Source: an uncultured Bacteroidales bacterium (GTDB taxonomy: Bacteria > Bacteroidota > Bacteroidia > Bacteroidales > Muribaculaceae). Taken from it: 64,000 nt of DNA. Positions within the stretch are counted from its first letter, which is position 1, and every line of letters begins with the position of its first letter. Of the stretch, positions 1 to 64,000 are shown one piece after another. The notes under the pieces were generated by a model, which saw only the letters and a list, made by a program, of their open reading frames with translations, ran no database searches and had not been told where the DNA came from. The DNA lies in NCBI GenBank assembly GCA_902774055.1, contig CACYGX010000005.1:1-64000 (forward strand), read 5' to 3'. A program made the position numbers and the translations under genes.

Positions 1-149
1 TTTTTTCAAACAACATCTACAACAAACAACAACTCAAACAACAAGAATATTAAACGACAATAAAAACAACTTATTAATTAACAGCCATTTATAAAAAAAA
101 GTTGTTTTAGTTGTTCACCGTTGTTCCTGTTGTTTGAAAAACCCCGCGG
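1..149. repeat. Palindromic ~150-bp interspersed repeat, copy 1
   Basis: The first ~149 bases recur with small differences at 3963-4118. The outer parts form an imperfect inverted repeat: the left arm (3-33) is rich in CAAACAACA/ACAACAAC words, and the right arm (101-140) reads as the same words on the other strand. The AT-rich centre around 70-95 is shared by both copies. No reading frame is evident. It resembles a MITE or a REP-like hairpin element. The left edge may be cut by the window end. Confidence 0.75.
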
Positions 150-157
150 ATGCCCCC

Positions 158-206
158 CCTAAAACCTAAAACCTAACGCCTAAAACCTAAAACAAACCTA
201 ACGCCT
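158..206 (+). repeat. Heptad tandem repeat CCTAAAA/CCTAACG
   Basis: About seven imperfect copies of a 7-base unit (CCTAAAA, CCTAACG) lie directly before the promoter of the regulator gene at 265. A shorter run of the same words (GCCTAACGCCTAAAA) follows repeat copy 2 near 4127, so this tail appears to travel with the element. Confidence 0.7.
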
Positions 207-223
207 TATCCAAAAAAAATAAC

Positions 224-231
224 TATCTTTG
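224..231 (+). promoter_or_regulatory. -7 promoter element for the TPR-HTH gene
   Basis: TATCTTTG matches the Bacteroidetes -7 consensus TAnnTTTG and lies 33 bases before the ATG at 265. No convincing -33 TTTG is present at the usual distance. Confidence 0.55.
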
Positions 232-264
232 CAGTCGATAATCTATATCATTTTTTAAAATAGA

Positions 265-1926
265 ATGGATAAAAGGTTCACACTGTCTTTGTTTATAGTC
301 CTCCTCGTGGCGTTGGTCACGGGTTGTGGTGGTATACACCATTACGACGGGCGGCTCACGGCGGCCGACAGCCTGATGCACGACAACCCCGACAGTGCCC
401 TCACGCTTGTCGAGGCGGTCAACGCCGACAGCCTTGCCACCGAGGGCGACCGCGCCTACCAGGACCTGCTCTTGACCCAGGCCCGTTACAAGGCTTATCA
501 AGAGATCACCGCCAGCGACGACAGTGTCATCACCTGCGCCATGGGCTATTACCGCTCCCACAGCGGCGAACGGGAAAAGCTCACCCGCGCCTACCTCTAC
601 AAGGGCGCCGTGATGGAAGAACTGGGCCAAGTCGATAGCGCCATGTTCTACTACAAGACCGCCGAAGCCGCCGCCGATGAGAAAGACTACACCAACCTGG
701 GCCAGATCAACACAAGAATAGCCGCATTGTATCGAAACTACTATGCCGATCCACAGATATGCTATGACAAGTATAATCAAGCATTGAAATATTACAAGTT
801 AGCTGGTAACGAACCTTTACAGCTGTCTAGCCTTATATGTATGGCGGGTTGTAGCGGTATTACGCACAAAGGCGACGCTGAGCGACTGTTGAATCAAGCT
901 ATACAACTGGCAATAAATCTTAATGATAGTCTCAAATACTTTCTGTGCCAGGAATTGTTATGCCGCCAGCTCTCTTTTGAGGGCAGGTCTGTTGCTAGAG
1001 CCAAGCTAATTGCCATGCATTGCCTTAACGATTATCGTGACTATGTGAACCATGACCTCCTGCTTGATTTAGCCGACATCTATGTTTACAGCGGAATGCC
1101 TGATTCTGCCCGATATTATCTTGATTTGGTGACCGAAAATGCTGGAATGACCAATCTCAACCAGGTGCAGACAAGGAAATATTTGATTATGTCTGATATA
1201 TGCAGATTAGAGGGAGACACCGCCCTTAGCAGCCATTATGATGTGCTGTCCCATCAAGTTTCGGACTCAATCTCTAACAGCAAGGAGAAGTACCAGATTC
1301 AACAGATCGAAAACACCTTTAACCATCGCCAACATACCAGCTATTTATCCCAAATCAGCCATTTACAATGGATGATGATGGGAATATCACTCATCGCTGT
1401 CATCGTTATCGCGTTGCTGACGTTGGCTTATCTGCGCCGCATCCGCAACACTAAAGCCATCATCAGGGAACTCGAAAACACCAGACTAAATAGGCATGAA
1501 GAACTGGTCAGCCAACTAGATGCCAAAAATGGTGTAATAGAGCGTTTGCTCAATAATCTCGTGATGCTGATGAAGTCTGCTGACATCAAAGAGACACAGA
1601 AACACTCAACAACACAATTGGCGCGACAAATCAAGGACACGATCGTTGATGTTGCTAATGATGACTTCTGGGCCGAATTGAGAACATCGTTAGACAAGAA
1701 GCATTATGGGCTTATTTCAAACCTTGAACAGACCTATGGTTTTGCTGAGAAAGACCTTCGATTCATTGAACTCTGTTGTTGCGGATTTTCTCACTTGGAG
1801 ATTGCCATTATCATGAATTATTCCCCTAGGTACGTCTTTAACAAACGAAAAACCATTGCTAGCAAGATGGGAATTGACATGCCTCTTCAGGATTATTTGG
1901 ATGGTTTAATAGCCAGCATGGACTGA
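265..1926 (+). CDS. TPR lipoprotein-type membrane regulator with C-terminal HTH
   Basis: 553 residues. The N-terminus is a signal sequence ending in a lipobox-like V-T-G-C, with Cys at 21. Residues ~30-350 are helical TPR-like repeats. A single membrane span lies at ~369-391, followed by a coiled-coil linker and a C-terminal LuxR/sigma-4-like helix-turn-helix (~490-553; FSHLEIAIIMNYS...YVFNKR). This TPR-membrane-HTH layout is a known Bacteroidetes one-component sensor design: periplasmic TPR, cytoplasmic DNA-binding end. It sits directly upstream of the dockerin-repeat gene at 2211, its likely target (inference). Base composition is split: by hand count 361-420 is ~68% G+C and 901-960 ~32%, switching near 710. 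Signal and effector are unknown. Confidence 0.75.
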   Translation: MDKRFTLSLFIVLLVALVTGCGGIHHYDGRLTAADSLMHDNPDSALTLVEAVNADSLATEGDRAYQDLLLTQARYKAYQEITASDDSVITCAMGYYRSHSGEREKLTRAYLYKGAVMEELGQVDSAMFYYKTAEAAADEKDYTNLGQINTRIAALYRNYYADPQICYDKYNQALKYYKLAGNEPLQLSSLICMAGCSGITHKGDAERLLNQAIQLAINLNDSLKYFLCQELLCRQLSFEGRSVARAKLIAMHCLNDYRDYVNHDLLLDLADIYVYSGMPDSARYYLDLVTENAGMTNLNQVQTRKYLIMSDICRLEGDTALSSHYDVLSHQVSDSISNSKEKYQIQQIENTFNHRQHTSYLSQISHLQWMMMGISLIAVIVIALLTLAYLRRIRNTKAIIRELENTRLNRHEELVSQLDAKNGVIERLLNNLVMLMKSADIKETQKHSTTQLARQIKDTIVDVANDDFWAELRTSLDKKHYGLISNLEQTYGFAEKDLRFIELCCCGFSHLEIAIIMNYSPRYVFNKRKTIASKMGIDMPLQDYLDGLIASMD

Positions 1927-1957
1927 TACGGCCTTACAGAAAACAATAATTTTTACA

Positions 1958-2104
1958 GTCACATTTTGACTTTTTGGGTCACATTTATTGCAAAAATGAC
2001 CTCGATTTTGGCATTTTTGTTGTCTTTTTTTGCCCTTCTATACACACAAAATATACATAAAGTGCTAATATACAATCAACTACAAAAATGTGACTGATGT
2101 GACT
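1958..2104. promoter_or_regulatory. Cluster of four GTCACA/TGTGAC half-sites
   Basis: GTCACATTTT occurs near 1960 and GTCACATTT near 1979; on the other side AAATGTGACT lies near 2086 and ATGTGACT near 2097. The outer copies form an inverted repeat around an AT-rich centre, just upstream of the promoter at 2124-2156. They could be binding sites for the adjacent HTH regulator or a weak terminator-like stem; the sequence does not decide. Confidence 0.4.
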
Positions 2105-2123
2105 TTTTTTCATTGCCATTTTG

Positions 2124-2156
2124 TTTGCATGATTGCAATCATCCATCCTAAATTTG
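2124..2156 (+). promoter_or_regulatory. -33/-7 promoter for the dockerin-repeat gene
   Basis: TTTG at 2124-2127 and TAAATTTG at 2149-2156 are separated by 21 bases, close to the Bacteroidetes arrangement TTTG-N19-TAnnTTTG. The proposed ATG (2211) is 54 bases downstream. Confidence 0.6.
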
Positions 2157-2210
2157 TGGAAAAAAGTATTAACCAGAAAAATTTTTACTAACACTTTAAC
2201 ACAAAAAATT

Positions 2211-3731
2211 ATGAAAAAGATAATAATGTTTTTAATGCTCTCATTGCTGGGTATGACTCAGATGGTGGCCCAGGATTACGAGTATGTTCCCTTCGTTCGC
2301 GAGGGTGTCAAATGGGTCTATATTTTCAATGAGGAGCCTTTCTGGAAACATACCTTCACTCTTGAGATGAAAGGCGATGCCGAGATCAACGGCAAGACTT
2401 ACAAGGTCATGCACAAGTACAGCGGAGAGGAGATCAACTGGGAAGACGACACGATTCCTGTTTACTTACGTGAGGATAACAAGGTGGTCTATGGCATTGT
2501 CCCGGACGGTAAGACCTATCCTGAATGTCCTGTCGGCATCGAAGGAAATCAGTCCATGATGGAGAAAATCGCCGCCGGTGAGGAGTTCATCCTGTATGAT
2601 TTCAACAATCCAGTGGAATTTGTTGAGGGTTGGCTGGAGAAACCCTCCTACTATTGGTGCTCGCTGATACCTGATATGACGACAGTAGGAGGCAAGAGTG
2701 CTAGACGCTTTATCAGCTTCAACAATTTCTGCTTTATTGAGGGAGTTGGGTATGATGGTTTAAGCAAGGTTTATCCTATTGCAATACAGAAATATACATT
2801 GAACTATGTAAAACTGGTTCATGTTGTGGAAAACGGAGAGGTAATATACAGTTCTGAAAGCAATAACGTCAATCCGAGTGGCATGATAGAACCTATTTTG
2901 CCTCTTGCTCGTGAAGGTGTTAAATGGGTCAACGAACATGTCACCATAGATAACGGAGACACGACACGTTATTACTATTCCTACGAGTTCAATGGTGTTA
3001 ATTATAGAAATCATCCGAGATGCTATTATTATACAGGAAGCGCCCTGGATTTGTCAACGGCGGTTTTATCCGCCAACTTTGAGATGTATGGTTATGACGA
3101 TGATGTTCGCCACAGTTATTATGTATATAATAACCCTGCATTCGAAAAAGTGGTAGAAGAGGGGCGTAATATGATGGGCTATGGGTCTCCATTCTCTGGT
3201 TGGTATGCAATGTACCAATTCAGTGAAACGCACTCCGCCGTGCAAATGACCAATACGGTGAATTACCATATCTTTAACCAGCGCGGTGACTACCTGAACC
3301 GCGAGAACTTCGTGGAGGTGGAGCCGCTGACGATCGAAGGGATGACCTGCCGCCGCTATGCCTACCTGGACGACAACGGTGAGCCGCTGGCCTACATCAC
3401 TGAGGGCATCGGCTTTGACAGCCGCGACCTGGGCGACCTGCTGACGCCGTTCACCCGCAAACCCGACCCCGATGCCGACCATCAGGAGTACTGGGGCCTG
3501 AGCCACGTCATCAAGGACGGCGAAATCATCTACAAGGGCATGCGCTATCATGAGGAAGAGGGCGACGTGAACGGTGACGGCACCGTAACGATCGCCGACG
3601 TGTCGGCCCTGATCGACCTGCTGCTGGAGAGCACCCCGATGTTCAAGCACAGCTATGACGTGAACGGCGACGGCAGCGTTACCATCGGCGACGTGTCCTC
3701 CCTGATCGACAAACTGTTATCAGCCAACTAA
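2211..3731 (+). CDS. Secreted protein with C-terminal dockerin-like repeat pair
   Basis: 506 residues from the ATG at 2211. A longer frame exists upstream, but this Met begins a clean signal peptide (MKKIIMFLMLSLLGMTQMVAQ). The mature part holds two copies of a ~200-residue unit, each opening with the motif REGVKWV. The C-terminus (~450-506) carries two dockerin type I-like calcium loops (DVNGDG...VTI.DVS.LID) that pair as in a dockerin module. No catalytic motif is recognised in the repeated units. The last ~480 bases are much richer in G+C than the middle: 3421-3480 is ~73% by hand count, 3001-3060 ~40%. The product is presumably exported and tethered through the dockerin-like end; its partner is unknown. 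Confidence 0.75.
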   Translation: MKKIIMFLMLSLLGMTQMVAQDYEYVPFVREGVKWVYIFNEEPFWKHTFTLEMKGDAEINGKTYKVMHKYSGEEINWEDDTIPVYLREDNKVVYGIVPDGKTYPECPVGIEGNQSMMEKIAAGEEFILYDFNNPVEFVEGWLEKPSYYWCSLIPDMTTVGGKSARRFISFNNFCFIEGVGYDGLSKVYPIAIQKYTLNYVKLVHVVENGEVIYSSESNNVNPSGMIEPILPLAREGVKWVNEHVTIDNGDTTRYYYSYEFNGVNYRNHPRCYYYTGSALDLSTAVLSANFEMYGYDDDVRHSYYVYNNPAFEKVVEEGRNMMGYGSPFSGWYAMYQFSETHSAVQMTNTVNYHIFNQRGDYLNRENFVEVEPLTIEGMTCRRYAYLDDNGEPLAYITEGIGFDSRDLGDLLTPFTRKPDPDADHQEYWGLSHVIKDGEIIYKGMRYHEEEGDVNGDGTVTIADVSALIDLLLESTPMFKHSYDVNGDGSVTIGDVSSLIDKLLSAN

Positions 3732-3881
3732 TCAATAGAGCCGTCCCGTCTCCCTGCGGCTTGACACTACATTACTGCATTTTACCTTGTGCCCCGGGCA
3801 AGCCCCAGGGTTCAAACGAAGTGAGGGAGAAAATCATTCAAAATAGTATGCATAGGTTTCTGGAAAGGCACATTTTGAGTC

Positions 3882-3924
3882 AAGCCCGCTGGTAGCGTCC
3901 ACCGCCTCCGGCGGGCTTCTTCTT
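3882..3924 (+). terminator. Terminator hairpin after the dockerin gene
   Basis: AAGCCCGC (3882-3889) pairs with GCGGGCTT (3911-3918), and the stem is followed by the pyrimidine tract CTTCTTTC. It lies 150 bases past the stop codon. The U-run is weak, so strength is uncertain. Confidence 0.55.
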
Positions 3925-3962
3925 TCGGCGGATTAAGCGGATTATAAGGATTTCTGAGTTTA

Positions 3963-4118
3963 TTTTCAAACAACATCTACAACAAACAACAACTCAAACA
4001 ACAAGAATTTAAACGACAAGAAAGACAATAAATACAACTTATTAATTAACAGCTATTTATAAAATAAAAAGTTGTTTTAGTTGTTCACCGTTGTTCCTGT
4101 TGTTTGAAAAACCCCGCG
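3963..4118. repeat. Palindromic ~150-bp interspersed repeat, copy 2
   Basis: Near-duplicate of bases 1-149, in the same orientation, with about ten extra bases in the centre (GAAAGACAATAAAT region). Both arms end in the same GTTGTTTGAAAAACCCCGCG words. The two copies bracket the regulator and dockerin genes. Confidence 0.75.
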
Positions 4119-4153
4119 TCAGCCCCGCCTAACGCCTAAAAGGGTATGTAAAC

Positions 4154-4184
4154 AAAAAAGGAGCTGAACGTGTCAACTCCTTTT
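4154..4184 (-). terminator. Terminator of tRNA-Gln
   Basis: On the minus strand AAAAGGAG and CTCCTTTT pair around a 13-base loop and run into TTTTTTG. It starts a few bases past the tRNA 3' end, as expected for a rho-independent terminator. Confidence 0.75.
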
Positions 4185-4188
4185 CTTG

Positions 4189-4262
4189 TGGTTGCCTTGC
4201 CCGGACTCGAACCAGGAAATGCGGCACCAAAAACCGTTGTGTTACCATTACACTACAAGGCA
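4189..4262 (-). tRNA. tRNA-Gln (anticodon UUG)
   Basis: Read on the minus strand, TGCCTTG pairs with CAAGGCA, followed by discriminator A and an encoded CCA (4189-4191). The D stem is GTGT/ACAC, the anticodon loop TTTTGGT gives UUG, and the T arm is CCTGG-TTCGAGT-CCGGG. The first anticodon-stem pair is a mismatch (A-C). It lies downstream of tyrS on the same strand but has its own -7 element. Confidence 0.9.
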
Positions 4263-4369
4263 ATCCTCGTGTCAACTGGACAGTTGCCCGTCCAAAATGC
4301 GGTGCAAGTCGAATGCCATGAAGTTTACTTCAATGGCTGAGACGCAGCCTGCATTCTCTAATTGCGGTG

Positions 4370-4377
4370 CAAAATTA
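4370..4377 (-). promoter_or_regulatory. -7 promoter element for tRNA-Gln
   Basis: Minus-strand TAATTTTG fits TAnnTTTG and lies ~107 bases before the tRNA 5' end. The bases that follow, CACCGCA, are shared with the tRNA-Asn promoter at 27960-27967. Confidence 0.5.
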
Positions 4378-4435
4378 CTGCTTTTTTTTGAATTGCAACC
4401 TTTTTCTCGCTTTTTTTTGCGACAAGATTGTCAAA

Positions 4436-5728
4436 TCACTTGACAATGAGCAGGTAGTAATTCTTTTTACCCTTCTGGGCAAGGATGTACTTGCCGTTGA
4501 GCAGCATGTCGGCGCTGGCGGGCATGTTGGGGTCAGCAAGCTTCTCCTTGTTGATGCTCACACCGCCGCCCTGGGTCAGCTTGCGCATCTCGCCCTTGCT
4601 GGGGAAGACGGCAGCAGCATCGGTCAGCAGCGAGATGAGCGGAGTGCCCTCGTCGATGGCGCTGCGGGGAACCTCAAAGGTGGGCACGCCCTCGAACACG
4701 CTCAGCAGCGTCTCCTCGTCGATCTTGTGGAGCGTGTCCTTGGCCTTGTTGGAGAACAGGATCTGTGAAGCCTCGACAGCATTCTCATATTCCTCGGCCG
4801 AGTGAACCATCGTGGTGATTTCCTTGGCCAGGCGCTTCTGCAAGGGACGCAGGCCCGGATCTTTCTCCTGCTCGGCAACGAGACCGGCAATCTCCTCCTG
4901 AGACAGGTCGGTAAAGATCTTGATATATTTCTCGGCGTCGGCATCGCTCACGTTAATCCAGAACTGATAGAACTTGTAGGGCGAGGTGCGCTTGGGATCG
5001 AGCCACACGTTGCCGCTCTCGGTCTTGCCGAACTTGCCACCGTCGGCCTTGGTAATCAGCGGACAGGTAATGGCGTAGGCCTCGCCGCCGTTCATGCGAC
5101 GAATGAGCTCGGTACCCGTGGTGATGTTGCCCCACTGGTCGCTACCGCCCATCTGCAACTTGCAGCCCTCATTCTCGTAGAGATGCAGGAAGTCGTAGCC
5201 CTGCAGCAACTGGTAAGAGAACTCGGTGAACGACATGCCATGGTCGGCATTGGCTGCCAGGCGCTTTTTCACACTGTCCTTAGCCATCATGTAGTTCACG
5301 GTGATGTGCTTGCCGATATCACGAATAAAGCTCAGGAAAGTGAAATCCTTCATCCAGTCATAGTTGTTCACCACGATGGCGTGGTTGGGGGCGTCGCTGT
5401 CAAAGTCCAGGAACTTGGCCAGTTGCTGGCGGATGCACTCCTGGTTGTGACGCAGCGTCTCCTCGTCGATGAGTTTGCGCTCTTGGGACTTCATCGAGGG
5501 GTCGCCGATCATGCCCGTCGCGCCACCAATCAGCGCGATGGGACGGTGGCCCGCACGCTGCAGGTGCTTGAGCATCATGATGCCCACCAGGTGTCCGATG
5601 TGCAGCGAGTCGGCCGTCGGGTCGATGCCCACATATCCGCTGGTCATTTCCTTGTTCAGTTGCTCCTCGGTGCCAGGCATGATGTCATTGATCATGCCGC
5701 GCCATTTCAGTTCTTCTACAAAATTCAT
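4436..5728 (-). CDS. tyrS: Tyrosyl-tRNA synthetase
   Basis: 430 residues, the usual bacterial TyrRS length. It charges tRNA-Tyr with tyrosine in the cytoplasm. The class I signature HIGH is at residues 43-46, the tyrosine-binding GGSDQWGN at ~194-201, and the KMSKS-type loop appears as KFGKT at 232-236, the common form in this family. A C-terminal S4-like RNA-binding domain (~360-430) contains the GGVSINKEK motif. The ATG at 5728 is preceded by a -7 element at 5773-5780. The gene diverges from mutS. All expected motifs are intact. Confidence 0.97.
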
Positions 5729-5772
5729 TGTCTTATCTTAATTTTTAGATGAGTTTTTTCGTTATTGAAGGG

Positions 5773-5804
5773 CAAAGGTACAACAATTTTGGCAACCTTC
5801 ACAA
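5773..5804 (-). promoter_or_regulatory. Promoter for tyrS
   Basis: Minus-strand TACCTTTG (5773-5780) with a TTG (complement of 5802-5804) 21 bases upstream. The tyrS ATG is 44 bases downstream. Confidence 0.6.
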
Positions 5805-5853
5805 TTTTAACAAATAATCCCGCCGCCAAGGCCATGGTTTGAGGCAAAATCAT

Positions 5854-5861
5854 TACCTTTG
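5854..5861 (+). promoter_or_regulatory. -7 promoter element for mutS
   Basis: TACCTTTG lies 28 bases before the mutS ATG. A -33 TTTG at the right spacing is not evident; the one at 5838-5841 is too close. Confidence 0.55.
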
Positions 5862-5889
5862 CAAGTTAGAATAAACTCTTGCAGACAAG

Positions 5890-8511
5890 ATGGCACAAGA
5901 CCCGATGAAAACGCCGATGATGAAACAGTTCGTCGAGATGAAATCCAAGCATCCCGACGCAATACTATTGTTTCGTGTAGGTGACTTCTATGAGACTTAC
6001 CTGCAGGACGCCGTGACCGCTAGCGAGATTTTGGGTATCACACTCACGCGCCGCAGCAACGGTGCGGCGGCCTCGACCGAGATGGCTGGCTTTCCCCATC
6101 ACGCCCTGGACACTTACCTGCCTAAACTCGTGCGAGCCGGTAAGCGTGTCGCCATCTGTGACCAACTGGAGGACCCCAAACTCACCAAGAAGCTCGTGAA
6201 GCGCGGCATCACCGAGCTGGTGACGCCTGGCGTGGTCGTGGGCGGCACGATGCTCGACCGCAAGGAGAACAACTTCCTGGCCGCGGTACACTTCGGCAAG
6301 AAGATGATTGGCGTGGCCTTTCTCGACATCAGCACGGGCGAATTTCTCACAGCCGAGGGCAGCGAGGAGTATATCGACAAACTGTTAGTGAATTTCTCCC
6401 CCAAGGAGGTGCTCATCGAGCGTAGCAACCGTCAGCGCTTTGCCGCCACGTTCTCATCAAGGTACCTCACCTTTGAGCTGGAGGATTGGGTATTTACCAT
6501 TGAGTCGGCCAATGACCGCCTGTTGAAGCACTTTGAGACCCATAACCTCAAGGGATTCGGCATCACGAGCATGGACAATGCCGTTATCGCCAGCGGTGCT
6601 ATCCTCCACTATCTGGATATCACCCAACACACCCAGTTGGGACACATCACCCACCTGTCGAGAATCGAGGCCGAGCGTTATGTGCGTCTGGACAAATTCA
6701 CCATCCGCAATTTGGAACTGGTGGCGCCCATGAGCGATGATGGCAAGTCTCTGCTAGATGTCATCGACCGTACAATCTCGCCTATGGGTGGCCGCATGAT
6801 GCGCCGTTGGGTGCTGTTCCCATTACAGGACCCTAAAGCCATCAACCGCCGCCTGGACGTGGTGGAGCACTTCATGCGCGACCCCGATGGACGCGAACTG
6901 ATTAAGGAGCGGCTGGAACTCATTGGCGACCTCGAGCGACTCACGTCCAAAGCTGCCGTGGGACGCATCACGCCGCGCGAACTGGTTCAACTCAAGAGCG
7001 CGCTGCAAGCCATCGAGCCCATGAAACGATACTGCTCGCAGTCGCCCTGCGAGGTGCTGCGCAACCTGGGCGAACAGTTGAACCCATGCGCCCTGATCCG
7101 TGACCGCATCGAGCGCGAAATCAACCCCGATGCCCCCAACCAGACCAATCGCGGGAATATCATCTGCCGCGGCGTGGACGCCCAACTCGACGAACTGCGC
7201 GACATCTCTAGCAGCGGCAAGGATTATCTGGTGGCCATGCAACGGTCGTTGAGCGACAAGACAGGCATTCCCAGCCTGAAGATTGCCTACAACAACGTGT
7301 TCGGCTACTATATCGAGGTGCGCAACACCCACAAGGACAAGGTGCCGGTGGACTGGATACGCAAGCAGACGCTTGTCAACGCCGAGCGCTATGTGACACA
7401 GGAGTTGAAGGAATATGAAGAGAAGATACTGGGTGCCGAGGAGAAGATACTGATTATCGAGGGTCGCCTGTTCAACGAACTGGTGACCGCGGTGACCGAG
7501 TATATTCCTGCCATCCAGAACGATAGCGCCATCATCGCCCAGCTCGATTGCCTCAATGCCTTGACGCGTGTGGCGATGGAAAACCGCTACAACCGTCCCG
7601 TGCTCGACGACAGCCTGGACATCGACATCGCCATGGGCCGCCATCCTGTCATCGAGTGCCAGTTGCCGCCAGGCGAGACCTATGTGCCCAACAGCATTCG
7701 CCTGAGTAACGATGACCAGCAGATCATGATCATCACGGGACCCAACATGGCCGGTAAGTCGGCGCTGCTGCGCCAGACGGCGCTCATCACCCTGATGGCG
7801 CAGATGGGCAGCTTTGTGCCAGCCGAGCAGGCGCGCATCGGCATCGTGGACAAGATTTTTACCCGTGTGGGCGCCAGCGACAACATCTCGCTAGGAGAGT
7901 CCACCTTCATGGTCGAAATGACCGAGGCCGCTGCCATCCTCAACAACATGAGCCAGCGGAGTCTCATCCTGTTCGATGAATTGGGCAGGGGCACGAGCAC
8001 CTACGACGGCATCTCCATCGCTTGGAGCATCGTCGAGCACATCCACGAGCACGCCACACGGCCCAAGACCCTGTTCGCCACCCATTACCATGAGTTGAAT
8101 GAGATGGAGAAGTCCTTTAAGCGCATCGTGAACTATAACGTGAGCGTCAAGGAAATCAACGGCAAGGTGGTGTTTGTCCGCCAATTGGTCAAGGGCGGCA
8201 GCGAACACAGCTTCGGTATCCACGTGGCGAAATTGGCAGGTATGCCGCCCACCATTGTCAAACGGGCCAACGAAGTACTCAAGCAGTTGGAGACCAACAA
8301 CCGCAGCGAGGGAGCCGTGACCAAAGACCTTGGTGACGTCGCCAGCAGCCGCTCGGGCTACCAGTTGTCGATATTCCAGCTCGATGATCCCGTGCTGAGC
8401 CAGATACGCGACGAAATCCTCACCATCGACATCAATAACCTCACGCCCATGGAAGCCCTGAACAAACTCTATGACATCAAGGGCATCCTGACGGGCAAGA
8501 AGGAGAGATAA
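5890..8511 (+). CDS. mutS: DNA mismatch repair protein MutS
   Basis: 873 residues, full length for MutS1. It recognises mispairs and small loops and recruits MutL. The mismatch-reading Phe-x-Glu is at residues 33-35 (GDFYETY). The connector, lever and clamp domains follow. The ABC-type ATPase has Walker A GPNMAGKS at 617-624, the [10 protein letters not shown] region, and Walker [17 protein letters not shown] at ~691-706, then [10 protein letters not shown]. The C-terminal segment ends in a short helical tail. It is transcribed away from tyrS from its own -7 element, with the U32 gene 64 bases downstream. Nothing is missing. Confidence 0.97.
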
Positions 8512-8528
8512 ACATTTTTTTTAAAACC

Positions 8529-8564
8529 TCTAGAACATCTAGATTATCTAGAATATCTAGAACT
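8529..8564 (+). repeat. Four tandem 9-bp TCTAGA-containing repeats
   Basis: TCTAGAACA, TCTAGATTA, TCTAGAATA and TCTAGAACT follow one another exactly between the mutS stop and the next ATG (8576). Each unit contains the palindrome TCTAGA. The end of the array is 11 bases from the start codon. Confidence 0.8.
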
Positions 8565-8575
8565 ACAATAACACT

Positions 8576-9862
8576 ATGAATCGGACTGATTTTGAAATAA
8601 TGGCCCCTGTGGGCTCTTGGGAATCGCTATATGCCGCCCATCAGGGTGGTGCCGACGCCATCTACTTCGGCATTGAGGGGCTGAACATGCGGTCTCGCTC
8701 CAGCGTGAATTTCACACTCGAGGACCTGCACACCATCGCCCAGTGGTGCCACGAGCACAGCATGAAGAGTTACTTGACGGTGAACACTATCGTCTATGAC
8801 GAGGACATGGATTACATGCGCCAAATCGTCACTGCCGCCCGCGATGCCTGCGTGAGCGCCATCATCGCCAGCGACATGGCAACCATCCTGTTTGCCCGCA
8901 GCATCGGTGTGGAGGTGCACATCTCCACCCAGGTCAACGTGAGCAATAGCGAGGCAGTGCGCTATTATGCCCAGTGGGCCGACGTCATGGTGCTCGCCCG
9001 TGAGCTCAACCTGGAACAGGTAACCAAAATCACCGATTTCATCGAACGAAATGACGTAAGAGGGCCGCACGGCGACCACGTGAGGCTCGAGATGTTCTGT
9101 CACGGCGCACTGTGCATGGCTGTGTCGGGCAAGTGCTACATGAGCCTGCACCAAGAGAACACCAGCGCCAACCGCGGTGCCTGCCGCCAGATTTGCCGCC
9201 GAGGCTACATCGTCACCGACCGCGAGAACGGCGATGAACTCGCCATCGAGAACAAGTACATCATGTCGCCCAAGGACCTGAAAACCATCCACTTCCTCAA
9301 CAAGATGGTGGATGCTGGCGTGACAGTCTTCAAGATTGAGGGCCGAGCCAGGGGACCCGAATATGTGCGCACCGTCGTGGGGTGTTATGACGAAGCGTTA
9401 CGGGCCATCTGTGACGGCAGTTACAGTGAGGAACGCATCGGCGAGTGGACCGAGCGCCTCGCCAAGGTCTTTAACCGAGGCTTCTGGGACGGTTACTATA
9501 TGGGACAGCGCCTGGGCGAATGGTCGGCCAAATATGGCTCCAGCGCGACTAGGGTCAAAGTCTATGCCGCTAAGGGCATCCGCTATTACAGCAAACTGGG
9601 GGTTGCCGAGTTCCTCATGGAGGCTGGTGAACTGCATGTGGGCGACGAAGCCTGGATTATCGGCCCCACCACGGGTGCCATCCCCCTGACCATCGAAGAG
9701 ATCCGCGTCGATCTCAAGCCCGTGGAAAAAACCGTCAAGGGCGAGCACTTCTCCATCGCTGTACCCGAGAAAATCCGCCCCAGCGACAAACTCTACCTGT
9801 GGCGTCCCGTGCCACCCAAGGACACCGCCACTACTCCACCCACAACAGCCTCATGTGAATAA
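8576..9862 (+). CDS. U32-family protein, probable RNA hydroxylation enzyme
   Basis: 428 residues. It opens with the U32 motif MAPVGSWESLYAA and carries the family signature around residues 177-196 (LEMFCHGALCMAVSGKCYMS), followed by CRQICRR and the KIEGRARGPEYV segment. U32 proteins were named peptidases, but characterised relatives (TrhP, RlhA) act with partner genes in prephenate-dependent hydroxylation of tRNA or 23S rRNA and bind an Fe-S cluster through these cysteines. Which RNA is the target here cannot be told from sequence. It follows mutS by 64 bases and ends in a strong bidirectional terminator. The last ~15 residues are a Thr/Pro-rich tail. Confidence 0.85.
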   Translation: MNRTDFEIMAPVGSWESLYAAHQGGADAIYFGIEGLNMRSRSSVNFTLEDLHTIAQWCHEHSMKSYLTVNTIVYDEDMDYMRQIVTAARDACVSAIIASDMATILFARSIGVEVHISTQVNVSNSEAVRYYAQWADVMVLARELNLEQVTKITDFIERNDVRGPHGDHVRLEMFCHGALCMAVSGKCYMSLHQENTSANRGACRQICRRGYIVTDRENGDELAIENKYIMSPKDLKTIHFLNKMVDAGVTVFKIEGRARGPEYVRTVVGCYDEALRAICDGSYSEERIGEWTERLAKVFNRGFWDGYYMGQRLGEWSAKYGSSATRVKVYAAKGIRYYSKLGVAEFLMEAGELHVGDEAWIIGPTTGAIPLTIEEIRVDLKPVEKTVKGEHFSIAVPEKIRPSDKLYLWRPVPPKDTATTPPTTASCE

Positions 9863-9903
9863 TAAAAGTGGGCTCCCAAACAGCACGGGAGCCCACTTTT
9901 ATT
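9861..9903. terminator. Bidirectional terminator
   Basis: A perfect 17-base arm (9861-9877, core GTGGGCTCCC) pairs with 9887-9903, flanked by A and T runs. It serves both the U32 gene and the converging SusD-like gene and overlaps the U32 stop codon. Confidence 0.9.
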
Positions 9904-9924
9904 AGATATTCGGTACTTCATTCA

Positions 9925-12774
9925 CTATCTCTCCCAAGTGAACACAAAGTGACCTCCACTATAATAAGTACCATCTTTTTCCAATATGAAGTTAACGTCA
10001 TAGGTGTTGCCATCTTTTGTTATGTAGCAGTATTGAGGATAATTATTCATCCAATAAGCATAGTAACCCCAATAGTTGAGCGAAGGACCATCATCAACAC
10101 TGATGCTACCATCATCGTTCAGCGTAAATACCCAGTTGGCGGTATCTCCCTGGCCTTCGGCGTAGTTACTCGGGTAAGCATAAGCCAACGGAGAATAAAT
10201 ACAATAGGTATTAGTACCTTCCATTTTCAGAACCGGGACATTGCTAGCACTGTAGCCACTTTCCTCCCAAGTGTAGTCAGTAAAAGTACATGTTCCAGCA
10301 TCTTCCCATTCAGCGGCCATTAGACCCTTGAAAGTAATTTCGGTTGAAGTGATTTGAGGCTGTCCTGGAATTGCCGTCGCAATGTCAGCATTCGAGAGTT
10401 TGAGCACACAAGAATAGGTGTCCATGGGCGAGATATTGTAACAATAAACTTCGACCTGAGTTGTGAGTTCACCATCCCTGAATAAGGCATTTCCGTCCCC
10501 AATATTAATATTGTCGGCTGTGGTTTCTAACGACAATACAGCCCGATAGTCGCCTTGTGAAACTTGACGCGTCAGAGTAACCCAAACCGAACAGTCATAG
10601 CGGTTGGTGCAGATGCCTTGGTAGGACGCGGCCCCAAAAGAGATATGCTGGCCTGCAGGATTTCCATTCTCGCACTTGACCTCGACATTGGTCGAGAGGA
10701 TTCGCCCGCTCATGGAACCATTATTGATGTCATAAGGTGAAAGGCTCAGTGTACAAGTATAGGTTCTTCCGAGTTCTAAGTAGGAACCTGTAACGGTGAC
10801 TTCGGCAGTATTCTCACCATCATGGAAAATAACTACCGTACTTGCCCTCAATACGTTGGAATTGGTCACATTAATCGGCACAGCATACTGACCGCTGGTT
10901 GTGGAACGAGTCAACGTCAATGTGTATTCAAACGAACTAGCTGCCGTATTGATATGATATTCAGCCTGAGAGAACGACACATTCTGTTCTCCAGTAGAGA
11001 TGCCGCTACCATCGGGATAATCGCCCAACGGATTCTGGTCATAGTTGATGCTCATGTTATCGCTTTCCATAAACTCAGTATATGGAATCGTCAATACCCA
11101 AGGATAGCTCTCGGGATCCTGCAGTGAACGGCTTGCTAACTGCAAGTCTGCGGGCCAGCCATCCTCTTCGGTGCGCTGGAAGCCCTGACGCAGGCGGCGG
11201 ATGGTGTAGATGCGGCCATCCTCGCCCCACAACTCGATGCGGCGTTGAATCAGGATTTCTTCAAGGAGCGAGCCGGTTTCATCGGTGGTTAAAGTGCCCA
11301 ATGCGGTACCAGTCTTGGTACAAGAGTAGTTGGGGTCACGCTTAGCCATCAACTGCGTCAGGTAATTCTTGGCCGCGGTGGGCTGATTGCTGCGGCATGC
11401 AGCCTCAGCGGCAGTGAGGTACATTTCCTCGACACGCATCCAGATGTAGTCGCCATCCCACTCGGTCCCATCAACAATGGCAAACTTCTGCTGCACATAG
11501 CCATTATTGGGGCCAATTCCAGTATCATTGGCTCTCCACCAAGCCAAGCGGGCATCGGTGCTACTCATCTTGTCATACAGCCAGAGGGATATCATCTTGG
11601 GAGCACGTGCACCATATCCCTTTGTGGTGACCATGTGAGAAAAAAACGAGGCATACATACCCACCTCTTCCGTAGGAATATCAGCACCCCACATCACGTT
11701 GCCTGCATGAGCATCATTCACACCCATGAACGCATCCACGTCCTGAATGGCCTTACCACTAGCGGTAATAGCGCTTACGGCAGCGCTGTAGGCTGTGCTC
11801 CAATCTTCCTTAACCAGAGCTATGCGCGCCTTGAGACCCAATGCCACTGCATAGCCGATGTGGTCAGGCACCAACTGCGTTGTACCATTCAGCAACGAGA
11901 CTGCCTGATTGATGTCGGCATTAATCTGATTATAGACTTGGGCCACGGTCGAACGGGGTGCGCCCGTTGAACCATTGAAGGCCACCCCAGTGAACAAGGG
12001 CACACAGGGGTCACTCTCATGGCCCTTATAGGTGCGTGCAAACGACTGGGCAAGCATGAAGTAACTATAGGCGCGGATGGCATAGGCCTGACCCTTGATA
12101 TAGTTTAACTCACTTGACGTTCCTGTCATCGATTGTGAGGCCTCAAGGATGTAGTTGGCATTGGCAATCCATGTGTAATAGGCGGTCCACAGGTCATAGC
12201 TACGCCAACTGGATGAAGTGTAACGATTCTTTAAGTTATAGGTAGCATCAAACCAGAACCAACCTGAACCCTGAGCTCCCATAATCATGTCATCGCCCAT
12301 GACCTCGGCCATCAGGTTATAGGCGCTGATGCCGAAACATTGATGCCAGTTTCCCGTGGTGGACCAGCCAGCAGTGCGCATCGAGCGGTAGATTTCGTTC
12401 AGGTCATTCAAGGCTTTGTCATAACTATAGTTTGTTGAGCCGTCCAATAGCATATCGATGAGAACACTCACATCGGCAATGGTGACCTCACCATCTTGAT
12501 TGGCGTCGGCGCCCGAAAAATACCCAGTTGTGCCTTCTAACAACATATCAATCAGCACACTCACGTCGGCGATGGACACTTGTGCATCGCAGTTCGCGTC
12601 ACCAGGCTGCGGAGCCATCGGCACCATAGTTCTGGCCTTGAGTTTCACCTCTTGGGCCCCATCCTCAGTAAACTTTGCTGGAGAACTGACACGCTGGCCC
12701 AATGCAGTCGTCGACGTGCAGAACACAACAATCAACAAGAGGATTGATTTGAGTAAGTAATTACGTGTTTTCAT
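9925..12774 (-). CDS. SusD/RagB-like surface protein with N-terminal dockerin pair
   Basis: 949 residues from the ATG at 12774; the frame extends ten codons further, but this Met starts the signal peptide. Order of parts: signal peptide (1-26); two dockerin-like calcium loops at ~58-111 (IADVSVLIDMLL in both); a SusD/RagB-like helical domain at ~116-580, with typical segments YIKGQAYAIRAYSYFML and RRIELWGEDGRIYTIRRL; two tandem beta-sandwich repeats of ~95 residues (~580-790, each opening VSF/ISF and containing YTLTLTR or VWVTLTR); and a C-terminal beta domain with DGSISVDDG. SusD proteins normally are lipoproteins paired with a SusC transporter. Here no SusC is nearby and the lipobox is not canonical. 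The module order is unusual. Probably outer-membrane or extracellular. Confidence 0.8.
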   Translation of the reverse strand: MKTRNYLLKSILLLIVVFCTSTTALGQRVSSPAKFTEDGAQEVKLKARTMVPMAPQPGDANCDAQVSIADVSVLIDMLLEGTTGYFSGADANQDGEVTIADVSVLIDMLLDGSTNYSYDKALNDLNEIYRSMRTAGWSTTGNWHQCFGISAYNLMAEVMGDDMIMGAQGSGWFWFDATYNLKNRYTSSSWRSYDLWTAYYTWIANANYILEASQSMTGTSSELNYIKGQAYAIRAYSYFMLAQSFARTYKGHESDPCVPLFTGVAFNGSTGAPRSTVAQVYNQINADINQAVSLLNGTTQLVPDHIGYAVALGLKARIALVKEDWSTAYSAAVSAITASGKAIQDVDAFMGVNDAHAGNVMWGADIPTEEVGMYASFFSHMVTTKGYGARAPKMISLWLYDKMSSTDARLAWWRANDTGIGPNNGYVQQKFAIVDGTEWDGDYIWMRVEEMYLTAAEAACRSNQPTAAKNYLTQLMAKRDPNYSCTKTGTALGTLTTDETGSLLEEILIQRRIELWGEDGRIYTIRRLRQGFQRTEEDGWPADLQLASRSLQDPESYPWVLTIPYTEFMESDNMSINYDQNPLGDYPDGSGISTGEQNVSFSQAEYHINTAASSFEYTLTLTRSTTSGQYAVPINVTNSNVLRASTVVIFHDGENTAEVTVTGSYLELGRTYTCTLSLSPYDINNGSMSGRILSTNVEVKCENGNPAGQHISFGAASYQGICTNRYDCSVWVTLTRQVSQGDYRAVLSLETTADNINIGDGNALFRDGELTTQVEVYCYNISPMDTYSCVLKLSNADIATAIPGQPQITSTEITFKGLMAAEWEDAGTCTFTDYTWEESGYSASNVPVLKMEGTNTYCIYSPLAYAYPSNYAEGQGDTANWVFTLNDDGSISVDDGPSLNYWGYYAYWMNNYPQYCYITKDGNTYDVNFILEKDGTYYSGGHFVFTWER

Positions 12775-13138
12775 ATCATCAATTATGGCCAATGCAGTCC
12801 TCAATGGCGACTAATGAATATACAAGGGAAACGTGAACTGATTTGCCCCTCTGCCATTCAGGCACCTGAAACGGGCAAACGCTTCCGCAACATTGATTAC
12901 AACAGTTTATTTATTGGCAAAGATATAGTTATCGTCCTGGCCCCTGCGGGGCTAATGCGAATTATGCGAATTTATCAAATAATTGCTTTCTCGTGAAATT
13001 GGCTCTTTAGCTAAATTCGCATTAAAAAACTTTCAGGATCAACTTCCATATCCTGCCCTTAATTATTGGCAAAGATAATAGGGTTAACTGACAATTCCAA
13101 ATATTTATCCCGTTTTTGCTAGCAGATTCCTAAAAATA
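12775..13138. other. Long leader region of the SusD-like gene
   Basis: No gene is supported here. On the minus strand it holds two -7-like elements sharing the words TTATTGGCAAAGATA on the plus strand (12918-12925 and 13070-13077). Between them lie a GGCCCC/GGGGC palindrome near 12940 and a TAATGCGAATT (12955-12965) versus AATTCGCATTA (13013-13023) inverted repeat. This suggests a structured leader of up to ~290 bases. Confidence 0.5.
13070..13101 (-). promoter_or_regulatory. -33/-7 promoter for the SusD-like gene
   Basis: Minus-strand TTTG (complement of 13098-13101) and TATCTTTG (13070-13077) are 20 bases apart. A second TATCTTTG at 12918-12925 is closer to the gene and could be an alternative start. 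Confidence 0.55.
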
Positions 13139-13168
13139 CGGCTCCAAAACCTAAATGTCTTGGAGCCG
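13130..13168 (-). terminator. Terminator of glgB
   Basis: CGGCTCCAA (13139-13147) pairs with TTGGAGCCG (13160-13168); on the minus strand the stem is followed by TATTTTTAGG. It begins ten bases beyond the glgB stop. Confidence 0.8.
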
Positions 13169-13177
13169 TCGTAATGG

Positions 13178-15241
13178 TTATTTTTTCTTTGCTGTCGGTT
13201 TTCGGGCTGTAGCCTTTCGTCGTGGAGCCTTCAGGCGCAACACCTGGGCGCTGCGGGCAGGCAGGTAGAGTTTGAGCCATCCCAAATGGGCATCGGCATA
13301 CAGGCCGTCATACTCGGTGAAATGCTTCACATCGCCATCAATGTTCCCATAGCCTCCATAGCGGGCATTGTCACTGTCAAAGACGCCCTCGTACTCGCCC
13401 TCGGGCGCCAGCATGGGATAATCCACGTGGGACTCGGTGGGGCTGAAGTTATAGACAAACACGAGATTGCCGCGCATATAGGCCAGCACCTGGTCATCAT
13501 CCTTGTCCCAAAGTTTGCGCACAGGCAGTTGCTGGAAGTTCTTCACGCCACCGATGAGGTGAATCATATCGTTGTCCCAGTTGTTGAGGAACTGGTATTT
13601 CAAGTCCTCACGGTCCACGAGGTCCCACTGGCGGCGAGCATACTTGTAACTCCAGCCGTTACCCTCGCGGGGGAAGTCAATCCACTCGGGATGTCCCCAC
13701 TCGTTGCCCATGAAGTTGAGGTAAGCGCCATTGATGAGCGAAGCGGTCACCAGACGAATCATCTTGTGCAGCGCCATGCCACGGTCAACGGTTCCGTCGT
13801 GGTCATCGGTCATCATGTGCCAGTACATCTCCTTGTCGATGAGGCGGAAGATGATGGTCTTGTCGCCCACGAGGGCTTGGTCGTGACTCTCGGCGTAGGA
13901 AACGGTCTTCTCGTCGGCACGGCGGTTAGTCAGTTCCCAAAAGATCGAGGTGGGTTTCCACTCCTCGTCCTTGCGTTCCTTGATGGTCTTGATCCAGTAG
14001 TCGGGGATACCCATCGCCATACGGTAGTCAAAGCCGATACCACCATCCTTGAATGTGCGTGCCAAGCCTGGCATACCGCTCATCTCCTCGGCAATAGTGA
14101 TGGCATGCGGATTGATGGTGTGGATCAACTCATTGGCAAGTGTGAGGTAGGTGATAGCATTGGTGTCCTCGCCTCCGTTATAATAGTCGTCATAACTGCC
14201 AAAGGCCTGTCCCAAACCATGACTGTAGTAGAGCATTGAGGTCACGCCATCGAAACGGAAGCCGTCAAACTTATATTCCTCCAGCCAGAACTTGCAGTTG
14301 GACAACAGGAAGTTGAGCACGGCGTTCTTGCCATAATCAAAGCACAAGGAGTCCCAAGCCGGGTGCTCGCGCTTGCCGTCGCCATAGAAGTAGAGGTCGC
14401 CCGTTCCGTCAAAGCAGCCTAAGCCCTCAACCTCGTTTTTCACCGCATGGGAGTGGACAATATCCATGATGACGGCCACACCCTGGGCGTGAGCGTCGTC
14501 GATGAGGTGCTTCAGTTCCTCGGGGGTGCCGAATCGTGACGAGGCGGCATAGAAACTCGACACATGGTAGCCGAATGAGCCGTAATAAGGATGTTCCTGA
14601 ATGGCCATGATCTGGATGGCGTTGTAACCGTCGGCGACGATGCGCGGCAGCACGTTCACACGGAATTCCTCGTAAGTGCCGACGCCCTCGCGGTTCTGGG
14701 CCATGCCAATGTGGCACTCATAGATCAACAACGGCTTGGTGTTGGGCACAAAGTCCTTGACCTTGAACTCATAGGGCTGCTCAGGTGACCACACTTGGGC
14801 CGAGAAGATGTAGGTCTTCTCGTCTTGAACCACACGCGTGGCATAGGCTGGGATGCGTTCTCCCTCCCCACCCTGCCAGTGGACGCGAAGTTTGTACAAG
14901 TCACCATGACGCATGGCACGCTTGGGCAGTTTAATCTCCCAGTTGCCATTTTCCAGACGTTTCATCTTATAGGGGGCACATTCACGCCAATCGTTGAACT
15001 GCCCGATGAGATAAATGTCGGTAGCATTGGGGGCCCATTCACGGAACACCCAACCGCCATCCTCTGTACGGTGCAGACCATAGTAGTTATAAGCGTTAGC
15101 AAACTCCACAAGCTTGCCGGTTCCGCCTGTAAGTTCGGCTATCTTGTTCACAGCATCCTGATGGCGCCCGTTGATAGCCTCACTGTAGGGTTCCAGCCAA
15201 GGGTCATCGTTGATAATCGCAAGATTCTTTTTCTTTCTCAT
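13178..15241 (-). CDS. glgB: 1,4-alpha-glucan (glycogen) branching enzyme
   Basis: 687 residues. It makes alpha-1,6 branches in glycogen. An N-terminal CBM48-like domain (~55-155) precedes a GH13 barrel. Visible catalytic motifs: DIVHSH (260-265), the nucleophile Asp331 in GFRFDG, the acid/base Glu385 in AEEMSGMP, and SHDQ with Asp454. Length and motif wording resemble the eukaryotic-type (GH13_8) branching enzymes common in Bacteroidetes rather than E. coli GlgB. A basic tail (RRKATARKPTAKKK) follows the last beta domain and is not part of the family core. The gene is monocistronic by spacing, with its own -7 element and terminator; no other glycogen gene is in the window. Confidence 0.95.
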   Translation of the reverse strand: MRKKKNLAIINDDPWLEPYSEAINGRHQDAVNKIAELTGGTGKLVEFANAYNYYGLHRTEDGGWVFREWAPNATDIYLIGQFNDWRECAPYKMKRLENGNWEIKLPKRAMRHGDLYKLRVHWQGGEGERIPAYATRVVQDEKTYIFSAQVWSPEQPYEFKVKDFVPNTKPLLIYECHIGMAQNREGVGTYEEFRVNVLPRIVADGYNAIQIMAIQEHPYYGSFGYHVSSFYAASSRFGTPEELKHLIDDAHAQGVAVIMDIVHSHAVKNEVEGLGCFDGTGDLYFYGDGKREHPAWDSLCFDYGKNAVLNFLLSNCKFWLEEYKFDGFRFDGVTSMLYYSHGLGQAFGSYDDYYNGGEDTNAITYLTLANELIHTINPHAITIAEEMSGMPGLARTFKDGGIGFDYRMAMGIPDYWIKTIKERKDEEWKPTSIFWELTNRRADEKTVSYAESHDQALVGDKTIIFRLIDKEMYWHMMTDDHDGTVDRGMALHKMIRLVTASLINGAYLNFMGNEWGHPEWIDFPREGNGWSYKYARRQWDLVDREDLKYQFLNNWDNDMIHLIGGVKNFQQLPVRKLWDKDDDQVLAYMRGNLVFVYNFSPTESHVDYPMLAPEGEYEGVFDSDNARYGGYGNIDGDVKHFTEYDGLYADAHLGWLKLYLPARSAQVLRLKAPRRKATARKPTAKKK

Positions 15242-15270
15242 AATCGGTCAGTTCTTTTTGGTGAGCTATG

Positions 15271-15278
15271 CAAAGGTA
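15271..15278 (-). promoter_or_regulatory. -7 promoter element for glgB
   Basis: Minus-strand TACCTTTG, 29 bases before the glgB ATG at 15241. Confidence 0.55.
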
Positions 15279-15405
15279 CTATTTAACTGGTAATTTTCCC
15301 ATCATTTTGGCTTAGTTTTTGCAATAGACTGCTGAAATCGATTGCAATTCCATAGTTATTTGAAGAAAAATGTGATTAAAAATGATGGGATATTGAAAAA
15401 AACAT

Positions 15406-15413
15406 TAAATTTG
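15406..15413 (+). promoter_or_regulatory. -7 promoter element for the metallopeptidase gene
   Basis: TAAATTTG fits TAnnTTTG and lies 48 bases before the ATG at 15462. No clear -33 was found. Confidence 0.4.
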
Positions 15414-15461
15414 CCATTTAAAATAGCGAAGACAATTTTAACATTAAAATAACTTATCATT

Positions 15462-16337
15462 ATGAAATTAGACGGAAGACGCGAGAGCGAAAATGTTGAG
15501 GATCGCCGTGGTATGGGCACAGGCACCAAAGTGGGTCTGGGCGGCATTGGCGGACTGATCATCGCAGGATTGATTACCTTGCTGATGGGTGGTAGCATCG
15601 GCGACGTGTTACAACAGGCTGGTAACATCGGGCTCCAGAACGAGACCATCCAGCGAGGTGAATTCAGCCAGGAGGAACAGGAACTGGCCACATTTGCTAA
15701 ACAGGTAATTGCCAGTACCGAGGACATCTGGTCCGAGATTTTCAGGCAGTATGGTATCGGAGAATATCCTGCCCCCACCTTAGTACTCTACACGGGCAGC
15801 ACAAGCACTGCCTGCGGACAGGGCAATGCAGCCGTTGGCCCCTTCTATTGCTCTGGTGACCAGAATGTTTATCTTGACCTGTCATTCTTCGAGACCATGG
15901 ACCGCCAGTTGGGTGTGAAGGGCGATAATTCGAGCCTTGCTAAGGCCTATGTCATCGCCCATGAGGTGGGACACCACATCGAGTACCTGATGGGCACTCT
16001 GGACAAGGCTCACCAACGCATGCAGGCCACTAATCAGACCAATGCCAACAAGTATAGTGTGCGCCTGGAGTTGATGGCCGACTTCTATGCCGGCGTATGG
16101 GCCCACTATGAGAACAAGTTCTTCAACTCCATCAGCGATCAGGACCTCATGGAGGCTATCGACTGCGCTCAGAAGATCGGCGACGACTACCTGCAGAAGC
16201 GCTCACAGGGCTATGCTCAGCCCGAAAGCTTCACCCACGGCACCAGTGCACAGCGCATGAAGTGGTTCAAGCGTGGTTACCAGACTGGTGACGTGCGTCA
16301 AGCCACTACCTTCCAGGAGAGCGACGCTACCCTGTAA
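15462..16337 (+). CDS. Putative neutral zinc metallopeptidase (YpfJ family)
   Basis: 291 residues. A basic, charged N-terminus is followed by one membrane span (~25-42, Gly-rich). The remainder is the YpfJ/zinc-metallopeptidase domain with the zinc motif HEVGHH at 167-172 and a downstream LELMADFYAGVWAH segment that likely supplies the third ligand. TACG and FYCSGDQNVYLD motifs before the active site are typical of this family. Probably anchored in the inner membrane with the catalytic part outside. Physiological substrate unknown. A stable hairpin (16385-16410) follows. Confidence 0.9.
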   Translation: MKLDGRRESENVEDRRGMGTGTKVGLGGIGGLIIAGLITLLMGGSIGDVLQQAGNIGLQNETIQRGEFSQEEQELATFAKQVIASTEDIWSEIFRQYGIGEYPAPTLVLYTGSTSTACGQGNAAVGPFYCSGDQNVYLDLSFFETMDRQLGVKGDNSSLAKAYVIAHEVGHHIEYLMGTLDKAHQRMQATNQTNANKYSVRLELMADFYAGVWAHYENKFFNSISDQDLMEAIDCAQKIGDDYLQKRSQGYAQPESFTHGTSAQRMKWFKRGYQTGDVRQATTFQESDATL

Positions 16338-16384
16338 TCCGCAATATCTCTTGAATAGAGATTATTGAGATATGACAAGATAGG

Positions 16385-16410
16385 TGTGCGTCCCTGTTGA
16401 GGGACGCACA
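16385..16410 (+). terminator. Hairpin after the metallopeptidase gene
   Basis: TGTGCGTCCCT and AGGGACGCACA form a perfect 11-bp stem with a GTTG loop. The following bases (ATATCTTTA) are only weakly U-rich, so termination may be partial. Confidence 0.6.
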
Positions 16411-16479
16411 ATATCTTTATACACCACATTATTGAACCAAGATCCGCTTTTTCATATAGTACCATTTCAGGAAACCATC

Positions 16480-18111
16480 ATGTTGAAGACCATTTACAAG
16501 AGAATTGCAGATATACTGACAAGGCCTTTCAGGAAACATTTTTTGTTCCTGATGGCGTTCTTTATCCTGGCTACAGGTCCTTTCTTCTTGTGGCAATTTT
16601 TCTACCAGCACTTGCTGGTTAACGGGATCCTGCTAACGGTTCACTGCTTCATCATTTCTTATGTAGTAACCCTGCTTATCGGCTTAATCAAACCCGATGT
16701 CCTTCGCAAAGTAGCACAGGGAATCCTGCTGGCCATTGCGGCTATCAGTTTTGCGATAAACTTTTATTGCATTTTTGAAATGGGCTATCTGCTGGATGCC
16801 GACCTTGCCCGGCTGATGCTTGGAACAGACCTTAATGAGACCCGTGAATTTGCTTCGGCCATGATTCCGAAATGGATGATTCCCGCCTTGTTGGGCATCT
16901 ATCTTGTCTTTATTGCTATTTGGGCCTATTCAAGAAAGCACCAAGTCAACTTGGGAAAGAAAACCTCACGACTGGCAATGGTAGGGCTATTGCTCTGTGT
17001 TCTGGTCAACGCACGAGCATGGAAGGTTTGGGAAGAAGGCCCCATCCACAGGATCTACGAGATGACTCAATATGAGGTAACTGATGATCTATCCTCCTAT
17101 TTCACCCACCCCAAAATCACCTTCAATGACGATAGCCAACAATTACCTGCCGATGTTGTCCTGATCATTGGAGAATCGTTCTCACGCAGCCACAGTTCCA
17201 TGTATGGCTATGACAAAGAAACGAACCCATGCCTGAGTAACTATCGTGATAATTCGCTGCTTTTCACGTTTGACAGCATTGATTCACCCGCTCCCACCAC
17301 TGCCGAGTCAATCCGGTTAATGCTCAGCACCTACAGCCAAGCCGATGAAGAGCACCAAAATGGCAAGAAATGGTTTGAATACACGACCATCATCGAGTTG
17401 ATGCAGGATTGCGGATATGACACTTACTGGTTTGGCAATCAGGCCCGCGGCTCCAAAAAGAATGGTGCAACGCGAGTCTTTGCCGAGGCCTGCCAGCGAC
17501 AAAAGTTCCTTCAACACGAGGGTGCAGACCGCTTTAACGTCACGACCGACATGGTGCTGGTGGACTCATCTTATCAGTATGCCCGTGAGGCCAAGCCCAA
17601 TGAGCGACATTTCATCATTTATCACATGATGGGTTCACACTTTGACTACGCCATGCGGTACCCCAAGGAATTTGCCCGTTTTACTGAGCAAGACTATGCT
17701 TCACAGCCTCAAGATCATCGCGCGACACTCGCCGCCTATGACAACTCAATTCTATATAATGATTATGTTGTCGCTCAAATCATTAACCTGTTTAAAGACC
17801 GTGACGCAGTGGTTATATATCTCCCTGATCACGGGCAGGTGATTTACCGTGATCCTAAATCTCCAGACTATTTCTCCCACGGGAAAAAGAAAAATGCATT
17901 GAGTTATGCCCTCGGCGTTGAGATTCCGTTATTTATCTACACATCTCCGCTCTATCAAGAACGGCACCCTGATATTATGCAACGAATAAGCGAACGCCAA
18001 GGCAAACTTGAACGCTGGAATAGTGACGACCTGCCCTACCTTCTCCTAGACCTTATTGGCGTCAAAGACGTGGGTGGCGAAACCATCCGCACCAAATCGA
18101 TGCTGAATTAA
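16480..18111 (+). CDS. Phosphoethanolamine transferase-like sulfatase-fold enzyme
   Basis: 543 residues from the ATG at 16480; the upstream in-frame extension runs through the preceding hairpin region and lacks signal-like character. About five membrane spans occupy residues ~18-185, then a periplasmic alkaline-phosphatase/sulfatase fold. Motifs: GESFSRSHSSMYGY from residue 231 (the nucleophile region), the AP-TTAESIRLMLST segment, SYQYAREAKPNERHFIIYHMMGSH, and the metal-binding YLPDHGQ. This is the layout of the EptA/CptA group, which moves phosphoethanolamine from lipid onto lipid A or core sugars. The residue at the usual Thr nucleophile position appears to be Ser or Phe; this needs structural alignment. 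The acceptor is unknown. Confidence 0.85.
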   Translation: MLKTIYKRIADILTRPFRKHFLFLMAFFILATGPFFLWQFFYQHLLVNGILLTVHCFIISYVVTLLIGLIKPDVLRKVAQGILLAIAAISFAINFYCIFEMGYLLDADLARLMLGTDLNETREFASAMIPKWMIPALLGIYLVFIAIWAYSRKHQVNLGKKTSRLAMVGLLLCVLVNARAWKVWEEGPIHRIYEMTQYEVTDDLSSYFTHPKITFNDDSQQLPADVVLIIGESFSRSHSSMYGYDKETNPCLSNYRDNSLLFTFDSIDSPAPTTAESIRLMLSTYSQADEEHQNGKKWFEYTTIIELMQDCGYDTYWFGNQARGSKKNGATRVFAEACQRQKFLQHEGADRFNVTTDMVLVDSSYQYAREAKPNERHFIIYHMMGSHFDYAMRYPKEFARFTEQDYASQPQDHRATLAAYDNSILYNDYVVAQIINLFKDRDAVVIYLPDHGQVIYRDPKSPDYFSHGKKKNALSYALGVEIPLFIYTSPLYQERHPDIMQRISERQGKLERWNSDDLPYLLLDLIGVKDVGGETIRTKSMLN

Positions 18112-18137
18112 CACTCCCACCACTTGCAGGCCACACC

Positions 18138-18926
18138 TCATTCCTTAATGATGGCGGTGAGGGTGCGGCCGCTGTTGATGCCGAGGCGACGGGCCGAGAA
18201 GAAGCGGCCGTGCTCGCAGCGGGAACAGTGACGCGACGTGACGATATTGCCCTCGGGCACGCCTGCAGCGATTAACACCGCGCGATTGGCCATGCGCAGG
18301 TCGATGTGAGCCTTGCCAGTGACCGCATTGCGCTTGACGATGTCATCGAGGGCAAAGCCTGCGGTCTTGAAAGCCGTTACCACTTCATCACCCACCTCGA
18401 AGCATTCCTGACAGATGCTGGGCCCCATGGCAACCTGGATACGGTGTGCATCGGCACCCTGACGGCACATTTCCTTCACGACGGCATCGCCGATGCGTCC
18501 CACAGTGCCACGCCAGCCAGCATGGGCAACGGCAATGACACCAGCCTGCCCGTCAACGAGGACGAGGGGTACACAGTCGGCAGTGTTCACGCCGATAACC
18601 ACACCCTGGAGTGTAGTCACTAGTGCATCAACACCTTCAAGAGCAGCCTCTTGCTTGTCGATATCCAGCGAACGGAATCGCTCATCGATGACAGCGACAC
18701 GAGTTGAGTGGGTCTGACGAGGCATGATCAGATCGTCAAGGTCAACGCCCAGCTGCATCGCCAGCGTGAGCCGAGCGTCAAGCACCCTCAAGGCATCATC
18801 GCCCACATAGTCACACAGGTTCACGCCAGAATAGGCATTGCGGCCGTCCACCTCGCCACGCGTCGTCGAAAACGCCTTCACGCTACTCACGGGCTGTTCA
18901 AATTCCAAATCCAATAGTTCCATCAT
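18138..18926 (-). CDS. pgeF: Multi-copper polyphenol oxidoreductase/purine nucleosidase PgeF
   Basis: 262 residues, YfiH/LACC1 family (PgeF). It is linked to purine nucleoside phosphorolysis/deamination and to editing of misbuilt peptidoglycan precursors. Conserved residues are present: PRQTHS, NTADCVPLVL, AHAGWRGTVG, GPSICQECFEVG and SRHCSRCE, which supply the zinc-binding His and Cys ligands. Two adjacent ATGs (18926 and 18923) are possible starts. The -7 element ends only five bases before the first ATG, so the mRNA may be leaderless. It diverges from recF across 70 bases. Confidence 0.92.
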   Translation of the reverse strand: MMELLDLEFEQPVSSVKAFSTTRGEVDGRNAYSGVNLCDYVGDDALRVLDARLTLAMQLGVDLDDLIMPRQTHSTRVAVIDERFRSLDIDKQEAALEGVDALVTTLQGVVIGVNTADCVPLVLVDGQAGVIAVAHAGWRGTVGRIGDAVVKEMCRQGADAHRIQVAMGPSICQECFEVGDEVVTAFKTAGFALDDIVKRNAVTGKAHIDLRMANRAVLIAAGVPEGNIVTSRHCSRCEHGRFFSARRLGINSGRTLTAIIKE

Positions 18927-18931
18927 GATGA

Positions 18932-18939
18932 CAAAGGTA
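18932..18939 (-). promoter_or_regulatory. -7 promoter element for pgeF
   Basis: Minus-strand TACCTTTG with only five bases between it and the ATG at 18926, implying a leaderless or near-leaderless transcript. Confidence 0.55.
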
Positions 18940-18983
18940 ACAAATTATTCCCATTTCATCGTCAAAAATCGGAGAAAACGAAG

Positions 18984-18991
18984 TACCTTTG
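18984..18991 (+). promoter_or_regulatory. -7 promoter element for recF
   Basis: TACCTTTG is followed after five bases by the recF ATG at 18997. The mirror-image arrangement holds for pgeF on the other strand. Confidence 0.55.
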
Positions 18992-18996
18992 CATCC

Positions 18997-20109
18997 ATGA
19001 CACTCAACACTGCCACCATAGTCAATTACAAGAACATCGCCGAAGCCCGGTTGGAGTTCTCGCCCAAGTTGAATTGCCTCATCGGCAATAACGGCCAGGG
19101 CAAGACCAACGTGCTCGACGCCATCTACTACCTGAGCATGTGCCGCAGCTTTGCCTCAACAACCGACAACAGTTCTGTCATCCGTCACGGCGAGCCCTTC
19201 ATGATGCTCCAGGGCAGCTATACCCGCCAGGAGACGGCACTAGAAATCAGCGTTGCCTTGCAACGAGGCAAGCGCAAGGTGGTGCGCCGTGACGGCAAGG
19301 AATACCAAAGGCTCAGTCAGCATATCGGGTTGTTGCCCGTGGTCATGGTGTCGCCCATGGACTGGGATCTGGTGCGCGGCAGTGGCGAGGAGAGGCGCAG
19401 ATTCATGGACCTGATCATCTCGCAAAACGACAGCGAGTATCTCGATGCCCTTATCCGATACAACAAAGCCGTCGAACAACGTAATGCCATGATCAAGAAG
19501 GAAATGCGCGATCTATTGCTCTATGAGACGGTAGAACAGGTGATGGCTCAACAAGCGTCCTTGATACACCAGCGCCGCAGCCTGTGGGTCGAGCAATTCC
19601 TGCCCATCTTCATGCATTACTACAATGCAGTGGCAGGCCAAGGTGAGACCGTCAGCCTGCACTACAAGAGCCACCTGAACGACGACAACATGCTCGACAA
19701 CCTGAACGCCACCCGTGAGCGTGACATGATTCTGGGGTACACCACACGGGGCATTCACCGCGACGACATCGAATTGATGCTCGATGGCTATCCCATGCGC
19801 CGCACGGGCAGCCAGGGCCAGTGCAAGACCTATACCATCGCCTTGAGGTTCGCCCAGTTTGACTTTCTCAAAGCCAATAATCCCGCAGTTCCCATCCTGC
19901 TGCTCGATGACATCTTTGACAAACTCGATGCAAGCCGTGTGGAACGCATCGTTGACGTCGTGTCCAGCGACCGATTCGGCCAGATTTTCATCACCGACAC
20001 CAACCGTACCCACCTAGACGAAATCGTTGCCCGGCATGGCGGCGGGCATTGTCTGATGCAAGTCGAGAACGGCACCATCGCTATCATGAAAGGAGGAGAG
20101 CCCGCATGA
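18997..20109 (+). CDS. recF: DNA replication and repair protein RecF
   Basis: 370 residues from the ATG at 18997. A longer frame opens at 18838, but it would overlap pgeF and its promoter, and family members start at MxLxxxxIxNYKN as here. RecF is an SMC-like ATPase that loads RecA at gaps together with RecO and RecR. Walker A GNNGQGKT lies at 30-37, the ABC signature in RTGSQGQCKT, and Walker B ILLLDDIFDKLDASR near 300. The stop overlaps the DUF721 start by four bases (ATGA), so the two are translationally coupled. Confidence 0.96.
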   Translation: MTLNTATIVNYKNIAEARLEFSPKLNCLIGNNGQGKTNVLDAIYYLSMCRSFASTTDNSSVIRHGEPFMMLQGSYTRQETALEISVALQRGKRKVVRRDGKEYQRLSQHIGLLPVVMVSPMDWDLVRGSGEERRRFMDLIISQNDSEYLDALIRYNKAVEQRNAMIKKEMRDLLLYETVEQVMAQQASLIHQRRSLWVEQFLPIFMHYYNAVAGQGETVSLHYKSHLNDDNMLDNLNATRERDMILGYTTRGIHRDDIELMLDGYPMRRTGSQGQCKTYTIALRFAQFDFLKANNPAVPILLLDDIFDKLDASRVERIVDVVSSDRFGQIFITDTNRTHLDEIVARHGGGHCLMQVENGTIAIMKGGEPA

Positions 20110-20396
20110 AGCGCACCGAAGCCAAAAACATCGGCCAAATCATCGATGAACTGCTCAAGCGCGAAAACCTTGACGTCGCCCTCGATGAGCACCGCGCCAG
20201 CGCCATGTGGCCCCAAATTGTGGGTGATGGCATCAACCGTTACACCATCAAGCGCTACGTGAACAATGGCGTCATGACCGTTCACCTGTCATCGGCCTCG
20301 TTGTCCAATGAGCTCATGCTCAACCGTGCCAGCATCATCCAGCGTATTAATGAGGCGCTAGGTCGTGAAATCATTCACGAAATTATCTTCAAGTAA
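20106..20396 (+). CDS. DUF721/DciA-like protein
   Basis: 96 residues from the ATG overlapping the recF stop; this start is chosen because of the coupling and because the upstream extension is Arg-rich and unrelated. The sequence fits the DUF721 family, including the conserved W-P-Q-I-V-G and the helix-strand KH-like core. DciA, the characterised DUF721 protein, loads the replicative helicase DnaB in bacteria lacking DnaC/DnaI. Short DUF721 proteins next to recF are frequent in Bacteroidetes, so a role in helicase loading is likely, but it is inferred from family and context. Confidence 0.85.
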   Translation: MKRTEAKNIGQIIDELLKRENLDVALDEHRASAMWPQIVGDGINRYTIKRYVNNGVMTVHLSSASLSNELMLNRASIIQRINEALGREIIHEIIFK

Positions 20397-20451
20397 CAAA
20401 ACTGAACACTGATACCAACCATTTACCATCAAAATATATCACTAAAGAAAT

Positions 20452-20898
20452 ATGAATCACGCGATTGAATCCCAATACCCTTTTAAGCGCAGCACCTCAA
20501 TACAACTGCGCTTCAACGACCTTGACTCGCTAGGACACGTAAACAACTCTATCTACTTCCAGTTTTTTGACCTGGCCAAGACCGAATACTTCGCTGGCAT
20601 AAAAGTCGATGCCGAAATCGACTGGAAACGCCCAGCTCTTATCGTTGCCAATGTGAACTGCTCATTCCTCTCACCCACCATCTTCAGGGAAAGAATCGAA
20701 GTGCTCACCCAATGCACGCATCTGGGCAACAAGAGTCTGACCATATTGCAACACCTGATCAACAGCGATACCCGTGAGTTGAAGTGCACATGCGCATCCA
20801 TCATGGTCAATATTGACCCCATGACCAGCCAGCCGGCACCCATACCTCAGATTTGGCGCGATGCAATCACCGCCTTCGAGGGTCACGAATTGATTTAA
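20452..20898 (+). CDS. Acyl-CoA thioesterase, 4HBT/YbgC type
   Basis: 148 residues with a hot-dog fold. The catalytic segment RFNDLDSLGHVNNSIYFQFFD contains the Asp found in 4-hydroxybenzoyl-CoA thioesterase-like enzymes. It hydrolyses an acyl-CoA; chain preference cannot be told. It lies 55 bases after the DUF721 gene on the same strand and probably shares its transcript. A bidirectional terminator follows. Confidence 0.9.
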   Translation: MNHAIESQYPFKRSTSIQLRFNDLDSLGHVNNSIYFQFFDLAKTEYFAGIKVDAEIDWKRPALIVANVNCSFLSPTIFRERIEVLTQCTHLGNKSLTILQHLINSDTRELKCTCASIMVNIDPMTSQPAPIPQIWRDAITAFEGHELI

Positions 20899-20912
20899 CG
20901 GCCCCTAAATAC

Positions 20913-20950
20913 ACAAGACAGGCGACCCCATTCAGGTCGCCTGCCCTTGT
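20913..20950. terminator. Bidirectional terminator
   Basis: CAGGCGACC (20919-20927) pairs with GGTCGCCTG (20935-20943), extended by ACAAG/CTTGT on the outside. It separates the thioesterase gene from the converging secreted-protein gene. Confidence 0.85.
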
Positions 20951-20972
20951 TATTAAAATCCAGTAAGAAATC

Positions 20973-22142
20973 TTACTTCACCACCTTGGCAGTGCTTGTA
21001 GTGCCATCGGTATAGGTGGTTACCTGAATGGTCATGCCATTGGGCTGAGCCACCTCTTGACCTGCCATGTTGTAGTAGCGCACGCCAGCAACCGCCTTGG
21101 CCTCGTTGGCCTCATTGATGCCAGTATGCGGTTCGGGGAACACTTCAAGATAAACGATGTCCGAAGCATTTCTCACGCCGTCAACGGTATAATAAACCTG
21201 CATACCGATGCGCCACTCGAAGAAGCGATCATAACCCTCGGCGTTGGTGCGATAGAAGAAGATGCTGTTGGGCGAGAAGTTGTAGCTGTATTGGTCATAG
21301 GGCACCTCGGTCACATCCTGATAGTTGAAGTCATAGCCATAGTGATAGCTATCGAAGGTAAAGATCTGGTCATTGTCGGTGAAGACGCTGTAAGTGAGTT
21401 TACCTTGCTCAACGTCCAGCGGATTGCCATCAACATCAACGGGATTGATGTTGAATTCCAGGCGGTTCCAGCCGTTCTCATTGCCCATGTCGCGCCACTC
21501 GATAACCTCGGGATTGGCGGGAACAGCGGGCAAAACGGGGGGAAGTTCGGTGAGGATGGTGCCCCACTCGATGGTCTGTACCCATGCATGGTTATCGGCC
21601 CAGATGGCGCTCAAGCCAGTGGCCTGGAACTCAGCCAGATCCTCGGCAGTAAGCACCTCGGCACCCTGTGAATTCTCGAGATAGAGCTTGTCGCCATCAA
21701 TCCTGAAGATAGCCTCGGTAACCGTCTCATCGGGGGTGTAGTTCACCTCTACCTCATAGGTGTCCCAGTTAATCATACCCTCGGAGGTGCTGCCCCACGA
21801 CAAGATGACGTCGGCATCATAGTACTCACTGTGGTAAAGCACTTGACCCATGGGGATTCTGATAGTTCCATCATCCTCATTGATGTAGCCTTCTACCCAA
21901 GTGTCATAGGACATGGCCAAGAGAGGATTCTTCATGTAAACCTTGCCATCATCGGCATAAACGACGCCCACCTTGCCCTCCTGATAAGCTACATAGAAAC
22001 CATAATCATACTGATTGATAACGCACTGGCCGGCGCGTTCATAGTTCTTGAACAAACCTGCAGGCTGCTCGGTAATCGGACCCTGAGCAAAAGCCGTGAT
22101 TACAATAGCCAATGCTGCTAACAATAATGTTATTCTTTTCAT
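20973..22142 (-). CDS. Secreted protein with C-terminal sorting-like domain
   Basis: 389 residues from the ATG at 22142; the frame opens two codons earlier at a TTG, which is unlikely to be used. A signal peptide (MKRITLLLAALAIVITAFAQ) is followed by an acidic, aromatic-rich beta protein with no recognised catalytic motif. The last ~40 residues (VRYYNMAGQEVAQPNG... then a lysine end) resemble the C-terminal beta-sandwich tails used as type IX secretion-type sorting signals in many Bacteroidetes, but the match is by pattern only. It follows the DUF3667 gene by 44 bases and probably shares its promoter. Confidence 0.7.
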   Translation of the reverse strand: MKRITLLLAALAIVITAFAQGPITEQPAGLFKNYERAGQCVINQYDYGFYVAYQEGKVGVVYADDGKVYMKNPLLAMSYDTWVEGYINEDDGTIRIPMGQVLYHSEYYDADVILSWGSTSEGMINWDTYEVEVNYTPDETVTEAIFRIDGDKLYLENSQGAEVLTAEDLAEFQATGLSAIWADNHAWVQTIEWGTILTELPPVLPAVPANPEVIEWRDMGNENGWNRLEFNINPVDVDGNPLDVEQGKLTYSVFTDNDQIFTFDSYHYGYDFNYQDVTEVPYDQYSYNFSPNSIFFYRTNAEGYDRFFEWRIGMQVYYTVDGVRNASDIVYLEVFPEPHTGINEANEAKAVAGVRYYNMAGQEVAQPNGMTIQVTTYTDGTTSTAKVVK

Positions 22143-22186
22143 ACGCAATAAAATTAAGAGGTTAATAAAAAAGATAAAAAATCGGT

Positions 22187-23173
22187 TTATTCTGTTTTCC
22201 CGACATCGGGATCAACATTTCTTACTTTTCTTGCAGCAATGAGGTTAATTGCATGACCTACAGCCATAATGAACAGAGCAAAGATCATGAAAGCAACCGC
22301 CACAAGATATCTCTCGGATGTGACTTCCTCGGGCGTTAGACCCTTGACGTTGAGAACTGCACTCAAGTCAACGTTAAATATCGCGAAGATTAACGAGAAC
22401 TCCATGAAAACAATGGATAAGAATATGAAGGCTTGACGCCAAAGGGTGCCCCAAAAACCATAACCAAATAGCTGCATGTAACCCACGATGTAGTAAAACA
22501 TCACAAATAAAGTGATAGCCGTAGTATAGACCGCATAATGTATAAGTCCAAGATAGATCAAGAAGAAGTCCAACGCCACCATGAGAACCGAGAAAAGGAT
22601 TTGTACGAAAAATCCCTCGGGCAGGCTATGGCGCGTATTTCGCGGTGCGTATCGAAACAAAACCCATGTGGGGATGATGGCTAAAACAGACAAGCCCAAC
22701 ATCGCCCAACTGTAATGGCCTTGAGACCATTGATAAAACTCCTTGAACATGACGTCGCTTTGACCACTTCTTTCTTCTAATTGAATGCCTAATACTTGAG
22801 GAAAAAACCAATAGACAACCAGCGAAAAGATAACAGTGACGATAAACAACATCTTTACAGGCGGAAAACTCACCTGCCGCTTGCCGCTGATGTAGTCACT
22901 GATAAAATACCCGGGACGCAACAGCAACTGCCAGATACTGTAAATCAACGAACGGGTTCCCAACCCCCAAATGTCCATGACGCCATTGCGAACACTTTTC
23001 CAACTGATGCGGCCCATATCGGCCCTCTGCGAACAGCGGGGGCAGTAGTTGCCAACAAACATGAGGCCACAATTATTGCAGTAATGAGTTTCATTACAAT
23101 CAACATATTTAACCGGTCCACGCTGCCAGCGCTTAAATTGCCTGTATTTCTCTTTAAGAAGGTCCAGATTCAT
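22187..23173 (-). CDS. DUF3667-type membrane protein with zinc ribbon
   Basis: 328 residues from the ATG at 23173 (an in-frame TTG two codons upstream is disfavoured). Residues ~27-50 form a zinc ribbon (C-N-N-C and C-P-R-C pairs), typical of DUF3667. It is followed by an amphipathic stretch and about five membrane spans (~105-315). The DUF3667 phrase LLRPGYFISDYISGKRQVSFPPVKMLF is clear. Function of the family is unknown. It is first in a two-gene minus-strand unit with the secreted protein. Confidence 0.85.
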   Translation of the reverse strand: MNLDLLKEKYRQFKRWQRGPVKYVDCNETHYCNNCGLMFVGNYCPRCSQRADMGRISWKSVRNGVMDIWGLGTRSLIYSIWQLLLRPGYFISDYISGKRQVSFPPVKMLFIVTVIFSLVVYWFFPQVLGIQLEERSGQSDVMFKEFYQWSQGHYSWAMLGLSVLAIIPTWVLFRYAPRNTRHSLPEGFFVQILFSVLMVALDFFLIYLGLIHYAVYTTAITLFVMFYYIVGYMQLFGYGFWGTLWRQAFIFLSIVFMEFSLIFAIFNVDLSAVLNVKGLTPEEVTSERYLVAVAFMIFALFIMAVGHAINLIAARKVRNVDPDVGKTE

Positions 23174-23218
23174 GTTCAATTACATCCTTATTTCTAGCCC
23201 GAATAGGTTATAACCCTG

Positions 23219-23226
23219 CAAAAATA
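23219..23226 (-). promoter_or_regulatory. -7 promoter element for the DUF3667 gene
   Basis: Minus-strand TATTTTTG, 45 bases before the ATG at 23173. Confidence 0.45.
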
Positions 23227-23260
23227 CATTATTTTATTCACAAAACATCATGAACAGCCC

Positions 23261-23294
23261 AAAAACTGAAAACTGAAAACTAAAAACTGAAAAC
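23261..23294 (+). repeat. Heptad tandem repeat AAAACTG
   Basis: Five imperfect copies of AAAACTG/AAAACTA precede the -7 element of the SIS-domain gene. Shorter runs of the same words occur before the genes at 47801 and 52384. Confidence 0.7.
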
Positions 23295-23301
23295 TTCTTT
23301 G

Positions 23302-23309
23302 TACCTTTG
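23302..23309 (+). promoter_or_regulatory. -7 promoter element for the SIS-domain gene
   Basis: TACCTTTG lies 28 bases before the ATG at 23338. Confidence 0.55.
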
Positions 23310-23337
23310 CACGTTCAATTCACATTATCGCAAAAAT

Positions 23338-23946
23338 ATGGACGTTAAACAGTCAATGAAAGAAATCCTGGAGGCCGAGAGCAAGGCCGTCCAGAATATA
23401 CCCATTACCGATGCCTATGAGGAGGCCGTTAACCTCATCGTCGAGCAGGTGAAGCACGAGGGAGGCAAGCTTGTGACTTCAGGTATGGGCAAATGCGGCC
23501 AAATCGCCGACAACATCGCCACTACCTTCTCGTCAACCGGCATTCCCGCCATCTTCCTTCATCCCAGCGAAGCCCAGCATGGCGACCTGGGTGTAGTACA
23601 GCCCCACGATGTGCTGTTGCTCCTCTCCAACTCGGGACGAACCAATGAAATCTGTGCCCTTGTCTCACTAGCACACAACCTGTACCCACAACTCAAGATT
23701 GTGGTTATCACCGGAAATAAGGACAGTGAACTGGCCCACCTGGCAGACATCTGCCTGTGGACAGGTAATACCCAGGAGGTGTGCCCGCTAGGGCTCACCC
23801 CCACCACCTCAACCACAGTGATGACAGTGATTGGCGATGTGCTCGTTGTCAACACCATGCGCGCTACCGGCTTTACCAAGAAGGATTATGCCCTGCGCCA
23901 TCACGGTGGCTATCTGGGCAGCATTGCCAAGGGTACCAAATATTAA
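23338..23946 (+). CDS. SIS-domain sugar-phosphate isomerase, KdsD/GutQ-like
   Basis: 202 residues from the ATG at 23338; the upstream extension would start inside the promoter. It is a single SIS domain with VTSGMGKCGQIADNIATTFSSTG, the HPSEAQHGDLG segment and LLLSNSGRTNEI. These match D-arabinose 5-phosphate isomerases, which convert ribulose 5-phosphate to arabinose 5-phosphate for KDO synthesis. The two C-terminal CBS domains of E. coli KdsD are absent, as in the short SIS-only versions known from Bacteroides. Assignment to KDO synthesis rather than a capsule pathway is an inference. The TPR gene starts 46 bases downstream. Confidence 0.85.
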   Translation: MDVKQSMKEILEAESKAVQNIPITDAYEEAVNLIVEQVKHEGGKLVTSGMGKCGQIADNIATTFSSTGIPAIFLHPSEAQHGDLGVVQPHDVLLLLSNSGRTNEICALVSLAHNLYPQLKIVVITGNKDSELAHLADICLWTGNTQEVCPLGLTPTTSTTVMTVIGDVLVVNTMRATGFTKKDYALRHHGGYLGSIAKGTKY

Positions 23947-23992
23947 AAGCTGAGAGCTCCAGGCAAAAAGCATATTGACTAAAAGTTCAATC

Positions 23993-25774
23993 ATGAACTC
24001 GCTACCCATCACCATCGCGCTACCACGCCTCAAGAACGACATGACCATCGCCCGCGCGCAAATGGTCACTAGTGGAGCGATGCCCCCTACCAAGGGCTTG
24101 GACCAGGGCATCGTTAACGAGATGATGATGTGCTATGCCGAATACCTGATTACCAACAATCGCAACCTGGAGGCTGAGCAAATCATTGAGAACATCCTCT
24201 ATGACGAAGAGCGCACTCAGGAGTTGCCGCTCCTGCATGCCGCATGGCTGTGGCTAGCACGCATGGCGTTGCTCATCGAGGAGAACAACCCCTCGCTCGC
24301 ACTGGGTGCCGCCGAGAGCGCCCTGCTTGAACTTAATGACCACCAGGGAAAAAAGACCGAAGACTTTAACGCCATTGTCGCAGCACTGCTTCTGAACCTC
24401 GCGCTGGCCCATCACCAGATGGGGGACAATAGCCGTGCCGCCAAAGAGTTGACCAAGGCCCAGCAACTGCTGGAACGCCTCGCCAAGCGCAACGAGGCCC
24501 GCTTCTCGGCCATGTTGCTCATGGCGGTTGAAGCCTCGACCGAGGTCATCAAGTCCAAGACCAAGCAGATGAATGTCCTGGCCTATTACCAGAGCGCCAG
24601 CGAACTCTACATGAGTGAACTGAATAGCGGGGACAGCAATGACACACGTACGGCCTTGTCTAATCTGGTGGACACCCTGGGCAAGGAAGGCGACATCATG
24701 CTTGAGATGGGCAACGGCCGCAATGCCGTCAAGTACTATACCAAGGCGCTGCGCTACCAGAAGAAACTGGGCGAAAAGATGGGACACCGCGACCTGCAGC
24801 TGTCCATCGGCCTGGCCAAAGCGCTCATGCGGCTCATCAACCGCCGTGCCGCTGCCGAACAACTGCTGCGCTCGCTGCTGCCGCTGGCCCAAAGGTTAGA
24901 GGCCACTGCCGAAGCCCACGAGATTCAAGACCTGCTTAATAACAAGAATAAAAACGTGAACATCATGACACTGCTCAAAAGCATCTTTACCGCTGCCCTC
25001 ATCATCGTGGGCACCCTGGGCATGCAGGCCCAACTCATCGTCGGGCACCGCGGCTCACAATGGGGCGTAGAGAATACCCGCGCCGCATTTATCAACGGAG
25101 CCAATGCTGGCGCCTGGGGACTGGAGTGTGACATACGCGTCAGCCAGGACGGCACCTTCATTATCAGTCATGACGACAATTTCAAGCGCTTGGGCGGTCC
25201 CGAGACCAAAATTGCCGACATGACAACCGAGGCCCTGCTCTCGACACGCCTTACCAGCAAGCGCCATGGTGTCACCTATGCCGGAGCACCATGCACCCTG
25301 GGCGAGTTCCTTGACATCTGCAAGGAATACCAGGTCGTTCCCGTCATCGAGGTCAAAGTGTGCACAACCATCCATAGCAATACCAAAGCCGAAAACGAGC
25401 CCGTCTTTGACGGCATCCCTGCCCTGATCAACCTCATTGACCAGAAAGGACTGAGCGACAAGGCGGTCATCATCTCCTTCATGCCCGGTGTGGTGGACTT
25501 TATCCACCGCCATTATCCTGACATCACCGTGCAGGTTCTCGCTGGCGAAGAGGATGGTACCATCATGGAATGGGTGGAATGGTGCAAGCAGTATAAAATG
25601 GATCTTGACGTCGTTCACACCATCGTTACCAAGGAAGCCGTTGACGCCATGCATGCCGCCGGCCTCAAGGTCAACGTCTGGACCGTGGACCGTGTAGAGG
25701 ACTTTGAACGCGTCAAAGCCATGGGCGTGGACTTTATTACCACCAACGCCCGTTTCCCCAACGAATTAAAATAA
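23993..25774 (+). CDS. TPR protein fused in frame to glycerophosphodiester phosphodiesterase
   Basis: 593 residues from the ATG at 23993 (an earlier in-frame TTG is disfavoured). Residues 1-~320 are TPR-like helices typical of a cytoplasmic protein. At residue 325 (ATG 24965) a full signal peptide begins (MTLLKSIFTAALIIVGTLGMQAQ), followed by a GDPD domain: GHRGSQWGVENTRAAF, the catalytic ECDIRVSQDG and HDD, EVKV, and WTVDRVEDF near the end. GDPDs cleave glycerophosphodiesters to glycerol 3-phosphate. No stop separates the two parts. Either the internal ATG gives a separate 269-residue exported enzyme, or a stop was lost, or the protein is a real membrane-crossing fusion. The separate-enzyme reading seems likeliest. 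Confidence 0.8.
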   Translation: MNSLPITIALPRLKNDMTIARAQMVTSGAMPPTKGLDQGIVNEMMMCYAEYLITNNRNLEAEQIIENILYDEERTQELPLLHAAWLWLARMALLIEENNPSLALGAAESALLELNDHQGKKTEDFNAIVAALLLNLALAHHQMGDNSRAAKELTKAQQLLERLAKRNEARFSAMLLMAVEASTEVIKSKTKQMNVLAYYQSASELYMSELNSGDSNDTRTALSNLVDTLGKEGDIMLEMGNGRNAVKYYTKALRYQKKLGEKMGHRDLQLSIGLAKALMRLINRRAAAEQLLRSLLPLAQRLEATAEAHEIQDLLNNKNKNVNIMTLLKSIFTAALIIVGTLGMQAQLIVGHRGSQWGVENTRAAFINGANAGAWGLECDIRVSQDGTFIISHDDNFKRLGGPETKIADMTTEALLSTRLTSKRHGVTYAGAPCTLGEFLDICKEYQVVPVIEVKVCTTIHSNTKAENEPVFDGIPALINLIDQKGLSDKAVIISFMPGVVDFIHRHYPDITVQVLAGEEDGTIMEWVEWCKQYKMDLDVVHTIVTKEAVDAMHAAGLKVNVWTVDRVEDFERVKAMGVDFITTNARFPNELK

Positions 25775-25779
25775 CGATT

Positions 25780-26271
25780 ATGTCAACAGTACTGAATAAA
25801 ACCGAGGGCGCAAGTGCCCTTCACAGCCTCCCCCATGTGGATGGCCTCACCGTGGGTATCGTTTGCGCCGAGTGGAACGACCAGATTACAGGCGCCTTGC
25901 TGCAAGGAGCACTCGACCTTTTCACCCGAGAGGGCTATGAGGACATCACCGTGGCCCACGTTCCCGGCACGGTAGAACTGACCTACGGTGCAGCACAGAT
26001 GGCCCGCACTGGCAGATATGACGCCGTCATCATGATAGGTTGCGTCATTCGCGGCGGAACGCCACACTTCGACTATGTGTGCGACAATGTCACGCAGGGC
26101 TGCGCTTATCTCAACGCCACGCAGAACGTGCCCATCATCTTCTGTGTCCTCACCACCGACGACCTGCAGCAGGCACTGGACCGTGCGGGAGGCGCCTTGT
26201 GCAACAAGGGCACCGAGGCTGCCGAAGCCGCCATCAAGATGGCGAACTTCACCCGTAAACTTCAGAATTGA
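25780..26271 (+). CDS. ribH: 6,7-dimethyl-8-ribityllumazine synthase
   Basis: 163 residues. It condenses 5-amino-6-ribitylaminouracil with dihydroxybutanone phosphate in riboflavin synthesis. Motifs: VPGTVELTYGA, GCVIRGGTPHFDYVC with the catalytic His96, and the NKGTEAAEAAIKM helix. The usual Gly-Asn-Lys-Gly reads Cys-Asn-Lys-Gly here, a small departure. It starts six bases after the GDPD stop and is almost surely cotranscribed. No other rib gene is in the window. Confidence 0.95.
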   Translation: MSTVLNKTEGASALHSLPHVDGLTVGIVCAEWNDQITGALLQGALDLFTREGYEDITVAHVPGTVELTYGAAQMARTGRYDAVIMIGCVIRGGTPHFDYVCDNVTQGCAYLNATQNVPIIFCVLTTDDLQQALDRAGGALCNKGTEAAEAAIKMANFTRKLQN

Positions 26272-26295
26272 AAACAGTAAGTAGTCTAGAAACGC

Positions 26296-27663
26296 TTACT
26301 TGTTGTTGAAATAGGTCCGCATCAGTTTCTTAACGCGCGGTGACAGTGCGATAATCGTGAACATGGTGCACAGAGCCATCAGGGCGAAAGCCAAATCCAT
26401 GATGCTTACCATGACCTTGAGGGGTATCATGGCTGCAACAACAATCATTGCCAGATAATAGTAGTTGTACCACTTGACATTGTGTGCGCCAAACAGGTAG
26501 TTGGTGCACTTTTGGCCATAGTAACTATAGGAGAACATGGTCGAAAAGGCAAAGAAGAAGACGATTGTCATCAACAGCAGGTGACCGATGCCAGGCAATA
26601 ATTGTCCCCAAGCGCCCAGGGCGACATACAAGCCCTTGGGGTCGGACAAACCCACGTAGTTACCGGCAATGATGATGGGAATCGATGTCAACGTGCACAC
26701 CAGACCCGAGTCGATGGCTGGACCCAGCATGGCGATAAGGCCCTCGCGAATGGCGTCGGGGTTCTTGCTGGCACCATGCATCATCGATGCGGTACCCACA
26801 CCCGCCTCGTTGACAAAGGCGGCACGACGGGCACCCGTCAGCGCAACATAGGCAAAGGCACCAAAGCCTGCCCGCATGTCAAATGCCCCTTCAAAAATCT
26901 GGCCAAACACACCCGGAATCTCCCTGAAGTTCATCGCCATGATGACAATAACCATAATAAGGTAAAGAATCACCATCACGGGCACAATGCGCGATGCAAA
27001 CAGGGCGATGCGCTTAATACCACCCAAGATGACGGCTCCCACGATGGCGACCATCACGATTCCCATGATAAAACGCAGGGTCAATGTGTTCTCAATGCCC
27101 AGCGGCGTGGTGAACACCGTGGTCACCGACTCCACGAGCTGGTTGGCCTGCATGAAACACAACGTGCCCACGAGGCCAAAGATGGAGAAGGCCACGGCCA
27201 GCGGTTTCCATTTCTCGCCCAAGCCCTTAGTGATGATATACATGGGGCCGCCCTGCACCTCGCCGGCACTGTCGCGCCCCTTGTACATGATGGACAACGA
27301 GCCCTCAAAGAACTTGGTGCTCATACCCACTAGGGCACTCACCCACATCCAGAAGACCGTGCCTGGGCCACCAATGGACAGCGCAATGGCGACACCCGCG
27401 ATGTTGCCCATGCCCACCGTGGCGGCAATGGCGCTCAACAGTGCCTGCACCGAGCTGATCTGTCCCGACTGCTTGCCCTGGTCGGTGGCTTGCTTGTCAC
27501 GCAGGGCACGCAGAGCCCACGGCAACCGCCTGATAGACACCGCTCCCGAGAAGATAAACAGGAACAATCCGCCGCCAATCAGCAGAAAAAACTCAGGGTA
27601 GCCACACACAGCGTCGCTGGCGGCCACAATCCAGTCACTCAATGCAGTGAGCATGTTTTCCAT
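26296..27663 (-). CDS. Sodium:alanine (AGCS) symporter
   Basis: 455 residues, about eleven membrane spans. AGCS-family phrases are clear: SIRRLPWALRALRDK, ALLSAIAATVGMGNIAGVAIAL, GPMYIITKGLG, and GARRAAFVNEAGVGTASMMHGASK. It imports alanine or glycine with sodium across the inner membrane; exact substrate is not resolved. It converges on ribH with a 24-base gap and is transcribed from its own promoter at 27698-27729. Confidence 0.93.
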   Translation of the reverse strand: MENMLTALSDWIVAASDAVCGYPEFFLLIGGGLFLFIFSGAVSIRRLPWALRALRDKQATDQGKQSGQISSVQALLSAIAATVGMGNIAGVAIALSIGGPGTVFWMWVSALVGMSTKFFEGSLSIMYKGRDSAGEVQGGPMYIITKGLGEKWKPLAVAFSIFGLVGTLCFMQANQLVESVTTVFTTPLGIENTLTLRFIMGIVMVAIVGAVILGGIKRIALFASRIVPVMVILYLIMVIVIMAMNFREIPGVFGQIFEGAFDMRAGFGAFAYVALTGARRAAFVNEAGVGTASMMHGASKNPDAIREGLIAMLGPAIDSGLVCTLTSIPIIIAGNYVGLSDPKGLYVALGAWGQLLPGIGHLLLMTIVFFFAFSTMFSYSYYGQKCTNYLFGAHNVKWYNYYYLAMIVVAAMIPLKVMVSIMDLAFALMALCTMFTIIALSPRVKKLMRTYFNNK

Positions 27664-27697
27664 ACACTTTCAAAGATTTTTAGAATTATCACTCCCG

Positions 27698-27729
27698 CAA
27701 AGGTAAATCTTTTTTCCCGATAAACCAAA
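27698..27729 (-). promoter_or_regulatory. Promoter for the AGCS symporter gene
   Basis: Minus-strand TACCTTTG (27698-27705) with TTTG (complement of 27726-27729) 20 bases upstream. The -33 lies in the U-run of the tRNA-Asn terminator, so the two elements are interlocked. Confidence 0.6.
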
Positions 27730-27753
27730 AACGAGGCTGCTCACGCAGTCTCG
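27725..27753 (-). terminator. Terminator of the tRNA-Asn pair
   Basis: CGAGGCTGC (27732-27740) pairs with GCAGTCTCG (27745-27753) with one mismatch and a 4-base loop; on the minus strand TTTTTGG follows. Confidence 0.8.
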
Positions 27754-27757
27754 CTCT

Positions 27758-27834
27758 TGGCGCTTCTTCTTGGACTTGAACCAAGGACCCCCTGATTAAC
27801 AGTCAGATGCTCTAACCAACTGAGCTAAAGAAGC
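27758..27834 (-). tRNA. tRNA-Asn (anticodon GUU), distal copy
   Basis: Minus strand GCTTCTT pairs with AAGAAGC, then discriminator G and an encoded CCA (27758-27760). The anticodon loop CTGTTAA gives GUU, and the T arm is CTTGG-TTCAAGT-CCAAG. The tRNA body is identical to the upstream copy at 27843-27916. Confidence 0.95.
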
Positions 27835-27842
27835 AATCGCTG

Positions 27843-27916
27843 CGCTTCTTCTTGGACTTGAACCAAGGACCCCCTGATTAACAGTCAGATGCTCTAACCA
27901 ACTGAGCTAAAGAAGC
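27843..27916 (-). tRNA. tRNA-Asn (anticodon GUU), proximal copy
   Basis: Identical body to the neighbouring tRNA-Asn, separated by eight bases. The bases after the discriminator read CAG, so CCA is not encoded and must be added after transcription, unlike in its twin. Confidence 0.95.
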
Positions 27917-27959
27917 GTTTTCAGCACCTTTGCGGCAAACCCTGCCGAAAAATGCGGTG

Positions 27960-27967
27960 CAAAGATA
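27960..27967 (-). promoter_or_regulatory. -7 promoter element for the tRNA-Asn pair
   Basis: Minus-strand TATCTTTG followed by CACCGCA, the same bases that follow the tRNA-Gln -7 element. It lies ~43 bases before the first tRNA. Confidence 0.6.
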
Positions 27968-28103
27968 GTACCAATTATTGAACTGTGCAATAAAAAAAAG
28001 AAAAAACTTGAAAAATTTCGGCTTATAAAGGTTTTTTAGGGCATGAAATCGGCCAATATTCATGGAATAGTAGTATTTTCGCAGCCAAAATACATTATTA
28101 AAA

Positions 28104-29840
28104 ATGAAAAAGACGCTCAAATTTATCGCCTGGGGATGTGTGGCCTTGAGTATCGCTGCTCCAGTGGCCCTTGCCGACACCGACCGGGCCGTGAATGATG
28201 ATGCTGCCGTAGCACGCAGCCTGGACATCTTCAACACATTGTACAAGGAGTTGAACACCTTCTACGTGGACACGATAGATGCCCAAAAGACCATCGAGAA
28301 CGCCATCAACGCGATGCTGGACGATATCGACCCCTATACCGAGTATATCCCCGCTAAGGAAACCGACGAGTTCATGACCTTGAGCACGGGCGAGTATGGC
28401 GGCATCGGCAGTTACATCATGGAACGCACTATCGACGCCAAGAAGAGCGTCTATATCAGCGGCCCCTACGAGGGTAGCCCTGCGGCACGGGCTGGGATGC
28501 GCGCCGGCGACCGCATCATCATGATTGACAACGACAGCACAACAGGCTGGAGCAGCGATCAGGTGAGCAAGCGCCTCAAGGGACAGGCCAACACCCACCT
28601 GACGGTGACCGTTGTGCGCCCCTACGACGAGGACAGCGTCAAGACCTTCAACCTCACGCGAGAGACCATCAGCGTCAACCCGGTGCCCTACTACGGCGTG
28701 ACGCGTGATAACATCGGCTACATCTGCCTGACGACCTTCAACGAGAAGTCGGCCCAGCAGGTGCGCGATGCAGTCATCGAACTCAAGAAGAACCCTAAGG
28801 TCAAGAACATCGTACTCGACCTGCGCGGCAACGGTGGCGGCATCGTCGAGGGTGCGATACAGATTGTGGGATGCTTTGTCCCCAAGGGTACACAAGTGCT
28901 GCAGATGCGAGGCCGCGAGAAATCGAGCGAACGCACCTATAAGACCACTGTTGACCCCGTTGATACCGAGATACCCCTGGCCGTGCTTATCGACGGAGGC
29001 TCGGCCAGCGCTAGCGAAATCACAGCCGGTGCCTTGCAGGACCTGGACCGTGCCGTTATCATCGGCGCACGCTCCTTTGGCAAGGGTCTGGTGCAATCGA
29101 CCCGCACCCTGCCCTACGACGGGATGCTCAAGGTCACCATCGCCAAATACTATATTCCCAGCGGACGCCTCATCCAAGAGGTGGACTACGGCAACCGCAA
29201 CGATGACGGAACCTTCAAGAAGACTACCACCGACAGCACGGCACGCGTCTTTCACACCGCTCACGGCCGCGAGGTGCTCGAGGGCGGCGGTATCATGCCC
29301 GACATCAAGGTGGAGCCCCGCGAACTCAAGCGCATCGTCTATAACATCATGCGCGACCGTTGGGACTTTGACTTCGCCACCAAGTATGTTGCCGAGCATC
29401 GCCAGGAGATCGCCAATCCCGCCGACTTTGAGGTGACCGACGAGATTTTTAACGAGTTCAAGGCTTTTATCAATCCCGAGAAATTTGAGTATGACAAGGT
29501 GTGCGAGCAGCAGCTTGCCACACTGCGCAAGACCGCCAAGGCCGAGGGTTACATGAACGATTCCACCGAAGCCCAGTTCGACCGCCTTGAGGCACTGCTC
29601 AAGCACGACCTGGACCACGACCTGGACCTTCACCGCAGTGACATCGCCTACCTCCTTGGCCAGGAAATCATGGACCGCACCTACTATCAGCGCGGCCAAG
29701 TCCAGAACTCCATCAAGCAGGACGAATACATCGATAAAGCCAAAGAGATGTTTGACAAGCCCGGTGAATTCGCCCGCCTGCTCAACATCAAGACCAAAAC
29801 CAGCAAGAAAACGACTTCCAGCAAAAAGAAGAAAAAGTAA
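28104..29840 (+). CDS. S41-family C-terminal processing peptidase
   Basis: 578 residues. A signal peptide (1-~24) is followed by an N-terminal helical cap, a PDZ domain (~95-180; GIGSYI, GSPAARAGMRAGDRI) and the S41 core. The catalytic Ser300 is in GGSASASEITAGAL and Lys327 in GARSFGKGLVQ. It is a periplasmic Ser/Lys protease that trims C-termini or clears misfolded envelope proteins. The C-terminal ~190 residues are helical and end in a Lys/Ser/Thr-rich tail (last ~18 residues). mfd starts 86 bases downstream. Confidence 0.93.
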   Translation: MKKTLKFIAWGCVALSIAAPVALADTDRAVNDDAAVARSLDIFNTLYKELNTFYVDTIDAQKTIENAINAMLDDIDPYTEYIPAKETDEFMTLSTGEYGGIGSYIMERTIDAKKSVYISGPYEGSPAARAGMRAGDRIIMIDNDSTTGWSSDQVSKRLKGQANTHLTVTVVRPYDEDSVKTFNLTRETISVNPVPYYGVTRDNIGYICLTTFNEKSAQQVRDAVIELKKNPKVKNIVLDLRGNGGGIVEGAIQIVGCFVPKGTQVLQMRGREKSSERTYKTTVDPVDTEIPLAVLIDGGSASASEITAGALQDLDRAVIIGARSFGKGLVQSTRTLPYDGMLKVTIAKYYIPSGRLIQEVDYGNRNDDGTFKKTTTDSTARVFHTAHGREVLEGGGIMPDIKVEPRELKRIVYNIMRDRWDFDFATKYVAEHRQEIANPADFEVTDEIFNEFKAFINPEKFEYDKVCEQQLATLRKTAKAEGYMNDSTEAQFDRLEALLKHDLDHDLDLHRSDIAYLLGQEIMDRTYYQRGQVQNSIKQDEYIDKAKEMFDKPGEFARLLNIKTKTSKKTTSSKKKKK

Positions 29841-29861
29841 CGACAAGTTTTTCTTTACTGG

Positions 29862-29880
29862 GTCGTGGCAATGCCACGAC
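29862..29880. repeat. Perfect 9-bp palindrome between the S41 gene and mfd
   Basis: GTCGTGGCA and TGCCACGAC flank a single A. No U-run follows, so it looks more like a hairpin or protein site than a standard terminator. It lies 46 bases before the mfd ATG. Confidence 0.6.
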
Positions 29881-29926
29881 ATAGGGAACAACTAAAGTCG
29901 TTTATGGGAGTATCATAATAACAAAT

Positions 29927-32900
29927 ATGGAAATACGGGAGTTGTGTGAACTGGTGAACGGGAAGGCCCGGGTGGCGGCGGTAAAGAAGCTGCTGGCTGG
30001 TGCGGGTAACGCCGTGATCGACGGGTTGGCAGGGTCCAGCGCGGCGATGTTGTTCGCGAGGTTACCACAACGAGGATGCCCCTACTTGATTGTCGTCAAT
30101 GACCTGGACGAGGCGGGATATATGTACAACGACCTGTGCCAGCTCGTGGGCGACAAGCAGGTGCTGATTTTCCCGTCGGGCTACAAGCGCGACATCAAGT
30201 ACGGCCAGATCGACGCCCCTAACGAAATCCTGCGCACCGAAGTGCTCAACCGATGGTATGACGACCCCGAAGTGCACTGGGTGGTGACCTACCCCGAGGC
30301 ACTGGCCGAGCGGGTGCGCCGCCGCGAAGACGTGGAGGCCAGCACCGTGCAGCTGCGCAAGGGCGGTACGGCAGACTTGACCGAAATCGCTGCCAGGCTG
30401 CGCGAACTGGGATTCACGGCGACCGACTACGTCTATGAGCCTGGGCAGTTCAGCGTTCGCGGCTCAATCCTCGACGTGTTTTCCTATAGTAATGAGTTGC
30501 CCTACCGTATTGACTTTTGGGGCGATGACATCGACTCGATACGCACGTTTAATGTCGAGACGCAGTTGAGCGAGGAACAGCTGGATCAGGTGAGCATCCT
30601 CAACAACAGCACGTCGGGCGGCGGCAGGAAAGATAATGTGTCCCTGCTGGATTACATCGGCGATGACACCATTGTGCTGTGCCGCAGCGAGCAGTGGTTG
30701 ACGACGCGCATCGGCGAGATAGCCCGTGAGGGCATGTCGGTGAGCGCGATAATCGCCGAGGAAGGCGACACCCAGGCGACCAACAAAGTCGTGGATGCCG
30801 ACTTGTTCACAAAACGGCTCCACGAACTGCGGCGAATAGGGTTTGTCAACGGCGAGTCAGCCCCCGAAAAAGGCGTCAAGCGACTGACTCTCAATTGCAA
30901 GCCCCAAGGCATTTACCACAAGAACTTTGACCTCATCGGGCAGTCGTTTACCGATTTCCTGGCCAAGGGGTACCGCCTTATCATCTTGAGCGACAGCGCC
31001 AAGCAGATCGAGAGGTTGCACAACATCTTTGAGGACCGAGGTGATGACATCACCTTTGAGCCCGTGCTGAGAACCCTGCACGAGGGCTTTGTCGATGACG
31101 ACCTCAAGTTGTGCGTTTTCACCGACCACCAGATATTTGACCGATTCCACAAGTACAACCTTAAGAGCGACCGCGCCCGTTCGGGCAAGTTAGCCCTGTC
31201 GCTCAAGGAGTTGAACCAGATTGAGAAGGGCGACTATATCGTTCATGAGGACTTGGGTGTAGGCAAGTTCGGCGGCTTGATACGCACCTCGATGAACGGC
31301 ACGCCCCAGGAGATGATCAAACTCACCTACCTGAACGGCGACGAGGCCTACGTATCCATCCACTCGCTGCACAAACTGTCGAAATACCGCAGCAAGGAGG
31401 GCGAGGCACCACGTCTCAACCGACTGGGCAGTAATGCGTGGGCCAAAATCAAGTCGCGCACCAAGAGCCGCCTGAAAGACATCGCCCGCGAACTTATCCG
31501 CCTGTATGCCGCCCGTCGCGAGCAGCAGGGCTTCGCCTACACGCCCGACGGCTACCTGCAACAGGAGTTGGAGGCATCCTTCATCTATGAGGACACCCCC
31601 GACCAGTTGACCGCCACCCAAGCCGTCAAGGCCGACATGGAGAGCACGAAACCCATGGACCGCCTGATTTGCGGTGACGTGGGCTTCGGTAAGACGGAAA
31701 TTGCCGTGCGCGCCGCCTTCAAGGCCGCCACCGACGGCAAGCAGACCGCCGTACTCGTCCCGACGACGGTATTGGCGTTCCAGCACTACCGCACCTTCAG
31801 CGAACGGTTGAAAGACTTCCCCGTCAGGGTCGATTACCTGAGCCGTGCCCGCAAACCCAAGGAGGTCAAGCAACTGCTTGCCGACCTCAAGGAGGGCAAG
31901 ATAGACATCCTCATCGGCACCCATAAACTCATCGGCAAGACTGTCCAGTTCCATGACCTGGGCCTGCTGGTAGTGGACGAGGAACAGAAATTTGGCGTGG
32001 CCGTCAAGGACAAACTCAAGCAGATGAAACTCAACGTCGATACCCTGACGATGAGTGCAACGCCCATCCCGCGCACGCTGCAGTTCTCGCTGATGGGTGC
32101 CCGCGACCTGAGCACGTTGACGACACCACCCGCCAACCGCTACCCCATCCTCACCACCGTGGGGACGCTCAATGACGACATCGTTGCCGAGGCCATCAAC
32201 TTTGAGCTGTCGCGCAACGGGCAGGTCTTCTTTGTGAACCACCGCATCGAGCAACTGGAGCAACTGGAGAACATGATTCACCGCGTCGTGCCCGATGCCC
32301 GTGTCGCCGTGGGCCATGGCCAGATGCCGCCCGAACGGCTGGAGCAGACCATCATCGACTTTGGCAACCACGACTATGACGTATTGCTCTCGACGACCAT
32401 CATCGAGAACGGCATCGACATGCCCAACGTCAATACCATCATCATCAACAACGCCGACCGCTACGGCCTGAGCGACCTGCACCAGTTGCGCGGGCGTGTG
32501 GGACGCAGCAGCCGCAAGGCCTTCTGCTACCTGCTTGTGCCAGCAGGCAAGCCACTGGCTACCGATGCGCGCCGCCGCTTGCAGGCCATTGAAAGTTTCA
32601 GCGACCTGGGCGCCGGCATCCAGATTGCCATGCAGGACCTTGACATACGCGGTGCTGGCAACCTGCTGGGAGCCGAACAGAGCGGTTTCATCGCCGACCT
32701 GGGCTATGAGACCTACCAGCGCGTCCTCAAGGAGGCCGTCACCGAGTTGCGTACCGAGGAGTTCGCTTCGACGTTTGCTGCGGCGGGAGACGGAACTGAC
32801 GGAGGGAACGGAGCGGACGGACTCGATGGGGGGACCGAATTTGTCACCGACTGTGTCGTGGATACCGACCTGGAACTCATGTTCCCGGCCAGTTATGTGC

Positions 32901-33307
32901 CGCAGGAGAATGAGCGCATCACCTTGTACCGCGAACTCGACAATATGGAGACCGATGACCAGGTCGAAGCCTTCGAGCAACGGATGGTGGACCGCTTTGG
33001 CAAAATCCCCGAGATGGCAAGCGAACTCATCCGCATCGTGCCGTTGCGGCGCACAGCCCGCCGCCTGGGCATCGAGAAACTCGTCATCCGCCAGACACGC
33101 ATGCACCTGTTCATGGTGGGCGAGGAAAATGTCGCCTATTACCAGTCGCCAGCCTTTGGGCGCCTGCTGAATTACCTGCAACAAAATCCCAAACGCTGCA
33201 ACCTGAGCCAGAAAAACGGCCGTCGCAGCATCATCATCTCCAACATCACCAGCGTGAGCACCGCCTTGAGCGTCCTGCGCACCATCACGCACCTCGACAG
33301 CTTGTAA
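29927..33307 (+). CDS. mfd: Transcription-repair coupling factor Mfd
   Basis: 1126 residues. It removes RNA polymerase stalled at lesions and recruits UvrA. Order: UvrB-like N-terminal modules, the RNA-polymerase interaction domain (~450-540; KGDYIVHEDLGVGKFGG), the RecG-like translocase with Walker A GDVGFGKTE at 583-591, DEEQ at 684-687, SATPIPRTLQFS, the TRG-type LHQLRGRVGRSSRKAFCYL region, and a C-terminal D7 domain. A Gly/Asp/Ala-rich low-complexity insert (~950-971) sits between the translocase and D7. Length is near the family norm. Confidence 0.96.
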   Translation: MEIRELCELVNGKARVAAVKKLLAGAGNAVIDGLAGSSAAMLFARLPQRGCPYLIVVNDLDEAGYMYNDLCQLVGDKQVLIFPSGYKRDIKYGQIDAPNEILRTEVLNRWYDDPEVHWVVTYPEALAERVRRREDVEASTVQLRKGGTADLTEIAARLRELGFTATDYVYEPGQFSVRGSILDVFSYSNELPYRIDFWGDDIDSIRTFNVETQLSEEQLDQVSILNNSTSGGGRKDNVSLLDYIGDDTIVLCRSEQWLTTRIGEIAREGMSVSAIIAEEGDTQATNKVVDADLFTKRLHELRRIGFVNGESAPEKGVKRLTLNCKPQGIYHKNFDLIGQSFTDFLAKGYRLIILSDSAKQIERLHNIFEDRGDDITFEPVLRTLHEGFVDDDLKLCVFTDHQIFDRFHKYNLKSDRARSGKLALSLKELNQIEKGDYIVHEDLGVGKFGGLIRTSMNGTPQEMIKLTYLNGDEAYVSIHSLHKLSKYRSKEGEAPRLNRLGSNAWAKIKSRTKSRLKDIARELIRLYAARREQQGFAYTPDGYLQQELEASFIYEDTPDQLTATQAVKADMESTKPMDRLICGDVGFGKTEIAVRAAFKAATDGKQTAVLVPTTVLAFQHYRTFSERLKDFPVRVDYLSRARKPKEVKQLLADLKEGKIDILIGTHKLIGKTVQFHDLGLLVVDEEQKFGVAVKDKLKQMKLNVDTLTMSATPIPRTLQFSLMGARDLSTLTTPPANRYPILTTVGTLNDDIVAEAINFELSRNGQVFFVNHRIEQLEQLENMIHRVVPDARVAVGHGQMPPERLEQTIIDFGNHDYDVLLSTTIIENGIDMPNVNTIIINNADRYGLSDLHQLRGRVGRSSRKAFCYLLVPAGKPLATDARRRLQAIESFSDLGAGIQIAMQDLDIRGAGNLLGAEQSGFIADLGYETYQRVLKEAVTELRTEEFASTFAAAGDGTDGGNGADGLDGGTEFVTDCVVDTDLELMFPASYVPQENERITLYRELDNMETDDQVEAFEQRMVDRFGKIPEMASELIRIVPLRRTARRLGIEKLVIRQTRMHLFMVGEENVAYYQSPAFGRLLNYLQQNPKRCNLSQKNGRRSIIISNITSVSTALSVLRTITHLDSL

Positions 33308-33371
33308 ACTAAAAGCCCTTTTCTTTTTATCGATTTTATCGGGGAGTTGGTTGAAAATATCGACTACCCTG

Positions 33372-33403
33372 CTTGCATTTATTAATAATGTTGGATAGTT
33401 TTG
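33372..33403 (+). promoter_or_regulatory. Promoter for the beta-helix gene
   Basis: TTG at 33372-33374 and TAGTTTTG at 33396-33403, 21 bases apart; the ATG at 33455 follows after 51 bases. Confidence 0.5.
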
Positions 33404-33454
33404 CGAGAAAAAATCATGTTTTAATCATATCAATTCTAACAAAACTAACATTTT

Positions 33455-35878
33455 ATGACAAAACGATTCCTTTTAGCAGCACTGATTGCTATGGCAGGTG
33501 TTTTGGGTTATGCACAGCAGACCATGTGGGTTCACACGGGCCATGTGCATTGGGCCTATAACACCGAAACGGTGGGAACGATGCCGTATTCCTCGGCAAG
33601 TCTGCTCACCGTGCTTGAGAAGGGTTTCACCCTTGCCGATGTGGACAGTGTGACTGTCGCCAGCGAGACGTTTGCCGACGACAATGTCCTCGTCAAGTAC
33701 AACAACACAGTGGCCGACGTGTATGTGGCCGGCAACATCGCCAACCACATCACCGCTGAGGTCAACGGCGCGCGCGTTGCCGTCATGCAAGACGCTGATG
33801 TCGCCACCGAGTACACCTACACCCTGCAGGGTAGTAGCACCAGCGGCTGCTTCTACCATGCCGGATTTTACAAGATGACGCTCGCCCTGAATGGCGTGAA
33901 CCTCACCAACCCCGACAGCGCGGCCATCAACATCCAGAACAGCAAGCGCATCGCCGTACAACTCGTTGACGGCACGACCAACACGCTGGCCGACGGTGCC
34001 AACAACACCAAGAAGGCCGCCTTCCTTGTTAAGGGCCATGCCGAGTTTGCCAAGGGTGGTTCACTGACCATCACGGGTAACAAGAAGCATGCTCTGGCCT
34101 GCAACGAGTACATGGAGGTGAAGAAGACCGTAGGTACCATCACCATCGTCAGTGCGGTGGCCGACGCCATCAACGTGGCCCAGTACTTCCAGATGAACGG
34201 CGGTACCATCAACATCCAGAGTTGCGGTGACGACGGCATCCAGGTTGACGCCGAGGACACTGCCGATCCCGAACTTGACGGCCACGTCCTCATCAAGGAC
34301 GGAACGCTCACCATCAACGGCAGCGCGGCAGGCACCAAGTGCATTAAGGCCGAGGGCAACGTGGATATCCAGGGCGGCACTTTGACCTTGAAGCACACGG
34401 GTATTCCCGTTTGGGACACCGACAAGAGCAAGATCAAGGAAGCTACTGGTATCGGCACCGACCGCAACCTCACCATCAATGGCGCTGAGGCCATCGTAAA
34501 CATCACCATGACCGGTAACGGTGCCCGCGGCATGAAGTGCGACAGTACCATGACCGCTACCGCCGGCACCATCGACCTCAACTGCTCGGGTGGTGACTGG
34601 GCTTATAGCACAGTTGACACCAGCAGTGTGAAGTGCGCCAAGGCCGACTATGCCTTCATCCTGAACGGTGCCAACATGAAGTGCACCACCATCAAGGACG
34701 AGGCAGTGGGCGTTCACAGCGAGGGTACCGTCCTCATCAGCGACGGCACGCTGACGCTCAACACCTATGACCACGGTATCAAGAGCGACTATGACATGGA
34801 GATTACCGGCGGCACCATCACCTACAACATCAATGGCCCCGCCAGCAAGGCGCTCAAGTGCGAGGGCAACCTGCACATCAATGGCGGCAATATCAGCGGT
34901 ACTGTGAGTGGCGGTGGCGAGACGGCCAGTGACCAGACGACCAGTGCCAGCGCCGGCATCAAGGCCGATGGCAACGTGACCATCGACGGCGGTACCTTTG
35001 ACCTAAAGGCCACCGGTCAGGGCGACAAGGGCATGAGCATCGACGGCGAGCTCATCATCAACGACGGTAACATCAAGGTGACCACCACAGGCACTCGCTA
35101 CGGCCAGGCCAGCAGTGGCGGCGGCATGGGCCCCGGTGGCGGTGGTTCGACGAACAGCGACAGGCGTTCCTCGCCTAAGGGCATCAAGGTGGACGGCAAC
35201 ATCACCATCAACGGTGGCACCATCACCGTGAGCACTACTGGCGGCGAGGGTGCCGAGGGCATCGAGTCCAAGAGCGTCATGACTGTCAATGGTGGCTATA
35301 TCGAGATAACCAGCTATGACGATGCGTTGAACAGCGCTTCACACATGTATCTCAAGGGTGGTTACATCTATGCCGTTGCCACTGGCAATGATGCTATCGA
35401 TGCCAACGGCAATTTGAACCTTGACGGTGGCTATATTTACGCTGCTGGCCGTGAAGAAGCCTTTGATGCCAATGAGCAATACAAGCTTTATGTCAATAGT
35501 GGCGTTTCCTTCATTGCCTATGGTGCCACGATGGGTGCACTCGAAAGTGGTGCACAACTCAATCAGACCTGCTATAGCGCATCGACCTATAGCGGAGGTT
35601 CACGCTATGCACTCTATAACGGCAACCAAGTAGCATTTGCTGTGACTGCAGCTACCATTTCTGGCGGAGGCCCTGGCTTTATCGCAGGACCTGGTGGCCC
35701 TGGCGGCAATAGCGCAGCGTTCGTTGTTTCTTCGCCCTCCTCAACTGCGCTCAAGTCGGGCGTGACCTTCAGCGGCACTACCTTCTGGACTGGCAAGGGC
35801 GCTACCAGCGCTACGGGCGGTTCATCGGTAACACTCTCACAGTATACCGACAATGGTGGTCAAAATCCCTGGTGGTAA
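33455..35878 (+). CDS. Cthe_2159-family (DUF4353) beta-helix carbohydrate-binding protein
   Basis: 807 residues. A signal peptide (1-~20) precedes a long series of beta-helix rungs, many opening with a phrase like ITINGGTI, VTIDGGTF or LNLDGGYIY. The N-terminal block contains the Cthe_2159 family phrases NPDSAAINIQNSKRIAVQLVDGT and KAAFLVKG. The family was named for a Clostridium thermocellum surface protein that binds acidic or cellulosic polysaccharide. A Gly/Ser-rich loop lies near residues 550-570, and the C-terminus is rich in Gly-Pro-Gly. No catalytic residues are evident. It is followed by a small dockerin protein, while paralogues at 59.7-62.3 kb are smaller. Probably cell-surface or released; ligand unknown. 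Confidence 0.85.
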   Translation: MTKRFLLAALIAMAGVLGYAQQTMWVHTGHVHWAYNTETVGTMPYSSASLLTVLEKGFTLADVDSVTVASETFADDNVLVKYNNTVADVYVAGNIANHITAEVNGARVAVMQDADVATEYTYTLQGSSTSGCFYHAGFYKMTLALNGVNLTNPDSAAINIQNSKRIAVQLVDGTTNTLADGANNTKKAAFLVKGHAEFAKGGSLTITGNKKHALACNEYMEVKKTVGTITIVSAVADAINVAQYFQMNGGTINIQSCGDDGIQVDAEDTADPELDGHVLIKDGTLTINGSAAGTKCIKAEGNVDIQGGTLTLKHTGIPVWDTDKSKIKEATGIGTDRNLTINGAEAIVNITMTGNGARGMKCDSTMTATAGTIDLNCSGGDWAYSTVDTSSVKCAKADYAFILNGANMKCTTIKDEAVGVHSEGTVLISDGTLTLNTYDHGIKSDYDMEITGGTITYNINGPASKALKCEGNLHINGGNISGTVSGGGETASDQTTSASAGIKADGNVTIDGGTFDLKATGQGDKGMSIDGELIINDGNIKVTTTGTRYGQASSGGGMGPGGGGSTNSDRRSSPKGIKVDGNITINGGTITVSTTGGEGAEGIESKSVMTVNGGYIEITSYDDALNSASHMYLKGGYIYAVATGNDAIDANGNLNLDGGYIYAAGREEAFDANEQYKLYVNSGVSFIAYGATMGALESGAQLNQTCYSASTYSGGSRYALYNGNQVAFAVTAATISGGGPGFIAGPGGPGGNSAAFVVSSPSSTALKSGVTFSGTTFWTGKGATSATGGSSVTLSQYTDNGGQNPWW

Positions 35879-35929
35879 TTCCTCAAGTAGTTATAAACAA
35901 TGACATCATTATTAAAAAGATTCAAGATT

Positions 35930-36361
35930 ATGAAAAAGACGATTATAACGATGCTTATCGCACTGGTGGCCATGACCATCAGCGCCGAGACCTATAGCTA
36001 CCTGAAGTTCACCAAGACCGACAACTCGACTGTGACCTATTCGGTAGAAGGCCTCAAGCTCACCTATGATAATACGAACGTGACCATCACCAACGCCGAG
36101 GGCACCTCAAAGTTGCCCCTGGCCCAGGTGAAGGACATGGAGTTCACGAATGACGCCGGAAGCACACCTACCTTCAAGAAAGGTGACGTGAACATGGACG
36201 GCGAAGTTACCATTGCCGACGTGTCGGCGCTCATTGACTACCTGTTGACGGGCGACGCCACCGGCATCGACACTGCAGCAGCAGACGTGAACACAGATCA
36301 AGAAGTTTCTATTGGAGACGTTTCGGCACTGATTGACATGTTGCTGAACGGCGAAGCATAG
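35930..36361 (+). CDS. Small free-standing dockerin-repeat protein
   Basis: 143 residues from the ATG at 35930, which begins a clean signal peptide (MKKTIITMLIALVAMTISAE); the ten upstream codons are not needed. Residues ~21-80 are a small beta domain (YLKFTKTDNSTVTYSV, LPLAQVKDMEF) of a kind often placed before the repeats in these bacteria. The rest (~90-141) is a dockerin-like pair: DVNMDGEVTIADVS and DVNTDQEVSIGDVS, the second loop having Gln in place of the conserved Gly. It lies 51 bases after the beta-helix gene and is probably cotranscribed, so it may act as an adaptor for it (inference). Confidence 0.75.
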   Translation: MKKTIITMLIALVAMTISAETYSYLKFTKTDNSTVTYSVEGLKLTYDNTNVTITNAEGTSKLPLAQVKDMEFTNDAGSTPTFKKGDVNMDGEVTIADVSALIDYLLTGDATGIDTAAADVNTDQEVSIGDVSALIDMLLNGEA

Positions 36362-36383
36362 TAATAGACTCATAAATAAGATT

Positions 36384-36418
36384 TTAGCGTCATCCAGAGA
36401 TCATCTGGATGGCGCTAA
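36384..36418 (+). terminator. Terminator after the dockerin gene
   Basis: TTAGCGTCATCCAGA (36384-36398) pairs with TCTGGATGGCGCTAA (36404-36418), with one wobble and a 5-base loop, followed by TTCTTTTA. Confidence 0.8.
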
Positions 36419-36463
36419 TTCTTTTATGGCCTAAAAAGAAAAATCTTAAAAAGTGTTAAAATA

Positions 36464-36496
36464 TTTGGAGGATTCAAACTTCTTGTTATACCTTTG
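36464..36496 (+). promoter_or_regulatory. Promoter of the GntR-ABC operon
   Basis: TTTG (36464-36467) and TACCTTTG (36489-36496) are 21 bases apart. The transcription start would fall inside the palindrome at 36499-36520. Confidence 0.65.
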
Positions 36497-36498
36497 CA

Positions 36499-36520
36499 GT
36501 GTACTAGTTAAGTAGTACAC
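36499..36520 (+). promoter_or_regulatory. GntR/YtrA-type operator palindrome
   Basis: GTGTACTA and TAGTACAC form a perfect 8-bp inverted repeat with a 6-base spacer, two bases past the -7 element. YtrA-subfamily GntR regulators are known to bind GTGTA...TACAC-type palindromes at promoters of ABC transporter operons they belong to. The operon's third gene (38262) encodes such a regulator, so autorepression is the likely reading. Confidence 0.75.
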
Positions 36521-36561
36521 TATATAAGTTAATTATTAACCACTTTAAATATCTATCTATT

Positions 36562-37404
36562 ATGTTTAGCATCAAAGAAATTAGCTTTAGCTACAGCAAG
36601 AAAGGCGTTGAGCTTTTCAACGGCTTTTCGATGGATTTAGAGGCCGGCAACGTTTACGGCCTGCTGGGCAAGAACGGCGCCGGCAAGTCCACACTCATCT
36701 ATCTGATGACGGGCCTGCTCACCCCCCAAGGCGGTGAGGTCCTGATGGACGGCGAGAACGTGCGCCGCCGCCTGCCCAAGACGATGAGCGACATCTTCCT
36801 GGTTCCTGAGGAGTTTGAACTGCCGCGATTGAGCCTCAAGGAATATGTGAAAATCAACGCACCATTCTATCCCCGCTTCAGCATGGAGGACATGCAGCGT
36901 TATCTGGACATCTTTGAGATGGGTGGTGACATGAACGTGAAACTGCACGCCTTGTCGATGGGTCAGAAAAAGAAAGTGTTCATGGCCTTCGCCTTTGCCA
37001 CTAACACCCGTGCCCTGATTATGGATGAGCCCACCAACGGTCTTGACATCCCCAGCAAGAGTCAGTTCCGCAAACTCGTCAGCGCTGGCATGACCGACGA
37101 CAAGATGATGCTCATCTCGACCCATCAGGTGCGTGACATCAGTGACATCCTTGACCACGTGATTATTATTGACCAGAGCAAGGTGTTGCTCAACGCAGGT
37201 ATTGCCGACGTGATGGACCGTGTGGCCTTCCGCCCCGTGCAGGCAGGCGACCAGCCCATCTTCGTACTCCAAAGCCCGCTGGGCGCCATTGGTGCCGTAC
37301 CCGCACAACCCGGCGAGGAAACCGCCGTTGATCTGGAGATGCTCTTCAACGCCACGCTCCAGAATCCCGAAGCTATCAACCAATTATTCACCGCCTCAAA
37401 ATGA
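36562..37404 (+). CDS. ABC transporter ATP-binding protein
   Basis: 280 residues. Walker A GKNGAGKS at 36-43, signature LSMGQKKKVFMAFA near 139, Walker B ALIMDEPTNGLD and the switch His in STHQVRD are all present. It powers the membrane protein encoded next, whose ATG overlaps its stop by four bases. The C-terminal ~60 residues are beyond the ATPase core. First gene of the operon controlled by the palindrome at 36499-36520. Substrate unknown; relatives of YtrB/BceA type are induced by cell-wall-active compounds. Confidence 0.92.
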   Translation: MFSIKEISFSYSKKGVELFNGFSMDLEAGNVYGLLGKNGAGKSTLIYLMTGLLTPQGGEVLMDGENVRRRLPKTMSDIFLVPEEFELPRLSLKEYVKINAPFYPRFSMEDMQRYLDIFEMGGDMNVKLHALSMGQKKKVFMAFAFATNTRALIMDEPTNGLDIPSKSQFRKLVSAGMTDDKMMLISTHQVRDISDILDHVIIIDQSKVLLNAGIADVMDRVAFRPVQAGDQPIFVLQSPLGAIGAVPAQPGEETAVDLEMLFNATLQNPEAINQLFTASK

Positions 37405-38258
37405 TCACCGCTATGAATACCGTCAATCAAACTTTCAACTGGAGTCGCTTCACTGCCGCCCTGCGCAAGGAAGTAGTAGAGAACTGGCGCACCATCATGT
37501 TCACCATCCTGGGCATCTATCTCATGCTCACGGTCATCATGATTTTGGGAAATATCTTCGACTCTATCACCAATATCATTGTCCATTCGTTGATGAATAA
37601 AGGACCACAGAAGACCGTGTTCTTTATGATGTCAATAGCCCTCATGGTGGTTGCTTCCCTGTCGTTCCGCAACCTGAAGACTAAAAACGGCCGTGTGGCC
37701 TTGCTCACCTCGCCCTCGTCAACGTTTGAGAAATATATTGTTAACGTGCTCATCTATGTAGTCGGACTTACTGTCGCCTTCTTTGCCTGCGCCCAACTGG
37801 CCGACTTGACCCGCATAGGCATCCTGAGCCTTGTTGGCGCCGACGATCTCATCGTCCCTGGCCCCATCAACTTCTTGAACGTGATCAACGACACCGTTTC
37901 CGGCATAGGCAGTATGGAGCCTGTCGCTAAGGGCATGAGATGGGCCTTCTGGCTTAGCCTGCTGGCTGCTCCTGGGATGTATCTGCTGGGTAGCGTGCTC
38001 TGGCCCCGCCTGTCACTGCTCAAGACCTTTGCCGCGAGCCAGATCCTCTCAATAGCCGCTATCATTATCGCTGTCATCACTGTTAGAGTCATAGTTCCTG
38101 ATAATGAACTTGAGAATTGGATGATGAATCTGGTCGAGAGCGGTTCCTTAACCAACTGGATCGCCATCAGCACGGGTGTTCAAGCCGTTCTTTACTGGGG
38201 TCTCTCCTGGTATCTGTTCAAGCACAAAGATGTTGTTTCTCTTAAATGGTGGAAATAA
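37401..38258 (+). CDS. ABC transporter permease
   Basis: 285 residues with six predicted membrane spans: two near 35-90, then ~110-135, ~170-200, ~210-235 and ~255-275. It overlaps the ATPase gene by four bases; a second in-frame ATG at 37413 is an alternative start. No solute-binding protein is nearby, so it is more likely an exporter or a resistance/sensing transporter than an importer (inference). The GntR gene starts three bases after its stop. Confidence 0.85.
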   Translation: MITAMNTVNQTFNWSRFTAALRKEVVENWRTIMFTILGIYLMLTVIMILGNIFDSITNIIVHSLMNKGPQKTVFFMMSIALMVVASLSFRNLKTKNGRVALLTSPSSTFEKYIVNVLIYVVGLTVAFFACAQLADLTRIGILSLVGADDLIVPGPINFLNVINDTVSGIGSMEPVAKGMRWAFWLSLLAAPGMYLLGSVLWPRLSLLKTFAASQILSIAAIIIAVITVRVIVPDNELENWMMNLVESGSLTNWIAISTGVQAVLYWGLSWYLFKHKDVVSLKWWK

Positions 38259-38261
38259 GTT

Positions 38262-38624
38262 ATGAATTTCAAAGATAATAAAGCGATTTATCTGCAGATT
38301 GCAGATCGCATTGGCAACCAGATTCTCTCGGGAACGCTGACGCCAGACGGAAAAGTGCCGAGCGTGCGAGAACTCGCCGCCGAGATTGAGGTCAACGCCA
38401 ACACCGTGGCGCGCACCTACGACCACCTGCAGCAGAGCGGGGTCATCTACACCAAGCGCGGACTGGGCTACTTTGTAAGCCCTGACGCAAAGGAGAAAAT
38501 CGTGGCCCTGAGGCGCGAACAGCTGATGCAGGGCGAGATGGACTACTTCATGAGCCAACTCAAGGCTGTGGGCATCACCCCTGCCGAACTGCAACAGATT
38601 TATCAAGATTATATCAACGCTTAA
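38262..38624 (+). CDS. GntR-family transcriptional regulator, YtrA subfamily
   Basis: 120 residues, the short length of the YtrA group. An N-terminal winged helix (~8-75) has the family phrases YLQIADRIGNQILSG, KVPSVRELAAEIEVNANTVARTYDHLQ and GVIYTKRGLGYFV. A short C-terminal helical part (~80-120) takes the place of a large ligand domain and dimerises. It lies three bases after the permease gene and probably represses its own operon through the palindrome at 36499-36520. Confidence 0.92.
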   Translation: MNFKDNKAIYLQIADRIGNQILSGTLTPDGKVPSVRELAAEIEVNANTVARTYDHLQQSGVIYTKRGLGYFVSPDAKEKIVALRREQLMQGEMDYFMSQLKAVGITPAELQQIYQDYINA

Positions 38625-38630
38625 TCATCA

Positions 38631-38699
38631 AACCATGAATTTCGCGGATCGACACTAACTAATCTCTCACACATGTAATGATTCGCGAAATTCGTGGTT
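38631..38699. repeat. Long imperfect palindrome (16-bp arms)
   Basis: AACCATGAATTTCGCG (38631-38646) pairs with CGCGAAATTCGTGGTT (38684-38699) with one G-T wobble and a 37-base loop. A related AATTCGTAGTTT-type hairpin lies at 52270-52360, which suggests a small family of intergenic palindromes. It lies between the GntR gene and a tiny membrane peptide. Confidence 0.7.
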
Positions 38700-38718
38700 A
38701 TCTAAAAAAAATAGAATT

Positions 38719-38799
38719 ATGGAAACTCAAGTTTGTTTTGTTACCGCAACCGTCATCATTGTCACAATCGTCACGTTTTTGACTGGTATCCTCCTGTAA
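38719..38799 (+). CDS. 26-residue hydrophobic single-span peptide
   Basis: ATG to TAA encodes 26 residues: a short polar start (METQVCF) then a run of Val, Ile, Thr and Leu ending GILL, enough for one membrane helix. It is too short for normal gene finding. It lies between the GntR gene and a lipoprotein gene on the same strand, and could be a small transporter accessory or regulatory peptide. No homologue is recognised, so coding status rests on the clean hydrophobic frame and position. Confidence 0.45.
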   Translation: METQVCFVTATVIIVTIVTFLTGILL

Positions 38800-38854
38800 T
38801 AACCCTCTTAATCATATCCACAGCTTCTATCAATCATTAAACATCTATACGATT

Positions 38855-39481
38855 ATGAAAAAGTTATTATATATCGCCCTGATTGTTGCTATCGCCATAC
38901 CCGCCTTTACCTCGTGCGGTAAAAAGAACAGCAACATCAAGTGTGGAACGATCTATTGTCTGTCCATGTCACAGGACTTGCTCGACTTGTGTGACATCAT
39001 GGTCTCATACCGGGGAACTGACAGCATCATCAAGACCGATAAGGTGAATGACATCGAGTGGAAAAAAATGGTGATAAACAAAACCGATACCTTCAATGAC
39101 TGGCTGGGCTATGAGCTCAAACTCAAACCTGGTGTTAAACTGAATAAGGACGTGTATGAGATTTTCCTGTCCTACGAAATCCTCAACTATCATGAATATG
39201 GCCGCGAGACGCCCGATGAAGGAGCCCTGGATACAATGATGATCCGCTTAGTCAAGCCCGAACAAATCGAATCGACCATCGCAGCGCTCAACAGCAAGGG
39301 ACATCCCATCATTTCCATCAATCACCAAACTGCTCAAAACCATGTTGTGGAAGGTGATGCTGAGGACGTCGATAACTTCTTTATGGCTTATCACGGCTAT
39401 AGCCCAAGCGCCCAGACCGACTCCCTCATGAAGGCCGCTGAGGAAAATGCCACCAACCTCGATAGCACAACGGCCAAATAA
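38855..39481 (+). CDS. Putative lipoprotein of unknown function
   Basis: 208 residues. The signal peptide ends in AFTSC (Cys ~21), followed by Gly-Lys-Lys, so it is a probable lipoprotein. The mature part alternates beta and alpha segments with no recognised catalytic motif. It contains Cys pairs at CGTIYC and LCD, and ends in a polar tail. Same strand as the ABC operon, 55 bases after the small peptide; a strong terminator follows. It may be the operon's last gene. Confidence 0.7.
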   Translation: MKKLLYIALIVAIAIPAFTSCGKKNSNIKCGTIYCLSMSQDLLDLCDIMVSYRGTDSIIKTDKVNDIEWKKMVINKTDTFNDWLGYELKLKPGVKLNKDVYEIFLSYEILNYHEYGRETPDEGALDTMMIRLVKPEQIESTIAALNSKGHPIISINHQTAQNHVVEGDAEDVDNFFMAYHGYSPSAQTDSLMKAAEENATNLDSTTAK

Positions 39482-39536
39482 AAAATTATTGACCCAGGCC
39501 CTACGGGGCTAATGCAAATCTCACTGACATAAAGAG

Positions 39537-39584
39537 AAAAAGCGCACCTATTCAAGCATTTATCCTTGAAAGGTGCGCTTTTAT
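39537..39584 (+). terminator. Terminator after the lipoprotein gene
   Basis: AAAAGCGCACCT pairs with AGGTGCGCTTTT, with an inner TTCAAG/CTTGAA extension around a short loop; the stem is followed by ATTG. Very stable. Confidence 0.85.
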
Positions 39585-39596
39585 TGTAAAAAATTG

Positions 39597-39604
39597 TATT
39601 TTTG
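39597..39604 (+). promoter_or_regulatory. -7-like element for the first M16 gene
   Basis: TATTTTTG lies 76 bases before the ATG at 39681. The motif TGCGTCTAAGGG at 39626-39637 could be an alternative promoter; see findings. Confidence 0.4.
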
Positions 39605-39680
39605 CGTAGTTTTTGTGACGCGAGATGCGTCTAAGGGATAAAAAACAATATTAATTTTTAACTATATAATTCGTAAAACT

Positions 39681-42512
39681 ATGACAATCAAGAAATTGTT
39701 TGCTGCATTGCTGCTGATGACAGTAGCGTTCAGCTTCAACGTGTTGACCGCACAAGAGATGCCGCCCATTCCCGTGGACGACGCAGTGCGCATCGGAAAA
39801 CTCGATTGTGGACTGACTTATTACATCCGCCACAACGACTATCCCGAGAACCGTGTGAACTTCTACATCGCTCAGCGTGTGGGTTCTATCCAGGAGGAAG
39901 AAAGCCAGCGCGGCCTTGCCCACTTCCTGGAGCACATGGCCTTCAACGGCAGTGAGCACTTCAACGGCGAGGGCAAGGGCATCATCGACTATACCCGTTC
40001 GCTGGGTGTGAACTTCGGTGGCGACCTCAATGCCTACACCAGCATTGCCGAGACCGTTTACAACATCAACGACGTGCCCAGCACGCGCCAGAGCGCTATC
40101 GACTCCTGCCTGCTTATCCTTAAGGACTGGAGCACCGGCCTGTTGCTCACCGACGAGGAGATCGACAAGGAGCGCGGTGTGATCCACGAGGAGTGGCGAC
40201 TGGGCCAGAGTGCACAGATGCGTATGCTGGAGCGCCAGTTGGAGACCCTGTTCCCCAATTCCAAGTTCGGCAAGCGCCTGCCCATCGGCTTGATGAGCGT
40301 TGTTGACAACTTCCCCTACAATGAACTGCGCGACTACTACCACAAGTGGTATCGCCCCGACAACCAGGCCCTGGTGATCGTGGGTGACGTTGATGTTGAC
40401 CACATCGAGGCCCAGATCAAGGAGATGTACAAGGGCTACAAGCTTGATCCCAATGCAGCCCAGGTTGTTCGTGAGGCCGTTCCCGACAACGACACCCCCA
40501 TCATCGTGGTTGATAAGGACAAGGAACAGCAATACAGCGAGGTATCGGTATGCTTCAAGCATGCAGCCCAAGAGCCTGAGGAGAAACTGAATATGGATTA
40601 CCTCCTCGTTGACTACGTCAAGGACATGATCACCGACATGCTCAACCAGCGCTTCAACGACATGGCACAGGAGCCCGATTGTCCTTTCACCAACGCCTAC
40701 TGCTATGATGCTCAATACATCCTGGCCAACACCATGGACGCTTTCACCATTGATATTATGCCCAAGGAGGGCCAGACCGAGGCCGCTACCCAGGCTGCGA
40801 TCATCGAGGCCATGCGTGCCGTGAAGCACGGCTTTACCGCCAGCGAGTATTCCCGCGCCCGTGACGAGTACATGAGCCGCCTGGAGCGCCGTTACAACGA
40901 GCGCGACAAGGTCTCCAACGAGAACTATGGCCGCCAGTACTGCAGCCACTTCCTGGACGGCGAGCCCATACCCTCGATTGAGAACCGCTTCCAGATCATG
41001 GGCATGCTTGCCCCCAACATCGACGTTGACATTATTAACGGTGTGATACCCGAGCTCATCAGCACCGACGGCAAGAACCTCGTTATCATGAACTTCAACC
41101 AGGAGAAGGAAGGCGCCGTTTATCCGACCATTGAGCAGCTGCAGACCGCCTATAACAATGCCGCCAGCGCCAACATCGAGCCCTATGTGGACAATGTTAA
41201 GAACGAGCCCATCATGACCAAGCTGCCCAAGAAGGGCAAAATCGTAAAGGAGAAGGAGAACACCCAGTTCGGTTACAAGGAATTGGAACTGAGCAATGGT
41301 GCCCGTGTCATCCTCAAGAAGACCGACTTCAAGCAGGACGAGATCACCATGACCGCCTTCCAGCGCGGTGGTCAGTCGCTCTACAGCGAGAAGGACTGGG
41401 CTAACCTGCAATTGCTCAGCTCGCTCAACTCGATTACCTGTGTGGGCAACTTCACCAACTCTGAACTGGATAAGGCTCTCGCCGGCAAGCAGGCAAGCGT
41501 TTTCCTGAACGTGGGCGAGTTCACCGACGTCCTGAGCGGTAACAGCACCGTTAAGGACTTGGAGACCATGTTCCAACTCCTCCACCTCAAGTTCACCGCC
41601 CTCAACAAGGACGAGAAGAAGTTCAACCAGACCATGACCCTGATGGAGACCCAACTCAAGAACAAGGACCTGACGCCCGAGACCGCATTTAGCGATACGT
41701 TGCAGTATATCATGTTCAACCGCAACTGGCGCCAGAAGCCCTTTGGTGTTGAGGATCTGAAGCAGGTTAGCCTGGACCGCATCCTGGAAATCGCCAAGGA
41801 GCGCACCGCTAATGCAGCCAACTACACCTTCACCTTTGTGGGCGCCTTTGACGAGGCTACCATCCGCCCGCTCATCGAGCAATACATTGCCAGCCTGCCC
41901 GCCAAGAAGGGTGTGAAGTCCAACTGGGTGAACGACATGGAAATGCCCGAGGGACAAACCATCAACCACTTCACTCGCAAGATGGAGTCACCCAAGGAGT
42001 ATGAGCTCATCATCTGGCACAACAACTCCCTGCCCTATAGCTTGGAGAATGAGATTAAGGCCGAAATCCTTGGTGAGGTTCTCAACCGCGTCTATCTGCA
42101 GAAGATTCGTGAGGATGCCGGCGCAGCCTACTCTACCGAGGCCCTGGGTCAAGTGGGTATCTCGGGTGGTAAGCCCAAGACGATGATACTTGCTGTCTGC
42201 CCCGTAAATCCCGAGTTTGAGGAAGTCGCACTCAAAATCATGAACGAGGAGATGGCCAATGCCTGCACCACCATCGATGCTACCGCACTCAAGGAGGCTC
42301 AGGAGCAGATGATCAAAGACCATGCTACCAGCCTCAAGGAGAATTGGTACTGGCGCAATGCTATCCAGGAGTACCTTGTCAATGGTGTTGACAGCCACAC
42401 TGGCTATGAGGACATTGTCAAGGCTCAGACCCCCGAGTCTATCGCCGAGTTTGCCCGTCTGGTTTACAACGCTGGCAACAAGATTGAGATTGTGATGGCT
42501 CCCGAGAAGTAA
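39681..42512 (+). CDS. M16-family zinc metallopeptidase, copy 1
   Basis: 943 residues. A signal peptide (1-~25) precedes two M16 (pitrilysin-like) halves. The inverted zinc motif HFLEH is at 81-85, and the downstream EEIDKERGVIHEEW segment supplies the third ligand Glu. The second half lacks the zinc motif, as is normal for the non-catalytic partner half. It is a periplasmic peptidase of unknown substrate. The first ~190 residues are nearly identical to the paralogue at 43150 and share long DNA stretches; the second halves are more diverged. It ends in a strong terminator at 42541. Confidence 0.93.
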   Translation: MTIKKLFAALLLMTVAFSFNVLTAQEMPPIPVDDAVRIGKLDCGLTYYIRHNDYPENRVNFYIAQRVGSIQEEESQRGLAHFLEHMAFNGSEHFNGEGKGIIDYTRSLGVNFGGDLNAYTSIAETVYNINDVPSTRQSAIDSCLLILKDWSTGLLLTDEEIDKERGVIHEEWRLGQSAQMRMLERQLETLFPNSKFGKRLPIGLMSVVDNFPYNELRDYYHKWYRPDNQALVIVGDVDVDHIEAQIKEMYKGYKLDPNAAQVVREAVPDNDTPIIVVDKDKEQQYSEVSVCFKHAAQEPEEKLNMDYLLVDYVKDMITDMLNQRFNDMAQEPDCPFTNAYCYDAQYILANTMDAFTIDIMPKEGQTEAATQAAIIEAMRAVKHGFTASEYSRARDEYMSRLERRYNERDKVSNENYGRQYCSHFLDGEPIPSIENRFQIMGMLAPNIDVDIINGVIPELISTDGKNLVIMNFNQEKEGAVYPTIEQLQTAYNNAASANIEPYVDNVKNEPIMTKLPKKGKIVKEKENTQFGYKELELSNGARVILKKTDFKQDEITMTAFQRGGQSLYSEKDWANLQLLSSLNSITCVGNFTNSELDKALAGKQASVFLNVGEFTDVLSGNSTVKDLETMFQLLHLKFTALNKDEKKFNQTMTLMETQLKNKDLTPETAFSDTLQYIMFNRNWRQKPFGVEDLKQVSLDRILEIAKERTANAANYTFTFVGAFDEATIRPLIEQYIASLPAKKGVKSNWVNDMEMPEGQTINHFTRKMESPKEYELIIWHNNSLPYSLENEIKAEILGEVLNRVYLQKIREDAGAAYSTEALGQVGISGGKPKTMILAVCPVNPEFEEVALKIMNEEMANACTTIDATALKEAQEQMIKDHATSLKENWYWRNAIQEYLVNGVDSHTGYEDIVKAQTPESIAEFARLVYNAGNKIEIVMAPEK

Positions 42513-42540
42513 ACAGGATTCACACATCTATAGAACCATT

Positions 42541-42577
42541 GAGTCAGGGATTCGATCAGCGAGTCCCTGACTCTGTT
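42541..42577 (+). terminator. Terminator of M16 copy 1
   Basis: GAGTCAGGGA (42541-42550) pairs perfectly with TCCCTGACTC (42564-42573), followed by TGTTTTA. Confidence 0.85.
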
Positions 42578-42636
42578 TTAGCATCCACTAATGGTAATTT
42601 CATCGAGGATTCTTTCATGTTCCTGAAAATAATGAT

Positions 42637-42644
42637 TATCTTTG
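42637..42644 (+). promoter_or_regulatory. -7 promoter element for the small membrane protein
   Basis: TATCTTTG, 37 bases before the ATG at 42682. It may also drive the second M16 gene, which has no clear promoter of its own. Confidence 0.55.
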
Positions 42645-42681
42645 CAGAAATTAAGAAAAATCAATCCTTATTAACCCTACA

Positions 42682-43086
42682 ATGGTGTGCCTTATGGAAA
42701 CAAAGAATAGTAAACATGTATTATCCCAGGCATTGAAGGTGCTGGGCATTATCGTGTTCATTGCGGGCATCGTGGGTCTGTTCATGCACCTGGAATGGTT
42801 GTGGACATGGGCTGGAGGATTATTGGATCCCGTACTCATCTTTGTTTTGGGCTTGCACATGTGGACTATTGGAGCCATCATTGACAAGTACAAGACGATG
42901 ACCACGCAGAAGCGCAAAGCCCTCACGGTCTATTTTGTATTACTCGTTTGCGGCGTCACCCTCTGGATGGCGAGCAACTATGGTCTGAGCATCAACGATA
43001 AGTGGGAGTATTTTGACACATTGGGAGTGGTGTTTGCGGGATCGAGTTGGGGAGCAGCTTTGCATGCCCTCAGCGACAACGAATGA
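42682..43086 (+). CDS. Small four-span membrane protein
   Basis: 134 residues; an in-frame ATG four codons later (42694) is an equally plausible start. Four hydrophobic spans lie at ~17-38, ~48-72, ~84-104 and ~115-130, with a short basic cytoplasmic loop (KYKTMTTQKRK) between the second and third. No family is recognised. It sits between the two M16 paralogues on the same strand, so a link to their function or stability is possible but unproven. Confidence 0.7.
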   Translation: MVCLMETKNSKHVLSQALKVLGIIVFIAGIVGLFMHLEWLWTWAGGLLDPVLIFVLGLHMWTIGAIIDKYKTMTTQKRKALTVYFVLLVCGVTLWMASNYGLSINDKWEYFDTLGVVFAGSSWGAALHALSDNE

Positions 43087-43149
43087 CCGTTTTATCCGCA
43101 TTTCTCCTTCAAAAACCGATTATTATCTAACTTGAAATATGAATTGCCT

Positions 43150-45981
43150 ATGATTACTAGAAGAATCCTTACGTTCATGTTGCTGACGCTGATGGCTTTC
43201 GGCGCCAACGTGATGATGGCACAAGAGTTGCCACCCATTCCCGTAGATGATGCCGTGCGCATCGGTAAACTGGACTGCGGTCTGACCTACTACATCCGCC
43301 ACAACGATTATCCCGAGAACCGTGTGAACTTCTACATCGCCCAGCGCGTGGGCTCCATCCAGGAGGAAGAGAGCCAGCGCGGCTTGGCCCACTTCCTGGA
43401 GCACATGGCCTTTAACGGCAGTGAGCACTTCAACGGCGAGGGCAAAACCATCCTGGACTACACCCGCTCGCTAGGTGTGGAGTTTGGCCGCAACCTGAAC
43501 GCCTACACCAGCATTGCCGAGACCGTGTATAACATCAACGAGGTGCCCAGCACACGCCAGAGCGCCATCGACTCGTGTCTGCTCATCCTCAAGGACTGGA
43601 GTAACGGCCTGTTGCTCACCGACGAGGAGATCGACAAGGAGCGCGGTGTAATCCATGAGGAGTGGCGCCTGCGCCGCAGTGCCAACCAGCGCATGATGGA
43701 AAACAACCTGGAGACACTGTATCCCGGCTCGAAGTATGGCCGCCGCATGCCCATCGGCTTGATGAGCGTGGTGGACAGCTTCCCCTATCAAGAGTTGCGC
43801 GACTATTACCACAAGTGGTATCGCCCCGACAACCAGGCACTTGTTATTGTGGGTGACGTGGATGTTGACCACATCGAGGCCCAAATCAAGGAGTTGTTTA
43901 AGGACTGCGTCCTCGACCCCAAGGCTGCCCAAGTCGTTAACGAACCCGTGCCCGACAACGAGGAGCCCATCATCGTCATCGACAAGGACAAGGAGCAGCA
44001 GACCAGCACCGTGCAACTAATGTTCAAGCACGACGCTGTTGACGACAAAGACAAGACAACACTGGACTACATGCTCGTCAACTACATCAAGAGCATGGCT
44101 GCAAGCATGTTTAACTCCCGCATGGGGGAAAAGGCATTGGAGCCTGACTGTCCCTTCCTGATGGGATATGCCTATGACGGCAACTACTTGTATTCCAAGA
44201 ACAAGGGCGCATTCAACATGGTGTGCATTCCCAAGGAAGGCATGGTCGAAGCCGCTACCGAGGCCCTTGTCACCGAGGCTATGCGTGCCGCCAAGCACGG
44301 CTTTACCGAGACCGAGTTTGCCCGTTGCCGCGAGGAGATATTGAGCAGCCTAGAGAGCCGTTACAACGAGCGCAACAAGATTTACAATGGCAGTCTGGCA
44401 GCGCAGTACTACCGTAACTTCCTTGACAATGAGCCGATGCCATCTATCGAGCAGGAATATCAGCTCATCAAGCAGATTCTCCCCATGATTCCCGTCGAGA
44501 GCGTCAATGAGGTGCTGCCCAAGTTGATCACTACCGATGGTAAGAACATGGTCATCGTGAATTTCAACCAGGAGAAAGAGGATGCTGTCTATGCGACTCC
44601 CGAGGGCATGATGGCAGCCATCAACAAGGGCTTGAACGCCGAGGTGGAGGCCTTTGTGGACAACGTCCGCCAGGAGCCCCTTATCCCCAAGCTGCCCAAG
44701 AAGGGAAAAATCAAAAAGGAGCGTTACAACAGCCAATTTGACTACAAGGAGCTGGAGTTGAGCAACGGTGCCCGCGTGATCCTCAAACCCACCAAATTCA
44801 AAGACGATGAAATCATGATGAACGCCCGCCAGCGTGGCGGCACATCACTCTATGGTGAAAAAGACTGGATGAACTCAACCATGTGTGGTTTCATTACTCA
44901 ATTGAGCGGCATGGGCGAATTCTCCAACACCGAGCTGCAAAAGGCGCTTGCCGGCAAGCAAGCTTCGGTCAACGTGGGCATGGGGACCTACTATGATGAC
45001 GTGAGTGCCTCATCAACAGTAAAGGACTTGGAGACCATGTTCCAACTTATCTATCTGGGATTCACCGATATCCGCAAGGACGAAAAGAGCTATAACTCCT
45101 TCATGGAGACGATGGAGACTGTGCTCAAGAACAGGGATCTGCTTCCCGAGAACGCCTTCAATGACTCGTTGACTGTGACCCTGGGCAGCCACAACTGGCG
45201 CAGCAAGCCCATGACCGTCGAGAGTCTCAAGCAAATAGACTATGACCGCGTGTTGCAGATTGTCAAAGAGCGCACAGCCAACGCCGCCAACTACACCTTC
45301 TACTTCATCGGCTCGTTTGACGAGGCCACCATTCGTCCGCTCATCGAGCAGTACATTGCCAGCCTGCCCGCCAAGAAGGGCATCAAGACCAATTGGGTCA
45401 ACTTCGACATCTACCCCGAAGGCGAGGTCATCAACCACTTCACCCGCAAGATGGAAGAGCCCAAGGTCAAAAGCGCCATCTATTGGTATAGCAAAACAAT
45501 GCCCTATACCATGGAGAACAATGTGAAGGCCGACCTGCTTGGCAAGCTTTTGGACAAAATCTACTTGCAGAAGATCCGTGAGGATGCCGGTGCCGCCTAT
45601 TCGACCAGCGCTGCCGGTTGGAGCAGCATCGACGGCGACAAACCCTTCACGATTATCACGGCAAGTTGCCCCGTTAAGCCCGAGTTTACCGACCTGGCCC
45701 TCAAGATCATGAACGAGGAAATCGTGAATGCTTGCACCACTATCGATGGTGCTGCCCTTGAGGACTTCAAGGAGATGCTCATCAAGGACTACCAGACCAA
45801 CGTCAAGGAGAACTGGTACTGGATGTCGATTATCCAAATGTATGATGAGCGTGGTTTTGACGAGCACACCGGCTATGAGCAGATTGTCAGGGCCCAAACG
45901 CCCGAGTCGATTGCCGCCTTTGCCCGCGAACTCTTGAGCGCCGGTAACAAGGTCGAGGTGGTCATGACCCCCGAAGAATAA
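43150..45981 (+). CDS. M16-family zinc metallopeptidase, copy 2
   Basis: 943 residues from the ATG at 43150; the frame opens at a TTG six codons earlier. It has the same length and numbering as copy 1: signal peptide, HFLEH at 81-85, then EEIDKERGVIHEEW. Residues ~26-100 are almost identical to copy 1, including at DNA level. From ~190 on the two diverge, for instance in the region following the zinc ligands that shapes the substrate cavity. Both copies keep the full zinc site, so both are probably active. The hydrolase gene follows after 33 bases. Confidence 0.93.
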   Translation: MITRRILTFMLLTLMAFGANVMMAQELPPIPVDDAVRIGKLDCGLTYYIRHNDYPENRVNFYIAQRVGSIQEEESQRGLAHFLEHMAFNGSEHFNGEGKTILDYTRSLGVEFGRNLNAYTSIAETVYNINEVPSTRQSAIDSCLLILKDWSNGLLLTDEEIDKERGVIHEEWRLRRSANQRMMENNLETLYPGSKYGRRMPIGLMSVVDSFPYQELRDYYHKWYRPDNQALVIVGDVDVDHIEAQIKELFKDCVLDPKAAQVVNEPVPDNEEPIIVIDKDKEQQTSTVQLMFKHDAVDDKDKTTLDYMLVNYIKSMAASMFNSRMGEKALEPDCPFLMGYAYDGNYLYSKNKGAFNMVCIPKEGMVEAATEALVTEAMRAAKHGFTETEFARCREEILSSLESRYNERNKIYNGSLAAQYYRNFLDNEPMPSIEQEYQLIKQILPMIPVESVNEVLPKLITTDGKNMVIVNFNQEKEDAVYATPEGMMAAINKGLNAEVEAFVDNVRQEPLIPKLPKKGKIKKERYNSQFDYKELELSNGARVILKPTKFKDDEIMMNARQRGGTSLYGEKDWMNSTMCGFITQLSGMGEFSNTELQKALAGKQASVNVGMGTYYDDVSASSTVKDLETMFQLIYLGFTDIRKDEKSYNSFMETMETVLKNRDLLPENAFNDSLTVTLGSHNWRSKPMTVESLKQIDYDRVLQIVKERTANAANYTFYFIGSFDEATIRPLIEQYIASLPAKKGIKTNWVNFDIYPEGEVINHFTRKMEEPKVKSAIYWYSKTMPYTMENNVKADLLGKLLDKIYLQKIREDAGAAYSTSAAGWSSIDGDKPFTIITASCPVKPEFTDLALKIMNEEIVNACTTIDGAALEDFKEMLIKDYQTNVKENWYWMSIIQMYDERGFDEHTGYEQIVRAQTPESIAAFARELLSAGNKVEVVMTPEE

Positions 45982-46014
45982 CAAGTTTATTAATCACTAA
46001 TATCCAAAAAAACT

Positions 46015-47406
46015 ATGAAACATATTAATTTTTATCGGCTTTTGTCTGCAGCCTTGATTCTCATGGCAGGCCTGACCACTGTAGTCCATAGCCAGGACTT
46101 CAACGGCTCATGGAGCGGTGTGGTTAATGTCGGTCCCCAATCACTCACCATTGTATTCAACATTCAGCAGACCGGTGATGGCGTCGATATTACTTGGGAC
46201 TCACCTGACCAGGGTGCCTTCGGACTGCCGGCAACAGCCACCATCAGCGGCAATGAATTGAACGTGGACATACCCGCCTCACGTGCCTCCTATAAGGGTA
46301 CTCTGGAGGGCGAGACTCTGAAAGGCACTTTCACTCAGATGGGTTATGGATTCACCTTGAACATGACACGAACTGGAGAAGTACAGAATACCCGCCCCCA
46401 GGAAGCCGCCATCGAAGGCGATACCAATAAGCCTTACCGCAACGAGGACGTGACGTTCACCAACGATGGCATCATCTTCTCGGGCACATTGAGTTTGCCC
46501 AGCAAGGGCAGCCATTTCCCCGCCGTGGTGCTGGTTGCTGGTTCTGGTCCCCTTGATCGCAACGAGGAAGTCTTTGGCCACAAGCCATTCCTACTGCTGG
46601 CCGACGCCCTGAGCCGCAACGGTTTTGCCGTGCTGCGCTATGACGAGCGAGGCGTGGGTGCCACCATCGGCGGCGATCCTGCCGCTCCGTCCGAGCCCCT
46701 CGCCACCGATGCCATGGCAGCACTGCGCTATCTCAAGACACGTCCCGAGGTGGATGCCACCCAGGTGGGTTTCGTTGGCCACAGCGAGGGCGGCTTGATT
46801 GCCGTCATGAATGCAGCCAAGCATCCCGACGAGGTTGCCTATATCGTCTCATTGGCTGGCCCAGGTGTGCCAGGGAAAGAACTGGGCGTGGCCCAAACAC
46901 AATTGGGATTCAAGGCAGCAGGACTTGAATTTGGAGAAGATCTGATGAAGTTAAACGAGGAGTTTTACACTATTATTTCCACTGAAAAAGATTCGGTCAC
47001 CATGTGCAACAAGTTGGCAAACTATTTTCATGAGCAGGAGGGAAATCCCGCACTAGAACTTTACTTGAAAGGTGTTACACCCGAGCAATACATTCAATTG
47101 TATGCTCTGCCCATGGTGCGTTGCGTCTTCCAGTATGACCCGGCCGAAAACCTCAAGCGTGTCAAGTGCCCGATGCTTGCCATCAACGGCACACTGGACT
47201 GTCAAGTAGCATGCGAGAACAACCTGGATGCCATCAAGCGATTTGTTCCTCATGCTACTGTCAAGGCTTATGAGGGGCTGAACCACTTCTTCCAGACGTG
47301 CACCGAGTGGAAGGGCAGTGCAAATTATGGTGCAATCAAGGAGACAATGTCGCCCGAGGTGCTGATGGATATCGTCAACTGGCTGCAATTGACAGTTATT
47401 CATTAA
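46015..47406 (+). CDS. Secreted alpha/beta hydrolase
   Basis: 463 residues. A signal peptide (1-~26) is followed by an N-terminal ~100-residue lipocalin-like beta domain (FNGSWSGVVNVGPQSLTIVF), then an alpha/beta hydrolase. The nucleophile Ser257 is in GHSEGG, Asp395 in NGTLDCQVA and His424 in GLNHFF form the triad. The oxyanion region is VAGSGPLDRNE. Family members are esterases or peptidases; the substrate is not resolved. It follows M16 copy 2 by 33 bases and may process the same peptides (inference). Confidence 0.9.
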   Translation: MKHINFYRLLSAALILMAGLTTVVHSQDFNGSWSGVVNVGPQSLTIVFNIQQTGDGVDITWDSPDQGAFGLPATATISGNELNVDIPASRASYKGTLEGETLKGTFTQMGYGFTLNMTRTGEVQNTRPQEAAIEGDTNKPYRNEDVTFTNDGIIFSGTLSLPSKGSHFPAVVLVAGSGPLDRNEEVFGHKPFLLLADALSRNGFAVLRYDERGVGATIGGDPAAPSEPLATDAMAALRYLKTRPEVDATQVGFVGHSEGGLIAVMNAAKHPDEVAYIVSLAGPGVPGKELGVAQTQLGFKAAGLEFGEDLMKLNEEFYTIISTEKDSVTMCNKLANYFHEQEGNPALELYLKGVTPEQYIQLYALPMVRCVFQYDPAENLKRVKCPMLAINGTLDCQVACENNLDAIKRFVPHATVKAYEGLNHFFQTCTEWKGSANYGAIKETMSPEVLMDIVNWLQLTVIH

Positions 47407-47435
47407 GCCGTCTCGCTAACCACATTTTCACAACT

Positions 47436-47480
47436 TTCTCGCGCCATAACTCGATATTTTTCTGAGTTATGGCGCGAGAA
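47436..47480. repeat. Very stable 17-bp hairpin
   Basis: TTCTCGCGCCATAACTC (47436-47452) pairs perfectly with 47464-47480 across an 11-base AT-rich loop. It lies 30 bases past the hydrolase stop and lacks a following U-run. Probably a terminator or processing hairpin. Confidence 0.75.
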
Positions 47481-47705
47481 GTTTCGAAAAACCCTTGTTA
47501 TTCTGCGCCTGTGACATCATGGTTTGGACCAACGTGAGACCCACCGGGCCGATGGTTATAGAGGGTGATTGCTGGGAAAAAAGAAGTTGATATGGCCAAA
47601 CTGTAAACAGAATCAAGCAGTCGCATTTTTGCCCACTTTGGGCAATTTTATGTTTTTTGCTGTAGTTTTTTACCCATCCCGTGCGTCTAAAGGGTAAAAA
47701 TCAGT

Positions 47706-47713
47706 TATTTTTG
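47706..47713 (+). promoter_or_regulatory. -7 promoter element for the ABC exporter operon
   Basis: TATTTTTG, 87 bases before the ATG at 47801. The upstream GTGCGTCTAAAGGG (47681-47694) is shared with the M16 gene leader. Confidence 0.45.
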
Positions 47714-47800
47714 CAAACGGCAAGGCACTTCAAGGAATGACCACAAGAGTACCGATGCCAACCCAAAAACTGAAAACTCAGAACTAAAAACTAAAATACA

Positions 47801-48718
47801 ATGGCTTATTTGGACATTAACAATGTGGTAAAACGCTACGAGGAGCATACGGCCCTGGCAGGCGTTTCCATGCAGGTGGAGCAGGGAACCATCTACGGCC
47901 TGTTAGGACCTAACGGCGCTGGCAAGAGCACCCTGATCCGCATCATTAACCGCATCCTCGCCGCCGACGAGGGCACCGTGACCCTTAATGGCAAGCAAAT
48001 GACCGACAACGACATCACCCACATCGGCTACTTGCCCGAGGAGCGCGGCCTGTACAAGAAAATGAAGGTGGGAGACCATATCGTGTATCTGGGACGCCTC
48101 AAGGGCATGACCAAGGCCGATGCCGTGGCCTCGATGCACTGGTGGCTTGACCGGTTTGACCTCAAGGAGTGGGAAAACAAGAAGGTAGAGAACCTGTCCA
48201 AGGGTATGCAGCAAAAGGTGCAGTTCATCGGCACCGTTATCCACCGCCCGCCGCTGTTGATCTTTGACGAGCCGTTCTCGGGCTTCGACCCCGTGAATGC
48301 CGAGCAGTTGAAGGTCGAGATCCTGGCCCTGCGCGACCAGGGCAGCACCATCCTGTTCTCGACCCACAACATGGCGTCGGTCGAGGAGGTGTGCCAGCAA
48401 ATCACCCTGCTCAACCATGCCCAGGTGGTGCTCACCGGCAGTGTTGACGAGGTGAAGCAGCAGCACAAAAAGAACATTATCGCGGTGCAGACGCCCGATT
48501 CCATCGAACCGAATCCCGCCTTGTACACCCTGCTGCCCCCCGATCCCACAAAGAAGCATGACACCTATATCAAGCTCGCCCAGGGTGTAAACGTGCGTGA
48601 CGCCATCACCTGGCTCAACGAGCACTACCAACTCACTGGCTTCACCGAAGTGTTGCCCAGCATGAACGAGATTTTCATCGAGACCGTTAAATCCAAAAAT
48701 ACTGAAAACAATGAATAA
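47801..48718 (+). CDS. ABC transporter ATP-binding protein, NatA-like
   Basis: 305 residues. Walker A GPNGAGKS at 36-43, signature LSKGMQQKVQFIG, Walker B LLIFDEPFSGFD and the switch His in STHN are present. The extra C-terminal domain (~215-305) with the phrase PSMNEIFIE is typical of the NatA/DUF4162 type of exporter ATPases. Its stop overlaps the permease start by eight bases. Confidence 0.93.
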   Translation: MAYLDINNVVKRYEEHTALAGVSMQVEQGTIYGLLGPNGAGKSTLIRIINRILAADEGTVTLNGKQMTDNDITHIGYLPEERGLYKKMKVGDHIVYLGRLKGMTKADAVASMHWWLDRFDLKEWENKKVENLSKGMQQKVQFIGTVIHRPPLLIFDEPFSGFDPVNAEQLKVEILALRDQGSTILFSTHNMASVEEVCQQITLLNHAQVVLTGSVDEVKQQHKKNIIAVQTPDSIEPNPALYTLLPPDPTKKHDTYIKLAQGVNVRDAITWLNEHYQLTGFTEVLPSMNEIFIETVKSKNTENNE

Positions 48719-50015
48719 GCTTGGCCTCATCATCGCCCGTGAATACATGTCGATTGTCGGGCGCAAGTCATTCATACTGATGACACTGGGTATGCCCCTG
48801 CTGTTTATCCTCATCATGGCCGTTCCCATCGGCCTGGCATGGCTCAACGACAAGGGTAGCGACACCCAGCAGATTGCCGTCATCGACGAGACTGGCCGCT
48901 ATGCCGCGGCGCTCAAGAGCGACGACATGTATAACTTTGTCGCCATCAAGGGCGACACCGTGACCAACGCCCGCGAGTTTTATGACAAAGCCAATGGCAG
49001 CCTGGATGCCATCATTATCATCCCGCGCGATGTGGACAGCACCGGCGTGGTAAACATCTTCAGCGAGGGGACCATCACTCCCGCCCTGGTGTCGAACGTG
49101 CGCAGCATTCTCGCCGACACCATCGAGAGTGCCCATCTCGCCGCTATGGGCATTCCCAATATCCAAGAGATGGTCGATAAAGCCCATGTGGATGTAGATG
49201 TTCGCTCTATCAAGTGGAGCGAGGCCGGCGGCGAGCAGGAATCCTCGACCGATATCGCAATGGGCTTGGGCTTGATGCTGTCGATCATCACCTATATGTT
49301 CGTGCTCATGTACGGCGCGATGATCATGAACAGCGTCATCGAGGAAAAGACCAACCGCATTGTCGAGGTCGTGGTGAGCAGTTGCCGCCCCTTCCAGCTG
49401 ATGTTGGGTAAAATCATCGGTGTGGGCCTTGTGGGTCTGACACAGATGGCCATTTGGATTGTACTGCTTGCCATTGTCGGCACAATTGCCGGCAGCACAC
49501 TGGGCGTGAATGCCATGTCGTCGCCCGATGCGATTGCCGCAGCAGGCACAGCCGTTGACAGCGGCGATATGAACAGCTTCATGCGCGAGGTGATGTCCAT
49601 CAACTATATGCCCATTGTCCTTAACTTCATACTCTACTTCATCGGTGGCTACCTGCTTTACAGTTCATTGTTTGCAGGGCTGGGCTCGGCCGTGGATCAG
49701 GCCAGTGACTCCTCCCAGTTCACGACCCCCGTTATCTTGATTATGCTCATCGCCTTCTATGCCGGCATGGCCTGCATGGAGAATCCCTCAGGTCCCACCG
49801 CCGTGTGGTGCTCTATCATCCCGTTCACCTCGCCCGTGGTGATGATGATCAGGTTGCCCTTCGGCGTGCCCTTCTGGCAGTTGGCACTGAGCCTGGTGCT
49901 GCTCTTTGGCACTGCGCTGGCCATCACCTGGCTTGCTGCCCGCATCTACCGCCGCGGCATCCTGCACTATGGCCAAAAGGCCTCGTTCAAGGACCTCTTC
50001 AAGTGGATGAAGTGA
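48711..50015 (+). CDS. ABC-2 type permease, NatB-like
   Basis: 434 residues. One span at ~20-42 is followed by a large periplasmic domain (~45-180; DTQQIAVIDETGRYAAAL) and then about five more spans, with the ABC-2 phrase NSVIEEKTNRIVEVVVSSCRPFQLMLGKIIG. NatB-type proteins export sodium ions or small molecules; the substrate here is not known. Translationally coupled to the ATPase gene. Confidence 0.92.
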   Translation: MNKLGLIIAREYMSIVGRKSFILMTLGMPLLFILIMAVPIGLAWLNDKGSDTQQIAVIDETGRYAAALKSDDMYNFVAIKGDTVTNAREFYDKANGSLDAIIIIPRDVDSTGVVNIFSEGTITPALVSNVRSILADTIESAHLAAMGIPNIQEMVDKAHVDVDVRSIKWSEAGGEQESSTDIAMGLGLMLSIITYMFVLMYGAMIMNSVIEEKTNRIVEVVVSSCRPFQLMLGKIIGVGLVGLTQMAIWIVLLAIVGTIAGSTLGVNAMSSPDAIAAAGTAVDSGDMNSFMREVMSINYMPIVLNFILYFIGGYLLYSSLFAGLGSAVDQASDSSQFTTPVILIMLIAFYAGMACMENPSGPTAVWCSIIPFTSPVVMMIRLPFGVPFWQLALSLVLLFGTALAITWLAARIYRRGILHYGQKASFKDLFKWMK

Positions 50016-50030
50016 TGCGGACTGCGTCCG

Positions 50031-50069
50031 TAGATTGGAGATTAGAGATTAGAGATTAGGGATTAGAGA
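50031..50069 (+). repeat. Heptad tandem repeat AGATTAG
   Basis: About five imperfect copies of AGATTAG (with GGATTAG variants) fill most of the gap between the permease stop and the dtd ATG. Confidence 0.75.
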
Positions 50070-50084
50070 ATTGGAACTGAAAAA

Positions 50085-50537
50085 ATGCGAATCGTGATAC
50101 AACGAGTGACCGAAGCCTCGGTCACTATCGACGGACAGCTGCACAGCGCCATCGGCCCCGGGCTGATGGTGCTGGTGGGCGTTCGTGAAGGCGACACCAT
50201 GGATGACATGCGCTGGCTGGCGCAGAAAACGGTGAACCTGCGCATCTTTGATGACGAGCAGGGTGTGATGAACCGCAGCATCATCGATGCGGAAGGCGAA
50301 GTGCTGGCTGTCAGCCAGTTCACCCTCAATGCCTCGACCAAGAAGGGTAATCGCCCCAGCTACATCCATGCGGCGGGTCACGAACTAGCCGTGCCACTGT
50401 ATGACGCCTACTGCGACGAGTTGGCCACCCTGCTGGGCAAACCGACCAAGAAGGGCGTCTTTGGCGCCGAGATGCAGGTCGCGCTCATCAACGACGGCCC
50501 CGTGACCATCATCATCGACAGCCGCCTCAAGGAGTAA
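50085..50537 (+). CDS. dtd: D-aminoacyl-tRNA deacylase
   Basis: 150 residues, full family length. It removes D-amino acids from mischarged tRNA. The two active-site motifs are intact: SQFTL near residues 77-81 and the Gly-Pro of NDGPVT near 138-142; KGNRPSY is also present. The heptad array lies immediately upstream and no promoter is evident, so it may be cotranscribed with the exporter genes. Confidence 0.95.
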   Translation: MRIVIQRVTEASVTIDGQLHSAIGPGLMVLVGVREGDTMDDMRWLAQKTVNLRIFDDEQGVMNRSIIDAEGEVLAVSQFTLNASTKKGNRPSYIHAAGHELAVPLYDAYCDELATLLGKPTKKGVFGAEMQVALINDGPVTIIIDSRLKE

Positions 50538-50614
50538 CTTTTGGGGCCAAAGCACTAAAGCCTTTTTTAGCCAAAATTCACATTCCTTATCACCCCTATG
50601 TGAAAAATAATGGC

Positions 50615-50622
50615 TACTTTTG
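50615..50622 (+). promoter_or_regulatory. -7 promoter element for the pdxJ operon
   Basis: TACTTTTG, 43 bases before the pdxJ ATG, directly followed by an inverted repeat at 50625-50648. Confidence 0.55.
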
Positions 50623-50624
50623 CA

Positions 50625-50648
50625 GTTTGTAGAGATAGCACTACAAAC
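50625..50648 (+). promoter_or_regulatory. Inverted repeat at the pdxJ transcription start
   Basis: GTTTGTAG (50625-50632) and CTACAAAC (50641-50648) form a perfect 8-bp inverted repeat with an 8-base spacer, two bases past the -7 element. It is placed like an operator or the first hairpin of the mRNA. Confidence 0.55.
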
Positions 50649-50665
50649 AGACTTTAATTTTAATC

Positions 50666-51379
50666 ATGATCAACCTGAGTGTAAATGTCAATAAAATAGC
50701 CACCTTGCGCAACGCGCGCGGTGGCAACATCCCTAATGTGCAACAAGTAGCCATGGATTGCGAGCGCTTTGGCGCTAACGGCATCACCGTGCATCCCCGT
50801 CCCGATGAGCGTCACATTCGCCGCAGCGATGTGTTTGCCCTGCGTCCGCTGGTTCGCACCGAGTTCAACATCGAGGGTTATCCGAGCGAGCAATTCCTGG
50901 AGCTCGTGTTGTCGGTTCGCCCCACACAAGCCACACTGGTACCCGATGGGCCTAATGTCCTCACCTCATCGGCAGGCTGGGACGTGGAACCCAATATGGA
51001 ATTTCTCACCGACGTCGTGGACCGCTTGAAGGAAGCCGGCATCCGCACGAGCATCTTTGTCGGCACCGATTTGGACAATATCCGTGCCGCCGCCCGAACC
51101 GGCGCTGACCGAGTAGAACTATATACCGGCCCGTTTGCCGAGGAGTTTGACACCGACCCCGAACGCGCCGTGGCACCCTTCACCGCCGCCGCCATCGCCG
51201 CCCACAACGTGGGCATGGGGCTTAACGCCGGTCACGACTTGAATCTTCACAACCTCAAGTACTTCCAGCAACATGTGCCGCACCTGATGGAAGTGTCGAT
51301 CGGGCATGCCTTGATTGCCGATGCCTTGTACATGGGATTGGAAGCTACTATTCAGGCTTATAAGGACTGTTTAAAATAA
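50666..51379 (+). CDS. pdxJ: Pyridoxine 5'-phosphate synthase
   Basis: 237 residues. It joins 3-amino-2-oxopropyl phosphate and deoxyxylulose 5-phosphate to give pyridoxine 5'-phosphate. Family motifs: [59 protein letters not shown] and EVSIGHALI. First gene of a unit with exbB, exbD and tonB, a neighbourhood conserved in Bacteroidetes. Confidence 0.96.
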
Positions 51380-51451
51380 AATAGTCAGTTACACGTTAAT
51401 ATAGAGATAGCAATAGTTTTAGCAATATAACCAAATAACGAACGAACAAAT

Positions 51452-52249
51452 ATGTCAACTTTAAACATGATTCTCGCTCAAGTTGAGCCCGCCAATGCTG
51501 CGATCCAGCAGGCCGCCGACACCGTACTACAAGCTATGGACAGTGCCGCACAAGCTGCTACCGACAGCGCTGCCGCCATCGCCGCAGCCGCCGCTACGGC
51601 CCCTGCCGCTGCCGAGCCCGTCGTCAAGGAACTTTCAGTATGGGACCTCACCATGGCTGGCGGATGGCTCATGATACCGCTGGCACTGCTGGCTATCGTT
51701 AGCATCTACATCTTCTTTGAACGCCTGTTTGCCATCAACCGTGCGAACCGTCAGGACCGCTCCTTCATGGACCGCATCAAGGAATACATCCACCGTGGAG
51801 AGGTCGATCAAGCCTTGAAACTGTGTCAGGACACCAACACCCCCTACTCGCGCATGATTGAGAAGGGTGTGACCCGCATTGGCCGCCCGATGAACGATGT
51901 GCTTGTCGCCATCGAGAACGTGGGTAACATGGAGATTGCCAGACTGGAGAAAGGCTTCACCTGGCTCGCCACGACCGCTGCCGGAGCTCCCATGATCGGT
52001 TTCTTGGGTACTGTGACCGGTATGGTACAGGCCTTCTTCCAGCTTGCCAGCGCAGGCAACAACAGCAACGTGACCATCCTGGCCAGCGGCATCTATCAGG
52101 CCCTGGTGACCACCGTTGCCGGTCTGATTGTGGGTATCGTTGCCCTGTTTGCCTACAACTTCCTGACCTCGCGCGTCAATAAGGTGATGAACAAGCTCGA
52201 GGGCAAGACGATGGAATTCATGGACCTGCTCAACGAGCCGGCCAAGTAA
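51452..52249 (+). CDS. exbB: ExbB/TolQ/MotA-type proton channel protein
   Basis: 265 residues. After an Ala-rich N-terminal segment (~12-58) come three membrane spans (~70-92, ~170-195, ~205-235). The MotA/TolQ/ExbB phrases GFLGTVTGMVQAFFQLA and ALVTTVAGLIVGIVALFAYN are clear. With ExbD it turns proton flow into work for TonB. The Ala-rich stretch is longer than in E. coli ExbB; it may be a signal-like or periplasmic extension. Confidence 0.93.
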   Translation: MSTLNMILAQVEPANAAIQQAADTVLQAMDSAAQAATDSAAAIAAAAATAPAAAEPVVKELSVWDLTMAGGWLMIPLALLAIVSIYIFFERLFAINRANRQDRSFMDRIKEYIHRGEVDQALKLCQDTNTPYSRMIEKGVTRIGRPMNDVLVAIENVGNMEIARLEKGFTWLATTAAGAPMIGFLGTVTGMVQAFFQLASAGNNSNVTILASGIYQALVTTVAGLIVGIVALFAYNFLTSRVNKVMNKLEGKTMEFMDLLNEPAK

Positions 52250-52269
52250 TTAGGCTTTAGGGTAATCAC

Positions 52270-52360
52270 AAACTAGGAATTACACGAATTTAACTAATAT
52301 TTAACTCGGCGTAGCCTATTATACAAGAAGCATTAGTGTAATTATCGTAATTCGTAGTTT
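52270..52360. repeat. Long imperfect palindrome between exbB and exbD
   Basis: AAACTAGGAATTAC (52270-52283) pairs with GTAATTCGTAGTTT (52347-52360), 13 of 14 bases, with an inner ACTAAT/ATTAGT pair. Related in arm sequence to the palindrome at 38631-38699. Lying inside the operon it could attenuate exbD-tonB relative to exbB. Confidence 0.65.
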
Positions 52361-52383
52361 AGAACTGAAAACTGACTAAGATT

Positions 52384-52884
52384 ATGGCACTCAAGAGACA
52401 ACACAATACCCTGTCGATGTTCAGCATGGCCTCGATGACCGACGTCATCTTCCTGCTGCTCATCTTCTTCATGGTTACTTCGACGTTTGTCTTCCCCTCG
52501 GCACTCGAGGTGAACCTGCCACAGAGCAGTGAGCAGACGGCCATCAAGCCCTCGACACGCATCTATGTTGACAAGGACCTCAACATGTATGCCACACAGA
52601 CCAGCGACACGGGCGAGAGCGACCTCCTGCCCATCGCACCCGAGCAGCTCGAAGGCTTCATGCAGGCACTCAAGATGGGTAATCCCAATGAGTTTGTTGC
52701 CGTCTATGCCGACGAAGAAGTGAACTACGGCAAGATTGTCGAAATCCTGGACAAGGGCTCGAAGCAGGGCGTGAAAATCGTCCTCGCCACCAAGCCCAGC
52801 GAGGCCTCGTTTGGCCCCATTGCCGCCGATGACGCTGCCCAGCAGCCCGTCACCGAGCCCGTTCCCGTTAACAACATTCCGTAA
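52384..52884 (+). CDS. exbD: ExbD/TolR-type protein
   Basis: 166 residues. One membrane span (~20-38) begins at the essential Asp20 (MTDVIFLLLIFF), followed by a periplasmic TolR-like domain (EVNLPQSS, RIYVDKDLNMYA, VAVYADEEVNYGKIVEILDKG). It pairs with ExbB to couple the proton gradient to TonB. The tail is Pro/Asp-rich. The tonB gene starts 12 bases downstream. Confidence 0.94.
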   Translation: MALKRQHNTLSMFSMASMTDVIFLLLIFFMVTSTFVFPSALEVNLPQSSEQTAIKPSTRIYVDKDLNMYATQTSDTGESDLLPIAPEQLEGFMQALKMGNPNEFVAVYADEEVNYGKIVEILDKGSKQGVKIVLATKPSEASFGPIAADDAAQQPVTEPVPVNNIP

Positions 52885-52896
52885 AGTTTTACCGCA

Positions 52897-53787
52897 ATGG
52901 AAGAGAATCGCCGCAAAAATAGCCTCTGGGCCTTGTTGCTCACCCTGCTCATCACGGGGGGTGCTCTCGCATTGCTGTTGAGTTTTACCCTGCGCTATGA
53001 GCACGTGCCCAACTCGCAGGACCTCGCACAGCTCGCACAGGACTCCATCCTGTTCGGCGGTGAATATGTGATGCTGGGCAACACGATGGAAGACCTGCAG
53101 AACGACCTCATGGATCAGGAAGCCGCCGATGAGAGCGCATCGCCCGAAGAGGGCGATGAACCCAACATCGAGGCCGAGGACATGGAGGATGCAGGTGAAG
53201 CCACCCAAAAGACGCCGCCACTGGTGACCCAGAAGACCGAATCACCCCACAAGGTGAAGGAGCAGCCCAAGGAGCCGGAGCCCAAGAAGTCTGGCCCCAC
53301 TAAGCAGAACGACAAAGTCGTCGAAAAGCCCAAAGCCAAGGCCAACAACTCCGAGGCTCAGCAGACCAAGTCCAAGAACACCAACAATGAGCAGAAGACC
53401 GCGGCCAGCAACGCTACCAACAACAGGGTGAAAAACGCCTTTGGTAACAATAATGGCAATGGTGGCGGCAAACAAGGCTCTCCCGAGGGTACTACACAAG
53501 GTGTTCTTGCCGGCAAGCCCGGCATTGGCGGACTTGTGGGCTATACCCTGGAACACTGGGAAAAGCCTACCCCCAACAGCAAGTGGTCGGGGCGTGTTGT
53601 GGTCCGTGTGACCGTCAGCCCACGAGGACAGGTGACAAAGGCTAGCGTTGTGAGCGCTACTGGTGATCTTGCCTCGCATCCCGAGGTGCGTGAAGCCTGT
53701 GTACGCGCCGCGTTAAAGTCCCAGTTCTCGGTTCCCAAGAACACGATGACCGAGGGCATTGGCACCGTGACCTACATCTGGCGTTGA
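52897..53787 (+). CDS. tonB: TonB-like energy transducer
   Basis: 296 residues. A single span (~10-31) is followed by a long acidic then Lys/Pro/Asn-rich spacer (~60-195) able to cross the periplasm, and a TonB/TolA C-terminal fold (~205-296; RVVVRVTVSPRGQVTKASVV, AALKSQFSVP). It carries energy to outer-membrane transporters. It ends in a convincing terminator. Confidence 0.92.
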   Translation: MEENRRKNSLWALLLTLLITGGALALLLSFTLRYEHVPNSQDLAQLAQDSILFGGEYVMLGNTMEDLQNDLMDQEAADESASPEEGDEPNIEAEDMEDAGEATQKTPPLVTQKTESPHKVKEQPKEPEPKKSGPTKQNDKVVEKPKAKANNSEAQQTKSKNTNNEQKTAASNATNNRVKNAFGNNNGNGGGKQGSPEGTTQGVLAGKPGIGGLVGYTLEHWEKPTPNSKWSGRVVVRVTVSPRGQVTKASVVSATGDLASHPEVREACVRAALKSQFSVPKNTMTEGIGTVTYIWR

Positions 53788-53813
53788 TAGGCCACAACTC
53801 ACTCACATTCTAT

Positions 53814-53856
53814 CAATAACCGTCCCTGTTACTATGACTATAGGGGCGGTTTATTG
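53814..53856 (+). terminator. Terminator of the pdxJ-tonB operon
   Basis: CAATAACCGTCCCT (53814-53827) pairs with AGGGGCGGTTTATTG (53842-53856), with one bulge and one wobble. Confidence 0.75.
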
Positions 53857-53884
53857 ATTCATTCACCTAGATGGCTGAAAATTT

Positions 53885-53915
53885 TTTGTGATGTGGTAAA
53901 AAGCCATTACTTTTG
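53885..53915 (+). promoter_or_regulatory. -33/-7 promoter for the LytS/LytTR pair
   Basis: TTTG (53885-53888) and TACTTTTG (53908-53915) are exactly 19 bases apart, the consensus spacing. The ATG at 53943 is 27 bases downstream. Confidence 0.7.
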
Positions 53916-53942
53916 TTCATACTATAAACAAGATGTCATTAC

Positions 53943-55055
53943 ATGACCTTTTTCAGTAAACAGACCAAGCAGGAGACCATCATCTACACCATCGTGTGGA
54001 TTGTATTGTTCCTGTCTCCACTTGTGAGCTTGATTTTCAGCCATGAAGATGCGTCCATGGACTCATCGTGGATTATGCGTTCACTCCTTGACACATGGAG
54101 CACCCTGCTGGCGTTTTTCATTGTTTTCCTGATTCACAATCATGTGCTGGCACCAATCCTGGTCAAGCACAAGCGAGTGAAGTTATACCTGTTGGCCTGT
54201 GTTGCGGTAGTCACCGTTTTTCAGCTGGTTCAGTGTGCCCACAAGCCCAACGGTCAGCCGCTGCTGTCTGTCCCCAAGCATGAGGCGCCCCCTCCCCCAC
54301 CACCCAATGGCCATCCACCTGTTGACAAACATGACATCTCGTTATTCATCATTGTCATTATGATGATTGGTTCAAATCTGGGTGTGAAGGCTTATTTCCA
54401 AGGCCAGGAAGAGAAGAAGAAACTGGCCAAGCTCAAAGAACAGAGCCTGAAACAAGAGCTGGACTACCTGCGCTACCAGATCAATCCGCACTTCATCATG
54501 AACACGCTCAACAACATCCATGCCCTGGTCGATATCGATCCCGAACAGGCCAAGGATAGCATCGTGGACATGTCAAAGATGATGCGTTACCTGCTCTACG
54601 AGAGCGACAAGCAGTATGTCACGCTCAACAATGCCGTTACCTTCCTCAAGAAGTACCTTAATCTGCTCAGGCTACGCTATACCGACCAAGTGACCATCAA
54701 CCTCGATGTGCCAGATAACAATGACGAGGATATCGTGCTCGCCCCGCTGGTGTTTATCCCGTTTGTGGAGAACGCCTTCAAGCACGGGGTCTCCTACGAC
54801 AAACCCTCGACTATCGACATTGACATCACCAAGAAGGGTGATCGCCTGCTGTTCCATTGCCACAATACCAAGAGCAACGTCAAGCACGAGTATGGCGGCG
54901 TAGGCCTCAATAACGTCACCAAGCGCCTGGAACTCATCTACGGCAAGGACTATTGCCTCGACATCAAGGACGAGAAGACCACCTATGATGTGCTCCTGGA
55001 TTTGCCCAAGCGAGGGCCTGACGATTTCGCTCCAAATCCAACGCCTAAGGTCTAA
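53943..55055 (+). CDS. LytS-type sensor histidine kinase
   Basis: 370 residues. Four membrane spans (~13-33, ~48-70, ~80-97, ~133-150) with a periplasmic loop of ~30 residues between spans three and four that is rich in Pro and His (a run of six Pro flanked by HE, GH and KHD). A coiled linker leads to the His_kinase/HATPase part. The phospho-His183 is in YQINPHFIMNTLNNI, the N-box in FVENAFKHG (~279-287), and the G-box in YGGVGLNNVTKRLEL. It phosphorylates the LytTR regulator encoded 23 bases downstream. The His/Pro loop could sense metal or pH (speculation). Confidence 0.9.
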   Translation: MTFFSKQTKQETIIYTIVWIVLFLSPLVSLIFSHEDASMDSSWIMRSLLDTWSTLLAFFIVFLIHNHVLAPILVKHKRVKLYLLACVAVVTVFQLVQCAHKPNGQPLLSVPKHEAPPPPPPNGHPPVDKHDISLFIIVIMMIGSNLGVKAYFQGQEEKKKLAKLKEQSLKQELDYLRYQINPHFIMNTLNNIHALVDIDPEQAKDSIVDMSKMMRYLLYESDKQYVTLNNAVTFLKKYLNLLRLRYTDQVTINLDVPDNNDEDIVLAPLVFIPFVENAFKHGVSYDKPSTIDIDITKKGDRLLFHCHNTKSNVKHEYGGVGLNNVTKRLELIYGKDYCLDIKDEKTTYDVLLDLPKRGPDDFAPNPTPKV

Positions 55056-55078
55056 AGTTTCTAAATATAATAAAAGCT

Positions 55079-55825
55079 ATGAGTATCAAGTGTATCGCAA
55101 TCGATGATGAGCCCCTGGCGCTCAAGAAACTGGTGAACTATATCCAAAAAATTCCTTACCTGGAACTGGTGGCACAATGCCTCAGCGCCATCGAGGCCAA
55201 GCAAGTTGTTAAGGAACAGGAAGTTGACGCCATTTTCCTCGACATCAACATGCCCGACCTTAACGGCATCGACTTTGCCAAGTCAATGAATCAGGATCAC
55301 AGCAAGGGTCCCGTTATGGTCTTTACCACCGCCTATAGCGACTATGCTATCGAGGGTTACAAGGCCAATGGCGTGGGGTACTTGTTGAAACCCTACGGAT
55401 TTGACGAATTTGAAGCCGCAGCCCAAAAAGTGCGCGACATCTGCGAGATACGCCAGCAAGCAATGACCGAGGTCACTACCGAACCCAACGATGACGGCAT
55501 CATCTATGTCAAGAGCGACTACAAGATCGTGCGAATTGCCATCGATGACATTTGCTATATCGAGGCCATGAGCGAATACCTGAGGATTTCCTGCATCGAT
55601 CGCCCCAAACCCATCATCGTGCTGTTGAGCATGAAGAAAATCGAGGATTTTCTGCCCGCCAGCAGGTTCATGCGCATTCACCGCTCTTACATCATCAACC
55701 TGAACAAGGTCAAAGAGGTCAAGAAGAACCATGTTGTGCTCGACGATGACACGTCGCTGCCCATCGGCGACAACTATAAGGATAACTTCATGAACTACCT
55801 CAACAAGAAGATATTGACCAAATAA
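55079..55825 (+). CDS. LytTR-family response regulator
   Basis: 248 residues. The receiver domain (1-~120) has the acidic pair DD at 9-10, the phospho-acceptor Asp55 in FLDINMPD, Thr in FTTAY and Lys in YLLKPYG. The LytTR DNA-binding domain (~140-246) is marked by IEAMSEYLRI, FMRIHRSYIINL and the LPIGDNYKDNF end. It is the partner of the preceding kinase. Targets are not visible in the window. Confidence 0.94.
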   Translation: MSIKCIAIDDEPLALKKLVNYIQKIPYLELVAQCLSAIEAKQVVKEQEVDAIFLDINMPDLNGIDFAKSMNQDHSKGPVMVFTTAYSDYAIEGYKANGVGYLLKPYGFDEFEAAAQKVRDICEIRQQAMTEVTTEPNDDGIIYVKSDYKIVRIAIDDICYIEAMSEYLRISCIDRPKPIIVLLSMKKIEDFLPASRFMRIHRSYIINLNKVKEVKKNHVVLDDDTSLPIGDNYKDNFMNYLNKKILTK

Positions 55826-55885
55826 CAACCATACTATCATCAATTCAAATACACTTTTTTATATTTTTTCTCATAGCTTTTCCAG

Positions 55886-55926
55886 GGTGGCTCACGCGAG
55901 ATGCGTACAGCCACCTCATTTTTTGA
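55886..55926 (+). terminator. Terminator of the LytS/LytTR operon
   Basis: GGTGGCT (55886-55892) pairs with AGCCACC (55909-55915); inside, ACGC and GCGT extend the stem around GAGAT. TCATTTTTTG follows. Confidence 0.8.
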
Positions 55927-56045
55927 TTTTTGGAGGGGCACTTCTTCCAAAGTGAGGCTCGTCTAATAGCAGCACCCTCTGCACTGCAAATCGCAATTGT
56001 AGGCTGCAGTCAGCGTGGCTAATCCAAAGAAAAACAAGTTTTCAT

Positions 56046-56076
56046 TTTGCACTTCTCTCGTTTTGTCGTAACTTTG
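56046..56076 (+). promoter_or_regulatory. -33/-7 promoter for pheT
   Basis: TTTG (56046-56049) and TAACTTTG (56069-56076) are exactly 19 bases apart; the ATG at 56113 follows after 36 bases. The stretch 55930-56045 shows nothing else recognisable. Confidence 0.7.
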
Positions 56077-56112
56077 CACGTTTTTAAGCGATTATAATTT
56101 TCATTCAAGGCT

Positions 56113-58578
56113 ATGAATATTTCCTATAAATGGCTCAAACGCTATATTGACACCGACCTGACGCCTGAACAGGTGGCCGAGGCTCTGACCTCGCTGGGTC
56201 TGGAAGTGGGAGCAGTAGAACAAGTCGAAACTATCAAGGGCGGCCTGCGCGGACTGGTTGTGGGACAGGTAGTTACCTGTATTGACCATCCCAACAGTGA
56301 CCACCTGCACATCACCACCGTCAACCTGGGCGATGGTAATGACCCCGTGCAAATCGTGTGCGGTGCCCCCAACGTGGCCGCTGGTCAAAAAGTCATCGTC
56401 GCCACCCTGGGCACCAAGCTCTATGACGGTGATCAAGAATTTACCATCAAGCGCTCGAAGATGCGCGGCGAGGAGTCGCTGGGCATGATTTGTGCCGAGG
56501 ACGAGATCGGCGTGGGCACTAGCCACGATGGCATCATCGTGCTGCCCGAGGACGCTGTGGTGGGCACTCCTGCCGCCGACTATTACGGCATAGAGGACGA
56601 CTACCTCATCGAGGTGGACCTGACACCCAACCGCATCGACGGAGCCTCGCACTATGGCGTGGCCCGTGACCTGTCGGCATGGATGCACCACAAGGGCATG
56701 GACGGCAATCTGCATCGTCCCAGCGTCGAGGCCTTTGCCATCGACCGCAAGGACGGCGGCATTCCTGTCACTGTCGATAACGCCGAGGCCTGCCCGCGCT
56801 ATGCCGGACTGACCGTGCGCGGCGTCAAGGTTCAGGAGAGCCCCAAGTGGCTCAAAGACCTGCTGCTCGCCGTGGGCCAGCGTCCCATCAACAATATCGT
56901 AGATATTACCAACTACATCCTGCTGGGCACCGGACAACCCATGCACTGCTTTGACCTGAGCAAGGTCAAGGGCGATCGCATTGTGGTCAGGACCGTTGAG
57001 GCAGGCACCAAATTCGTCACCCTTGACGGCGTGGAGCGCACGTTGACCGACCGCGACCTGATGATCTGCAACGGCGAAGAGCCGATGTGTATTGGTGGTG
57101 TGTTTGGCGGACTTGACTCAGGTGTTACCGAGAATACCACCGACGTCTTCCTGGAGTCGGCCTATTTCCACCCCACATGGATACGCAAGACGGCTCGCCG
57201 CTTCGGCTTGAACACCGATGCGTCGTTCCGCTATGAGCGCGGCATCGACCCCAATAGCGTCATCTATAACCTCAAACTCGCCGCCATGCTCGTCAAGGAA
57301 CTGGCTGGCGGAGAAATCTGTGGCGACATCATCGACGTGAAGGCCCACGACTTCCCCGGCTTCCCCGTTGAACTGCACTATGACTATGTGAAGCGCCTCA
57401 TCGGCAAGGAAATTTCCCATGATGAAATCCGCGACATCGTCAAGAGCCTGGAGATGGAAATTACCGCCGAGGACGATGAGAAACTCAATCTCGTCGTGCC
57501 CCCCTACCGCGTGGACGTGCAGCGCCCCTGCGACGTGGTGGAGGATATCCTGCGTGTGTATGGCTACAACAACGTTGAGTTTACCAGCGAGGTGCACAGC
57601 AGCCTCTCGAACAAGACCGACGTGGACTTCCGCGACGACCAACAGGAGGCCATCAGCAACCAGCTCACCAGCGTGGGTTATCATGAGATCATGAACAACT
57701 CGTTGACCGTGGGCGCCTACTATGAGGGCTTGACGACCTATCCCGCCGACCGTTGCGTGCACATCATGAACCCGCTGAGCAGTGACCTGAACGTGATGCG
57801 CCAGACCCTGCTTTTTGGTGGTCTGGAGAGCATTGCCCGCAACATCAACCACAAGAACGCCAACTTGAGGCTCTATGAGTTTGGCAACGTCTATAGCTAT
57901 GACCGCAGCATCAGCCAGGAGGAAAAGGCGCTTGCACCCTACAGCGAGAGCACTCAGATGGGAATGTGGCTCACCGGTAACAACCATAACGAGTCCTGGG
58001 CCGACAAAGTGAGGGCACTCAACGTCTATGACCTGAAGGCTGATCTCGAGAACATGCTCACCAACCTGGGCATCAACATGCGTGACCTGGTCATCGAGCA
58101 ATACGAGGACGAGACCATCAACCCGGCACTGCGATACAGCAACCGTGGCGGCAAGACCATCGCCCTGATGGGTGTTGTTGACGAGGCCCTGGCCAAGCGC
58201 TTCGACGTGGATCAGCCCGTATTCTATGCCCAAATCAACTGGAACCTTGCCTGCAAACTGGCAATGAAGAAGGACATTAAATATACCGACCTGCCCAAGA
58301 CGCTGCCCCTGCGCCGCGACCTGGCGCTGCTGGTGGATCGCGAGGTCACCTATGACGACATCCGCCGCGTGGTCGAGAGTAGCGAGAAGAAACTGCTGAA
58401 GTCCATGACCCTGTTTGACGTCTATGAGAGCAACAAACTCGAGGCAGGCAAGAAATCCTATGCCATCAGCATGATTCTTCAGGACAATGAAAAGACGCTC
58501 AACGACAAGCAGATCGATGCCATCATGAGCAAAATCATCAAGAACCTGGAGACCCAATTGGGTGCTAAACTCAGGTAA
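56113..58578 (+). CDS. pheT: Phenylalanyl-tRNA synthetase beta subunit
   Basis: 821 residues, the normal length. Order: N-terminal B1 part, EMAP/tRNA-binding OB fold (~40-155; GQVVTCIDHPNSDHLHITTV, VCGAPNV), B3/B4 editing domain (~210-400; FDLSKVKGDRIVVR, MCIGGVFGG), B5 (~405-475), the catalytic-like core, and the C-terminal anticodon-binding FDX-ACB fold (~725-821; LPLRRDLALLVD). It works as an alpha2-beta2 enzyme with PheS, which is not in the window. Probably cotranscribed with the YebC gene 50 bases downstream. Confidence 0.97.
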   Translation: MNISYKWLKRYIDTDLTPEQVAEALTSLGLEVGAVEQVETIKGGLRGLVVGQVVTCIDHPNSDHLHITTVNLGDGNDPVQIVCGAPNVAAGQKVIVATLGTKLYDGDQEFTIKRSKMRGEESLGMICAEDEIGVGTSHDGIIVLPEDAVVGTPAADYYGIEDDYLIEVDLTPNRIDGASHYGVARDLSAWMHHKGMDGNLHRPSVEAFAIDRKDGGIPVTVDNAEACPRYAGLTVRGVKVQESPKWLKDLLLAVGQRPINNIVDITNYILLGTGQPMHCFDLSKVKGDRIVVRTVEAGTKFVTLDGVERTLTDRDLMICNGEEPMCIGGVFGGLDSGVTENTTDVFLESAYFHPTWIRKTARRFGLNTDASFRYERGIDPNSVIYNLKLAAMLVKELAGGEICGDIIDVKAHDFPGFPVELHYDYVKRLIGKEISHDEIRDIVKSLEMEITAEDDEKLNLVVPPYRVDVQRPCDVVEDILRVYGYNNVEFTSEVHSSLSNKTDVDFRDDQQEAISNQLTSVGYHEIMNNSLTVGAYYEGLTTYPADRCVHIMNPLSSDLNVMRQTLLFGGLESIARNINHKNANLRLYEFGNVYSYDRSISQEEKALAPYSESTQMGMWLTGNNHNESWADKVRALNVYDLKADLENMLTNLGINMRDLVIEQYEDETINPALRYSNRGGKTIALMGVVDEALAKRFDVDQPVFYAQINWNLACKLAMKKDIKYTDLPKTLPLRRDLALLVDREVTYDDIRRVVESSEKKLLKSMTLFDVYESNKLEAGKKSYAISMILQDNEKTLNDKQIDAIMSKIIKNLETQLGAKLR

Positions 58579-58628
58579 ACCAAGGTGTAAAGCAAAAAAC
58601 TATTCACTAATAACTACATAACAACAAA

Positions 58629-59363
58629 ATGGGAAGAGCTTTTGAATACCGCAAAGCAAGAAAGATGAAACGCTGGGGCAGCATGTCCCGCACGTTTACA
58701 AGAATCGGCAAGGAAATCACCATCGCCGTTAAGGCTGGTGGTCCCGACCCCGAGGGTAACTCACGCCTGCGCGCGTTGATCGCCAACGCCAAGACGGCTA
58801 ACATGCCCAAGGAGAACATCGAGCGCGCCATCAAGCGTGCGAGCGAGAAGGATGCCGGTGATTACAAGGAGGTGATCTATGAGGGATTTGGTCCTCATGG
58901 CATCGCCGTCCTGGTCGAGACCGCAACCGACAACACCACCCGCACCGTGGCCAACCTGCGCAACTACTTCAACAAGAAGGGCGGCAGCCTGGGTAACTCG
59001 GGTAGTGTGGCCTTCATGTTTAGCCACAAATGCTACTTCCATGTAGCTCCCAAGGCTGATGTGGATCCTGATGAACTCGAGCTCGAGCTCATCGACTGCG
59101 GCGCCGAGGAATTTGCCATCGACGAGGAAGAAATGCTCGTGTCGGGCGATTTTGCCTCCAATGGCGACATCATGAAGTACCTCGAGGACAACGGCTTTGA
59201 AATCAAGAGCAGCGAGTTTGTCTATGAGCCCGCCGACTACAAAGACGTGACCGAGGCCGAGCGTGCCGATGTTGAGGCCCTCATCGAGGCTCTCGAGGAG
59301 GATGACGACGTGCAGAACGTCTTCACCACCATGGCCGAAGGCGAAGGCGGCGACGAGGAGTAA
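58629..59363 (+). CDS. YebC/TACO1-family protein
   Basis: 244 residues. Family phrases: MGRAFEYRKARKMKRWGSMSRTFTRIGKEI, NMPKENIERAIKRA, YEGFGPHGIAVLVE, and NKKGGSLGNSGSVAFMF. Members act as transcriptional regulators or as ribosome-associated translation factors; which applies here is unresolved. The C-terminus is an acidic extension (EEDDDVQNVF...EGEGGDEE). A terminator follows. Confidence 0.93.
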   Translation: MGRAFEYRKARKMKRWGSMSRTFTRIGKEITIAVKAGGPDPEGNSRLRALIANAKTANMPKENIERAIKRASEKDAGDYKEVIYEGFGPHGIAVLVETATDNTTRTVANLRNYFNKKGGSLGNSGSVAFMFSHKCYFHVAPKADVDPDELELELIDCGAEEFAIDEEEMLVSGDFASNGDIMKYLEDNGFEIKSSEFVYEPADYKDVTEAERADVEALIEALEEDDDVQNVFTTMAEGEGGDEE

Positions 59364-59395
59364 CGTGCCCCCACGCTAAGGTATTTAACGCGAAA

Positions 59396-59435
59396 AAGAG
59401 TGAGTCATATTCAGTTATGGCTCACTCTTGCTTTT
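59396..59435 (+). terminator. Terminator of the pheT-yebC unit
   Basis: AAGAGTGAG (59396-59404) pairs with CTCACTCTT (59421-59429), with an inner CATA/TATG pairing, followed by GCTTTTTGG. Confidence 0.8.
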
Positions 59436-59472
59436 TGGCTGTATTAATGAATGCTGTGGATGGTGCAGAACG

Positions 59473-59591
59473 TAGGGCCACGCCAAGGCGAGGCCGCTGG
59501 GCGACAGATGGCCCTATCTCATACATGCACGACCGAAACCAGGGATATTAGGCTTTCCAGCAGGAACGGCCACGCCAAGGCGAGGCCCTAC
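59473..59591. repeat. Paired GC-rich repeat element
   Basis: GGCCACGCCAAGGCGAGGCC occurs at 59476-59495 and again at 59568-59587. Each copy is itself a near-palindrome. GTAGGG precedes the first and CCCTAC follows the second, so the whole 119-base block is also an inverted repeat. No reading frame is evident. Confidence 0.75.
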
Positions 59592-59667
59592 AGCCACAAG
59601 TTAGCCCGTGGTGCTGTAAATGCGCCTACTAAATCAGTTTATAAATCTTAGCGCTAATACCCGTGAA

Positions 59668-61032
59668 TCAATAGATGACCTCGAAGAGGCGGGGGTCGCT
59701 GTTGGTAAGGGAGGTATAGCCCCCAGCAACGATGGGTTTGTGGTCCTCGGTGCCATCCACGTCAACGGCGAGGCCATTAGGAGCACAGCTGTAGAATGAA
59801 CCGCCCTGAATGATGCAGTCGGTATCACACTTCACTCCCTTTGGAGCCACTGTCAACTGTTTGCCGGTTACCACGACATTGAGTTCGCCGCCGGAGAACG
59901 TAAACGGCTGAGACACGTTAATGCCCTTAGCGTCATCGCCGGTACACTTGATGTTGAGCGTTCCTCCCGACATTGTGATGCTGTGGTCGGCCTTTACTCC
60001 TGCTGCACCCGTCGAGACGGGATTGCCCAGAGTGTCGGTTTCCAGCTTAGTGGTTGCCGTGTTGATGATGGTCGTGCGGCCGCCCGTGATGTTGATGAGG
60101 CTGTCGCAGTTGATGCCCTTGGCGCCATCGGCGGCAATTTCCATGTTGATGACACCACCCTTAATGTGGACATAGTCCTTGGCCTTGATGCCATGACCGC
60201 TAGTGCTGTTGAGGTACAATTTTGTGCCTGGACGCACCAACACATAGTCGTCACTGGCCATGCAGTGCCTGCCGACGCTGTAGATATTGAGTAAGCCCTT
60301 GCCGCTGAGAAGAATCTGTCCCTCGCTGAAGAGAGCCCCCTTCTGGTCCTCGCCCTCGGTCATCTCGTAGGTCTCACCATCACGCAGGGTGTTGGTCGTG
60401 CCCTCGTTGACCACGACATAGAGCGACTTGCCGCACTGGTTATTGACTGCGGCCCCATGAGGGTTGGTGATGTCCACACCATTGAGTTGAAGCTGGAACT
60501 TGCGCTCACTGTAGAACTTCAAGGAACCGTCATCGGTCGTGCCCGTCACGATAAAACGCACGCGCTTGGCAGCGTTAGTGATGGTGACATGGGCTCCATC
60601 GACCCTTACAACAACACTGCTGGGATTGCCTGTCACCGTTGCCGTATTGCCGTCAAAGACGATATTGACCGTAGTTGCCCAAGTTGTATTCTCGACAAAG
60701 TCGCCATAGTCGGGGGCATCCTCGTCCTCGGTGATGCTCTCGGCAGGTTCGGTGAGTTCGCTGTCGTCCAAGGTGATTTCCTTGGGTGTGATATCGTCCT
60801 CGCTGCCACCTGTCAAGATAATATTAATCACGGCGTTCACGTCGCTGATGGTAACCTCGCCATCGCCATTCACGTCGCCGTCAATACCCGTATTTCCCGA
60901 CAGGATGATGTTAATCACAGCATTCACGTCGCTAATGGTGACCTCGCCGTCACCGTTCACGTCGCCTGTCACTGCACCCACGGGTAAGCACCAAGCAGTC
61001 ATCAGCAATAATGCAAGCAATAATTTCTTCAT
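59668..61032 (-). CDS. Dockerin pair fused to Cthe_2159-family beta-helix domain
   Basis: 454 residues. Signal peptide (1-~20), then two identical dockerin-like loops (GDVNGDGEVTISDVNAV, ~23-44 and ~52-73), an acidic linker (~75-115), and a Cthe_2159 domain (~115-454) with NPHGAAVNNQCGKSLYVVV, KGALFSEGQILLSGKG and repeated GG-centred rungs (IKGGVINMEI, MSGGTLNIKC). It is the last gene of a minus-strand operon starting with the VTC polyphosphate polymerase. It is secreted, but lacks a lipobox, unlike its upstream paralogue. Function unknown; the fusion parallels the separate neighbours at 33.4-36.4 kb. Confidence 0.85.
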   Translation of the reverse strand: MKKLLLALLLMTAWCLPVGAVTGDVNGDGEVTISDVNAVINIILSGNTGIDGDVNGDGEVTISDVNAVINIILTGGSEDDITPKEITLDDSELTEPAESITEDEDAPDYGDFVENTTWATTVNIVFDGNTATVTGNPSSVVVRVDGAHVTITNAAKRVRFIVTGTTDDGSLKFYSERKFQLQLNGVDITNPHGAAVNNQCGKSLYVVVNEGTTNTLRDGETYEMTEGEDQKGALFSEGQILLSGKGLLNIYSVGRHCMASDDYVLVRPGTKLYLNSTSGHGIKAKDYVHIKGGVINMEIAADGAKGINCDSLINITGGRTTIINTATTKLETDTLGNPVSTGAAGVKADHSITMSGGTLNIKCTGDDAKGINVSQPFTFSGGELNVVVTGKQLTVAPKGVKCDTDCIIQGGSFYSCAPNGLAVDVDGTEDHKPIVAGGYTSLTNSDPRLFEVIY

Positions 61033-61052
61033 CGTTCTGGTTGTTTGCTTAA

Positions 61053-62267
61053 TTAGTAAGATATCGTGATTACTCTGATACCCTTGTCATAGGTCTTATA
61101 GCCGCTAGCCACCTGAAGCGTTCCGCTCACCTCCAGCGGGTCACTGAGACGGCTGTAAGTATAAAAGTAGCCGCCACTGATGCTGAAATCGCCGTCAATC
61201 TTTACACCCTTAGCCTTCTTGAGCTTGCTGGTACCAGTGGCCACAGCCTGGAACGAGCCACCCGTGATGACAACGTTGTGCTTGGCATTCAGTCCCTTGC
61301 CGCCGTCGCCAGTAGCCTTGAACTTGAGCGTGCCGGCGTTGACAGTCACCAGCGTGTCGCAATAGAGTGCCGCACAGGCCGTGGTGTCAGCCAAGCCTTC
61401 ATCGGTGGTACTCTCTCTAGTGTCACCGATGCTGATGGAAATGAGGCGTCCGCCGTCGACCGTCATCACGCCCCCACTGCGCACACCCTTAGCGCCCTCG
61501 CCATCAGTCAGCACATTAATCACACCGCCATCGATGGTGATGCCGTCGTTGGCACGCAGGCCATCGAGCGCGTGGCTCTCGATATAAAGATTCACGCCAG
61601 GACGGATGCGAATGTAGTCGTCGCTGCGGATTGCACCGCGCCCCTCGGCAAAGACATCAAGGCGTCCCTTGCCGCTGAAGACGATTTGTCCCTCGCTGAA
61701 GAGAGCAGCCTTCTGGTCCTCCTCGTCAACCATGTCATAGTCAGCGCCATCCTTCAGCTGGTTTTTCGTACCATCGGCCATGACTATATAGAGCGTTTTG
61801 CTACCCTGGTTGTTGATGGCTGCGCCATGCGGATTGGTAATCTTGGCGCCGTTGAGCAAAATCTGGAAACGCTTGTCGCCATAGAACTTCAAGGAGCCGT
61901 TAGCGGTCTGACCGCTGACCACAAACTTTACAGGGCCCGACATATTCACTACCGTGATGTGGTCACCATCGGCCTGTACCGTCACGCCGGGAACCGTGCC
62001 GGTCACCACAGGCGTCTCGCCGCCAAAGTTGATATTGATGACCTTGTCCCATTGGGTGTTCTCAACATAGTCGTTATAGGCAGGGTCGTCCTCGTCGGTC
62101 ACGGGCACATCGGGTGCTTCATCCAAAGCCGAAAAATCCAACTCGATGCTGGCCGGCTCGACCTGATATTGGGCGATAATATCGCTAAAATCGGTATCAT
62201 CGTTCTGGCACGACACCAGCGTGATACCTGCTAACATAACCAATAAGGCGTATATAATCTTTCTCAT
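61053..62267 (-). CDS. Cthe_2159-family lipoprotein
   Basis: 404 residues. The signal peptide ends in TLVSC (Cys20), followed by Gln-Asn-Asp, a probable surface-going lipoprotein. An acidic linker (~22-70) precedes the Cthe_2159 domain: NPHGAAINNQGSKTLYIVMADGT, KAALFSEGQIVFSGKG, then rungs such as ITIDGGVINV and MTVDGGRLISI. It is clearly paralogous to the dockerin-bearing gene 20 bases downstream, but with a lipid anchor in place of the dockerin pair. Confidence 0.87.
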   Translation of the reverse strand: MRKIIYALLVMLAGITLVSCQNDDTDFSDIIAQYQVEPASIELDFSALDEAPDVPVTDEDDPAYNDYVENTQWDKVININFGGETPVVTGTVPGVTVQADGDHITVVNMSGPVKFVVSGQTANGSLKFYGDKRFQILLNGAKITNPHGAAINNQGSKTLYIVMADGTKNQLKDGADYDMVDEEDQKAALFSEGQIVFSGKGRLDVFAEGRGAIRSDDYIRIRPGVNLYIESHALDGLRANDGITIDGGVINVLTDGEGAKGVRSGGVMTVDGGRLISISIGDTRESTTDEGLADTTACAALYCDTLVTVNAGTLKFKATGDGGKGLNAKHNVVITGGSFQAVATGTSKLKKAKGVKIDGDFSISGGYFYTYSRLSDPLEVSGTLQVASGYKTYDKGIRVITISY

Positions 62268-62282
62268 ATCGCTTCTATTGTA

Positions 62283-63038
62283 TCAGAATTTATAGGCATA
62301 ACCCAAGCCCAGCATGTGGATGTTGGGTTCATCACTGCTACCGCTCACCTGGCCCCGGTAATAGAGCTTGAAGTTGTGTTTCTTCTTTAAACTGTGGTTT
62401 ACGCCCACCAGGAAGCGGGTCTTTTCCAACTCTCGGGTCGTGTGAAACTCCACGCTTGCAAAGGGGTCAAACTTACACTTGGGGATGTCCCACTCCACTT
62501 GCAGGCGGCTGCGCAGGACATTCTTGCCCTTACCTTTCACCTCATGGTCCTCCCACAGGCCCTCGTCGAAGTCAAAGTTGTCGATCATCTTACTGGGGCG
62601 GTAGGTATATTGCCAGCGCTCACGCAGGCTTACCTCCACACGCCTGATCTTATAACTTGCCGTGAGCGCGAGGTTGAAGCGGTGGCGCAGTCCCCAATAG
62701 CTGGGACGCCAGTTGTTGAAGCTCACGCCGTCCTTCTGATACTTGATCTCTTCGCGGTTGTTGTCGATGAGCAGGACGTAGCCCGCACTGGCCTTGAGCC
62801 ACGGCAGCACCTTGTAACTGACGTCACCGCCGATGCTCACACGGTCGGCCGTGCGAAAGTCATTGCGCGAGCGAAATTCTGCTTCCAGTCCGGCACTCAA
62901 CTTCTTGGAAAACTTGTGTGATGCCTCAATAGTAGCAACTAACCCGGCATCGTCGGCATGGGACAATGTCGGGAATAATGTTGCACACAAGAGGGTCAAC
63001 AGCAGGGTTGTCAGTTGTTTTCTTTTACTTCTTGCCAT
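62283..63038 (-). CDS. DUF2490 outer-membrane beta-barrel-like protein
   Basis: 251 residues. A signal peptide (1-~28) is followed by alternating amphipathic strands ending in an aromatic C-terminus (LGLGYAYKF), as in outer-membrane barrels. DUF2490 phrases include EAEFRSRNDFRTADRVSIGGDVSYKV and RERWQYTYRPS. The ATG lies 28 bases inside the DUF4956 gene, so the two are translationally coupled. Specific function unknown; context suggests a pore or anchor for the polyphosphate/Cthe_2159 operon. Confidence 0.82.
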   Translation of the reverse strand: MARSKRKQLTTLLLTLLCATLFPTLSHADDAGLVATIEASHKFSKKLSAGLEAEFRSRNDFRTADRVSIGGDVSYKVLPWLKASAGYVLLIDNNREEIKYQKDGVSFNNWRPSYWGLRHRFNLALTASYKIRRVEVSLRERWQYTYRPSKMIDNFDFDEGLWEDHEVKGKGKNVLRSRLQVEWDIPKCKFDPFASVEFHTTRELEKTRFLVGVNHSLKKKHNFKLYYRGQVSGSSDEPNIHMLGLGYAYKF

Positions 63039-63751
63039 TCGTCTCGGTGGATTTTCAATGTGTTGTTAACGTGGCTCCCGCCACCACCATCGTTCTCATA
63101 CTCAATCTTGAGGATGGCGGTGTCCTTGAGAAAGTCGATGGAGCCCACTTTCACCTTGGTAATATTCAGGCCCGTGCGCTTGTGCAGGTCCTCAAGCAGT
63201 TCCTCACGGCGTTCGGGCGTAATGAGTTCGATGCGGTCATAGAGCACCAGTTTACTGGCCAAATTGGCACGCAGAACAAAGGTCTCGAACAACCAAATGA
63301 GAACTGCAATCGCCACATTGGGCACCAGCAGTTCGACAAAACTCAACGAGTCGGCCAGCGCGTTGATGACCGAGAGGCTGATGACACCAAACATATAGGA
63401 CATCTCGCGCACAGGGATCGTCTCGGTGCGGTATCGTAGCACGCCAAAGATGGCGAACAGTCCTAACGCGAAGCCGATCTTTACTTTGACGCTGCCCAGC
63501 AGGTAAATGAGGAAAAAGATGCTCACACTGAGCAGCACGAGAGTAAAGAAATAGTCGCGGCGGTGGGTCTTACGGTAATAGAGAAAATAAACAATGATGA
63601 ACAACACCAGCATGAAGAAGCCGAAGCGTATCAACATCTCGCTGACACCTGCAGCATCAAACCACCTGAAGTCCATCGCAGTCGCGGTGGCGACCTCATG
63701 AACGGCACCAGCAATGCCGTCTTCTAATCCTAGATCTTGTAGTAGTATCAT
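63011..63751 (-). CDS. DUF4956 membrane protein
   Basis: 246 residues. Four to five membrane spans occupy ~38-165 (LIRFGFFMLVLFIIVYFLYY onward), with the DUF4956 phrase FALGLFAIFGVLRYRTETIPVREMSYMFGVISLSVINAL. The C-terminal ~80 residues form a cytoplasmic ferredoxin-like fold. DUF4956 genes are commonly found beside VTC-type polyphosphate polymerases, as here (55 bases downstream of one). Role unknown. Confidence 0.9.
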   Translation of the reverse strand: MILLQDLGLEDGIAGAVHEVATATAMDFRWFDAAGVSEMLIRFGFFMLVLFIIVYFLYYRKTHRRDYFFTLVLLSVSIFFLIYLLGSVKVKIGFALGLFAIFGVLRYRTETIPVREMSYMFGVISLSVINALADSLSFVELLVPNVAIAVLIWLFETFVLRANLASKLVLYDRIELITPERREELLEDLHKRTGLNITKVKVGSIDFLKDTAILKIEYENDGGGGSHVNNTLKIHRDEWQEVKENN

Positions 63752-63806
63752 TCTTATTTCGATTATTTAGCCATTATCATTCATGTCCATCAATCACAGG
63801 ATGCCA

Positions 63807-64000
63807 TTAATTCATGGAAGAGAGCATGCGATCCACCATGTGCAAGCGCTCCTTGAAATTGTTGCGCTTGAGGGCCGGATTGGTCAGCGCCGAGCCCATG
63901 CAGTACTTGCTGAAACCGCTGGGCTTGATGCGCAACTCACGCAGCATCCCCAGGATGGGCGAGTGCTGCAAGCCATCACGCTTCAACTCGATGATAACCA
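63807..64000 (-). CDS. VTC-domain polyphosphate polymerase, C-terminal part
   Basis: The last 63 codons of a gene that continues beyond the window. The readable end (VIIELKRDGLQHSPIL, then GFSKYCMGSALTNP and FKERLHMVDRML) matches the C-terminus of VTC-domain proteins, where the IELK strand carries tunnel Glu and Lys residues. In yeast VTC makes polyphosphate from ATP; bacterial relatives next to DUF4956 are poorly studied. It is the most upstream visible gene of this operon. The call rests on a short segment plus the diagnostic DUF4956 neighbour. Confidence 0.75.
   Translation of the reverse strand, partial: VIIELKRDGLQHSPILGMLRELRIKPSGFSKYCMGSALTNPALKRNNFKERLHMVDRMLSSMN

Follow-up and report, generated by a model that had tools for sequence, protein, structure and literature searches.

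Our analysis of a 64,000-nucleotide stretch from an uncultured Bacteroidales bacterium of the Muribaculaceae (the window) tentatively suggests that the products of a five-gene operon at its end form a trans-envelope machine that handles a phosphate polyanion (inorganic polyphosphate being the likeliest), with polyanion-binding β-helices at the cell surface; the product, the direction of export and the ligand are the parts of this reading that we infer. The operon is a minus-strand run of five open reading frames (Table 1), the first of which (63807–63998) runs past the window end. Successive frames are spaced by 55, −28, 15 and 20 bases, the DUF2490 frame sharing 28 bases with that of DUF4956. 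These positions and gaps, together with the Pfam matches, agree with the initial annotation, which had described five tightly packed genes of these families. Since the same neighbours recur in relatives, the grouping exceeds chance.

Table 1. Features of the operon and of related genes in the window.
Feature	Position	Strand	Remarks
VTC polymerase gene, 3′ end	63807..64000	-	rest of gene outside window from 64001
DUF4956 inner-membrane protein, 246 aa	63011..63751	-	PF16316 178 bits
DUF2490 predicted outer-membrane barrel, 251 aa	62283..63038	-	PF10677 97 bits
Cthe_2159 lipoprotein, 404 aa	61053..62267	-	PF14262 138 bits
Secreted dockerin-Cthe_2159 protein, 454 aa	59668..61032	-	PF14262 136 bits + PF00404 47 bits
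Dockerin module, residues 23-73 of 454-aa protein	60814..60966	-	PF00404 match
Third Cthe_2159 protein of genome, 807 aa	33455..35878	+	PF14262 239 bits
Small secreted protein, C-terminal dockerin, 153 aa	35900..36361	+	PF00404 46 bits

On the window fragment of the polymerase gene alone, the VTC profile PF09359 scored 16.6 bits, under the cut-off of 23. Because the contig extends beyond the window, the gene could be completed (C5:63807–64598, corresponding to L002:8808–9599, the locus in which the whole frame was recovered), and the gene in the genome scores 91.8 bits against the same cut-off, placing it in the family. The match spans nearly all 263 residues, with no fused Vtc1-type membrane domain, and no SPX match was obtained with Pfam for the fragment or NCBIfam for the whole protein. 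The initial annotation had made its model depend on catalytic residues being present in the completed protein. Indeed, K28, R87 and R89 align with the tunnel-type residues K200, R264 and R266 of yeast Vtc4, while E204 lies, less securely, opposite E426 in an E-x-K context where the alignment stretch scores below zero (residue numbering was derived by hand from alignment offsets). All four residues are invariant among 13 relatives, and R264, R266 and E426 are residues mutated to inactivate Vtc4 (PMC9911596). Overall likeness to Vtc4 is weak (E 0.015), and when the single VTC protein was searched against solved structures, chance matches alone came back. A 542-residue VTC–DUF4956 ‘fusion’ in locus L100 was discarded, its junction being a stretch of Ns within the scaffold.

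The operon recalls the eukaryotic VTC complex (Vtc1/Vtc3/Vtc4; PMC9911596) in combining a tunnel-type polymerase domain with a membrane partner that has conserved basic residues; in yeast VTC, synthesis is described as coupled to translocation via a channel lined with basic residues. Unlike in that complex, the polymerase here is a stand-alone protein of 263 residues, lacking SPX and a membrane domain of its own, and DUF4956 is found instead of the Vtc membrane domains, alongside outer-membrane and surface genes. DUF4956, the putative membrane partner, carries conserved basic residues and was modelled as five long helices with a C-terminal α-β domain (pLDDT 79). No fold match was found between this model and solved structures, so that it is position that points to a channel role. 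The structure alignment combined the window protein with 68 proteins from 80 loci, under length filters and an upper limit on number, with L093 and L129 removed by hand. Matches to VTC and to DUF4956 fell in the same three of 14 control genomes.

The third protein is probably the outer-membrane barrel that had been claimed for the operon. Its model is all-β and of barrel type (pLDDT 93), with an N-terminal hydrophobic helix in keeping with a signal peptide and a C-terminal aromatic residue (F), and fits a predicted outer-membrane barrel whose closure and strand number are not settled; a 12-strand assignment was dropped, as DSSP gives 11 long and 4 short strands. The lumen-type face, assumed to be whichever side of a strand is more hydrophilic, is predicted to be net basic in all 61 sequences aligned on the structure, a figure without a control set (the window protein and 60 proteins from 80 loci, under length filters and an upper limit on number). 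As a DUF2490 member with a predicted outer-membrane barrel, the protein resembles the putative porins of TCDB 1.B.81 (PMC4827864), an account that describes the functions of the family as not established; the operon context and the predicted basic lumen face go beyond that description.

PF14262 matches all 55 of the Cthe_2159 proteins encoded in or near the operons. The lipoprotein of the window, with the lipobox LVSC followed by QNDDTD, belongs to the same family by sequence as the solved Clostridium thermocellum Cthe_2159 (4peu/4phb; E 4e-11 to 4peu), and differs from it in that the proteins here are lipid-anchored or dockerin-borne and share an operon with VTC. Cthe_2159 is described as a β-helix whose reported ligands are cellulose and polygalacturonic acid (PMC6712302). 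That the second of these is a polyanion favours our model; that both are plant polymers, and not polyphosphate, counts against it.

The initial annotation had spoken of dockerins, in the plural, on the 454-residue protein and had read them as a marker of display in a didermic cell. We found a single N-terminal module with two calcium-loop repeats, and at least 151 dockerin matches in the genome, so that a dockerin on a secreted protein says little about the operon. Dockerins are widespread throughout the genus (totals for dockerins and for T9SS tails are lower bounds), and in relatives’ small proteins and hydrolases they are C-terminal, as read by eye. At least one small protein shared with kin carries a dockerin where theirs has a T9SS tail; this small-domain comparison left out two unrelated fragments (one each in L044 and L036) and took in two further proteins (L146, L158), the 153-residue protein of the window lying outside the set. 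Against these numbers stands one cohesin match genome-wide (28.3 bits; divergent cohesins may escape), and the scaffoldins with many cohesins that define a cellulosome were not found in the genome. Many dockerins with very few cohesins have likewise been described for R. albus and R. bromii (PMC6118326), from which our case differs in being a didermic Bacteroidales genus, with a dockerin in the position of a T9SS tail in that shared small protein at least.

The initial annotation had staked its proposal on conservation of this gene order, and such conservation is seen. The full set of five genes occurs in 20 of the 36 DUF4956-bearing genomes of the genus, and VTC–DUF4956–DUF2490 extends across Bacteroidales. 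Across the 80 named Bacteroidales loci (the best 80 out of 575 confirmed, a sample biased towards the query), VTC immediately precedes DUF4956 in 76, 70 have DUF2490 on the operon strand, and 41 contain Cthe_2159, with all 53 of its genes on that strand and a direct junction with DUF2490 in 28 loci. Gene calls relied on profiles built from the window’s own proteins, so distant family members may be missed. Rearranged versions place DUF2490 or Cthe_2159 upstream of VTC; several genus relatives (G014, G003, G029, G012, G005) have a long Cthe_2159 gene immediately before VTC instead of at a distance like the 807-residue one here, and small dockerin proteins similar to the 153-residue one also occur there in relatives. 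Within the gene run, Cthe_2159 was found in none of 13 cases outside the genus. In B. thetaiotaomicron, BT3498-99 are described as a DUF4956 gene and a DUF2490 gene; their reported change under iron depletion (−7.6-fold, P 0.175) was dropped as support. An open-access literature search found nothing on a VTC-type polyphosphate polymerase in Bacteroides.

Together, these results suggest how the proposed machine might work. VTC would polymerise phosphate from ATP on the cytoplasmic side of the inner membrane, and DUF4956, substituting for the yeast Vtc membrane domains, would receive and translocate the chain. The DUF2490 barrel, with its basic lumen, may then pass or hold the anion, and the Cthe_2159 lipoprotein and dockerin-Cthe_2159 protein would bind this or another acidic polymer at the cell surface. 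PPK1 was found above cut-off in none of 37 genomes of the genus, 36 of which have DUF4956, and this also favours the model. The earlier model of an envelope system is upheld in its VTC residues, its gene order, its predicted basic-lumen barrel and one lipobox-bearing Cthe_2159 protein, and fails in taking the dockerin as a specific sign. A fuller version, which we consider possible though rather unlikely, joins polymerase, inner-membrane translocator, basic-lined pore and chain-holding surface β-helices into the main polyphosphate polymerase system of this genus without PPK1 above cut-off, with dockerins attaching surface parts where neighbouring lineages use T9SS tails. The weak likeness to Vtc4, the missing fold match for DUF4956 and the loci without Cthe_2159 or DUF2490 count against the model.

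The polyphosphate made by VTC–DUF4956 might instead stay in the cell or periplasm, with DUF2490 and Cthe_2159 serving an acidic polysaccharide, either pectin from plants or a glycan of the bacterium itself, and the operon coupling glycan binding at the surface to the state of phosphate or energy supply. We regard this as unlikely, although the reported binding of cellulose and polygalacturonic acid (PMC6712302) favours it, as do the rumen-type samples from which several of the nearest named genomes come and the genomes that have VTC–DUF4956 without DUF2490 or Cthe_2159. The strand agreement of Cthe_2159 genes and their junctions with DUF2490 among the best 80 of 575 loci argue the other way, and no recurrent glycan hydrolase or lyase appeared near the operon among the neighbour clusters identified, which are part of the clusters. 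A role in modifying or regulating an exopolymer, in place of polymerising phosphate, is suggested by Gram-positive Pel clusters: CotH, polyphosphate polymerase, DUF4956 and DUF4832 are described beside pel genes in streptococci and clostridia (PMC7112168), and one C. perfringens locus lists polyphosphate polymerase-domain proteins with CotH kinase, glycosyltransferase and polysaccharide deacetylase (PMC11677781). Our operon shares with that accessory set the polymerase adjoining DUF4956, but it has DUF2490 and Cthe_2159 in place of CotH, DUF4832 and pel genes, and the tunnel-type residues of VTC are retained, which makes this role quite improbable. A scan of the proteins of the operon and of those upstream gave no match to CotH, DUF4832 or an exopolymer synthase; the CotH kinase that the initial annotation proposed to look for is absent from the operon and has 15 matches elsewhere in the genome, on other contigs.

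Structure comparison raises a different option. Among the Foldseek matches listed, the best TM-scores of DUF2490 were with autotransporter β-domains (BrkA 0.58, EstA 0.52); VDAC chains, first by E-value, were set aside (TMq 0.24). Given also the β-helix of Cthe_2159 and its junctions with DUF2490, the barrel could help to secrete or assemble the Cthe_2159 β-helices, as a split relative of an autotransporter, with the VTC pair providing energy or chaperoning polyphosphate. We find this very unlikely: at 11–15% identity the resemblance is a general barrel likeness, DUF2490 occurs without Cthe_2159 in many loci, and one Cthe_2159 protein, as a lipoprotein, has a separate route. That the genes adjoin without any common function seems most improbable; content does vary (among the best 80 of 575 loci, 10 lack a same-strand DUF2490 and 39 a detected Cthe_2159 gene), but recurrence in rearranged order is not what simple inheritance of a single stretch would produce, and the strand agreement speaks against it as well.

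Research on bacterial polyphosphate has focused on PPK1. Here, a conserved envelope operon pairs a yeast-like VTC with DUF4956 in a genus without PPK1 above cut-off in 37 genomes. Since B. cellulosilyticus DSM 14838 and B. salyersiae DSM 18765, both of them named Bacteroides species, also carry the operon, the question of whether gut Bacteroidales make and export polyphosphate by a VTC route is accessible to ordinary gene deletion. If the trans-envelope model is true, DUF4956 and DUF2490 would acquire a function.

The five minus-strand genes of the operon, encoding a VTC-type polymerase, DUF4956, DUF2490, a Cthe_2159 lipoprotein and a dockerin-Cthe_2159 fusion, lie exactly where the initial annotation had placed them and with the gaps it gave, and Pfam supports every family, confirming that observation as a whole. 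Taken alone, the VTC fragment inside the window falls under the Pfam cut-off. Extension of the contig had been proposed as a way to complete this gene and, because the contig (345,419 bases, of which the window is the beginning) runs on, we recovered the whole gene, whose 263-residue product matches the family at 91.8 bits over positions 1–233 of 235. Placed 7 bases from the VTC ATG is TATATTTG, which we take to resemble a Bacteroidales -7 box. A secreted protein combining a caspase domain with Sel1 repeats is encoded upstream of the operon and overlaps by one base a membrane protein that looks CHASE2-like by eye.

The operon reading was exposed to the possibility that the completed VTC protein lacks catalytic residues. 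A profile of 13 VTC relatives aligned weakly with yeast Vtc4 (3g3q; E 0.015), and, with residue numbers derived by hand, K28, R87 and R89 of the window protein stand opposite Vtc4 K200, R264 and R266 within a positive-scoring stretch. E204 stands less securely opposite E426, in a second stretch that scores below zero, so that this pairing depends on its E-x-K and SK-Y/F context. In one study, R264, R266 and E426 are the residues that were altered to inactivate Vtc4 (PMC9911596). Since the completed protein has Vtc4-type residues, the operon reading survives this objection. The PPK1 C-terminal family was above cut-off in 16 of 24 genomes from elsewhere in the order and in none of the 37 genus genomes, several of them incomplete; VTC is therefore the sole polyphosphate polymerase that can be pointed to in the genus by a kinase search of the PPK1 family. 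One genus genome (G024) has a single PPK1 match, below cut-off. Looking for a CotH kinase had been proposed as a check: the window's genome has 15 matches (on loci L084–L091 and contig C29), none of them on the operon's contig. At least one CotH match has a dockerin in the same frame.

Gene order was the other exposed point, and here too the operon reading survives, the order being conserved in relatives. DUF4956 is present in 36 of the 37 genus genomes (the window's own included) and in 13 of the 24 others. Among the 36, all five genes occur in order in 20, the first four in 6 and the first three in 6 (one of which, G031, ends at a contig end); two have the run without DUF2490, one places DUF2490 and Cthe_2159 ahead of VTC, and in one (G017) a contig end cuts the run before VTC. 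Among the 13 others, VTC is upstream of DUF4956 in 9, downstream in 1 and undetected nearby in 3; DUF2490 is in the run in 5, Cthe_2159 in none, and in 3 a further DUF4956 match stands without VTC. Cthe_2159 occurs anywhere in the genome in 37/37 genus members versus 3/24 others. In 14 control genomes, VTC and DUF4956 co-occur in the same 3.

Loci from named genomes, counted over the best 80 of 575, agree: VTC immediately precedes DUF4956 in 76. The other four are L100, where a scaffold gap falls inside the frame, L142, which is at a contig end, L103, which gave no VTC match, and L163, whose VTC lies on the opposite strand. The seven nearest (78–88% DUF4956 identity) belong to metagenome genomes, of which some carry a rumen or abomasum label. 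DUF2490 shares the strand in 70/80 and follows directly downstream in 61/80, and Cthe_2159 contributes 53 genes, all on the same strand, in 41/80 loci (34 of the 59 with full flanks), downstream in 28 and upstream in 15. Neighbouring genes were grouped by clustering, the family of each cluster being read from one representative. On this basis, the gene just before VTC in 22/80 loci (gap -8 to 44 bases) encodes a ~140-residue secreted protein that carries a YD/RHS-like repeat, and a lipoprotein recurs in 12/80. A LytS-type histidine kinase and a LytTR response regulator occur in 11/80, and in six of these (L100, L106, L117, L136, L151, L162) they follow the operon directly on its own strand, possibly placing it under signal control.

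Coordinates of features in the window, its genome and related loci
Location	Feature	Remark
C5:63807-64598 (L002:8808-9599)	whole VTC gene	window's contig
L002:9614-9607	TATATTTG	7 bases from the VTC ATG
L002:10613-14274 (C5:65612-69273)	caspase-domain/Sel1 protein and CHASE2-like membrane protein	window's contig
3561-3719	dockerin match	window, example
36179-36346	dockerin match	window, example
60814-60966	dockerin match	window, example
C25:20461-21777	CotH match with dockerin	another contig of the window's genome
L172:1613-2269	dockerin protein, cohesin-like domain	contig C8 of the window's genome
L172:2281-4173	dockerin protein, cohesin-like domain	contig C8 of the window's genome
L109:6728-7129	~140-residue YD/RHS-like secreted protein	named locus, example
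L100:11370-13407	histidine kinase and LytTR regulator	named locus

The DUF2490 model (pLDDT 92.8, pTM 0.81) has 11 long and 4 short strands, which may make a 12-strand barrel. Among the Foldseek matches listed, autotransporter β-domains scored best (TM-score 0.58 for BrkA, 0.52 for EstA), and NanC (0.44) and AlgE (0.38) also appear. If the hydrophilic face is assumed to line the lumen, 22 K+R stand against 13 D+E over 82 lumen positions of the window protein, and this face is net positive in 61/61 sequences, a count of DUF2490 alone; positions 120, 176, 178 and 208 are K/R in all 61. Such a predicted basic lumen is consistent with an anion path but does not prove one. The DUF4956 model (pLDDT 79) shows five long helices, some shorter ones and a small alpha-beta domain, and matches no solved structure at E ≤ 0.001; lysine or arginine occupies positions 61, 106, 108, 115, 167, 192 and 215 in at least 99% of 69 sequences. 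By analogy with the yeast VTC channel, which is lined by basic residues (PMC9911596), these residues may line a channel.

All 55 Cthe_2159 proteins compared with the family model match it, nine of them with a dockerin. The window lipoprotein reads LVSC followed by QNDDTD, and several orthologues continue from the cysteine with KDDTD or VKDDSD-like runs; acidic starts of this kind mark surface lipoproteins in Bacteroidetes. Cellulose and polygalacturonic acid are reported as ligands of Cthe_2159 proteins (PMC6712302).

Dockerins abound in the window's genome (at least 151 matches, with 150 of 247 candidates scored), which has one cohesin match (28.3 bits). Genus members have at least 29–89 dockerin and at least 3–15 T9SS-tail matches; elsewhere in the order, 23 of 24 genomes have 0–2 dockerins (G039 has 38) and 20 of 24 have at least 27 T9SS tails, the other four having 0, 0, 1 and 8. 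The pattern resembles a replacement of T9SS tails by dockerins in the genus. Close to the Cthe_2159 genes lies a small protein whose N-terminal domain is common to the genus and to proteins of the type in named locus L099 (profile comparison 97% probability; score 53.5, with 40 column shuffles reaching no more than 13.6). It ends in a dockerin in the genus, whereas the L099 protein and, by eye, its relatives end in a T9SS tail. This swap suggests that genus dockerins serve surface attachment, as T9SS tails do in neighbouring lineages. Dockerins would require a partner for such attachment; possible candidates are divergent cohesin-like domains such as those of two adjoining dockerin proteins in L172, one passing the Pfam cohesin model and the other cohesin-like by eye.

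A VTC-DUF4956 pair beside CotH is already in print (PMC7112168); the Bacteroidales version with barrel and β-helices as a system was not found in the open-access literature searched. We consider that VTC and DUF4956 probably form a polymerase-translocator pair, while passage of the polymer through the outer membrane and its binding at the surface are each more tentative and somewhat doubtful.
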